Origin: Fibrobacter succinogenes
Lineage (GTDB): Bacteria; Fibrobacterota; Fibrobacteria; Fibrobacterales; Fibrobacteraceae
Assembly: GCA_902767785.1 (NCBI GenBank)
Contig: CACXIR010000018.1
Location: forward strand, 1 to 40,883
Reading direction: 5' to 3'
Length of the DNA: 40,883 nucleotides
Made by a program: the position numbers and the translations under genes. Every line of letters starts with the position of its first letter. Within the stretch, counting starts at the first letter, position 1. Positions 1-40,883 of the stretch are shown in pieces. Below the pieces are notes generated by a model. That model was not told the DNA's origin and did not search any database. It worked only from the letters and a program-made list of their open reading frames with translations.

Positions 1-156
1 GTTGGGGGAGTAGCACTGGCTGGCAATGCGGTCGTTCCAGTCGTGGTGGGGGCGTGCGCTGGGCTGGTTTTCGATGACGCCGGTCCAGGGGTTTTCCCTG
101 GGGGGCTGGTAAAAATGTCCGTGGATCGTAAAATAAAGGGGGTGCTTGTCGCTCAT
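1..156 (-). CDS. GH57-type glycoside hydrolase, N-terminal fragment (DUF3536-like)
   Basis: The reverse strand opens with ATG at 156 and reads 52 codons to the window edge, so only the N-terminus is visible. It contains [13 protein letters not shown] near residues 13-25, then a [12 protein letters not shown] stretch and QCYSPN. This is the characteristic start of GH57 proteins that carry a DUF3536 region, which are thought to act on alpha-glucans. GH57 enzymes are retaining alpha-glucan amylases or branching enzymes, but the catalytic residues lie outside the window, so the exact activity is unknown. The gene diverges from malQ, which supports a role in glycogen or maltodextrin metabolism. 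A TATATTTG box ends 5 nt before the ATG and there is no Shine-Dalgarno. Confidence 0.82.
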
Positions 157-161
157 GGAAA

Positions 162-169
162 CAAATATA
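162..169 (-). promoter_or_regulatory. Putative -7 box TATATTTG for the GH57 gene
   Basis: Exact match to TAnnTTTG on the minus strand, ending 5 nt before the ATG at 156. No convincing -35 lies 17 nt upstream. The spacing predicts a leaderless or nearly leaderless mRNA. Back to back with the malQ box at 205-212. Confidence 0.5.
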
Positions 170-204
170 GCTTATCATTGGCCACTAATCACTAGCCACT
201 ATAC

Positions 205-212
205 TATCTTTC
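205..212 (+). promoter_or_regulatory. Putative -7 box TATCTTTC for malQ
   Basis: Matches TAnnTTTn and ends 5 nt before the preferred malQ ATG at 218. The intervening bases ccacc contain no Shine-Dalgarno. The preceding 175-204 stretch is a degenerate repeat of a cactag-like unit, so the -35 is unclear. Confidence 0.45.
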
Positions 213-217
213 CCACC

Positions 218-2191
218 ATGCGTTATAGTGATATTTCTTTTTTCCAGAGCGGTGTCGCCGTCCCCCTGTTCAGCCTCCATGGCAAGAACAGCATTGGCAT
301 TGGCGAGTACCTGGACCTGATCCCCTTTGCCCATTGGGCGCAGTTGTGCGATTTCAACATTATCCAGTTGTTGCCGGTGAACGACACTGGTGCCGAGGCC
401 AGCCCCTACAGTGCCCGTAGTGCCTTTGCCTTGAACCCGGTATTCATCAACATACAGTCGGTGCAGGGGTCTTCGGAATTTGAAGAGGAAATTGCCGCCG
501 CTAAGGACAAGTTTGACGAGCAGGACCGCATCGACTACTACAAGATTTCCACTTGGAAGCGTACCATCCTCCGCAAGATTTTCGACAACCGCTATGACCA
601 GCTCCGCAAGGACAAGGTGTTGCACCGCTGGATAGATCAGAACCGCTGGGCCAAGGCGTATTGCGCCTACTGCACCCTCAAGGCCGAAAACGGCGAAAGC
701 AGTTGGAAGGATTGGAAGAATTACCGCGACCCGAGCGATGCCGACATCGATAAAATCTGGACCAAGAACAAGAAAGACGTCATGTTCCAGGCCTGGATGC
801 AGTTTGTGGCCGAGACGCAGTTCTGTGCCGCGGTGGCAGAAGTTTCCAAGATGGGACTCCACATCAAGGGCGACATTCCCATCCTCATCAACGAAGACAG
901 TGCCGACGTGTGGGCAAACCGCAAGTTCTTCTCCCTGGAAGACCGTGCGGGCGCACCTCCCGACATGTTCAGTTATGGCGGGCAGAACTGGGGTTTCCCC
1001 ACTTACCGTTGGGACGTTATCGAGCAGGACGGTTTTGCCTGGTGGAAAAACCGCCTCGCTCAGGCGAGCAAGTTCTATCATGCTTACCGCATAGACCACG
1101 TGCTGGGATTTTTCCGCATCTGGTCTATTCCTGAAACGGAAACCACGGGAATTTTGGGCCGCTTCCAACCCTCTATTCCGCTGACTTTGGAACGCCTGCA
1201 GGCTGCCGGGTTCAAGCAGGAATCCCTGGAATACCTGCGCAAGCCCAACTACTCAGTGGATCAGTTGCGGCAGTTCTTGGGTGCCGAAACGGAAAGGCTC
1301 TTGCCTGTTTGCTTCAAGACGCTTTACGGCACCAACGATCGTTTCATCCTGAAGGACGAGTTCCTTTCCGAAAAGGCGATTCTTGGCCTAAAGGAACCCC
1401 AAGAGGTCAAGGACAACCTGCTGAAGGTTTACTGGAACCGCGTGTTTATACCCACCGGCGACGAGAACACCTTCTACCCCTATTGGTACTGGTACAACCA
1501 ACCGGTACTCTTCACCTTGCCCGAAAACGAGCAAAAGATTCTGCACGAAGTTATTGGCGAAAACGAGGCCGCCCAGAATGGACTCTGGGAACAGAACGCC
1601 ACCAAGCTGCTGTCAGTGCTTGCCAAGGAGACGGACATGCTGGTCTGCGCCGAAGACCTGGGAGCTGTACCTAGGTGCGTGCCTACGGTGCTGAACAAGC
1701 TGAACATCCTGTCTTTGCGTATCGAACGCTGGGCCCGCAATTGGGACGCTCCCTATTCGCCTTACTACGACATGGCGGAATACCCCAGGCTTTCGGTTTG
1801 CACCACTAGTTGCCACGACACTTCTACCCTGCGGGGACTCTGGAAGGAAAGCGACTTTGACAAGGCCCTTTATTGGTCTCATGCGGGGCTGCCCGGCAAT
1901 GCGCCCGAGGAGTTGACTCCTTCTGCGGTACGCAACATCCTTGCCCACGTGTTTAGCGCCAACAGCCTGTTCTGCATTTTGCCCGTGCAGGATTACTTTG
2001 CCCTGTCGCCTGCTTTGTCCGAATGTGAACCCGACGAAGAGCGGGTGAACATCCCCGGTACCGTGGGTGGCAAGAACTGGACTTACCGCCTGCCCTGTTC
2101 GGTGGAGGAGCTGACCAAGAACAACTTCTTGTGTTCCGAAATCCGCAAGCTGGTGGATGTCCGCAAGCGCCGCCCCATGTGGAAAATCTAA
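218..2191 (+). CDS. malQ: 4-alpha-glucanotransferase (amylomaltase, GH77)
   Basis: 657 aa GH77 enzyme that transfers alpha-1,4-glucan segments between maltodextrins, releasing glucose; cytoplasmic. The N-terminal GVAVPLFSLHG and IGIGEYLDL segments, IQLLPVNDTG, AYRIDHVLGFFRIW (nucleophile D293), LVCAEDLGAVP (acid/base E479) and SCHDTSTLRGLW (D534) are the GH77 signatures, so all three catalytic carboxylates are present. The FYPYWYWYNQPVLF segment suggests the long-insert, DPE2/Bacteroidetes-like branch. I chose ATG 218 because the conserved sequence begins just after it and a promoter-like box abuts it. In-frame upstream starts (TTG 146, ATG 155) would overlap the GH57 start and add non-homologous residues. 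It is followed 94 nt later by a GH13 gene on the same strand, probably one unit. Confidence 0.93.
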   Translation: MRYSDISFFQSGVAVPLFSLHGKNSIGIGEYLDLIPFAHWAQLCDFNIIQLLPVNDTGAEASPYSARSAFALNPVFINIQSVQGSSEFEEEIAAAKDKFDEQDRIDYYKISTWKRTILRKIFDNRYDQLRKDKVLHRWIDQNRWAKAYCAYCTLKAENGESSWKDWKNYRDPSDADIDKIWTKNKKDVMFQAWMQFVAETQFCAAVAEVSKMGLHIKGDIPILINEDSADVWANRKFFSLEDRAGAPPDMFSYGGQNWGFPTYRWDVIEQDGFAWWKNRLAQASKFYHAYRIDHVLGFFRIWSIPETETTGILGRFQPSIPLTLERLQAAGFKQESLEYLRKPNYSVDQLRQFLGAETERLLPVCFKTLYGTNDRFILKDEFLSEKAILGLKEPQEVKDNLLKVYWNRVFIPTGDENTFYPYWYWYNQPVLFTLPENEQKILHEVIGENEAAQNGLWEQNATKLLSVLAKETDMLVCAEDLGAVPRCVPTVLNKLNILSLRIERWARNWDAPYSPYYDMAEYPRLSVCTTSCHDTSTLRGLWKESDFDKALYWSHAGLPGNAPEELTPSAVRNILAHVFSANSLFCILPVQDYFALSPALSECEPDEERVNIPGTVGGKNWTYRLPCSVEELTKNNFLCSEIRKLVDVRKRRPMWKI

Positions 2192-2193
2192 TT

Positions 2194-2285
2194 CAATGTG
2201 AAATGTGGGATGTGGAATGTGTAATTAGACGTTTCACATTGCGGCGCAGCCGCTCGCATCACACACTTCACACTACACATTGCCT
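2194..2285. repeat. Intergenic imperfect palindrome with degenerate ATGTGRRA units
   Basis: Between malQ and the GH13 gene. A perfect 10-bp inverted repeat caatgtgaaa (2194-2203) / tttcacattg (2232-2241) is followed by a small hairpin gcggc-gca-gccgc (2241-2253). A further arm, acacacttcacactacacattg in pieces (about 2261-2282), again complements the left side. The left arm is built of degenerate aatgtg units. It resembles a dispersed intergenic repeat rather than a classic terminator, since no T-run follows. Confidence 0.55.
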
Positions 2286-3482
2286 ATGTTCGCTCCTGCT
2301 TGGACAAAAGACGCTATCTTCTATCAGATTTTCCCTGATAGGTTTTGCCGCAGTCCTCGTTACCAGGCGGTAGGCAGGTTCGTACCCTGGGATTCCAAGC
2401 CCACCCGCGAGAACATGTTCGGCGGGAACCTTGCCGGCATCGAAGACAAGCTGGACTACATCGCAGGCTTGGGCGTAAACGCCATTTACCTGTGCCCTAT
2501 CTTCAAGAGCAATTCCAACCACCGCTACCATACGGTGGACTATTTTGAAATTGACCCGGTGCTTGGCACGCTCGCCGATTTCGACCGTCTCGTAAAAAAG
2601 GCACACAAGCTGGGACTCCGCATCATTTTGGATGGAGTGTTCAACCATTGCTCCCGCGGATTCTTCCAGTTCAACAGTCTTATGGAACTGGGGCCATCCT
2701 CGCCCTATGTGGACTGGTTCCACGTGAAGGGCTGGCCCTTGAACGCCTACTCGGGCAAACCCAATTACGAATGCTGGTGGAACTACCCGGCGCTTCCCAA
2801 GTTCAATACCGACTGCCCCGACGTTCGGGAATACCTCTTCTCGGTGGCGGAATATTGGACAAAACGCGGCATTGACGGTTGGCGTTTGGACGTGCCCAAC
2901 GAAATCGACGACGATTCCTTCTGGCAGGAATTCCGCAACCGCGTAAAGGCTATCAATCCCGAGGCCTACATCGTGGGCGAAATCTGGGACGAACCCTCCC
3001 GCTGGCTGCAAGGCGACCAGTTCGATGGCGTCATGAACTATACCTTCCGCAAGTCGGTCATGAAGCTCCTCTTCGACGAGAACCCCATTTCAGTCAGGGA
3101 ATTCTGCGACCGGGCACGGGCCGCTTTCCCCGAGGCCCGTGCTAGCCTGGAACGCATCAAGCTGGCCTACGCTCTCTTGTTCTTTATGCCGGGGGCACCC
3201 TGCGTATACTACGGCGAGGAACTTTCTATGAAGGGCGGCAAGGATCCCGATTGCCGCAGAAGCGTCCCCTGGGAAGCCCTGCCCGAAATGCAGGCAAAAC
3301 CCCTCTACGCCTTTATTCGCGAGATGGTGAATCTCCGCAATAGCAGCCCTGTCCTCCGCGACGGCTGCCTCTCTATTGCCAACGATGGCGACGGCTTTAC
3401 CATTACCCGCACCCTGGGCAAAAAGGCCTTGACCCTCTCCGCCACAATCTCTGGCACCCAACCTGCCTTCGATATTAAATAA
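2286..3482 (+). CDS. GH13 alpha-amylase-family protein lacking conserved region IV
   Basis: 398 aa, similar to the catalytic barrel of neopullulanase/cyclomaltodextrinase enzymes, which cleave alpha-glucans. Seen in order: AIFYQIFPDRF at the N-terminus, region I DGVFNH, region II GWRLDVPNE with nucleophile D202, region III VGEIWDE with acid/base E232, and the late PGAPCVYYGEE and GGKDPDCRR segments. Between AFPEARAS and LERIKLAYALLF (residues about 280-292, nt 3125-3160) homologues carry region IV with N/SHD, about 20 residues that are absent here. The transition-state-stabilising Asp is therefore missing, and the protein may be inactive or have a changed role. There is no frameshift: the reading frame is continuous. 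The start is ATG 2286; a TTG six bases upstream is possible. Second gene after malQ. Confidence 0.85.
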   Translation: MFAPAWTKDAIFYQIFPDRFCRSPRYQAVGRFVPWDSKPTRENMFGGNLAGIEDKLDYIAGLGVNAIYLCPIFKSNSNHRYHTVDYFEIDPVLGTLADFDRLVKKAHKLGLRIILDGVFNHCSRGFFQFNSLMELGPSSPYVDWFHVKGWPLNAYSGKPNYECWWNYPALPKFNTDCPDVREYLFSVAEYWTKRGIDGWRLDVPNEIDDDSFWQEFRNRVKAINPEAYIVGEIWDEPSRWLQGDQFDGVMNYTFRKSVMKLLFDENPISVREFCDRARAAFPEARASLERIKLAYALLFFMPGAPCVYYGEELSMKGGKDPDCRRSVPWEALPEMQAKPLYAFIREMVNLRNSSPVLRDGCLSIANDGDGFTITRTLGKKALTLSATISGTQPAFDIK

Positions 3483-3551
3483 ACCGCGTTTTTCGGCATT
3501 TCTCGACTATATTTCCAGCCCCCAGTCCCTGGATTCTAGCCTTCAAATTAC

Positions 3552-3559
3552 TATCTTTG
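3552..3559 (+). promoter_or_regulatory. Putative -7 box TATCTTTG for secDF
   Basis: Exact TAnnTTTG match 42 nt before the secDF ATG, with a weak CTGGAT 17 nt upstream. The 14 bases caaattactatctt (3544-3557) recur identically at 26093-26106 upstream of the CDF gene. Confidence 0.5.
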
Positions 3560-3601
3560 ACCCGCAACTTAGCGTATTAATGCCTTACTAAGGGATTACA
3601 A

Positions 3602-6265
3602 ATGAACAAACATAAATTTGGAATGCGAGAATTCATCATTCTTCTCGTTATTGCACTTTCGGCCTATACCGTGTGGCCCTCTATCCAGGTTCACTCCAGG
3701 AAGGGTGAAGAAAAGAAGACCTTCCTCAAGGAAAACCCGAAACTGGGCGCCAAGTCCATCAATTTCGGTCTGGACCTGGCCGGTGGTACCAGCATTACGC
3801 TGGAAATCGACAAGTCTGGCCTGAAGCCTAACGAGGACATCAAGGACGTCCAGGCCCAGTCTCTGGAAATCATCCGTAACCGCGTGGACCAATACGGCCT
3901 TTCCGAACCCCAGATTTCCCCCAGCGGCGACGACCGCATTTTGGTGGAACTGGCCGGCGTGGATGACTCTACCGCCAAGGCCCTGGTGGGTTCTACTGCC
4001 AAGCTGGAATTCAAGATTTTGGCCGAATCTGAGAAGTTTACCCAGGTCATCACTCTGATTGACCAGTACCTGACCCGTCAGACTACCGACATCGTGGCTG
4101 ATTCCGCCGCTGCTGATTCTACGGCTAAGGACTCTACGGTTGCCGCTGCCGACACCGCCAAGCCTGCTAAGGATTCCGTTCAGCTCTCCGACGAAGAACT
4201 TCTGGGTGGCAAGGCTCCCGCAGCAACGGAAACTGCCGCCGCCACCGATTCCGCCAAGGATGCCGCCCCTGCCGAGGGTGAACCTGCTAGCGAGGTCGGA
4301 ACTGCCCTTAGCGCCTATTACATGAATTTTGGCAACGGCGGCTTTATCGCCGAAGAGAACGTGGAAAAGGTCAAGAGGCTCCTGGAATCCGAAGGGGTCC
4401 AGAAGCTGATTCCCCGCGATGTGGCTTTTGCCTTTGGCAGTGGCCTGGAAGCGGTCCAGCGTGATTCCAAGATCAAGGCCAAGCGCCTTTACCTGCTCCG
4501 CCGTCGTGCCGAAATGGGCGGTGACGACATTGCCGACGCCCGCCCCTACCGTGTGGGTGATGGTACCAACGCTGGTGAAGTGGCTGTGAGCCTCAAGTTC
4601 TCTGGCATTGGCCCCAAGAAGTTCTCTGCCGTCACTGCCGCCAACATCGGCAAGCAGATGGCTATTGTTCTTGATAACCAAGTGATTTCTGCCCCCGTGA
4701 TTCGTGACCGTATCCCCAACGGCGAAGCCCAGATTACCGGTCTTGACGACATGGCCGAGGCCAACCGTCTGGCGGTTGTTCTCCGTGCAGGCGCCCTCAA
4801 GGCTCCTATGAAGATTATCGAAAGCCGCAGCGTGGGTGCTACCCTGGGTGAAGAAAACATCGTCCAGGGCTTCGGCTCCGGCGCTATCGGCCTTATCCTC
4901 TGCTTGGTGTTCATGGTTGCCTACTACCGCCTGGGCGGCCTTATCGCTAGCTTCGGTATGGTAATCAACACCCTGGTGACTGCCGCCGTGATGTCCGTTT
5001 TCAACGCCACCCTGACTCTCCCGGGTATCGCCGGTTTCATCTTGGTGGTGGGTATGTCTCTGGACGCCAACGTGATTATTTACGAACGTATTCGTGAAGA
5101 ATTGAAGAACGGCCTTACTGCCCGTGCCGCTGTGGCCAAGGGTTACGAACGCGCCTTCAGCGCCATCTTGGACTCCAACTTGACCACCGTGCTTACCGGC
5201 CTTATCCTTTACAAGATTGGTACCGGTTCCGTGAAGGGTTTCGGTCTTACGCTTACCATCGGTATCTTGACCTCCCTCTTCTGCGCTATCACCGTGACCC
5301 GCGCTATCCTCGACTGGCGTCTTGCCAAGGCCGACAGGACTACGCTCTCCATTGGTAACGGTTTCAAGGCCATCAACGAGGCCAACCTCCAGATTATTCC
5401 GAACCGCCGTCGTTTCGGTCTGATTTCTACCATCTTGATTATCGCTTCCATCGCCTGCATCGCTGTGAAGGGATTCGATTTCAGCATCGACTTCACCGGT
5501 GGCCAGGTCTATACGATCCAGTACCAGGATGACGCCAAGCACGAGAAGGACCTGAGCGGTGCTCTCTCTGCCGCTGGCATTTCTGGTGCCAAGGTCCGCA
5601 CTCTGGGCGGTACCTCCGCCAACTCCTACCAGGTCAGCATGCGTGCCTCCGAAGACTCTCAGTTTGAACTCAAGATGAGGCAGGCTTTCGAGAAGGCCGG
5701 TCAGAAGTGTGAAATCGTTGCTGTAGACAACGTGGGTCCCACCATCGGTAAGGAACTCCGCTTCAACGCTATCTTGTCTGTGATTCTCGCCTGGCTCGGC
5801 ATTCTGCTCTACGTGTGGTTCCGATTCGGCAAGTTCGGTCTCGGCTTCGGCGTGGCCGCTGTCGCAGGCCTTGTGCACGATACCATCATTACTCTCGGCT
5901 TCATCTCCGCATTCAGCCTGTCCTTCGACGGTGCCTTGATTGCGTCCTTGCTGACCATGATCGGTTACTCTGTGAACGACACCATCGTGAACTTCGACCG
6001 TATCCGTGAAAACACCGCCGTGTTCGGCTCTGGCAATTTCGGCGAGACCATCAACAAGTCTCTGAACCAGTGCTTCAGCCGTACCATGGTGACCTCTCTC
6101 ACCACCTTGTTCGTGTGCGTGATCCTCGCCGTGAAGGGCGGTTCTTCCATCCGCGACTTCGGTCTGGTGCAGTGCTTCGGTATCCTCATCGGTACCTACT
6201 CTTCTGTGTGCTTCTGCTCTCCCATCGTTCTCTGGTGGAGCAAAAAGTTCAAGAAGGGTGTGTAA
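3602..6265 (+). CDS. secDF: Fused protein translocase subunit SecDF
   Basis: 887 aa inner-membrane protein that uses the proton gradient to help the Sec translocon export proteins. The SecD half has an N-terminal membrane segment (about 10-28), NFGLDLAGGTS and the GMSLDANVIIYERIREEL signature. The SecF half has FSIDFTGGQVYTIQY and GYSVNDTIVNFDRIREN. About 12 hydrophobic segments are expected. SecD and SecF are separate in many bacteria but fused in Bacteroidetes and some Firmicutes. An Ala/Asp/Ser/Thr/Lys-rich low-complexity insert, with repeated DSTAKDST-like units, spans about residues 161-236 in the first periplasmic domain. No yajC lies next to it. ATG 3602 follows a modest aaggga about 10 nt upstream. 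A strong terminator follows. Confidence 0.95.
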   Translation: MNKHKFGMREFIILLVIALSAYTVWPSIQVHSRKGEEKKTFLKENPKLGAKSINFGLDLAGGTSITLEIDKSGLKPNEDIKDVQAQSLEIIRNRVDQYGLSEPQISPSGDDRILVELAGVDDSTAKALVGSTAKLEFKILAESEKFTQVITLIDQYLTRQTTDIVADSAAADSTAKDSTVAAADTAKPAKDSVQLSDEELLGGKAPAATETAAATDSAKDAAPAEGEPASEVGTALSAYYMNFGNGGFIAEENVEKVKRLLESEGVQKLIPRDVAFAFGSGLEAVQRDSKIKAKRLYLLRRRAEMGGDDIADARPYRVGDGTNAGEVAVSLKFSGIGPKKFSAVTAANIGKQMAIVLDNQVISAPVIRDRIPNGEAQITGLDDMAEANRLAVVLRAGALKAPMKIIESRSVGATLGEENIVQGFGSGAIGLILCLVFMVAYYRLGGLIASFGMVINTLVTAAVMSVFNATLTLPGIAGFILVVGMSLDANVIIYERIREELKNGLTARAAVAKGYERAFSAILDSNLTTVLTGLILYKIGTGSVKGFGLTLTIGILTSLFCAITVTRAILDWRLAKADRTTLSIGNGFKAINEANLQIIPNRRRFGLISTILIIASIACIAVKGFDFSIDFTGGQVYTIQYQDDAKHEKDLSGALSAAGISGAKVRTLGGTSANSYQVSMRASEDSQFELKMRQAFEKAGQKCEIVAVDNVGPTIGKELRFNAILSVILAWLGILLYVWFRFGKFGLGFGVAAVAGLVHDTIITLGFISAFSLSFDGALIASLLTMIGYSVNDTIVNFDRIRENTAVFGSGNFGETINKSLNQCFSRTMVTSLTTLFVCVILAVKGGSSIRDFGLVQCFGILIGTYSSVCFCSPIVLWWSKKFKKGV

Positions 6266-6274
6266 TTCATAAAC

Positions 6275-6300
6275 GTCATCCTCGCGAAGGCGAGGATCTA
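6275..6300 (+). repeat. Dispersed palindrome of the GTCATCCYCGCGAAGGCGRGGATCT type
   Basis: Perfect 8-bp stem atcctcgc / gcgaggat (6278-6285 and 6290-6297) around a GAAG loop, preceded by gt and followed by cta. Same family as the copies at 29191-29216 and 15652-15700, with looser relatives at 18481 and 27085. It sits between the secDF stop and its terminator. Confidence 0.75.
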
Positions 6301-6301
6301 G

Positions 6302-6330
6302 AAAAGCCTCGGCAATGCCGGGGCTTTTTT
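6302..6330 (+). terminator. Rho-independent terminator after secDF
   Basis: Stem aaagcctcggc / gccggggcttt with an aat loop (one T-G wobble), followed by a run of T. Confidence 0.85.
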
Positions 6331-6387
6331 CTTATATCTTTATTCTTTTTTCCCTTTGTGGCCTACTGCCTCTTGCCTACTAATTTC

Positions 6388-6395
6388 TATATTTA
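6388..6395 (+). promoter_or_regulatory. Putative -7 box TATATTTA for the CorA-type gene
   Basis: TAnnTTTn box 24 nt before ATG 6420. The flanks (ttc before, cccc after) resemble the other boxes in the window. Confidence 0.4.
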
Positions 6396-6419
6396 CCCCG
6401 TTCGATAAAGGGGGCGCCT

Positions 6420-7352
6420 ATGCTCAAGTATTACAAGATCGAATCGGGTCGTCTGGCGGTGGCACCGAGTGAAGATGCAGCAGACATCGTGATAATGGGT
6501 TCCCTCAGCCAGGAGCAGCGTAGCGTCCTGGTAAAAGAATACGAGATTACCGAACATACCATCGCCTCTGCATTCGACTCTGATGAGCTTTCCCGTATCG
6601 AATACGATGACGACTTTACCACCATCGTGTTTAAGAAGCCCAAGAATTATTCCGCCGCCGACAACTTCCAGTTCCGGGTGGAATCCTTCGGTATTTTCAT
6701 CTTCAAGGATTGGGTGCTGCTTTTGACTGACAGCGACATTCCGGTGATGGACGAGAAGCGCTTCTCCAAGATTGACAGTTTGAACACCTTCGTGCTGAGA
6801 GTCCTGAGCTACGCCATCTACCACTTCAATGAGCATTTGAAGATCATCAACCGCATCAACGATGACTTGGAACAGCGGCTCAACACCTCCATGGAAAACA
6901 AGTACCTGCTTTCCATGTTCAGCTTGAACAAGGGCTTGATTTACTACGTGAGCGCCCTAAACAGCAACGATACGCTTTTGAAAAAGCTCCAGATGGGCCG
7001 CAGCTTGAACTGGACCGAGGCCGAACGGGAACTGCTGGAAGACATCCAGATTGAGAACGGCCAGAGCCTGCAGCAGGCCAACATCTACGCCAACATTTTG
7101 ACATCCATGATGGATGCCCGTGCAAGCGTTATCAACAACAACGTGAACAGCTTGATGAAGAACTTGACCATCGTGACGATTTCTATTTCGCTCCCGACGT
7201 TCTTCGCAAGTTTGTTTGGAATGAACGTGAAGCTCCCCTTTGGCATGAATGGGGACGCCACTGTAGGCTCGCCGCTGGCCTTCTGGGCCATCATTGCGGT
7301 GTGTATCTTGTCGGTGGTGCTTTTCCTCGGCTTCTGGATGCGGAGGAAATAA
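6420..7352 (+). CDS. corA: CorA-family magnesium/divalent cation channel
   Basis: 310 aa. An alpha/beta cytoplasmic N-domain is followed by a long helical stalk and two C-terminal membrane segments (about 248-268 and 283-306). The family-defining GMN lies at residues 267-269 at the end of the first membrane helix, in FGMNVKLPFGMN. CorA proteins form pentamers that admit Mg2+ (sometimes Co2+ or Ni2+). The length is normal and the C-terminus ends in the usual basic residues (WMRRK). It is transcribed alone between the secDF terminator and the convergent prenyl synthase gene, whose stop is only 1 nt away. A second GMN triplet occurs in the loop after the motif; whether it matters is unknown. Confidence 0.92.
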   Translation: MLKYYKIESGRLAVAPSEDAADIVIMGSLSQEQRSVLVKEYEITEHTIASAFDSDELSRIEYDDDFTTIVFKKPKNYSAADNFQFRVESFGIFIFKDWVLLLTDSDIPVMDEKRFSKIDSLNTFVLRVLSYAIYHFNEHLKIINRINDDLEQRLNTSMENKYLLSMFSLNKGLIYYVSALNSNDTLLKKLQMGRSLNWTEAERELLEDIQIENGQSLQQANIYANILTSMMDARASVINNNVNSLMKNLTIVTISISLPTFFASLFGMNVKLPFGMNGDATVGSPLAFWAIIAVCILSVVLFLGFWMRRK

Positions 7353-7353
7353 A

Positions 7354-8358
<1,005 letters not shown>

Positions 8359-8361
8359 GGC

Positions 8362-10652
<2,291 letters not shown>

Positions 10653-10656
10653 GGAG

Positions 10657-11430
10657 TTACACCAGCAGCAATTTCGAAAGGGTGAAACCGCCAATCAAAA
10701 TGCTGGTCATGCCCGCCACCACGGTTGCCTTGGTGCTCTTTCCTACGCCCTCTGCACCGCTGTGGGTGTAATAGCCAAAGAAGCAGGCGTAACTGGAAAT
10801 AAAGAACCCGTAAAGGGTGGCCTTGATAAGGCCCACCACCAGGTCCCAGTTGTGGTAGAACATGCGTACGCCATAGAAGAACACGGACCAGGATACTTCC
10901 TTGTACAGGTGAGCCACCTCGTAACCGCCTACGATACCGATAAAGATACTGATAACGGTCAGCACCGGCAGCATAATGACGGTGGCGATGAGCCTGGGCG
11001 CCAGCAAAAATTTGTAGGGGCTAAGTCCCAGCACCTTGTAGGCGTCCAGTTGTTCCGTTACCGCCATGGTCCCAAGCTCTGAACACATGGAGGCTCCAAT
11101 GCGGCCTGCAAGCACCATGGCCGTAAGGATGGGGCATAGTTCCACCATCACGGACTTGCCTACCGCCATGCCCACGAACATCATGGGGATCATGTCGCCA
11201 AACTGGTAGGCCAGCTGCCATGACATAATGGCACCTGTGGCCATGGAGGCGGCAAACACCACGGGGATGCTGGTAATGCCCACCACCTGCATCTGTTCTA
11301 CGGTGGTGTGAAAATTGGAGAAGGCACCGGGAATGTTCTTGAACAGTTCCCACACGAACTTTAGGTAGTTGATCACCGTGCGGATAAACCGCCGGACAAA
11401 CCGTCCGAGACCTTCCGCAGCGCTGTTCAT
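10657..11430 (-). CDS. mlaE: MlaE-family ABC transporter permease
   Basis: 257 aa inner-membrane permease of the MlaE/YrbE family, which moves phospholipids or other hydrophobic molecules between membranes with an MlaF ATPase and an MCE protein. Seen: five or so hydrophobic segments, the family stretch GRIGASMCSELGTMAVTEQLDA in the middle, and a C-terminal GAEGVGKSTKATV segment. No mlaF or mlaD gene lies beside it, so its partners must be elsewhere. ATG 11430 is used. A TTG at 11442, 8 nt after an aggt within the ctpA stop region, is a real alternative and gives 261 aa. It lies about 20 nt after ctpA, in the same run as gyrB. Confidence 0.86.
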   Translation of the reverse strand: MNSAAEGLGRFVRRFIRTVINYLKFVWELFKNIPGAFSNFHTTVEQMQVVGITSIPVVFAASMATGAIMSWQLAYQFGDMIPMMFVGMAVGKSVMVELCPILTAMVLAGRIGASMCSELGTMAVTEQLDAYKVLGLSPYKFLLAPRLIATVIMLPVLTVISIFIGIVGGYEVAHLYKEVSWSVFFYGVRMFYHNWDLVVGLIKATLYGFFISSYACFFGYYTHSGAEGVGKSTKATVVAGMTSILIGGFTLSKLLLV

Positions 11431-11451
11431 CAGGGTAACCAAGATCTATAC

Positions 11452-13260
11452 CTACTTTTTCTTTTTCGCGTCCTTGGCGGCGGGCTTCTCGTTTTTGCCG
11501 GCCTGCTTCTTGTCGGGGGCGGCCATGGCCTTCTTGAACAGGTTCATGTCGTTCAGGTACTTCATGGCCTCGTTCAATTGCTCGTCGCGCTTCAGGGCAA
11601 AGGCGTTGCTCACGGAATCGTTTACCATGGCGGTTAGCAGTTCACGCTTGATGCCGTCCTTGATGTAGTCCTTGTTCTCTTCGAACTGGGCTTCACGATT
11701 GGCTTCCAAGGCTCCCTTCATGTCGGCGAGGCGTGCGGCCAAAGTGGAATCCGTAATGGTCTTGGAACTGTCTCCCATGTAATTCTGTTCGCGGATAATG
11801 CTCTTTTCCAGCTGGTCCACGCCTACCAAGGCGTTGCTCTTCACCTTCATGAAGTTGGTGTCCTTCATGCAGAATTCCTTGAACTGGTGGAACAGGGAAT
11901 CGGGCACTTCCCAGGCGGTGCTCATCTTGACGCCGGCGGCTTCCAGGCCGGGGCGCACCTTCACGGCAAACTTGAAGTACATGGCCATGCGTTCCTGCAC
12001 CTGTACCACCCAGGGCATGGGGGAAAGTTCCACGTCCACATCGGGAGTGATTCCGCCACCGCCAAACACCATGCGGCCGTTGTGGGTGTAGAAGGTGTCC
12101 ACCTTGGCGGTGTCCTTCTTGGTGGAATCGGCCTTGGTTTCGCCCTCTTCGCCTTCGGCGTATTCTTCTTCCATGAGCTTCAGGCCCTTGATGCCGTTCT
12201 CGGGCTTGTTGATGCAGCGGCCAAAGGGCAGGTAATAGAAGGCGGTGGTGAGTTTCAGGGCGTTTCCCTGGTTGTCCAGCGGGAATATGGTCTGCACGGA
12301 GCCCTTGCCAAAAGAGGTCTTACCCACAATCAGGGCGCGGTCCCAGTCCTGCAGGGCACCGGACACGATTTCTGCAGCACTTGCAGAACCCTGGTTCACA
12401 AGCACCACCATGGGCATGTCGGGGTTCACAATGCCGTCCTTGCGGGCGTGGCTTTCAGTCTTCTGGGTGCGGCCCTTGGTGCTGACAATCACGTTGCCGC
12501 GCTTCAGGAACAGTTCGCTAATCTCGATGGCCTGGTTCAAGAGTCCGCCGGGGTTGTAGCGCATGTCCAAAATCAGCTTTTTCATGCCCTGCTTTTGCAG
12601 GCTCTTCAGGGCGTTTTCCACGTCGCTCAAGGTCTTGTCGCTAAAGGTGGCCAGTTTGATGTAGCCAATGTCCTTGGAAACCATTCCGTAATAGGGCACG
12701 GCGTGGACCACGATTTCAGCACGGGTAATGGTGTAGTCCGTCAGGTCGGGTACGCCTTCGCGCTCAATGGAAACAGTAACGTCGGTGCCGATTTTGCCGC
12801 GGAGCTTGCTTACGGCGTCGTCCAGGGAAAGTCCCTTGGTGTCCTTGCCGTCGATTTTGCGGATGCGGTCGCCGGCGCGAATGCCCAGTTTAAAGGCGGG
12901 GGTGCCGGACAGGGGGGAAATCACGGTAAGGATGTTGTCACGCAGGCTGATAGTGATGCCCACGCCGCCGAACTTCCCTTCCATGGAAACCTTCAGGCCT
13001 TCGTAGTCCTTGGGGGTAAACACCGTGGTGTGGGGGTCCAAGATGTTCCTGATTCCGTTCAGTGCCGCGTCGGTGAGTTCCGTGGGGTTTACGTCTTCCA
13101 CGTATTTGCGGTTCACTTCCGAAAGGACCTTGTTCAGTCGGGAAACTTCGTCGTAAAAGTCGCCGGGGGGTGTCTGCTTGTCGTTGGCCGCATTTGCAAA
13201 GGCAAGGGCGGACAGCGCCGTCACGCAAAAACTGCGAAAATTCAGGATATTGAAATTCAT
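11452..13260 (-). CDS. ctpA: S41-family carboxy-terminal processing protease (CtpA/Prc-like)
   Basis: 602 aa exported serine protease. A signal peptide (about 1-22, ending near ALAFANA) is followed by a helical N-region, a PDZ domain (about 80-165, with FGGVGI and RAGDRIRKIDG) and the S41 protease core. The catalytic dyad is S294 in NQGSASAAE and K319 in SFGKGSVQ, with the expected 25-residue spacing. Such enzymes trim periplasmic proteins and murein hydrolase regulators. Unusual: an acidic/Lys-rich insert (EEEYAEGEEGETKADSTKKD) before GGGGITPDV, and a long helical C-terminal extension ending in an Ala/Lys tail. ATG 13260 directly follows a TATCTTTT box. It heads the ctpA-mlaE-dciA-gyrB-prenyl synthase run. 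Confidence 0.92.
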   Translation of the reverse strand: MNFNILNFRSFCVTALSALAFANAANDKQTPPGDFYDEVSRLNKVLSEVNRKYVEDVNPTELTDAALNGIRNILDPHTTVFTPKDYEGLKVSMEGKFGGVGITISLRDNILTVISPLSGTPAFKLGIRAGDRIRKIDGKDTKGLSLDDAVSKLRGKIGTDVTVSIEREGVPDLTDYTITRAEIVVHAVPYYGMVSKDIGYIKLATFSDKTLSDVENALKSLQKQGMKKLILDMRYNPGGLLNQAIEISELFLKRGNVIVSTKGRTQKTESHARKDGIVNPDMPMVVLVNQGSASAAEIVSGALQDWDRALIVGKTSFGKGSVQTIFPLDNQGNALKLTTAFYYLPFGRCINKPENGIKGLKLMEEEYAEGEEGETKADSTKKDTAKVDTFYTHNGRMVFGGGGITPDVDVELSPMPWVVQVQERMAMYFKFAVKVRPGLEAAGVKMSTAWEVPDSLFHQFKEFCMKDTNFMKVKSNALVGVDQLEKSIIREQNYMGDSSKTITDSTLAARLADMKGALEANREAQFEENKDYIKDGIKRELLTAMVNDSVSNAFALKRDEQLNEAMKYLNDMNLFKKAMAAPDKKQAGKNEKPAAKDAKKKK

Positions 13261-13264
13261 GCCA

Positions 13265-13272
13265 AAAAGATA
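13265..13272 (-). promoter_or_regulatory. Putative -7 box TATCTTTT for the ctpA-gyrB run
   Basis: TAnnTTTn box ending 4 nt before the ctpA ATG, between that gene and the sigma-factor terminator. No Shine-Dalgarno fits in the gap, predicting a leaderless mRNA. Confidence 0.45.
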
Positions 13273-13315
13273 CAATTTCTGCCGTCAAAAAAACGCCAAA
13301 CTGCCTGCAAAGCAA

Positions 13316-13346
13316 GAAAAAACCGGCCTTTCTGGCCGGTTTTTGT
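13316..13346 (-). terminator. Terminator of the sigma-factor gene
   Basis: Perfect 8-bp stem aaccggcc / ggccggtt (13321-13328, 13334-13341) with a 5-nt loop, flanked by A on one side and T on the other, so it works on both strands. It lies 28 nt beyond the sigma gene stop. Confidence 0.85.
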
Positions 13347-13373
13347 TAATTGGAGAGAGAGGAGAAAAACTTT

Positions 13374-14228
13374 TTAGGCGGCTTCGTCCAGGAGTTTCTG
13401 GATACGTTCGTTCCGCAGTTTGGCAAGGGCGTTTTCCTTGAGCTGGCGGACCCGCTCCTTGGAAAGTCCCACCATGGGGGAGATTTCCTTCAGGTTCAGG
13501 TCGCTGTCCATCTTGAACCCGTAATAGAGCTTAAGGATGTCGCTTTCTTGGGAGGTCAGGTTTTCTTCCAGAACCTGTTCGTAAACGCGGGTCTTGTCGT
13601 TGCGTTCGGCAAGCTCTTCCACGGAACCGCTCTTGGAGGGCAAGCAGTCGCCCAGGGTGCAGTCGCCGTCTTCGCCGACGGGGGTGTCCAAAGAGGAGGT
13701 GCGGTTGCCCATCATCAACACTTTTTCGATGGCTTCGCCCTTGTACTTGGAAACTCCTTCCAGGCTGTCGGTGTCCAGCACGTAGCTTCCACCGACAACC
13801 TGTTTAAGTTTACCGCCCTTCTTGTTGAAACGGCGGAGGATAAGTTCTTTTTCGGCGCTGATACGCACCATGCGGCCTTTTTCGGCAATGGCGCGGGTAA
13901 TGTTCTGGCGCACCCACCACACGGCGTAGCTGATAAACTTGATTTTTTGATTGGGGTCAAAACGGCGGGCCGCTTCCATAAGGCCCATGTTGCCTTCGCT
14001 AATGAGTTCACCCACTTCCAGCCCTTGACCCTTGTAAAGGTTGGCGATGTTCACCACAAAGCGCAGGTTGGATTTTACCAGCAGGTCCAATGCTTCGCGG
14101 CTGCCGGCCTGGATTTTTTTCAGCAGCACCTTCTCCTGTGTGGGAGTGAGCAGCGCATAGGCAGAAATATCATCCAAGTAGGTGAAATAATTGCTTCTAT
14201 CGTCGCGGGTGTAGCAGTTGGCGTTCAT
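13374..14228 (-). CDS. Short sigma-70 family factor (RpoD/SigA-like, group 1 or 2)
   Basis: 284 aa RNA polymerase sigma factor without region 1.1. Region 1.2 occupies about 16-45 (YLDDISAYALLTPTQEKVLL). Region 2 is strong: NLRFVVNIANLYKGQGLEVGELISEGNMGL and KFISYAVWWVRQNI (about 54-110). Region 4 ends with LKEISPMVGLSKERVRQLKENALAKLR (about 243-270). Region 3 is unusual: it contains a basic glycine stretch (RRFNKKGGKLKQVVGG) and SYVLDTDSLEGV instead of the usual sigma-3 helices. Size and layout resemble the roughly 286-aa primary sigma of Bacteroidetes. aaggatt precedes ATG 14228. Whether it is the primary sigma or a group 2 factor cannot be decided from this window. Confidence 0.88.
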   Translation of the reverse strand: MNANCYTRDDRSNYFTYLDDISAYALLTPTQEKVLLKKIQAGSREALDLLVKSNLRFVVNIANLYKGQGLEVGELISEGNMGLMEAARRFDPNQKIKFISYAVWWVRQNITRAIAEKGRMVRISAEKELILRRFNKKGGKLKQVVGGSYVLDTDSLEGVSKYKGEAIEKVLMMGNRTSSLDTPVGEDGDCTLGDCLPSKSGSVEELAERNDKTRVYEQVLEENLTSQESDILKLYYGFKMDSDLNLKEISPMVGLSKERVRQLKENALAKLRNERIQKLLDEAA

Positions 14229-14253
14229 GGTAAATCCTTTTCCTTTACGCCTT

Positions 14254-14261
14254 TAAATCTA
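14254..14261 (-). promoter_or_regulatory. Putative -7 box TAGATTTA for the sigma gene
   Basis: TAnnTTTn box 25 nt before the sigma ATG. CTGACA lies 20 nt further upstream on the minus strand (14282-14287), longer than the 17-nt spacing seen at the best sites. Confidence 0.4.
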
Positions 14262-14370
14262 CCTCCGTTTAGGTTTCGGAGTGTCAGAAACTGCCCTAGC
14301 CCCTGCAAAAGTTTAATTTGTTTTTTGTCGGGAAAAATCGCTTTTTTGTCATAAAAGTGTCATTACGGGC

Positions 14371-14401
14371 TGTACAGGGAGCGCTTTTGGACCTATTTTT
14401 G
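14371..14401 (+). promoter_or_regulatory. Putative promoter TGTACA-N17-TATTTTTG for the histidine kinase
   Basis: The -7 box at 14394-14401 is an exact TAnnTTTG, with TGTACA (4 of 6 to TTGACA) exactly 17 nt upstream. It ends 5 nt before ATG 14407 with no Shine-Dalgarno, predicting a leaderless mRNA. Confidence 0.55.
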
Positions 14402-14406
14402 TCACT

Positions 14407-15606
14407 ATGGAACCTGAAGAGACTAAAAAGCCCATCCATAAACTGCGACAGAGGTGGCAGGGTGCCCAAGAAAGGGATTTTGACCGGTACGAGAAAAAAA
14501 TCCGTGAAATCCTGGAACAGGAGGAAAAATTATCTTTCCCTGTCCCGGCCTACGTACCCCAGATTCTCATCTTTCTTTTTATTCTTATTTTTCCTTTGCT
14601 CTACATCGGGGATCCGGTTACCCGTTCGGCAATCGGTTTGGACTGGCGAGAACTCATGAACTTCTATTTCCCCGTGCTGATGAGCATAGGGGTGTTCGGT
14701 CTTAACCTCAATTTTCTTGTTCCCAACTACATTCTCAACAAGCATTATGGAATTTACTTTGTATATAATGCTGTCGTTATTTTGGTAACCTGCATCTTGC
14801 GAGAAGTGGTGTTTTTTTTGATAGACAGGGCTCCTGATCAGGGGGTAAATTACTTTTTCAATTCCTACATGTTCTCTTCGGTAAAGGGGCATTTCAGCTA
14901 TTGGACCGTTTTTTCCTTTGTGGTGCTGGTTTGCCTGGTTTGCATTATCTGCGTGTTTTACCGTCTTATATCGGCACAGATTCTTCGTGGATTTGTGGTC
15001 AGGGAACAGAAACGCAGCCGTTTGCAATATGAACTGGAATTTTTGAAAAACCAGCTTTCGCCCCACTTTCTGTTCAATACCTTGAACAACATAACGGCAC
15101 TGATTTCCATAGATTCCAAGCGTGCTGAAAAATCCATGACGGAGCTTTCGAAACTTTTGCGGGTGACGCTTTACCAGACTTCTGATGACGCCATTCCCCT
15201 GGAAGAAGACGTGGAAATCCTCCGGATGTACGGGAACCTGGAAAAGCTCCGGCTAGACGAGAGTTTCGATTACCGATTCGATGTAGAAATGGAAGACCCG
15301 AAAACCCCGGTGGCGCCCCTGATAGCCATGCCCCTGGTGGAAAATGCCTTGAAGCACAGCAAGAACCCCAAGGGGAAAAGCTTCGCCCATATTACCATCA
15401 AGCAACAGGGTAACGAACTGGTTTTGCAAACGGAAAATTCCAATTTCCCGAAGGTGTCCAAGTCTCCCCAAAAGGCAAGCGGCCTAGGGCTTTCGACTTT
15501 CCAGAAACGCCTGGAGATTCTGTACGCGGGGCGTTATGAATATACGGCTTCCGCCGAGGGCGACGTGTACCGAAGCCGCCTAAAGATACAGCTCGCCGAC
15601 AACTGA
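14407..15606 (+). CDS. LytS/YehU-type sensor histidine kinase, orphan
   Basis: 399 aa membrane sensor kinase. A charged N-terminus (1-45) is followed by about four membrane segments (roughly 50-67, 85-105, 115-137, 165-195), a short coiled-coil linker, and the His_kinase domain of LytS-type proteins: LEFLKNQLSPHFLFNTLNNI with phospho-acceptor H220. The HATPase region has an N-box PLVENALKHS and a G-box SGLGLSTFQKRL. These kinases normally pair with LytTR-domain response regulators, but none is adjacent: the next gene converges. No dedicated extracellular sensor domain is visible, so the signal may be sensed in the membrane. It diverges from the sigma gene. Confidence 0.92.
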   Translation: MEPEETKKPIHKLRQRWQGAQERDFDRYEKKIREILEQEEKLSFPVPAYVPQILIFLFILIFPLLYIGDPVTRSAIGLDWRELMNFYFPVLMSIGVFGLNLNFLVPNYILNKHYGIYFVYNAVVILVTCILREVVFFLIDRAPDQGVNYFFNSYMFSSVKGHFSYWTVFSFVVLVCLVCIICVFYRLISAQILRGFVVREQKRSRLQYELEFLKNQLSPHFLFNTLNNITALISIDSKRAEKSMTELSKLLRVTLYQTSDDAIPLEEDVEILRMYGNLEKLRLDESFDYRFDVEMEDPKTPVAPLIAMPLVENALKHSKNPKGKSFAHITIKQQGNELVLQTENSNFPKVSKSPQKASGLGLSTFQKRLEILYAGRYEYTASAEGDVYRSRLKIQLADN

Positions 15607-15651
15607 TAAGAACTGCGACGTTTTAACTGTCATCCCGGCCTCGTCTTAATT

Positions 15652-15700
15652 GTCATCCCCGCCCATTCGACTGGCTCACGGCAGGCTCCGGCGGGGATCT
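15652..15700. repeat. Dispersed GTCATCCCCGCC...GGCGGGGATCT palindrome, long-loop version
   Basis: 9-bp stem atccccgcc (15655-15663) / ggcggggat (15690-15698) around a 26-nt loop, preceded by a partial copy gtcatcccgg at about 15629. It lies between the convergent histidine kinase and helicase genes, where a shared 3' hairpin could help end both transcripts, although T-runs are poor. Confidence 0.65.
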
Positions 15701-15712
15701 CCTTGCGGGCAC

Positions 15713-17485
15713 TTACCGAGCGGCCAGTTCTTCTGGCGTGCGGCTGAGAATATCCCAGTCCCCGCGCTTGATAATCTTGTAGGCGTAACCCTGTTCGGTG
15801 AGGAACAGCTGGCGGTTCATGGAGAACTCCTGTTCCTTGGAATCCTGGGTGACGATGCTGTAGAAGTGGGCCATGCCGCCATCGCTCTTGGGGCGAAGGA
15901 TTCGGCCCAGGCGCTGGGCTTCTTCTTGCCGGCTTCCGAAGGTGCCAGAAATCTGGATAAGGATGTTGGCGTCGGGCAGGTCGATGGCGAAGTTGCCTAC
16001 CTTGGAGACCATCAGGTTCTTTTGCTCGCCATTGCGGAAGGCGGCGTAGAGCCTTTCACGTTCCTTGTTTGGGGTCTTGCCAGTAATCAGCGGAATCTGC
16101 AGGTCTTCGGCGAGGGCTTCTAGCTGGTCGATGTACTGCCCAATGATAAGCACCCGGTCGTCGGGCTTGTTGAAGTGTGCCAAAAGCCTCTCTACGATGT
16201 CCGTCTTTTCGGGATTGGTGCTGGCCAGGGTAATCTTTTCCCGGATGGGTGCCAGGGCGTATTTCATCTTGAGTTCCGTTTCCATGGGGATGCGGATCTC
16301 GTTGCAGTCGGCGGTGGCGATCCAGCCCTGGGCCTCCAGCACGCGCCAGGGAATGTCGTACTTTTTGGGTCCGATAAGGCTGAACACTTCTGTTTCTTTG
16401 TGGTCTTCGCGGACCAGCGTGGCTGTGAGGCCCAGGCGGCGGGTGGCCTGCATTTCGGTACTCAGGCGGAACACCGGGGCAGGCAGCAAATGCACCTCGT
16501 CGTAAATCATGAGGCCCCACTTTTGCTGGCTGAACAGCGGGAAGTTCGAGAGTTCCTTCTTGACTTCTTCGTCGGTCATGTCCGGAGCTTCCGGTTCACC
16601 CTGCTTGTTTTCGTCCTTGACCCGCTTGCGCTGGGTAAGGATCTGGTAGGTGGCCACGGTCACGGGGCCGATTTCCTTCACTTCGCCGGAGTATTCCTTT
16701 ACCATGTCTTCGGTGAGGTCGGTCTTGTCGCAGATTTCGCGAATCCACTGGCGGGAGGCGGAAATGTTTGGGGTCAGGATTAGGGTCTTGGTTTGGATAA
16801 GGGCCATGGTGGCAAGGCCAATGACCGTCTTTCCGGAACCGCAGGGCAGTACGATGACACCGGAGCCGCCTTTTTCCGAGCCGCTGGCGTAAAACACCTG
16901 GGCGGCCTCTTTCTGGTAGTCGCGAAGTTCGAACTTTTTGCCGGCCAGGGTGGTTTCCCTGAGCTTGATGGGCAGGGGGTCCCCCTGGATGTAGCCCGCC
17001 AGGTCCTCTACCGGGAACCCTGCGTTGGTGAGGGCCATCTTCAGGTGGCCGCGGCGCTCGGGGTCCACCTCGGCATGCTTGTCGTCCAGGAACTTGAGCA
17101 CGAAGGGTTCCACTTCCTTCAGGTGGCAGATTTCGGCGAACATGTAGGTGTCGTCGGATTCCAGGAGCAGCTTGTCGCCGTCCTTGCGGAGCCGCAGCAG
17201 CCCGTACCGGGCCATGTAGTCTTCCACTTCGGTTATTACGGTCTGGGGTATGGGGTAGCGGCTCTGGCTGTCCAGCCGTTCCAAAACTTCGGGTGCACGG
17301 AGTCCGGTGGCGGCCGCGTTCCAGAGGCTCAAGTGCGAAATCTTGTAGGTGTGCAGGTGTTCGGGACTCTTGACCAGTTCAGTAAAGGGGGCGATTGCGT
17401 CCCGTGCGGATTCGTAGTTGGGATTGTCTACCTCGACCATGATTTCGAGGTTGCTCTGTACAATAATGGCGCCATTGGGATTCAT
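15713..17485 (-). CDS. XPB/Ssl2-type SF2 DNA helicase
   Basis: 590 aa. The N-terminal half (about 1-190) is the helicase-associated domain of bacterial XPB proteins (IVQSNLEIMVEV, then SLWNAAATGL). The SF2 core follows: Walker A PCGSGKT with K219, DEVH box at 329-332, TATLVREDHKE carrying the RED motif that XPB uses in DNA unwinding, then the second RecA-like domain ending in QRLGRILRPK (motif VI). Eukaryotic XPB opens DNA in repair and transcription; bacterial versions are 3'-5' helicases of unclear role, sometimes paired with the nuclease Bax1, which is not seen here. A charged insert (about 290-312, rich in Lys/Glu) precedes the DEVH box. ATG 17485 is preferred; an upstream in-frame start would run into the tRNA terminator. 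Confidence 0.9.
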   Translation of the reverse strand: MNPNGAIIVQSNLEIMVEVDNPNYESARDAIAPFTELVKSPEHLHTYKISHLSLWNAAATGLRAPEVLERLDSQSRYPIPQTVITEVEDYMARYGLLRLRKDGDKLLLESDDTYMFAEICHLKEVEPFVLKFLDDKHAEVDPERRGHLKMALTNAGFPVEDLAGYIQGDPLPIKLRETTLAGKKFELRDYQKEAAQVFYASGSEKGGSGVIVLPCGSGKTVIGLATMALIQTKTLILTPNISASRQWIREICDKTDLTEDMVKEYSGEVKEIGPVTVATYQILTQRKRVKDENKQGEPEAPDMTDEEVKKELSNFPLFSQQKWGLMIYDEVHLLPAPVFRLSTEMQATRRLGLTATLVREDHKETEVFSLIGPKKYDIPWRVLEAQGWIATADCNEIRIPMETELKMKYALAPIREKITLASTNPEKTDIVERLLAHFNKPDDRVLIIGQYIDQLEALAEDLQIPLITGKTPNKERERLYAAFRNGEQKNLMVSKVGNFAIDLPDANILIQISGTFGSRQEEAQRLGRILRPKSDGGMAHFYSIVTQDSKEQEFSMNRQLFLTEQGYAYKIIKRGDWDILSRTPEELAAR

Positions 17486-17492
17486 AGGGCGC

Positions 17493-17500
17493 CAAATATA
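17493..17500 (-). promoter_or_regulatory. Putative -7 box TATATTTG for the helicase gene
   Basis: Exact TAnnTTTG, ending 7 nt before ATG 17485. The usual -35 place is taken by the T-run and stem of the tRNA terminator, so promoter and terminator overlap. Confidence 0.5.
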
Positions 17501-17501
17501 G

Positions 17502-17529
17502 AAAAAAAACGCACTCCCGGAGGAATGCG
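17502..17529 (-). terminator. Terminator of tRNA-Thr
   Basis: Minus strand: 8-bp stem cgcattcc / gggagtgcg-type pairing with one T-G wobble and a TCCG tetraloop (17510-17529), followed by eight T (17502-17509). It lies 7 nt beyond the tRNA 3' end. Confidence 0.85.
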
Positions 17530-17536
17530 TCTTTCG

Positions 17537-17609
17537 AGCCACCCAGCAGATTTGAACTGCCGACCTGCTGATTACGAATCAGCTGCTCTACCAGCTGAGC
17601 TAGAGTGGC
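17537..17609 (-). tRNA. tRNA-Thr (anticodon CGT)
   Basis: 73 nt on the minus strand, from GCCACTC to GGGTGGC plus discriminator T. The acceptor stem pairs with one wobble; the D arm (AGCTCAGCTGGTAGAGC-like), the anticodon arm GCTGA-TTCGTAA-TCAGC with CGT, and the T arm with GTTCAAATC are all visible. CCA is not encoded. Reads ACG codons. Confidence 0.96.
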
Positions 17610-17619
17610 ATAGCGGGGT

Positions 17620-17650
17620 CAAAAATAGCAATAGGCCTCTTTTTTGTCAA
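17620..17650 (-). promoter_or_regulatory. Promoter TTGACA-N17-TATTTTTG of tRNA-Thr
   Basis: The cleanest promoter in the window: a consensus TTGACA (17645-17650) exactly 17 nt from TATTTTTG (17620-17627), an exact TAnnTTTG, about 10 nt before the mature tRNA 5' end. Confidence 0.75.
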
Positions 17651-17667
17651 TATCGGGGGCTTTTCGG

Positions 17668-17698
17668 TTGGCAAGTTTACCAAAAATTTCTATGATTG
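17668..17698 (+). promoter_or_regulatory. Promoter TTGGCA-N17-TATGATTG of the TPR gene
   Basis: TTGGCA (17668-17673) exactly 17 nt from TATGATTG (17691-17698), one mismatch to TAnnTTTG, 29 nt before ATG 17728. Back to back with the tRNA promoter. Confidence 0.65.
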
Positions 17699-17727
17699 CT
17701 CTCAAAATTTCAAAATGGATGCATATT

Positions 17728-18414
17728 ATGGCTAACGAAGCGAATGCGAATAATTCTGAAATCAAGGAGTTCTTTGTCCATCACGGTACCAAGTTCCTGG
17801 TGGCCTTGATCGCCATCCTGGTGGTGGTTGCGGGCGTTGTGCAGGTGCGGGATTCCCGCAAGGCTGCCGCTGCCGAACAGGCCGAACTGCTGGGCACGGG
17901 AATGACCCTGCTCTATGCCGACGAAAAGGATAGCGCCCTTACGGAATTCGAGTCCAAGATCAACAGCCGTTCTCTGGAAGGCCTTGCTCTGGCTAAGGCT
18001 TGCCTCTATGCGGGCAACATCAAGTACGAAAAGGGTGATTTTGACGGTGCTGCCGCCTTGTTCCAGAAGTCTCTGGACAATGCCGGTTCCGTGGTGCTGG
18101 TTCGTTCCGCTGCCCTCCATGGTCTTGCCTCCGTGAAAATGGAAAAGGAAGACTATGCCGCTGCTGCGAACCTGCTGGAAAAGTACGTGAGCGAGTTTGG
18201 CAAGCGTACCGGCGACAAGGAAGACCGCTTCCAGAAAGAAGAACCCGTGGACGAGGCCCCCATGGTGGCCGACGCCATGTGGAAGTTGACCCTGGTGTAC
18301 CAGCAGCAGGGCCTTGCCGAAAAGGCCAAGAACACGGCTGAACGCCTGCTGGAGGTCTACGGCGACAACCAGAACTACGCCGACAAGGCCCAGAAGTTCC
18401 TGGCTTCCCTGTAG
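17728..18414 (+). CDS. Membrane-anchored TPR protein (YfgM-like)
   Basis: 228 aa. A short hydrophilic N-terminus is followed by one membrane segment (about 24-42, FLVALIAILVVVAGVV) and then tetratricopeptide-like helical repeats (about 60-225). Layout and size match YfgM/TPR_21 proteins, which in Escherichia coli associate with the Sec translocon and periplasmic chaperones; that role is inferred here. Ala-rich TPR motifs such as AGNIKYEKGDFDGAAALFQKSL and ASVKMEKEDYAAAANLLEKYV are visible. ATG 17728 is chosen because the upstream in-frame starts fall inside the promoter. A strong terminator follows, so it is probably monocistronic. Confidence 0.8.
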   Translation: MANEANANNSEIKEFFVHHGTKFLVALIAILVVVAGVVQVRDSRKAAAAEQAELLGTGMTLLYADEKDSALTEFESKINSRSLEGLALAKACLYAGNIKYEKGDFDGAAALFQKSLDNAGSVVLVRSAALHGLASVKMEKEDYAAAANLLEKYVSEFGKRTGDKEDRFQKEEPVDEAPMVADAMWKLTLVYQQQGLAEKAKNTAERLLEVYGDNQNYADKAQKFLASL

Positions 18415-18437
18415 TTCTCACAATAGTCTAAATAAAA

Positions 18438-18469
18438 CGCCCCGGCACTGCGTCCGGGGTTTGTTTTTT
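18438..18469 (+). terminator. Terminator after the TPR gene
   Basis: 6-bp GC stem ccccgg (18440-18445) / ccgggg (18454-18459) followed by tttgtttttt. Confidence 0.82.
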
Positions 18470-18480
18470 ATCTGTAGAAT

Positions 18481-18522
18481 GTCATCCTGAGCGAAATGCC
18501 GCAGGCATGGAGTCGAAGGATC
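18481..18522. repeat. Dispersed repeat of the GTCATCCTGAGCGAA...GTCGAAGGATC type
   Basis: Outer arms atcct (18484-18488) / aggat (18517-18521) and inner stem atgcc-gca-ggcat (18496-18508). This sequence type is widespread in intergenic DNA of many bacteria. Between the convergent TPR and gmk genes. Confidence 0.6.
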
Positions 18523-18536
18523 CAGGCCCGAAGTAT

Positions 18537-19094
18537 TTATTCTTTCAATATGGCGCGGAGTTCGTTGGCCGCACGTTCCAGGTCGTCGTTCACGATGGTG
18601 TATTCGTACTTGCCTTTGGTCTTTGCGAATTCCATCTCTTTCTTGGCGTTGTGCAGGCGCGTCTGGATCACCTCTTCGGAATCGGTGCCGCGGCCCCGGA
18701 GCCTGCGTTCCAGCTCCTCTTCGCTAGGCGGCAGAATCAAGATGCCCGTAGCGTCGGGGTAGACTTTGTCGAAGTTCACCTTGCCGAACACGTCTAGGTC
18801 AAACAGAACTCGCTTGCCCTGCTTGAGCATGTCCTCTACGAAACTCTTGGGAGTACCGTAGTAGTTTCCGTGGACTAGGTTGTATTCCACCAGGGCATCG
18901 TCCTTGATCATCTGCTCGAACTCTTCCTTGGTCTTGAAGAAGTAGTGGACCCCGTTCACTTCGCCTTCACGGGGAGAGCGGGTGGTGGCGGAGATAGAAT
19001 ACACGATGTCGGGGAACTCCCCGATGACTTTGTCCTTCAGGGTAGTCTTGCCTGCGCCACTGGCGGCGCTCATCACAAAAAGCTTGGATTTCAT
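18537..19094 (-). CDS. gmk: Guanylate kinase
   Basis: 185 aa, phosphorylates GMP to GDP with ATP, an essential step in guanine nucleotide supply. P-loop SAASGAGKTTL at residues 9-19 (the usual form is SGPSGAGKSTL, so the SGPS to SAAS change is a mild variant), GMP-binding SISATTRSPREGEVNGVHYFF and YGTPKSFVEDML. Length is slightly shorter than the common 200-210. Its start overlaps the stop of the GT2 gene by 4 nt (ATGA), so it is translationally coupled to a glycosyltransferase, an unusual partner; gmk is more often next to rpoZ. Confidence 0.95.
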   Translation of the reverse strand: MKSKLFVMSAASGAGKTTLKDKVIGEFPDIVYSISATTRSPREGEVNGVHYFFKTKEEFEQMIKDDALVEYNLVHGNYYGTPKSFVEDMLKQGKRVLFDLDVFGKVNFDKVYPDATGILILPPSEEELERRLRGRGTDSEEVIQTRLHNAKKEMEFAKTKGKYEYTIVNDDLERAANELRAILKE

Positions 19095-20002
19095 TTCTTA
19101 TCCTCGATGTACAGCGGGCGCTGCTTGACTTCGTCGTAGATGCGGCCGATGTATTCGCCTAGAATGCCGATGGAAATGAGCTGTACTCCGGCAAAGAACA
19201 CTATAGCCGTCATGAGGGATGCCCACCCCGGCACCGTGGTGGCGGGGGAGAGGATCTTTTCCAGAATAGACCAGATAAACACTCCGAAGCTGATGATGGC
19301 GGCTACCATCCCGATGTAGAAGCTGATTTTCAGCGGGGCGGAACTGAAGCCTGTAATGCCGTCACCGGCCAGGTGGAGCATTTTGCGTAAAGGATATTTG
19401 GACGAGCCTGCGGTGCGTTCGGCACGGTCGTATTTGACGCCAATCTTCTTGAAGCCTACCCAGCACACCAGCCCACGCAAGAAACGGCTTCGTTCGGGCA
19501 GGTTCTTCAGCTGGTCCACTACGCAGCGGTCCATGAGCCTAAAGTCGCCGGTGTCAGGCGGAATCTCGATGTTGGTGAGCTTGCCGATAAGCCTGTAGAA
19601 GCAGAATGCGGTGAACCGCTTGAAAATGGTCTCGCCCTTGCGCTTGTTGCGCTGCGCGTAAACCACTTGGTAGCCTTCCCGCCATTTTTCTAGCATCTCG
19701 TGGATCAGGCTGGGCGGGTCTTGCAGGTCGCCGTCGATAATGACCACGGCGTCGCCCTGGGCGTGGTCCAGACCTGCGCTAAAGGCGGCTTGGTGGCCGA
19801 AGTTGCGGCTAAAATTGACAATTTTGTTGTTGGGGTTCCCTGGCAGGAGGCCTTCCAGGATTTCCCGGGTGCGGTCCTTGGAGCCGTCGTTCACGAAAAT
19901 CAATTCGTGTTCAATGGCCTTGAGTTCCTCTTCCAGAACGCGGTATGTCTCTGCGACGATTTCTTCTTCGTTGTAAACGGGAATGATGACGGATAACAGC
20001 AT
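19091..20002 (-). CDS. GT2 glycosyltransferase, GtrB/DPM1-like, membrane-anchored
   Basis: 303 aa. A GT-A domain (1-220) shows SVIIPVYNEEEIV, VNDGSKD (38-44) and the metal-binding DGD at 90-92 with DLQDPP. The C-terminus has two membrane helices (about 228-250 and 262-286). GtrB, ArnC and dolichol-phosphate mannose synthase homologues transfer a sugar from a nucleotide onto undecaprenyl phosphate, making the donor for GT-C enzymes. A GT-C enzyme is encoded directly upstream (stop 6 nt away), so a donor-maker plus donor-user pair is likely. The sugar is unknown. Overlaps gmk by 4 nt. Confidence 0.9.
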   Translation of the reverse strand: MLLSVIIPVYNEEEIVAETYRVLEEELKAIEHELIFVNDGSKDRTREILEGLLPGNPNNKIVNFSRNFGHQAAFSAGLDHAQGDAVVIIDGDLQDPPSLIHEMLEKWREGYQVVYAQRNKRKGETIFKRFTAFCFYRLIGKLTNIEIPPDTGDFRLMDRCVVDQLKNLPERSRFLRGLVCWVGFKKIGVKYDRAERTAGSSKYPLRKMLHLAGDGITGFSSAPLKISFYIGMVAAIISFGVFIWSILEKILSPATTVPGWASLMTAIVFFAGVQLISIGILGEYIGRIYDEVKQRPLYIEDKK

Positions 20003-20008
20003 AAGAAC

Positions 20009-22555
20009 CTACGGAATCAATACGGGGTTTACAAAGTCCACATGGCTGCAGTCGATGCTGCCCTTGGCGGTGGTCTTGAGGGTGAGCTTTTGGACGCCCT
20101 CGACATTGGCGTTAATTGCGTGAAGCGTGCCGGCCTTGAATACGGGAGTTTCGGTTAGAATGGTTCCGTCGCCGATAACCTGTACCGAAACGCCTTCGCT
20201 ACAGAGGGATTCGTCATCCAGCCCGACGCCTGCTTGGAACGTTTTGAATTTTGCCCCGATGTCGTAGACGGTCTCGGAGTTTGCATGGGTGGCGATGCCT
20301 TCCCCGAATTCCTGGCCGTCGATGGTGAGTTTCTTGCCATCGATGCTCTGGTTGATTTTGAGGCTACCCCAGTCTTGGTGGTGTTTTTCGTACTGGAGTT
20401 CGGCAAGCCTTTTGGCTCCGCTGGCGTCGTTGAAGAACGTCTTGTTTATTTGGGCTAGCACTTTGTTGCCTTCCAGGACTATGTAGCGGAACACGTTGTA
20501 GCCCGGCTGCAGTTTTTGTTCGGTGACCAGGATGTTGTGATCCCCTGGAACGTAGGCGGTGTCCTTTAACATGACATTATTGTGGACAATCCGTATATTC
20601 CAGTTTTTGTGCGTGCTGGACTGTTCCATGAGCTTAAAGCCCAGGAGCAGCGGGCCTGCGACAGTGGAGCTGTCTTCCAGCATGCCCCTTGCGGGTTCGG
20701 AAACCTGGATAATGTTCGTGGGGTTGTAGTTCTTGCGGCCCTTGAACTTTGCGATTTGAACCCAGTAGTTGTTGGTGATCAATGCGTTCTTGACCCCTTC
20801 CAGTTCCATCTCCCGCTCAAATACGTCGCAGGTAGTGGCAATACGGTGTTCCACAGCTTTCTTGTGGTAGGTTTGGCTGTCCCAGCAGTCAAGCCCGCGG
20901 ATGTAATAAACCTCGCCATTGTACTTGTCCAAAAGGTCCTGGATTTTATTGTTGCTCATTTGGCGGACTTTGTCGTAATGGTATGCAGAAACCCCATAGC
21001 CAATAAAGTGCCAAGGCCTGCCGTAAACAAAGAGCTTGTCGCCAGGCTGTTGTTCGTAGAGCCATTTCCAGATTTCTTGCTCTTCGGTGGTCAGGTGGTT
21101 CCGGTTGTACATGATGTTCTTGTTGAAATCTTCTTTGTAGTGGAGGGTCCAGCCGGCAAAGAGCAATGTAAAGAGCAGTCCAAGCACCAGGACTGCCGAA
21201 GTCTGCTTCTTGGTCTTGGCGTCGGTGCCGAAATATTCGATCATGTGGGCTATGGGCAGTGCTGCCAGGAATGCCATGGAAGGCAGCATTACCAGGCTGT
21301 AGCGCTGGTTGATTTCAATGCTAAAGTCGCCAGAGACGTTTTCCAGGATTACGTAGGTCTGGATGTGGTACAGGGCAAGGAACGCCAGGACTTTCAGGTA
21401 AAAATATTCTCCCTTGGTAAAATCCCGTATGGCCCTGTATACCAGGTAGATGAGTCCCGCTAGGAATAGCCAGTTGAAATAGGTGAGGAAGGGATTCACC
21501 AGTTCGCCCCTGTCGTTCAAGGGCTTGGTCATGATTTTCCAGTTGTTTGCCAAGTCTTCAATGAAATGCCCGTGTGCGGAAAATTCCCCGCCTTGGAATC
21601 CAAATCCCTGGAAGTAGCTGATGGTGAGCAGCACGGGGACAGAGAACAGGGACAATACTACAAAGAATGCGGGAGCCTTGAAGTCTTTTTTGTCCAACAG
21701 CTTTGGCAGGGCAAACAGGATAAAGGGCAGCAGGCAGAACACTGTCTCTTGGCGGGTCTGGGCGAAGAAGGCGAGGACCAGGGCGAGGAGGACCCAGTGC
21801 CGGAGGGTGTTGCGGTCATAGGCCCACTTGAAGACGAATAGGGAAAGGGCGGAGAGGAAAATGTAGAGGGGTTCCACCGACATGGAGCGGAACTGGAACA
21901 GCACGGTGGGCTGCAGCGCCAAGAGCAGGGCGGCAAAATAGGCTAGCAGGGGCTGCCTGGTCCAGGCCACGATGGCAAGGAACATCAGCAAGAAGGTCAA
22001 GGGCAGCAGCAAAAGCTCGCCTTTGAAAATCCAGTGCAGGTCGGTGCCGAACAGGGGCATTCCCATGGTGTAGAGGAAGGCTAGACCTTTGGTTTTGAAA
22101 CTGTTGCTTTTGGCGGTGCAGTTGAGTCCGGCATCGGTGAATTCCCCTTGGTTGCAGGTTCCGGACTCGTGGTTGTAGAACATGTTTTGCGCTACCGACA
22201 TGAACACGCTTTCGTCACTTTGGACCCTGTGGCGTGCTTCGATCTGGGTCCCTGCGAAAATGGCTATGGCGATAGCAGAAATCAGGGTAGCAAGCGCGAT
22301 GGGCCTTTGCGGGAGGATTCCTTTAATCCAATCCCTGAAATCCTTGTTCAAGGTGCAGAACAGCAGAATCCCCGCTGCCAACTGCACAATGAAGAGGGGC
22401 AGGGGCAGGTTCAGGTCCAAAAGCCTGATGGTGTCCTTGTGGTTTATGTTGGGCGCAAGGTAGATAAGGAAGGGTATGGCTAAGGCAATAACGAGTCCAA
22501 TGATACCGGCTGGATGGACTAAGTTCTTGAGCAACAACAAGATGTATTTTTTCAT
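20009..22555 (-). CDS. GT-C (GT39/ArnT-like) membrane glycosyltransferase with C-terminal NPCBM-like domain
   Basis: 848 aa. Residues 1 to about 470 hold a dozen hydrophobic segments. After the third comes RVQSDESVFMSVAQNMF, whose acidic DE in the first outer loop matches the catalytic site of GT-C enzymes that use lipid-linked sugars. A soluble outer region (about 475-720) follows. The last 120 residues (about 725-848) read GSLKINQSIDGKKLTIDG, GEGIATHANSETVYDIG and FQAGVGLDDE, the pattern of NPCBM carbohydrate-binding domains usually found on secreted glycoside hydrolases. It probably decorates an envelope polymer or protein using the donor made by the GT2 neighbour. ATG 22555 follows a TATATTTA box by 4 nt. 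Confidence 0.82.
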   Translation of the reverse strand: MKKYILLLLKNLVHPAGIIGLVIALAIPFLIYLAPNINHKDTIRLLDLNLPLPLFIVQLAAGILLFCTLNKDFRDWIKGILPQRPIALATLISAIAIAIFAGTQIEARHRVQSDESVFMSVAQNMFYNHESGTCNQGEFTDAGLNCTAKSNSFKTKGLAFLYTMGMPLFGTDLHWIFKGELLLLPLTFLLMFLAIVAWTRQPLLAYFAALLLALQPTVLFQFRSMSVEPLYIFLSALSLFVFKWAYDRNTLRHWVLLALVLAFFAQTRQETVFCLLPFILFALPKLLDKKDFKAPAFFVVLSLFSVPVLLTISYFQGFGFQGGEFSAHGHFIEDLANNWKIMTKPLNDRGELVNPFLTYFNWLFLAGLIYLVYRAIRDFTKGEYFYLKVLAFLALYHIQTYVILENVSGDFSIEINQRYSLVMLPSMAFLAALPIAHMIEYFGTDAKTKKQTSAVLVLGLLFTLLFAGWTLHYKEDFNKNIMYNRNHLTTEEQEIWKWLYEQQPGDKLFVYGRPWHFIGYGVSAYHYDKVRQMSNNKIQDLLDKYNGEVYYIRGLDCWDSQTYHKKAVEHRIATTCDVFEREMELEGVKNALITNNYWVQIAKFKGRKNYNPTNIIQVSEPARGMLEDSSTVAGPLLLGFKLMEQSSTHKNWNIRIVHNNVMLKDTAYVPGDHNILVTEQKLQPGYNVFRYIVLEGNKVLAQINKTFFNDASGAKRLAELQYEKHHQDWGSLKINQSIDGKKLTIDGQEFGEGIATHANSETVYDIGAKFKTFQAGVGLDDESLCSEGVSVQVIGDGTILTETPVFKAGTLHAINANVEGVQKLTLKTTAKGSIDCSHVDFVNPVLIP

Positions 22556-22559
22556 GGCT

Positions 22560-22567
22560 TAAATATA
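22560..22567 (-). promoter_or_regulatory. Putative -7 box TATATTTA for the GT-C - GT2 - gmk operon
   Basis: TAnnTTTn box ending 4 nt before ATG 22555; no Shine-Dalgarno. It overlaps the region of the divergent tkt promoter (22578-22608). Confidence 0.45.
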
Positions 22568-22577
22568 ATTAAGGCTC

Positions 22578-22608
22578 TTGAGAAATTGTGCAATAAAAGC
22601 TAGATTTG
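22578..22608 (+). promoter_or_regulatory. Promoter TTGAGA-N17-TAGATTTG of tkt
   Basis: TTGAGA (22578-22583) exactly 17 nt from TAGATTTG (22601-22608), an exact TAnnTTTG, leaving a leader of about 25 nt that contains aaagagg (22628-22634) before GTG 22641. Confidence 0.68.
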
Positions 22609-22640
22609 GGGCGCAAAAATAATACCCAAAGAGGTTGGTC

Positions 22641-24713
22641 GTGCAAGACTCGTTAGTTACCAAAGCCGCAGACAATGTCCGTATCCTTTCCGCCGCCATG
22701 GTCCAGAAGGCAAAGTCTGGTCACCCCGGTGGAGCCATGGGTGCTGCCGATGCCATTACGCTCCTTTTTTCCGAGTTTCTGAAGTTTGATCCGGACGACC
22801 CCAACTGGATGGCCCGCGACCGCTTCTTTATGGACCCGGGACACATGAGTCCCCTCCTCTATTCAGAGTTGCTGCTGATTGGCAAGCTCAACATGGAAGA
22901 CATCAAGAACTTCCGCCAGCTGCACAGCCGCACTCCCGGCCACCCCGAAGTGGATGTAGCCCTCGGTATCGAGAATTCTTCGGGCCCTCTCGGAATCGGT
23001 CACGGTATCGCACTGGGTGCCGCCATTGCCGAACGCTTCATGGTGGAACGTTTTGGCTCTATCCTGGAACACAAGACGGTGTGCCTGGTTTCCGATGGCG
23101 GCCTTGAAGAGGAAATCGCCTACGGCGTGGGCCGCATTGCCGGTCACCTGAAACTTTCCAACCTGATTTTCTTCTACGACGCTAACCAGGTGCAGCTCAG
23201 CTGCAAGACCGATGAGGTCATGAGCCACGACTTTGTGGCCCAGTATGAATCCTGGGGATTCCGCGTTATCGAATGCGATGGCAGCAACATCGCCGAACTT
23301 CGCAAGGCCTTCAAGGCGGCCTGGGCAGAGAAGGAACGCCCGGTACTCGTCTATGGTCACACCACTATGGCCAAGGGCGCCGTTGCAGAAGATGGCAAGT
23401 CCTACGAAGGCGAGGTAAGCACCCACGGTCAACCCCTGAACGCCGCTGGTGCTTCTACCGAGGCCACCGTCAAGAACCTGGGTGGCAATCCCGAAGACCC
23501 GTTCCAGGTGTTCGACGACGTGAAGGCTGGCTTCGAGGATCGCAAGCAGGAACTTCGCGGCATCGCTGCCGAATGGAAAAAGCAGAAGGCCGAATGGGAT
23601 AAGGCTAACGCCGAGAAGTCCGCCACTCTGAACGAATGGCTCTCGGGCAAGGCTCCCAAGCTGGACCTTTCCAAGCTCCCCATCAAGGAAGGCGTGGCTA
23701 CCCGCGTTACCAGCGGTACGGTGTTGGGCTATCTGGCCGAGAATTTCCACAACATCATCTGCAGTTCTGCAGACCTTTCCAACTCCGACAACACCCAGGC
23801 CTTCCTCAACAAGACGGGCATTTTCCGCCCGAACGACTTCAAGGGAGCCTTCGTGCAGGTAGGCGTGGCCGAACTGACCATGGGTGCCATCTGTAACGGA
23901 ATCGCCCTCCACGGCGGTCTGTATCCGATTTGTGCCACCTTCTTCGTGTTCAGCGACTTCATGAAGCCTGCCATCCGTATGGCGGCCCTGATGGGCCTCC
24001 CGGTCAAGTACGTGTTCACTCACGACAGCTTCCGCGTGGGCGAAGATGGCCCCACTCACCAGCCTATTGAACATGAAACCCAGATCCGCCTGCTGGAAGA
24101 CCTCAAGAAGGAAAACGGCAAGTCCGAGATGCTGGTGCTGCGCCCGGCGGACGCTTTCGAGACTCTGGCTGCCTGGGAAATGGCTTTTGAAAATAACGAC
24201 AGCCCCACGGCCCTTATCCTGACCCGCCAGGTGGTGAAGAGCCTCCCCGGCGAGAACCGCTACGAGGCCGCCAAGGCTTGCCGTCAGGGAGCTTACATCG
24301 TTAGCGACAACACCGCCGCTGGAGAAAGGCCGGACCTGACTTTGGTGGCTAACGGCTCCGACGTTCTGCTGGAACATGACGCCGCCGAAATCCTCCGTGC
24401 CGAAGGCAAGAAGGTCCGCGTGGTTTCCATGATTAGCCCGGGCCTGTTCCTCTCTCAGCCCAAGTCCTTCCGCGACAAGATTCTTACGCCCTGGACTCCG
24501 GTGTTTGCCCTTTCTAGCGGCCTTCCGGTGCTGTTCGACCGCGTGGTTGGCGGCTTTGGCAAGGCCTGCGGCCTGGAACGCTTTGGCGCCTCGGCCCCGG
24601 CTGGCGTGCTGGAAAAGGAATTCGGTTATGTGCCCGAGGCCGTGGTGAAGGCTGCCAAGGAATACCTGGTGGAATTCGCCCAGAACGTGGCCGACTTCAA
24701 GGCTTGCAACTAA
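22641..24713 (+). CDS. tkt: Transketolase
   Basis: 690 aa thiamine-diphosphate enzyme of the pentose phosphate pathway. Seen: SGHPGGAMGAADAI near the N-terminus, the ThDP/Mg region SDGGLEEEIAYGVGRIAGHLKLSNLIFFYDAN (split: SDGG...YDAN), and the pyrimidine-domain stretch THDSFRVGEDGPTHQPIEHE. The ThDP motif begins SDG instead of the usual GDG, and DLSNSDNT replaces DLTPSNKT, so it is a divergent clade. GTG 22641 is chosen because aaagagg sits 6 nt upstream; a TTG six bases earlier has no such spacing. It is monocistronic, diverging from the glycosyltransferase operon and converging with the macA-like gene. Confidence 0.94.
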   Translation: MQDSLVTKAADNVRILSAAMVQKAKSGHPGGAMGAADAITLLFSEFLKFDPDDPNWMARDRFFMDPGHMSPLLYSELLLIGKLNMEDIKNFRQLHSRTPGHPEVDVALGIENSSGPLGIGHGIALGAAIAERFMVERFGSILEHKTVCLVSDGGLEEEIAYGVGRIAGHLKLSNLIFFYDANQVQLSCKTDEVMSHDFVAQYESWGFRVIECDGSNIAELRKAFKAAWAEKERPVLVYGHTTMAKGAVAEDGKSYEGEVSTHGQPLNAAGASTEATVKNLGGNPEDPFQVFDDVKAGFEDRKQELRGIAAEWKKQKAEWDKANAEKSATLNEWLSGKAPKLDLSKLPIKEGVATRVTSGTVLGYLAENFHNIICSSADLSNSDNTQAFLNKTGIFRPNDFKGAFVQVGVAELTMGAICNGIALHGGLYPICATFFVFSDFMKPAIRMAALMGLPVKYVFTHDSFRVGEDGPTHQPIEHETQIRLLEDLKKENGKSEMLVLRPADAFETLAAWEMAFENNDSPTALILTRQVVKSLPGENRYEAAKACRQGAYIVSDNTAAGERPDLTLVANGSDVLLEHDAAEILRAEGKKVRVVSMISPGLFLSQPKSFRDKILTPWTPVFALSSGLPVLFDRVVGGFGKACGLERFGASAPAGVLEKEFGYVPEAVVKAAKEYLVEFAQNVADFKACN

Positions 24714-24740
24714 GTCCGAAATTAGACTAGAAAAAATTTA

Positions 24741-24770
24741 GGCCGCGGGTTTTGCTCGCGACCTTTCCTT
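24741..24770 (+). terminator. Weak terminator after tkt
   Basis: Stem ggccgcg / cgcgacc with one mismatch (24741-24747, 24757-24763), followed by a broken T-run that enters the convergent gene's 3' end. Confidence 0.5.
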
Positions 24771-26026
24771 TATTTCTTCTTCTTGCCGGGCGGCCCTGGC
24801 ATAAAGGGGCTGGATGCTTTTTCGCCTTTCGCCTTTTGCGTAGCAATGCTTTCTTGGCCCACTACCACGGAGTCGCCCAGTTCGAGACCCTTGAGGATCT
24901 GGACGTTCACGCCGTCGCTGATTCCGATGGTAACAGGGTGAGGGACGATCTTTCCGTTCAGGTTAATCCAGACTTTGTCGCCATCCAGTTTAGGCGGGCG
25001 GTTCTTCCCTTTTTTGGCTCCCTTTTGGGGCGGTCCGCCGAACCCACCTGGGCCCATGTCCGGCGGAGGCGGCAGGTTTTCGGGCCTTGCGAAGGCAGTA
25101 CCTGCGGAAGGGTTGAACTTTAGGGCTTTCACGGGAACGGCCACTGCGTTCTTGACTTCCTTGGTCACAATGGTGCAGGTGGCGGTCATGCCGGGGAGCA
25201 GCTTGAGCTTGGGGTTCTTGGCGTTGATGACCACGGTGTAGGTGACCACGTTGCTGGTGGTGGTGGGGTTCAGGCGAACCTCTTGCACCTTGCCGGTAAA
25301 GGTCTCGTTCTGGAAGGCGTCCACGGTAAAGGTGACCTTCTGCCCCTTCTTTACAGAACCGATGTCGGCTTCGTCCACATCCGCCATGACCTTCATCTGC
25401 TTTAAATCCTTGGCGATGACGAACAGGGTGGGGGTGCTCATGGAGGCGGCCACGGTCTGGCCAACGTCTACGGCCCGCTTCAGCACCACGCCGTCAATAG
25501 GGCTCTTGATGGTGGCGTAACTCAGGTTCAGCTTTGCCTGGGCCACGTCGTTCTGGCTGCGTTCCAAGGCGTACTTGGCGGTATTCATGTTGTATTCCGC
25601 CTGCTCTAGCTCCACGGCACTGGCACTGTTGGACTGCGACAGTGCTAAAATCCTCTGGTAGGTGTTGGTTTTGTACTGGTAGTCGATTTCTGCGGAATGG
25701 AGGGTGATTTCCACCTGGTCCAGGGTGGACTGCAGCTTGGACTTGTCCAGTTCCGCAATGACTTGCCCTTTTTTGACCTTGGAATTGAAATCTACGAAAA
25801 TCTTCGCGATGTCCCCTGACACCTGGGTGCCGACTTCTACCTGGTCTACTGGCTCTAGGGTGCCTGTGGCAGAGATGGTGGTGGAGATAGTCTCTTGGGT
25901 GACTGCTGCGCTTATCAAAGCCCCTGCCGTGGTGGCTTGGTCGTTACGGAAAAAGAAGAACTTCATGCCTACGGCGATAGCTGCAAGCACAAGGAGTACG
26001 ATGAGTATTTTCAGCAACTTTTTCAT
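24770..26026 (-). CDS. MacA-like periplasmic adaptor (HlyD/RND family)
   Basis: 418 aa. N-terminal membrane anchor (about 4-26), a lipoyl/barrel-sandwich domain split around a helical hairpin (about 50-195, ISATGTLEPVDQVEVGTQVSG ... LNLSYATIKSPIDGVV in pieces), beta-barrel (about 200-290) and membrane-proximal domain. It is like MacA, which links an inner-membrane MacB transporter to a TolC channel. A Pro/Gly/Lys-rich insert (about 323-352) interrupts the C-terminal part, and the tail is GPPGKKKK. No macB or tolC gene is adjacent: upstream is the divergent CDF gene and downstream the convergent tkt. ATG 26026 is chosen because MKKLLKIL starts the signal anchor. Confidence 0.88.
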   Translation of the reverse strand: MKKLLKILIVLLVLAAIAVGMKFFFFRNDQATTAGALISAAVTQETISTTISATGTLEPVDQVEVGTQVSGDIAKIFVDFNSKVKKGQVIAELDKSKLQSTLDQVEITLHSAEIDYQYKTNTYQRILALSQSNSASAVELEQAEYNMNTAKYALERSQNDVAQAKLNLSYATIKSPIDGVVLKRAVDVGQTVAASMSTPTLFVIAKDLKQMKVMADVDEADIGSVKKGQKVTFTVDAFQNETFTGKVQEVRLNPTTTSNVVTYTVVINAKNPKLKLLPGMTATCTIVTKEVKNAVAVPVKALKFNPSAGTAFARPENLPPPPDMGPGGFGGPPQKGAKKGKNRPPKLDGDKVWINLNGKIVPHPVTIGISDGVNVQILKGLELGDSVVVGQESIATQKAKGEKASSPFMPGPPGKKKK

Positions 26027-26036
26027 AAACTCTGCA

Positions 26037-26067
26037 CAAAAATAAAAAGAATCATTTGCTGTTTCTA
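26037..26067 (-). promoter_or_regulatory. Putative promoter TAGAAA-N17-TATTTTTG of the macA-like gene
   Basis: Exact TAnnTTTG at 26037-26044, 10 nt before ATG 26026; TAGAAA (4 of 6 to TTGACA) lies exactly 17 nt upstream. Confidence 0.5.
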
Positions 26068-26100
26068 GGTGCATGGCGACCGCGAAAGGTTGCAAATTAC

Positions 26101-26108
26101 TATCTTCT
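26101..26108 (+). promoter_or_regulatory. Putative -7 box TATCTTCT for the CDF gene
   Basis: One mismatch to TAnnTTTn, 29 nt before ATG 26138. The 14 bases at 26093-26106 are identical to 3544-3557 upstream of secDF. Confidence 0.4.
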
Positions 26109-26137
26109 CGCTATCAATATTCGTCTAACGTTTAACC

Positions 26138-27058
26138 ATGACTCGTGTCGTAAAGAAAGATGATGGCGGCGAAGTCCGCCGCGTAACCTGGGTGGGGCTC
26201 GCCTGGAACGTAGCCCTGACACTCGGCAAGTTCGTGGGCGGCGTGCTTGGGGGTTCCCAGGCCCTGGTGGCAGACGCTATCCACAGCGCATCGGACTTTG
26301 TGACTGACATTGCAGTCATTGTGGGCAGCCATTTCTGGAATATGCCGCCTGACGCGGAACACCCCTACGGCCACAGACGTTTCGAGACCCTGGTGACCAT
26401 GGGCATCGGGATTTCGGTGGCGGCGGTAGGCGTGGGCCTTGGCTACGGCGCCATCATGTCGCTATTGTCTGGGGAGGGCAAGCACCCTGAGCTTCTGGCG
26501 GCCATCATGGCACTGGCCTCCATCGTGGTGAAGGAGATTCTTTTCCACTATACCCGCGCCGAAGGGCGCAAGATCCGGAGCCAGGCTCTGGAGGCCAACG
26601 CCTGGCACCATCGGAGCGACGCCTTCAGTTCTATCCCGGTGCTTATTGCGGTGGTCATCTCGCTGGTGTTTCCGCAGCTCTGGTTTGCCGATGCGGTGGG
26701 CGCCCTAATTGTGGCCTTCTTTGTGTTGCGCTCGGCCTACGAGATTGCTTCTCCGGGGGCAAAGCAGCTGGTGGACCAGGGGGCCGATGAAAAGGTGGCC
26801 AAGAAACTTCTGGAAATCGCCCTCGGGCATGAGAAGGTGATGAGCGTTCATGGATTCCGTACCCGTTACGTGGGGAGCGACCTGCATGTGGACCTGCATA
26901 TCGTGGTGGACGCCCAGATGAGTCTGATGGAGGCCCACGACGTGGCCGAAGAGGTGGAGCAGCTGCTGATTCAAGCCGACGAGAACGTGGTGGACGCCCT
27001 GGTGCACGTGGACCCCTACGACCCTGCCCGCGCCGGCAAATCGGAAGAGAAGGAATAG
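26138..27058 (+). CDS. Cation diffusion facilitator (CDF) metal efflux protein
   Basis: 306 aa. Six membrane helices (residues about 17-215) are followed by a cytoplasmic metal-binding domain (about 220-295). The transport site is visible as D46, H49 and D53 in ADAIHSASD and as H157/D161 in NAWHHRSDA. A His at the first site and a His at the second fit Zn2+/Cd2+ or Fe2+ transporters; metal choice is not certain. The C-terminal domain contains several His (HGFRTRYVG, DLHVDLHIVVD, VHVDPYD). Metal is exchanged for protons across the inner membrane. No metal-responsive regulator is adjacent. Confidence 0.93.
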   Translation: MTRVVKKDDGGEVRRVTWVGLAWNVALTLGKFVGGVLGGSQALVADAIHSASDFVTDIAVIVGSHFWNMPPDAEHPYGHRRFETLVTMGIGISVAAVGVGLGYGAIMSLLSGEGKHPELLAAIMALASIVVKEILFHYTRAEGRKIRSQALEANAWHHRSDAFSSIPVLIAVVISLVFPQLWFADAVGALIVAFFVLRSAYEIASPGAKQLVDQGADEKVAKKLLEIALGHEKVMSVHGFRTRYVGSDLHVDLHIVVDAQMSLMEAHDVAEEVEQLLIQADENVVDALVHVDPYDPARAGKSEEKE

Positions 27059-27084
27059 TATAGGTTCAACAGCATAAGTCCGTC

Positions 27085-27110
27085 GTCATTCCGGGCTTGA
27101 CCCGGAATCT
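27085..27110. repeat. Dispersed GTCATTCCGGG...CCCGGAATCT palindrome
   Basis: Perfect 8-bp stem attccggg (27088-27095) / cccggaat (27101-27108) with a cttga loop, followed by ctagaag. Related in layout to the GTCATCCCCGCGAAGG family. It ends about 15 nt before the TTG start of the next gene. Confidence 0.7.
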
Positions 27111-27124
27111 AGAAGAGAAAGAAA

Positions 27125-28048
27125 TTGAAGAGCGAATATAAGGCAGTACTTGTAGGCAACGGGACAATGGGCGAGCGCCATCGCCGCCGTTTCGAACTGT
27201 GCGGTGTAGAATTTGTGGCTGTGGCTGACACTCAAACTGAATTTGACGGGATTGTAGATAAACTAAATCTTGGTGCGGGCGAAATGTCCGCGGGCGAGGC
27301 GGGGGTGGATTTCGCTGTCGTGGCATCCCCTGCAACCACCCACTATGATTACGCGAAATTCTTCTTGGAAAGGCATATCCCTGTCTTTGTGGAAAAGCCC
27401 CTGGCCACCACGGCCGAGCAGGCCCAGGAATTGGTGGACATGGCCGCTGCGTCGGGAACCACACTGTTTGTAGCCCAGTCGGAATGCTTCAACCCCATTT
27501 TCCTCAACTTCCGCAAGCACTTTGCTGCCGAACTGAACGCCCGAATTGCAAGTAACGAGGGTGGGGCAGGGGTGCGACTGGATTTTAGGCGCGAACACCG
27601 GTATTCTAGCCGCTGCCGCGATGTAAACGTGATGCTGGATTTGCTGGTTCACGACCTGAGCATGTTCCTTACCATGTTCCGTGCCGAAGACGTGAAAATG
27701 GAATGGCTCAAGACGGGCAAGAAGGCGTCCAATGACGAGGCCGAATTCGATTCCGCCATGATGCGGCTTCGGGTAGCCTCGGGAGAATACCGGGGCGTCA
27801 TCGCCGACTTTTACGTGAACCGCAAGAGCAACTGCGACATGCGGGAAATCGCCGTGGAGTTCCCCAAGTCAAGGTATACGGTGAGCCTTGCCCATTACAA
27901 TTTCGAGGGCGAAGTGGAACACGTGCCCGATTCCCTGGACAACGAACACCGATTCTTCTTGAAACTTTTGGCCGGGGCCTGTACAGACTGGGGCCGCCGC
28001 GCCGCCCAAAACGCCGCCGATTGCGTTCGGATGTGCGGCGGGGTGTAA
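27125..28048 (+). CDS. Gfo/Idh/MocA family oxidoreductase
   Basis: 307 aa. An N-terminal Rossmann fold shows VLVGNGTMGERH (NAD(P)-binding), ADTQTEF at the end of the second strand, ASPATTHYDYAKFFLE and the family EKP motif in VFVEKPLATT. The C-terminal substrate domain includes LVHDLSMFL, where His-Asp resembles the catalytic HxxD-like position. Members oxidise or reduce sugars or other polyols; the substrate cannot be read. No ATG occurs before the glycine motif, so TTG 27125 is the probable start, with a purine-rich agaagagaaagaaa ahead of it. It follows the CDF gene by 66 nt, across a palindromic repeat. Confidence 0.85.
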   Translation: MKSEYKAVLVGNGTMGERHRRRFELCGVEFVAVADTQTEFDGIVDKLNLGAGEMSAGEAGVDFAVVASPATTHYDYAKFFLERHIPVFVEKPLATTAEQAQELVDMAAASGTTLFVAQSECFNPIFLNFRKHFAAELNARIASNEGGAGVRLDFRREHRYSSRCRDVNVMLDLLVHDLSMFLTMFRAEDVKMEWLKTGKKASNDEAEFDSAMMRLRVASGEYRGVIADFYVNRKSNCDMREIAVEFPKSRYTVSLAHYNFEGEVEHVPDSLDNEHRFFLKLLAGACTDWGRRAAQNAADCVRMCGGV

Positions 28049-28054
28049 AACGCC

Positions 28055-29035
28055 TTATTTAACGCACCTAACTTTTTGAATGCCTCTTATTGAACTCTTG
28101 TCAATAGAAGCGGCATATCTATTTTCATTGCAAATTTCAACAAGCGACGCGTCAGAAGTAAATACTTCTGTATCGTTGCCGGCAAACATACCATCACTTT
28201 CATCCCGCTGGAATATCACCTTGTTCAAGTACAAGGTGATGGTTTTATCAGCAATTTCAATACTAGGTGTTGCAATGTGTTTTATGCCGAACTCAATGCA
28301 GTCGCCTCTTTTGTCTTCCTTGAATGTGAGTGTCTTGTCTTCAATAATCCAGTGGCCCTCGTCAGGATCCGGACAATCACCATAGGTGGATCTTGTGTAG
28401 TGGTAGATTCCGTCTTCACGGAACTCCATGACTCCACCCTGTGCACCAGAAAAATCAGTGATGACTTCCTTCGTGTCGATACGGCTAATGGAACTCAATG
28501 TCCATATGCCAACGAGACATTCATTACTCAATCCGGCACTACATTTCTCTGCGTGTGTTTTGCCGACGATTTCAAAAGGGCCGTCAAAAACAGAGGATTC
28601 TAAATCGGCATTCTGTTTATGTAGTGCTTTACATTCGTCAATGGTCATTTTGTGCCAACCATCAGGGCATTTATCTACACTTTCAGTCGTATAGGTTAGT
28701 CCGTTTGATAGAGTTACGGCTCTTGCTGGTTGGTTATCAAAGAAGGTGGTTTCAGATTCATCGGAAGATTTTGTTGAAGTCATTTTTGAAGAACTTGAAG
28801 GGGCGTTGTCGGCTTTAACCCAATCGCCGTTAGTGCAGACATATCCCGAATTTTCAGATTCAACATATACCAGTTGATCTTCTAGATTAGGTGTGCAATC
28901 GCCCAAATTGTAAATGCTTTTTACGCTTGAAACACTTTGTGGATTATTGCCAGAATTCCCGCCGCATCCGGTAATAACCAACGAGCTGGCTAGTAATGCG
29001 ATTATAGATCCCGCTTTTGTATAAATGTTTCTCAT
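28055..29035 (-). CDS. Fibrobacter-style lipoprotein with lipocalin-like region, hypothetical
   Basis: 326 aa. Signal peptide with lipobox VITGC (C24), then a short Cys-containing segment (NLGDCTPNLEDQ ... YVCTNGDWV) of a kind common in Fibrobacter secreted proteins, a Ser-rich linker (about 75-92, SSSSKMTSTKSSDESE) and a second Cys-containing segment (DKCPDGWHKMTIDECK). The rest (about 170-275: LVGIWTLSS, GGVMEFREDGIYHYT, GHWIIEDKTLTFKED) resembles lipocalin-like beta-barrel domains; this is pattern recognition only. It is more AT-rich than its neighbours. ATG 29035 is preferred because gagg lies 9 nt upstream. Its stop faces the convergent oxidoreductase. Function unknown. Confidence 0.75.
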   Translation of the reverse strand: MRNIYTKAGSIIALLASSLVITGCGGNSGNNPQSVSSVKSIYNLGDCTPNLEDQLVYVESENSGYVCTNGDWVKADNAPSSSSKMTSTKSSDESETTFFDNQPARAVTLSNGLTYTTESVDKCPDGWHKMTIDECKALHKQNADLESSVFDGPFEIVGKTHAEKCSAGLSNECLVGIWTLSSISRIDTKEVITDFSGAQGGVMEFREDGIYHYTRSTYGDCPDPDEGHWIIEDKTLTFKEDKRGDCIEFGIKHIATPSIEIADKTITLYLNKVIFQRDESDGMFAGNDTEVFTSDASLVEICNENRYAASIDKSSIRGIQKVRCVK

Positions 29036-29087
29036 TTCGCTCATCCTCAGCCAAAGGTTATTTGTGAGTAAATTCAATGTATCACTG

Positions 29088-29095
29088 GAAATATA
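29088..29095 (-). promoter_or_regulatory. Putative -7 box TATATTTC for the lipoprotein
   Basis: TAnnTTTn box 52 nt before ATG 29035; leadered, with gagg near the start. Confidence 0.4.
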
Positions 29096-29148
29096 TACAA
29101 AGAAAATGAAAAGAGGTAACCCTAAAAATGGCTAAAAAGTGAAATTTG

Positions 29149-29184
29149 TAAAAAAAATCCCGCGAGCAATCGCGGGATTTTTGC
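29149..29184 (-). terminator. Terminator of glgP
   Basis: Perfect stem aaatcccgcg (29155-29164 area) / cgcgggattt with an agcaat loop. On the minus strand it is followed by eight or more T. It lies downstream of the expected true glgP stop at 29228. Confidence 0.88.
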
Positions 29185-29190
29185 GTAAAG

Positions 29191-29216
29191 GAGATCCCCG
29201 CCTTCGCGGGGATGAC
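29191..29216 (-). repeat. Dispersed GTCATCCCCGCGAAGGCGGGGATCT palindrome in the glgP 3' region
   Basis: Perfect 8-bp stem atccccgc (29194-29201) / gcggggat (29206-29213) with a GAAG loop on the minus strand, the same layout as 6275-6300. In the shifted reading frame of glgP it is translated as VIPAKAGIS, a hallmark of this repeat being read through. Confidence 0.78.
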
Positions 29217-29227
29217 ACTTAGGAAGG

Positions 29228-31673
29228 TTACAGCTTGATGCTGCAGGCCTTGGCGTGCCAGATTTCTTCGGCGTACTGTTTGATAGTACGGTCGGAGCTG
29301 AACTTGCCCATGCGAGCCACGTTGAGGATCGCCTTCTCGGCCCAAGCCTTCTTGTTCTGGTATTCCTTGGCCACCTTGGCCTGCATGTCCACGTAACTGC
29401 GGAAGTCGGCGCAGAGCATGTACGGGTCGTGGGTGAGGAGCTTGTCGGCAATGTGCTTGAACAGGTCCGGACGGTCGGGGCTGAAGAAGCCGGAACCGAT
29501 GAGGTCGATAACGCGGCGCAGGTCGTCGTCCTTCTCGTAGAAGTCGCGTGACTTCTTCAACGGTAAGGCCGAAGATGAAGATGTTCTCGTCGCCCACTTC
29601 TTCCTTCATTTCCACGTTGGCGCCGTCCAGCGTACCGATGGTGAGTGCGCCGTTCAGGGCGAACTTCATGTTGCCGGTACCCGAGGCTTCGGTGCCTGCG
29701 GTAGAAATCTGTTCGGACAGGTCGGCGGCCGGGATGATCTTCTCGGCGAAGGACACGCGGTAGTTCTCCAGGAACACCATCTTGAGCTTGCCCTTGCAAA
29801 CCGGGTCGGCATCAATGATGGAGGCCACGGCGTTGGCAAGGCGGATAATCTGCTTGGCCATCCAGTAACCCGGAGCGGACTTACCACCGATCATGATGGT
29901 GCGCGGCATGATTTCCTTGCCGTCCTTCAGCTGGATGTACAGGTGAATGGCATGCAGGATGTTCAACAGCTGACGCTTGTATTCGTGGATACGCTTGACC
30001 TGAACATCGAAGAAGGTGTTCACGTCAACATCCACGCCCTGAGTTTCCTTCAGGTACTTGGCCAGACGTTCCTTGTTCTGCTTCTTGACGGCCATGAATT
30101 CCTTCTGGAAGGCGGCGTCCTTGGCGAACTTTTCCAGCTTGCGGAGGTCGTCCAGATCCTTGACCCAGCTGTCACCAATCTTCTTGGTGATGATTTCGGA
30201 CATGGCGGGGTTGGCCTTGCGGACCCAGCGACGGGGAGTCACGCCGTTGGTCTTGTTGTTGAACTTTTCAGGCCACAGTTCGTAGAAGTCCTTGAAGAGG
30301 GTGGTCTTCAGAAGGTCGCTGTGGAGGGCGGCCACGCCGTTCACGGCAAAGGAACCCACGATGGAGAGGTAGGCCATGCGGACCATCTTGCAGCCACCTT
30401 CTTCGATAAGGCTCATGCGGGCAAGGCGGTCGTTGTCGCCGGGCCACTTCATGGAGACCATGCGGAGGAACCGGGCGTTGATTTCGTAAATGATCTGCAG
30501 GTGGCGGGGCAGCAGCTTTTCGAACAGGCTGACGGGCCACTTTTCAAGGGCTTCCGGCATCAAGGTGTGGTTGGTGTAGGCAAATGTCTTGGTCACGATT
30601 TCCCAAGCTTCGTCCCATTCCAGGCCTTCGATGTCCAACAAGATGCGCATCATTTCGGCGATGGAGATGGCCGGGTGGGTATCGTTCAGCTGGATAGCCA
30701 CCTTCTCGGGGAACACCTTCCAATCGTTGTCGTGGAGCTTCTTGAAGCGGCGGATAATGTCCTGCAAAGAGGCAGAGCACAGGAAGTACTGCTGCTTGAG
30801 GCGCAGTTCCTTACCGTTCATGGAGGAGTCGTTGGGGTAGAGCACCTTGGAGATGGTCTCGGAAAGTTCCATGTCCTGCACGGCGGCGATGTAGTCACCG
30901 TTGTTGAAGTAGCTGAGGCCGAAGTCGTCGGTAGACTTAGCGCTCCAGAGGCGCAGGTTGTTCACGGTGTTGTTCTTGTAACCCGGAATCGGAGTGTCAT
31001 AGGGCAGGGCCAGCACGTAGTCCTTGGTTTCCCAGCGGTTGTGCAGCTTGCCCTTCTCGTCGGTCCAGCTGACCACGTAGCCGTAGAACGGCACCTTCAT
31101 GGCGTTGGAGGGACGGGCGATTTCCCACGGGTTGGTGAGGCGCAGCCAGTTGTCCGGCTGTTCTTCCTGTTCGCCGTTCACGATCTTCTGGCTGAACATA
31201 CCGTATTCGTAGCGGATGCCCATACCGGTGGCAGGCAGTTCCAGGGTTGCCATGGAGTCCAGGAAGCAGGCAGCCAAGCGGCCGAGACCGCCGTTACCGA
31301 GACCTGCGTCCACTTCCTGTTCGCGGAGTTCTTCAAGAGTCATGCCCAGTTCGTCCAGGGCTTCAGTGACGGCGCTCTCCACGTCCAGGTTCAAAACGGA
31401 GTTACCGAGGGTACGGCCGATCAAGAATTCAAGGGACAGGTAATAGACGCGCTTTACGTCTTTCTGGTAGTAAGTCTCCTGAGTCTTGATCCAGCGATCC
31501 ACCAGGCGGTCGCGGACGGCGTATGCCACGGCCAGGAACTTCTCGTGGTCGGTCACGGTGGCGCTGTTACGGGCCAGCGTGTGGTGGATGTGGTCGGTAA
31601 AGGCCTTGCGGAAGGACTCGGCGTCGTTTCCGAGCACGGCCACTTCCTCTGCTTTCTTGAAAGATTTTGCCAT
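29228..31673 (-). pseudogene. glgP: Glycogen phosphorylase, frameshifted near its 3' end
   Basis: PLP enzyme that releases glucose-1-phosphate from glycogen. Residues 1-707 are intact, with [36 protein letters not shown] and the PLP lysine K670 in [12 protein letters not shown]. After GLTVEEV (nt 29550) the frame reads foreign sequence to a stop at 29082. The proper C-terminus continues in another frame from 29557 to 29228: [18 protein letters not shown] ... [21 protein letters not shown] (in pieces). Restoring one extra GAAGAAGT beside the copy at 29551-29558 gives [16 protein letters not shown] in one frame and a normal 817-aa enzyme. The loss removes about 107 residues including conserved C-terminal helices, so activity is doubtful, unless this is a sequencing or assembly error. 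Confidence 0.9.
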
Positions 31674-31700
31674 ATAATCAAGCCTATGGTTTTAGGGTTA

Positions 31701-31708
31701 AAAATTTA
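31701..31708 (-). promoter_or_regulatory. Possible -7 box TAAATTTT for glgP
   Basis: TAnnTTTn match 27 nt before ATG 31673; no clear -35. Weak. Confidence 0.3.
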
Positions 31709-31736
31709 CGCACAAGAATTTAGAAATCTTTACCAG

Positions 31737-31847
31737 ACATTGGGCGGGCCCCGCTTCGCGGGTCGGGCCCTTGCGCTATAAAAAGGCCTATTGTTCGCTC
31801 CGCTCACCGGCCTTTTTTGCGTTCAAAAGGGGCACATGCCCCTTTCG
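31737..31847. repeat. Cluster of three inverted repeats between divergent genes
   Basis: The 251-nt gap between glgP and the phosphatase lipoprotein holds three hairpins: a GC-rich one around cccgcttcgcggg (about 31749-31761), aaaaaggcc (31780-31788) / ggcctttttt (31809-31818) with T-run, and aaagggg (31826-31832) / ccccttt (31839-31845). The second looks like a plus-strand terminator although no plus-strand gene precedes it. Nothing coding is seen. Confidence 0.6.
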
Positions 31848-31924
31848 AATGGCCTAGCCACTTCACGCCCTCCCGCAAAAGCGAGAAAAAATTAAATTAA
31901 GGTGAAAGTAAGATGTGAGGAAAT

Positions 31925-32869
31925 ATGAAATCCAGTTTCTTGAGTATCGCATGTGCAGTGGCGTTTTCCGCCTATATGGCAGGTTGCAGCGACGATTCTT
32001 CTCCGTCAAGTTCAGGAACCCCTAGCCAGGGAAACGCCCTGTCGAGTTCGGCGGACTCGTTGTCTGGTTCCAGTTCTGCCTCCGCGCCGCAGGCAGACTT
32101 TACCTTTGCGACCACTCCGGGATCCCTTGCCCTTGTTGCCGACGAAGACGGCTTTTACGACATGGGCGATGTCTACAAGGCTGTGCCCAAGACAAGCAAG
32201 ATTGCCTTTGTCATTCGCCATTCTAAACGTCAGAAGAGCACCGGGACTGAATCTCAGTTGACGCCGATCGGTATCCAGATGGCCCAGGACCTTGGCAAGA
32301 AGCTGGCGAGTGATGAAACGTTCTATTACGCCTCTACCGACTTTATACGCACGCGGGAAACCTGTAAGAATATTGCCACTGGCCGTGGTGAAACGGGAGC
32401 CAGCGTCGTAACATGGGATGGCATCAACGGTGGCTACTTTTTGACGGTTCCCAGTGACACCTTGGATGCGCTTGTATCCAAGCGTGGAGGCAATCCCAAG
32501 TATATTGCCCAGTATGCCTATGGAGTCCCCTATACGGGTGACTACGTTGCAGAACGTATTGTGGATTACTTCTACGACTTTTTCCCCCGTGGAAACCAGT
32601 TCGTGAAGGAAGTGATCGTTGACAATATCCAGTCGTGGAAAAGGGTCAGCATCCTTGTGAGTCATGATATGCTGGTCGAGCCGCTTGTGGTATTTGTTTC
32701 GAATAGAACGATTAACCTCAAAATTTACGAGAGCCCGAATCGTTGGGTTAACTACTTGTCCGGAATTGCGGTGATTGTCGACGAATCTGGCTCTGTAACG
32801 GCCCTTCCCGTTCGTGGAGACGAAGTGGGCTGGATGGTGATAAGAGACGAAGTGGACGAAGGAGTTTAG
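31925..32869 (+). CDS. Lipoprotein with histidine phosphatase domain
   Basis: 314 aa. Signal peptide with lipobox YMAGC (C21), a Ser-rich linker (about 22-60), then a histidine-phosphatase fold. The N-terminal motif is FVIRHSKRQ with catalytic H99 (RHS where the family usually has RHG), followed by LTPIGIQMAQDLGKKL, the phosphate-pocket Arg in STDFIRTRETC, and the second His H247 in VSHDMLVEPL. Such enzymes form a phosphohistidine and remove phosphate from varied substrates; this one would face the periplasm or the outer membrane. Substrate unknown. A gtgagga Shine-Dalgarno precedes ATG 31925. Its stop overlaps the next start (TAGTG). Confidence 0.88.
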   Translation: MKSSFLSIACAVAFSAYMAGCSDDSSPSSSGTPSQGNALSSSADSLSGSSSASAPQADFTFATTPGSLALVADEDGFYDMGDVYKAVPKTSKIAFVIRHSKRQKSTGTESQLTPIGIQMAQDLGKKLASDETFYYASTDFIRTRETCKNIATGRGETGASVVTWDGINGGYFLTVPSDTLDALVSKRGGNPKYIAQYAYGVPYTGDYVAERIVDYFYDFFPRGNQFVKEVIVDNIQSWKRVSILVSHDMLVEPLVVFVSNRTINLKIYESPNRWVNYLSGIAVIVDESGSVTALPVRGDEVGWMVIRDEVDEGV

Positions 32870-33585
32870 TGAAGGTCGCACTTCTCGGTTCTACCGGCCT
32901 TGTGGGGAAAAACGTGCTGCGGCTGCTTGCACGGCTCCCGCAGGTGGTACATGTCTACTGCCCGGTGCGGACCGTTCCTGACTTTGCAAATATGGGAATT
33001 TCTCAAGGTTCGTCAAAAATCCAATTTGAACCGACTGATTTTGAACAAGTTAGTTCTTCGGGCATTGTGGCCGGCTTCCTGGGTTGCGACGCCGTCATCT
33101 GCTGCCTAGGAACCACCAAGAAGCAGGCGGGGAGCAAGGCCGCCCAAGAAAAGGTGGATGTGCGGTTGCCTCTTTCTATAGCAGCCATTGCCAAGAAGGC
33201 TGGTGTTAAGAACTTTTTGTGCGTAAGTGCCATGGGGGCAGATACCCATTCTCCCTACTTCTACAACCGGCTCAAGGGAATGCTAGAAGATGGCCTTACC
33301 ATGATGGGATTTGAGTCCCTTACGCTAGTGCGGCCCTCGCTGTTGTTGGGAAAGCACAAGGATAGGCGCTTTGGCGAGGAATTAATGCAAAAGATTTTTG
33401 GCAGGCATCCGGAATGGATTCCGGCTTATATGCGGCCTGTCCATGCAGAAACGGTGGCCGCCCACCTGGTGGCATCCCTTTTAAGGCCACCCAAGGACCA
33501 CGTTTGCGCTACTGACGGCGTGAAGGGCAAGCGGATTATTTACAACCGTGTGCTGGCCCAGACAAAAGTGGACGAACTGTTCTAA
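32869..33585 (+). CDS. NAD(P)-binding Rossmann protein (HTATIP2-like atypical SDR)
   Basis: 238 aa cytoplasmic protein. It begins VALLGSTGLVGKNVL, the glycine-rich nucleotide-binding loop of atypical short-chain dehydrogenases. CDAVICCLGTTKKQAGS and VKNFLCVSAMGAD, then FYNRLKGMLED (YxxxK-like), match the HTATIP2/TIP30 and NmrA-like group. The reaction is unknown. GTG 32869 shares its first base with the TAG stop of the phosphatase gene and has gaaggag 4 nt upstream, so the two are translationally coupled. It lacks a signal peptide although its partner is exported, so the coupling probably reflects transcription rather than a complex. Confidence 0.85.
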   Translation: MKVALLGSTGLVGKNVLRLLARLPQVVHVYCPVRTVPDFANMGISQGSSKIQFEPTDFEQVSSSGIVAGFLGCDAVICCLGTTKKQAGSKAAQEKVDVRLPLSIAAIAKKAGVKNFLCVSAMGADTHSPYFYNRLKGMLEDGLTMMGFESLTLVRPSLLLGKHKDRRFGEELMQKIFGRHPEWIPAYMRPVHAETVAAHLVASLLRPPKDHVCATDGVKGKRIIYNRVLAQTKVDELF

Positions 33586-33593
33586 AAGATTTC

Positions 33594-33601
33594 TACATTC
33601 A
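33594..33601 (+). promoter_or_regulatory. Possible -7 box TACATTCA for polA
   Basis: TAnnTT-type box ending 4 nt before ATG 33606; two departures from the strict motif and no -35. Confidence 0.3.
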
Positions 33602-33605
33602 GGGC

Positions 33606-36455
33606 ATGCCTGAAAAAACTTTACTGCTCCTTGATTCTTACGCCCTTGCGTTCCGCATGTTTTACGCCTATAGCCAGAACCCTCTGGTGAACAGCAAGGG
33701 CGAAGACGTTTCCATGATGCATGGCTATTGGGGTGCGGTACTTCGTATTTTGGCAAAGCACAAGCCTACCCATTTTGCTATTGCCCGGGATGTGGCCCAC
33801 ACCAAGACTTTCAGGCACGAACTTTATCCGGACTACAAGGCCAATCGTGGCCCCATGCCCGAAGAAATGGCCGCCCAGATGCCCCTTTTGGGCGAAAGCC
33901 TAGACGCCAGCGGGATTCCCCTGCTTTCGGAGCCGGGTTACGAGGCCGACGACGTGATGGCCAGCGTGGCTACCGCCGCAGTAGAGGCTGGCTTTGACCA
34001 TGTGGTGATCCTTTCCAAGGACAAGGACATGTCGCAGATAGTAAGCGACAAAATCCACTTGTTCCATTTGACTAAGGGAGCCGACGGTATTGACTTTGGC
34101 CCGGCCCAGGTGGTAGAAAAGTACGGGCTTCCGCCAGAAAAAATTCGGGATTACCTGGCGCTCATGGGCGATGCCAGCGATAACGTTCCTGGCGTCCCGA
34201 AGGTTGGCCCCAAAACGGCCATCCAGCTTTTGACAGACTATGGCGACATGGACAACCTTTACGCCAACTTGGACAAGATTACCAAGAAAGGGCTTCATGA
34301 CAATCTGGAGCAGAACCGCGAAAAGGCTTTCCTCAGTCGGGAACTGGTGACGCTCCAAACCAAGCGTGCCTTTAGCGGGAACCTTGACGCCCTGGAGTAC
34401 AACGGAATCCACGTGGATACGCTGGCGGGTATTTTCAAGGATCACGAAATCAACAGCCTGCTCCGCTTGCTGGAAAACGTTCCCGGCAAGGCGGGCTTTG
34501 TGCGGAACGAGGATGGCCTTGGCGATACAGCTGTTTCCGATGCCGCTTCGGGCGTGGAAATGGCGGATTTTCCGGCGACTGCTCCTAAGGACATCCTTCC
34601 CGAATACATCTGCGTGGATAACGAGAAGAAATTCGAACAGATGAAGGCGGAATTTGCGGCGGCCTCTGAAATTGGGGTGGATACGGAAACCGATGGGCTG
34701 GATTCCATGACCTGCAAACTGGTGGGACTGTGCCTGGCCGCGGCAAACCAGGAAGGCTCCGTCACCAAGGGCTATTACATTCCTCTCGGCCATACTGACG
34801 ACATTGGGTTCCCGCTGGGGAATTTTGACGAGGCGGCCGTGCGGAAGTGGTTCCTCGCTTTCTGGGACGAATCCTGCGAAGTGGTGGAAAGCAAGCCCCG
34901 CCGCTCCCTCGTATTCCACAATGCCAAATTCGACTTGCATGTACTGGCCCGCAACCTAGGGCTAACTCTGGAACAAATTGGTGCAGCACAAATCGTGGAT
35001 ACCCTCATTGCCGCCTGGATGCTTTCTCCGGGACAGACGGGCCTTGGCTTGGACAACCAGGTGATGCAACGTTTGCAGCACGAGATGATTCCCATCGGGA
35101 ATCTGATTGGTCGCGGCAAGAACCAGATTACCTTCAATCGCGTTCCCGTGAAGGCCGCTGCAGAATACGGTGCCGAAGATGCGGTCTATACGCTGCGTCT
35201 CTGGACACCGTTGCAAAAAGAACTGCAGAAGATGGACTACGAGAAGTTCTTCTTCAATCAGGAAATGCCTCTGCTCAAGGTGCTGTACCAGATGGAAGGG
35301 GTTGGGGCCTTTGTGGATACGGCTGCCCTCAAGAGCCTGGAAGTGGAACTGGAACGGCGCATCCAGAACCTGGAAAAAGAAATCTGCGACATGGCGGGAC
35401 TGGAGTTCAACATTGGTAGCCCCAAGCAGTTGGGGGAGGTGCTGTTCGATACCCTTGGGCTTCCGCAAATCAAGAAACGCAGTACCGATGCCGCCGTGCT
35501 GGAAGAATTGAGCGAAAAGGCTCCCCACCCCATCGTGTTCGCCATCATCGAGTACCGGGAACTGAAAAAGATGCAGAGCACCTATATCACGGTGCTGCCT
35601 ACGCTGGTGAATCGGGAGACCAAGCGGATCCATACCAGCTTTATCCAGTGGGGCACGGCAACGGGCCGACTCTCCAGCCGGGATCCCAACTTGCAGAACA
35701 TTCCTGTGAGGAGTGACTTGGGCAAAAAGATTCGTGCCGCATTCGTACCCCAGGACGAGAACAACGTGATTCTTGCGGTAGACTACTCCCAGATAGAACT
35801 CCGCATGTTGGCACATTTGAGCGGGGACGAGGCCCTCATAGAGTCTTACAAAGAGGGAATTGACATTCATGCCCGCACGGCGGCGGCCATATACGGCATC
35901 AATCTGGATGGCGTTACCGCGGACATGCGCCGGGACGCCAAGGTGGTGAACTTTGGTGTGCTTTACGGCATGACGGCCTTCCGCCTTTCACGGGATTTGA
36001 AAATCCCCATGTCTCAGGCCAAGGACTTTATTGACGGCTACTTTGGGATGTACCGCGGTGTCCAAAAATTTATTGACGACACCAAGGCTGCCGCCCATAG
36101 GGACGGTTACGTGGAGACCATTTCGGGCCGCCGCCGCTATATTGCGGGTATAGATAGTTCCGACCGCATGGAAAGCCAGATGGCGGAACGTATGGCGGTA
36201 AACACCCCGGTGCAGGGGAGCGCCGCTGACCTCATCAAGATTGCCATGATACGTATCCAAGACCGCATCAACAGGGAAAAATTGCCCCTGAAGATGATGC
36301 TCCAGGTTCACGATGAACTGGTCTTCGAGTGTCCCAAGGACCGCCTGGAAGAGCTGTCTGCCATGGTCAAGGCTGAGATGGAGGGGGCTATGGAACTGAA
36401 AGTGCCCCTGGTTGCAAGCGTTGGCTACGGGAAAAACTGGCTAGAGGCGCATTAA
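33606..36455 (+). CDS. polA: DNA polymerase I
   Basis: 949 aa, with all three domains. The 5' nuclease (1-290) shows LLLLDSYALAFRMFYAY, GYEADDVMAS and LMGDASDNVPGVPKVGPKTA. The 3'-5' exonuclease (about 325-530) keeps motif I VDTETDGLDS, LVFHNAKFDLHVLARN and AEYGAEDAVYT, so proofreading is probably active. The polymerase domain (about 560-949) has DYSQIELRMLAHLSGD (motif A), RRDAKVVNFGVLYGM (motif B) and QVHDELVFEC (motif C). It fills gaps and removes RNA primers. The start ATG 33606 is 20 nt after the previous stop. The C-terminus ends normally at GYGKNWLEAH. Confidence 0.97.
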   Translation: MPEKTLLLLDSYALAFRMFYAYSQNPLVNSKGEDVSMMHGYWGAVLRILAKHKPTHFAIARDVAHTKTFRHELYPDYKANRGPMPEEMAAQMPLLGESLDASGIPLLSEPGYEADDVMASVATAAVEAGFDHVVILSKDKDMSQIVSDKIHLFHLTKGADGIDFGPAQVVEKYGLPPEKIRDYLALMGDASDNVPGVPKVGPKTAIQLLTDYGDMDNLYANLDKITKKGLHDNLEQNREKAFLSRELVTLQTKRAFSGNLDALEYNGIHVDTLAGIFKDHEINSLLRLLENVPGKAGFVRNEDGLGDTAVSDAASGVEMADFPATAPKDILPEYICVDNEKKFEQMKAEFAAASEIGVDTETDGLDSMTCKLVGLCLAAANQEGSVTKGYYIPLGHTDDIGFPLGNFDEAAVRKWFLAFWDESCEVVESKPRRSLVFHNAKFDLHVLARNLGLTLEQIGAAQIVDTLIAAWMLSPGQTGLGLDNQVMQRLQHEMIPIGNLIGRGKNQITFNRVPVKAAAEYGAEDAVYTLRLWTPLQKELQKMDYEKFFFNQEMPLLKVLYQMEGVGAFVDTAALKSLEVELERRIQNLEKEICDMAGLEFNIGSPKQLGEVLFDTLGLPQIKKRSTDAAVLEELSEKAPHPIVFAIIEYRELKKMQSTYITVLPTLVNRETKRIHTSFIQWGTATGRLSSRDPNLQNIPVRSDLGKKIRAAFVPQDENNVILAVDYSQIELRMLAHLSGDEALIESYKEGIDIHARTAAAIYGINLDGVTADMRRDAKVVNFGVLYGMTAFRLSRDLKIPMSQAKDFIDGYFGMYRGVQKFIDDTKAAAHRDGYVETISGRRRYIAGIDSSDRMESQMAERMAVNTPVQGSAADLIKIAMIRIQDRINREKLPLKMMLQVHDELVFECPKDRLEELSAMVKAEMEGAMELKVPLVASVGYGKNWLEAH

Positions 36456-36574
36456 AGACCGTTCGCACTAGAATTCGGCAAACAGGAGCAGGGCTGGCGC
36501 TCACTTTCGCCTTCATAGCCAGTTTGCACTTGGCTATTCCGGCTCACGAGAGACCGTTCGCGCTCGTTTTTATA
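36456..36574. repeat. Intergenic stretch with direct repeat gagaccgttcgc/agaccgttcgc
   Basis: The gap after polA contains agaccgttcgcactagaatt (about 36457) and agaccgttcgcgctcgttttt-like sequence (about 36551), plus agcca (36519 area)/tggct small inverted arms. A weak cgag/ctcg stem with a T-run may end polA transcripts. Nothing coding. Confidence 0.45.
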
Positions 36575-36582
36575 TATATTTT
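36575..36582 (+). promoter_or_regulatory. Possible -7 box TATATTTT for the small lipoprotein
   Basis: In an AT-rich run 18 nt before ATG 36601, which also has aaggagcgg as Shine-Dalgarno. Confidence 0.35.
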
Positions 36583-36600
36583 TTTGAAAAAGGAGCGGTT

Positions 36601-37197
36601 ATGCGACTTGGAAAATTTTATAGTCTGTTTGCGGGGGCTTTCCTTTTGGCATTTTTGGCTGCCTGCACAAATACCGTATCTTCCTCGGATTCAAGCCAGC
36701 TGAATAGTACAGATAAAGTTACTAGGTATTACACCGAAAATACGGACACTTCTCAAACCGCTACTGCGAGTTCCTCTTCTATGGCAGATTCCTCTGTAGT
36801 GGAAAGCAGTTCTTCAGAAGTAGTGGTCGATTTTGGGGATTCTAAAATCAAGGTGGATGGCAGCGGTATTGCCATTATCACGAAGACATATCTTGAATCT
36901 GTAGAAAGATCGGTGAAACTGGAGCTGGATGACTTGAAAGAAGAGCTGGACGACAACCGCAATCCCCCTGGTTTTGTCGAAAGCAAGGGGACTGTGTTCG
37001 CTGTCGATGACCTTGACTTTTCCAAGAACAGTTATTACTGTTTTACCGATGCCGATGAATGGATGGCGATTACCAAGGAAAAGTTGTTGGAAACCAAGCT
37101 GCCTTTCTTGTGGGACATGGCTTACTATGAATATCGCGACCGCTATTCTCTGAGTTTTGAAGATGTTTGCGCGTCGATTTTTGTGAAGAGCAACTAA
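36601..37197 (+). CDS. Small lipoprotein with Ser-rich linker, hypothetical
   Basis: 198 aa. Signal peptide with lipobox FLAAC (C22), then a Ser/Thr-rich linker (about 26-72, with ASSSSMADSS and ESSSSE), then a folded acidic part with a helix SVERSVKLELDDLKEELDD and a segment YYCFTDADEWMAITKEKLLE. I do not recognise a family. The C-terminal portion has two Cys (about 140 and 190) that could pair outside the cytoplasm. It has a strong Shine-Dalgarno. It converges with the acyltransferase gene, 7 nt between stops, with a small caacta/tagttg hairpin across both stop codons. Confidence 0.75.
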   Translation: MRLGKFYSLFAGAFLLAFLAACTNTVSSSDSSQLNSTDKVTRYYTENTDTSQTATASSSSMADSSVVESSSSEVVVDFGDSKIKVDGSGIAIITKTYLESVERSVKLELDDLKEELDDNRNPPGFVESKGTVFAVDDLDFSKNSYYCFTDADEWMAITKEKLLETKLPFLWDMAYYEYRDRYSLSFEDVCASIFVKSN

Positions 37198-37204
37198 TCT
37201 TTCG

Positions 37205-38251
37205 CTAGTTGGATTTAACTTTGAACACGTCCTTTTGGGCGGTTACATGGGGCATGAACTTCTTCATTAAAGGAATGAGTCCCAGGTATAAAAGCATGGT
37301 CACGACAAACACGAAGGCAAGGCTTGCGTTCTTTGACCAGTGAATGTGACATTCCCATAAAATTTTGATGATGGCCCACTGCACCCAGCCGTGGGTCACG
37401 AGAATCATGATGGAGTATCGCCCGAAGTAAGACACTAGGGGAATCTTCTTGATGGCCTTGGACAAAAGGAGTATGCCCAGTGCTCCGGATAGTCCGCAAA
37501 GGTAAGTGCTCCAGAAGGGCAACTGGAAATGGTTTTGCACATAGCTTACCGTTGAGTCCGACAGTAGGTACACCAGGCCAAAGCCCAGGAGGGCCAAGGG
37601 AATGTTCAGCTTGTCCAACTTGTTCGGTTTCAGTAGTGCAGTATAGCGGAAGGCAAAATGCCCGGCACAGAAATAGGGGATGGCTGTCATGGCGGTGTCC
37701 ATGAACATGGGCAGGTTGATGCCTTTCCGCCCGAGGAAAAATCCCAGGCCGCCAACGGCCAATGACAGGACTACAAGCCCTGCGTTGGAAAATTTCGGTG
37801 GGAGCTGCTTTGCCGCAAGGTAAATTCCGTAGAAAATCAGGTTGGTCCAGAAAAGCCCCAGCAAGAACCAGATAGGAAAGTTTGGAAAATATTCCTGCCA
37901 AATGAAGGAATACCACACGCTACAGCCGGGGCTTGGCCGCAGGTGGAAGTGGGCGAGGACAAAGGCCAAAATGCAGGAAGTGGATATGTAGAAGAATGTG
38001 AATGGAATCAGCAGTTTGTTTATTTTCCGCAAGCAAAAATCGAAAAAGCCGGCGTAGCTCTTGAAGAACAGCCCTGACAGAAAGAAGTACAAGGGCATGC
38101 GGAAGGTAGAAAGGGGCAATTTCAGCGGGTAGGTGTCAAGTCCCCAGGTAGAGGCCACGTGATGCCAGACTACCAGCATGATGCACAGGCCCTTGGCCAG
38201 GTCTACAAAGGCGTAACGGGGTTTTTCAGGTGTCTGGTTTGGGTTTGGCAT
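37205..38251 (-). CDS. Acyltransferase family 3 membrane protein
   Basis: 348 aa with about ten hydrophobic segments. It starts YAFVDLAKGLCIMLVVWHHVAS, the typical first helix of Acyl_transf_3 proteins with the catalytic-type His of the LVVWHH segment, followed by RMPLYFFLSGLFF. Such proteins O-acylate (often acetylate) sugars of surface polysaccharides or other envelope molecules; the target is unknown. It lies 10 nt after the alpha/beta hydrolase gene on the same strand, so the two form an operon. Confidence 0.9.
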   Translation of the reverse strand: MPNPNQTPEKPRYAFVDLAKGLCIMLVVWHHVASTWGLDTYPLKLPLSTFRMPLYFFLSGLFFKSYAGFFDFCLRKINKLLIPFTFFYISTSCILAFVLAHFHLRPSPGCSVWYSFIWQEYFPNFPIWFLLGLFWTNLIFYGIYLAAKQLPPKFSNAGLVVLSLAVGGLGFFLGRKGINLPMFMDTAMTAIPYFCAGHFAFRYTALLKPNKLDKLNIPLALLGFGLVYLLSDSTVSYVQNHFQLPFWSTYLCGLSGALGILLLSKAIKKIPLVSYFGRYSIMILVTHGWVQWAIIKILWECHIHWSKNASLAFVFVVTMLLYLGLIPLMKKFMPHVTAQKDVFKVKSN

Positions 38252-38261
38252 GGCTTGCCGC

Positions 38262-39074
38262 TTACGTTACGCTCAAGAATTCCAGAATCCGGGTCTTGAA
38301 ATCCTTCAGTTCGTCAAAGGCGGCATGGCCATAGCCTTCGTACATCTGGAATTCATGGGGGGTGCCGGCAGCTTTTAGCCGGTCCACAATCTTTTGGGAG
38401 GCCTCGGGCGTCACGACCCTATCGTCGCTGGCGGCAAGGACCAGCGTGGGGCACTTGATTTTTTCGATGACATCGCGGGTGTCCACAAAGTCACAGGCTT
38501 CGGAGAAAATAGCGAAACGGTCCATTTCTTCGGCAGAAACATCCTTGTACATGGCTTGCAACGCCTTGCCGTAACGGGCAGCGAAAGATGCCGAGAAACA
38601 GTCCCGGATAAACGCACTGACAAGCCCCGTACCGTCGTGTTCACGTGCCTTCCTGGTCCATTCGCCAATGACCTTCAACTGCTGGGGTTCCGCCTTGGAG
38701 GTGGAACAACCCAGAACCAGCTTCCATACCAGTTCTGGATAGTTTGCAGCAATATGCTGGGCCACCATGCCCCCCTGGGAAACTCCGTAGAGTGCCGCGT
38801 CGCTTATGCCCAGTGCCTGTAGCACCAGGGCCTGGTCCCGGGCCATGTCTTCCACGGAATAGCCTGGAGCAACATTTTTGCGCCTGTCAAAAAAATAGAG
38901 CGTGTAGTTCGTGGTGAATGCCTTGTAGGGAACCTGCAGGGCATCAGCGGATTTCATGACGCTTTTGATAGCAAGTCCGGGAATGACAACCAGGGGCCTG
39001 GGGCCGTTTCCAAACTGGGCGTACTCCATTTCAAATCCGTCGGTGCAGACGGTATGTACAAGATTTTCGCTCAT
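38262..39074 (-). CDS. Alpha/beta hydrolase
   Basis: 270 aa cytoplasmic alpha/beta-fold hydrolase. The nucleophile elbow is GVSQGG with S99; the acid is D217 or D218 in LAASDDRVV; the base is H250 in GYGHAAFD. The oxyanion region VVIPGLA and the cap region (about 125-190) match the general esterase/lactonase group (MhpC-like); the substrate cannot be read. First gene of a pair with the acyltransferase. ATG 39074 lies 4 nt after a TATCTTTA box, with no Shine-Dalgarno. Confidence 0.9.
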   Translation of the reverse strand: MSENLVHTVCTDGFEMEYAQFGNGPRPLVVIPGLAIKSVMKSADALQVPYKAFTTNYTLYFFDRRKNVAPGYSVEDMARDQALVLQALGISDAALYGVSQGGMVAQHIAANYPELVWKLVLGCSTSKAEPQQLKVIGEWTRKAREHDGTGLVSAFIRDCFSASFAARYGKALQAMYKDVSAEEMDRFAIFSEACDFVDTRDVIEKIKCPTLVLAASDDRVVTPEASQKIVDRLKAAGTPHEFQMYEGYGHAAFDELKDFKTRILEFLSVT

Positions 39075-39078
39075 AGTG

Positions 39079-39109
39079 TAAAGATAGATAGAAAAACGAC
39101 CGCGGTTAA
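39079..39109 (-). promoter_or_regulatory. Putative promoter TTAACC-N17-TATCTTTA of the hydrolase-acyltransferase operon
   Basis: TAnnTTTn box (39079-39086) with TTAACC (4 of 6 to TTGACA) exactly 17 nt upstream (39104-39109), ending 4 nt before ATG 39074. Predicts a leaderless mRNA. It follows the ileS terminator directly. Confidence 0.58.
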
Positions 39110-39116
39110 GTTATAA

Positions 39117-39147
39117 AGAAAAACCCCGCCCCTTAGAAGGGACGGGT
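39117..39147 (-). terminator. Terminator of ileS
   Basis: Minus strand: about 10-bp stem cccgtccctt / aaggggcggg (one T-G wobble, CT loop) followed by gttttt. It lies about 45 nt after the ileS stop. Confidence 0.82.
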
Positions 39148-39191
39148 GATTTGAAATCGTCGCGGATCCTTGCGGAGCCTTGCGTCGATAA

Positions 39192-40883
39192 TTACGCCTT
39201 AACAGTCGTGAATGCGAAAGCCTCGCCGTCGGCGTCGTTGGCTTCGAGGCCATCGGCGGCAGCAGCCCACTTGATGGCGACTGCTTGAGTCTCGCCAGCG
39301 ATATAGGCTTCGTTCTCGGCGACGGCCTGCTTGAACACGTCGCTTGCAGAGAACAGCGTCACTTCGATCTTGTCGGTGATGGCGTAGTTCTGGTCCTTAC
39401 GGCGGTTCTGGATGCGGTTCACGAGTTCGCGGGCCACGCAGGCGCGGCGGAGTTCGTCCGTGATCTTGAGGTCCAGAGCCACGGTGAAGTGCTGGTTGGC
39501 TTCCACGGCCATGCCATCGGCCACGATGCGGTTGAGCATCAAGCAGTCGGCACCGACTTCTCCGAAATCGAACTTGATCGTCTCGCCATTCTGCAGCGCC
39601 TTGATTTCGTCAACCGTGAGGCTATTCAGCTTGGCAGAAATCACCTTCATGTTCTTCGCGAAATCCGGGCCCTTCCCCTTGATGGCGAGGAAGTTCGGCT
39701 TGGCGGAGAGCTGCACGAGTTTCGTCTCGTCTTCCAAGAACTTCATTTCGCGAACGTTGAGTTCTTCGAGAATCAAGTCCTTCATGGTCTCGGCGACGTT
39801 CTTTTCTTCGGTGCCGTGAGCAACCACCGTCATGCTGGCAATCGGCATACGGTTCTTTACGTTGTTCGTAGCGCGAATCACGCGGCCCATTTCAACCATG
39901 CCACGCACCATGGCGATACGTTCCACAAGCTTTTCGTCCATAAGGGACTTGTCGGCGCTGGGGAATTCGCAGAGGTGCACGCTCACCGGGGCGTTGGCGT
40001 CCACTTCGCGAACGAGAATCTGGTAGATTTCTTCGGCGAGGAGCGGGAGGAACGGAGCGAGAATCTTGGAGAAGTCTACGAGCACCTTGTACATGGTAGC
40101 GTAGGCGGCATTCTTGTCGCCATCGTTTTCGCTCTTCCAGAAGCGACGACGGCTGCGGCGCACGTACCAGTTCGTGAGGTCATCGACCGCGGCAATCACG
40201 GCGGGCACCACGTTGTACAGGCGGTAAGCCTTCATTTCCACTTCAACCTTGGCGGCGTCGGCGTTGTGGTTAGAGACAAAGAATGCAACAGCGTTCCAAA
40301 GCGGCAGCATCACCTGCTTCACGATGCCCTTCACGCCTTCTTCGCTGAAGCGGAGGTCTTCGGCCTTCAAAGCGGCGGAGTTGATCATGAACAAGCGAAT
40401 AGCGTCGGCACCCGTGCGTTCGATGAGATCGTTCGGGTCCGGGTAGTTGCGCTTGGACTTACTCATCTTGGAACCGTCTTCGGCCAAGATAATACCGTTC
40501 ACAATCACGTTCTTGAATGCGGGCTTCTGGAACAGAGCGTTAGAAAGCACCGTCAGCGTGTAGAACCAACCGCGGGTCTGGTCGAGGCCTTCGGCGATGA
40601 AGTCTGCCGGGAAGCTGCGTTCCACCAGCTCCTTATTTTCGAACGGGTAATGGCGGCTAGCATACGGCATAGAACCGGATTCAAACCAGCAGTCGAAAAC
40701 TTCCGGCGTGCGGCGGTAAACCTTGCCATTCTTTTCAATCGTGAGCTTATCGACAAAGTGCTTGTGCAAGTCATCGAGCTTCACGCCGGTGAGCTGCTGC
40801 AATTCTTCAATGCTGCCCACGGCAATCATGTCGCCGTCGTCAGAGAGCCACACCGGAATCGGCGTACCCCAGAAACGGTTACG
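39192..40883 (-). CDS. ileS: Isoleucyl-tRNA synthetase, C-terminal 563 residues (type-2-like)
   Basis: The 5' end lies beyond the window; the visible part begins RNRFWGTPIPVW and runs to the stop. Seen: the second half of the catalytic domain with WFESGSMPYASRHYPF, GLDQTRGWFYTL and KMSKSKRN (ATP binding), then the anticodon-binding helical domain (NWYVRRSRRRFW). NRFWGTPIPVW and the lack of a C-terminal zinc finger point to the eukaryote-like type 2 IleS rather than the Escherichia coli type. Type 2 enzymes are typically less sensitive to mupirocin. It charges tRNA-Ile. It has its own terminator. Confidence 0.95.
   Translation of the reverse strand, partial: RNRFWGTPIPVWLSDDGDMIAVGSIEELQQLTGVKLDDLHKHFVDKLTIEKNGKVYRRTPEVFDCWFESGSMPYASRHYPFENKELVERSFPADFIAEGLDQTRGWFYTLTVLSNALFQKPAFKNVIVNGIILAEDGSKMSKSKRNYPDPNDLIERTGADAIRLFMINSAALKAEDLRFSEEGVKGIVKQVMLPLWNAVAFFVSNHNADAAKVEVEMKAYRLYNVVPAVIAAVDDLTNWYVRRSRRRFWKSENDGDKNAAYATMYKVLVDFSKILAPFLPLLAEEIYQILVREVDANAPVSVHLCEFPSADKSLMDEKLVERIAMVRGMVEMGRVIRATNNVKNRMPIASMTVVAHGTEEKNVAETMKDLILEELNVREMKFLEDETKLVQLSAKPNFLAIKGKGPDFAKNMKVISAKLNSLTVDEIKALQNGETIKFDFGEVGADCLMLNRIVADGMAVEANQHFTVALDLKITDELRRACVARELVNRIQNRRKDQNYAITDKIEVTLFSASDVFKQAVAENEAYIAGETQAVAIKWAAAADGLEANDADGEAFAFTTVKA

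Follow-up and report, generated by a model that had tools for sequence, protein, structure and literature searches.

The -35 and -10 elements of sigma-70 promoters in E. coli are separated by a spacer of 17 bases. Their consensus is TTGACA and TATAAT (PMC6847099), and the promoters read by the sigma-ABfr factor of Bacteroidetes are described as carrying TTTG at -33 and TAnnTTTG at -7, with T-12, A-11, T-8, T-7, T-6 and G-5 as the defining positions (PMC6847099, PMC7366714, PMC9723704). These reports also describe the -33 element of Flavobacterium johnsoniae as far less evident. In the present work, a 40,883-nucleotide stretch of Fibrobacter succinogenes (contig CACXIR010000018.1 of assembly GCA_902767785.1; hereafter the window) was analyzed together with the rest of its genome and with related genomes. 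We estimate at about three in four the probability that positions 17620-17698 hold two back-to-back promoters of a Fibrobacter dialect, TTGACA-N17-TATATTTG, likely read by a short sigma-70 protein that lacks region 1.1.

This region contains two divergent predicted promoters. On the minus strand, a -35 box TTGACA (17645..17650) and a -10 box TATTTTTG (17620..17627) form the pair TTGACA-N17-TATTTTTG, spanning 17620-17650, which faces a tRNA-Thr gene with anticodon CGT (17536..17609, minus strand; identified by ARAGORN and Rfam RF00005) and ends 10 bases before it. An XPB-type DNA repair helicase is encoded at 15713-17542 on the minus strand (NF045503, 806 bits). On the plus strand, TTGGCA (17668..17673) and TATGATTG (17691..17698) form the pair TTGGCA-N17-TATGATTG, spanning 17668-17698, upstream of a TPR-type gene at 17719..18414 (plus strand). 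Because alignments with most relatives begin only at residue 3 or 4 of the predicted product, the start of this gene may instead be the in-frame ATG at 17728. The initial annotation had placed two such sites between these genes, and both were found there, their boxes separated by exactly 17 bases. Unlike the tRNA consensus described below, which has T at -8, the -10 box of the TPR gene carries A at this position.

Both predicted promoters leave a footprint across the genus, as does a third, TTGAGA-N17-TAGATTTG, located before tkt at 22578..22608 on the plus strand. The footprints of the first two were drawn from 30 genus loci, counting that of the window itself; these are the 30 best among 76 genomes with a match, out of 80 searched. 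The tkt footprint used 30 loci of 80 matching genomes, and all these loci belong to close relatives and are not independent. At the tRNA-Thr gene, TTGACA at N17 was retained in 30/30 loci and TAnnTTT in 30/30, with the final G in 26/30. At the TPR gene, the -35 box reads TTGGCA in 20 loci and CTGACA in the other 10 of 30, the -10 box reads TATGATTG in 29 and TATGTTTG in 1 of 30, and the spacer is 17 in all 30. At tkt, TTG[AT]GA-N17-TAnATTTG was kept in 30/30. Spacing of 17 was thus preserved at all three sites (30/30 each, own locus included) while the spacer itself drifted: pairwise identity among distinct sites was 0.85-1.00 in the boxes versus 0.52-0.59 in the spacer (for tRNA-Thr, computed on the 26 loci that retain the final G).

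A spacing of 17 had also been proposed for six box pairs across the window. All six were found with exactly 17 bases, but only part of that proposal carries weight, since three of the hexamers, TGTACA before the gene at 14407, TTAACC before the hydrolase and TAGAAA before the macA-like gene, are not -35-like; they were set aside as -35 evidence, and at these genes the N17 spacing is trivial for that reason. The gene at 14407 is a counter-example in its own right, as TATTTTTG was found in 13/30 genus loci, the pair was not kept, and no -35 element was conserved across the 30 loci. This gene, designated a histidine kinase in the initial annotation, had no NCBIfam match. Its orthologues diverge fast, at 43-60% identity in most of the genus, and it stands head to head with a sigma factor gene across a shared gap (14229-14406) that retains TTGTCAT-like pieces, which are not a -35. 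The -10 boxes of the gene at 14407 (14394-14401) and of the hydrolase (39079-39086) stop only a few bases short of the assigned start codons, and may reflect leaderless transcripts or misplaced starts.

Boxes lacking a -35 had furthermore been listed before eight genes. With the patterns TAnnTTT[GA] or TAnnATTG and the gene starts predicted here, such boxes were confirmed before malQ, secDF, corA, the sigma gene, the helicase and the GT-C gene, an example without a -35 being TATCTTTG before secDF (3552..3559, plus strand). Neither pattern was found upstream of ctpA or of the gene at 2286, formerly called GH57, whose Pfam match is Alpha-amylase.

The clearest form of the signal was found at tRNA genes. 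A set of 48 upstream regions of first-in-cluster tRNAs was assembled, 28 from a relative (G001) and 20 from parts of the window's own assembly (G000; 2.53 Mb, 87.8% complete, with the window as contig 18) and of a second relative (G032), with orthologues kept in. Expectation maximization (EM) on this set yielded CCCTTGACA-N17-TATATTTGG, with the -10 region written out as TcTATATTTGg, spacer weights of 61% for N17, 20% for N16 and 8% for N18, and frequencies in TATATTTG of 0.76 for T-8, 0.98 for T-7, 0.93 for T-6 and 0.88 for G-5. The log-likelihood reached 374, versus 74.7 on average and 87.8 at most in 20 shuffled sets. A perfect TTGACA at N16-18 of TA...T was present in 16/48 regions (shuffled mean 0.1), and TTGACA with at most one mismatch in 26/48 (shuffled mean 1.0); by subset, the perfect and near-perfect counts were 9 and 17 of 28 in G001, and 7 and 9 of 20 in G000 and G032 together. 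The tRNA promoters of these three genomes also display CCC immediately upstream of TTGACA and GG following the -10 box. Two features of sigma-70 promoters can be compared on this basis: TTGACA with a spacer of 16-18 is present at tRNA genes and weak in mRNA genes, and a TATAAT -10 is absent as the consensus.

Enrichment of TAnnTTTG upstream of genes over shuffled sequence, the check proposed in the initial annotation, was observed in the window and in all three genomes. Within the window, the 120-nt stretches preceding 27 predicted gene starts contain 6 copies of the motif, a count reached by 1/200 shuffles; mid-gene controls gave 0, and the opposite strand of these stretches, with divergent genes counted, gave 5. 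The full TTGACA-N17-TAnnTTTG occurs once in the window and in 0/50 shuffles. For the genomes, a simple gene finder of our own supplied 343, 175 and 181 upstream regions from G000, G001 and G032, which held 68, 29 and 49 copies of TAnnTTTG, respectively, versus 31.2, 17.1 and 16.4 after shuffling. In co-directional gaps, the sense:antisense ratios were 23:11, 19:3 and 25:4. TATAAT was not enriched in the same unmasked regions (23, 12 and 9 versus 17.7, 11.9 and 9.3), and TTGACA by itself was clearly enriched in only one of the three genomes, G001.

These unmasked sets held some tRNA promoters, which were considered as a contaminating source of the signal. Removal of tRNA genes together with the 100 nt before them touched 22 regions, and the results held with smaller numbers. 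In the same genome order, masked regions contained 59, 28 and 48 copies of TAnnTTTG versus 30.0, 17.8 and 17.3 in shuffled sequence, and TATAAT remained unenriched (23, 12 and 9 versus 18.9, 10.9 and 8.8). The combination TTG-N20-TAnnTTT was counted 14, 5 and 9 times, versus 3.5, 1.9 and 1.6 in shuffled and 10, 5 and 4 in antisense sequence. A model-free scan of TTG positions before TAnnTTTG peaked at N20 both before masking (16 versus 3.4, sd 2.1; 142 boxes) and after it (13 versus a background of 3.0, sd 1.9; 135 boxes). The tRNA matrix, applied to masked co-directional mRNA upstreams, scored higher in sense than in antisense (p 8e-7 to 8e-6) and than in shuffled sequence (p 6e-4 to 1e-2); scores above 8 were rare, with sense and antisense counts of 3 and 1 of 148, 2 and 1 of 99, and 3 and 0 of 86 regions, and the matrix thus transfers to mRNA genes only modestly.

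A two-box EM search over 626 mRNA upstreams led to the same -10. Seeds of TATAAT and of TATATT both converged on TATATTT, and a TTGACA seed for the -35 left the TTG-N20-TA position (equivalent to TTGnnn-N17-TA) with 58% of the gap weight. When the -35 was left unseeded, TTG at N20 emerged in the pooled TATATT run (51%), in G001 (40%) and in G032 (46%), and was not recovered in the pooled TATAAT run or in G000 alone; the -35 of mRNA genes is weak. The log-likelihood was 295, versus 183-224 in six dinucleotide-shuffled sets, none of which gave a TATATTT box, and tRNA-masked upstreams returned the same motif from both -10 seeds with a log-likelihood of 270. A drifted TATAAT as the -10 element was rejected on the basis of the counts together with the departure of the EM from its TATAAT seed to TATATTT. 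A weak E. coli control (132 regions, own gene finder) produced T-12, A-11 and T-7, with A at 0.38 and T at 0.12 at -8, and its only bearing is that TAnnTTT is not an invariable output of the method.

Compared with E. coli, the Fibrobacter promoters share TTGACA and the 17-base spacer, but their -10 is TATATTTG, with T in place of A at -8 and an additional T-6 and G-5. Compared with Bacteroidetes, they share the -10 core TAnnTTTG, present in the tRNA consensus TATATTTG, as well as a TTG at about equal distance, but not the replacement of TTGACA by TTTG at -33: Fibrobacter tRNA promoters have a full TTGACA after CCC, and their -10 ends in GG rather than GC. The Bacteroidota sequences examined here reproduced the -7 element as TAccTTTGC (444 upstreams from pooled loci), TActTTTgca (197 upstreams of the genome LGM1) and TAtcTTTGCA (LGM1 tRNAs), although in mRNA upstreams the EM reached it only from TANNTTTG seeds and one pooled TATATT seed. 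In these sequences, TTG was over-represented at N20 before TAnnTTTG as well (13 of 156 boxes; mean 3.8, sd 2.8), so that the hybrid does not constitute a new spacing. The suggestion that the -35 geometry departs from that of the Bacteroidetes -33 was not supported, as TTG lies at N20, about the same place, in both; the difference resides in the strength of the -35 and in the base after TTTG.

This shared geometry gives some room to the explanation that the sites are plain Bacteroidetes -33/-7 promoters, in which TTGACA is merely a good TTTG and no separate dialect exists, and a common -10 core TAnnTT and identical sigma residues (I, S and V at E. coli positions 428, 429 and 432) point the same way. 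We consider it unlikely in view of the tRNA genes, where near-perfect TTGACA at N16-18 precedes 26/48 genes in Fibrobacter versus 2/26 in LGM1 (perfect in 1/26), the only Bacteroidota genome represented for tRNAs, and where the base after TTTG is G in 16/48 and C in 4/48 in Fibrobacter versus C in 23/26 in LGM1. Two further lineages, the Gemmatimonadota genome bin486 and G002, from another class of Fibrobacterota, share TTG and TAnnTT with Fibrobacter at their tRNA promoters, but have a weaker ACA (TTGACA perfect in 0/22 and 1/24, with at most one mismatch in 3/22 and 5/24, respectively) and lack the TTTG end (TAnnTTTG in 0/22 and 1/24); the spacing in G002 is one base longer. The proposal of a hybrid promoter was retained in restricted form: TTGACA with a Bacteroidetes-like -10 is recurrent, conserved and clearest at tRNAs, but is no rule for all genes.

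The proteins that might read this dialect were sought among sigma factors. A search with s1, the short sigma-70 protein encoded in the window (13374..14228, minus strand), detected three such proteins in each of G000, G001 and G032, the other two of G000 being located at G000:C22:4912-5757 and G000:C23:5915-6724. Proteins s1, s2 and s3 have 270-284 amino acids and start at region 1.2, thus lacking region 1.1, and their region 2.3 is altered, as in the Bacteroidetes sigma-ABfr system. Among 29 sigma proteins of these phyla, a partly selected set, as one search used the peptide FISYAVWW, position 428 (E. coli numbering) is I in 28 and T in one, and positions 429 and 432 are S and V in 29/29; the corresponding residues are S, T and T in E. 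coli and in the closest solved SigA (7l7b). Residue 428 presumably lines the pocket of the flipped -7 T. The flipping of A-11 and T-7 into sigma is described in two studies (PMC4496690, PMC3753650). In region 4.2, E585, R588 and Q589 are kept in 29/29, as in E. coli, whereas position 584 varies, with K in s1, R in s2 and H in s3. Region 4.2 was not supported as the cause of the strong -35, as Bacteroidota keep the same three residues and s3 has H at 584; because the three are invariant in the set, sequence alone does not explain the strong -35.

The window's s1 was the obvious reader, but was set aside because s3 is far more conserved. The latter is 91-100% identical in 67/67 genus genomes (own included; one match is a 184-residue fragment) and 61-73% identical in the class outside the order. 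In contrast, identity of s1 is 58-85% across the other genus genomes listed, with no match at that level in G099; its closest named relative, from an uncultured Fibrobacter, is 66% identical, and this relative groups with the same-genus sequences in the tree. There, G002 contributes relatives of s1 and s2 as well as a SigA-like protein, and s3 lies on a very long branch; no close counterpart of the SigA-like protein was present among the matches of G000 (87.8% complete), G001 and G032. From these comparisons, s1 is probably not the primary sigma, and s3 is the likeliest candidate, by conservation and elimination.

The presence of three sigma-70 proteins in each genome, together with a strong -35 that is clearest at tRNA genes, would also accommodate a division of labor in which s1 or s2 acts as an alternative stable-RNA sigma for the TTGACA form and the primary sigma reads TAnnTTT only. 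This appears improbable, since tkt and the TPR gene also keep conserved -35 boxes and mRNA upstreams masked for tRNA genes still show an excess of TTG at N20. Chance or composition, by which AT-rich gaps (GC 0.40-0.42 upstream versus 0.50-0.54 for all sequence) would generate functionless TAnnTTTG and TTG strings or drifted TATAAT, the latter present in 5/48 tRNA upstreams, is very improbable given that TAnnTTTG is enriched and TATAAT is not, that dinucleotide-shuffled sets did not yield the motif, and that footprints are conserved at tRNA-Thr, TPR and tkt.

Under the favored reading, a Fibrobacter dialect, TTGACA-N17-TATATTTG would be recognized by RNA polymerase bound to a short sigma-70 that lacks region 1.1, with s3, the most conserved of the three, as the main reader. 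Region 4.2 of sigma would grip TTGACA roughly as in E. coli, while the I, S and V of region 2.3, which replace S, T and T, would favor T at positions -8, -7 and -6 and G at -5. Promoters of stable RNAs, where strong, would possess a full -35, and many mRNA promoters would rely on the -10 alone.

Accordingly to the sequences compared, many tRNA genes and some protein genes of Fibrobacter and a close relative are preceded by TTGACA at about 17 bases from a TATATTTG-type box, and these are predicted promoters. No Fibrobacter promoter consensus or TTGACA/TAnnTTTG class was found in full-text searches of a library with few subscription journals. It is conceivable, at somewhat less than even odds, that Fibrobacteria gave up a canonical SigA and that the near-invariant 270-residue s3 runs housekeeping transcription through a third dialect, CCCTTGACA-N17-TATATTTGG, half sigma-70 and half Bacteroidetes, which would preserve a step in the parting of the Bacteroidetes promoter from TTGACA/TATAAT. 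A usable consensus would aid expression tools and the engineering of these bacteria by indicating which start signal to use, and the dialect might explain why E. coli or Bacteroides promoters fail in Fibrobacter. As the -35 and -10 resemble different parents, the contributions of sigma region 4 and region 2 become separable, and how the unusual Bacteroidetes promoter arose could be tested by swapping sigma residues.
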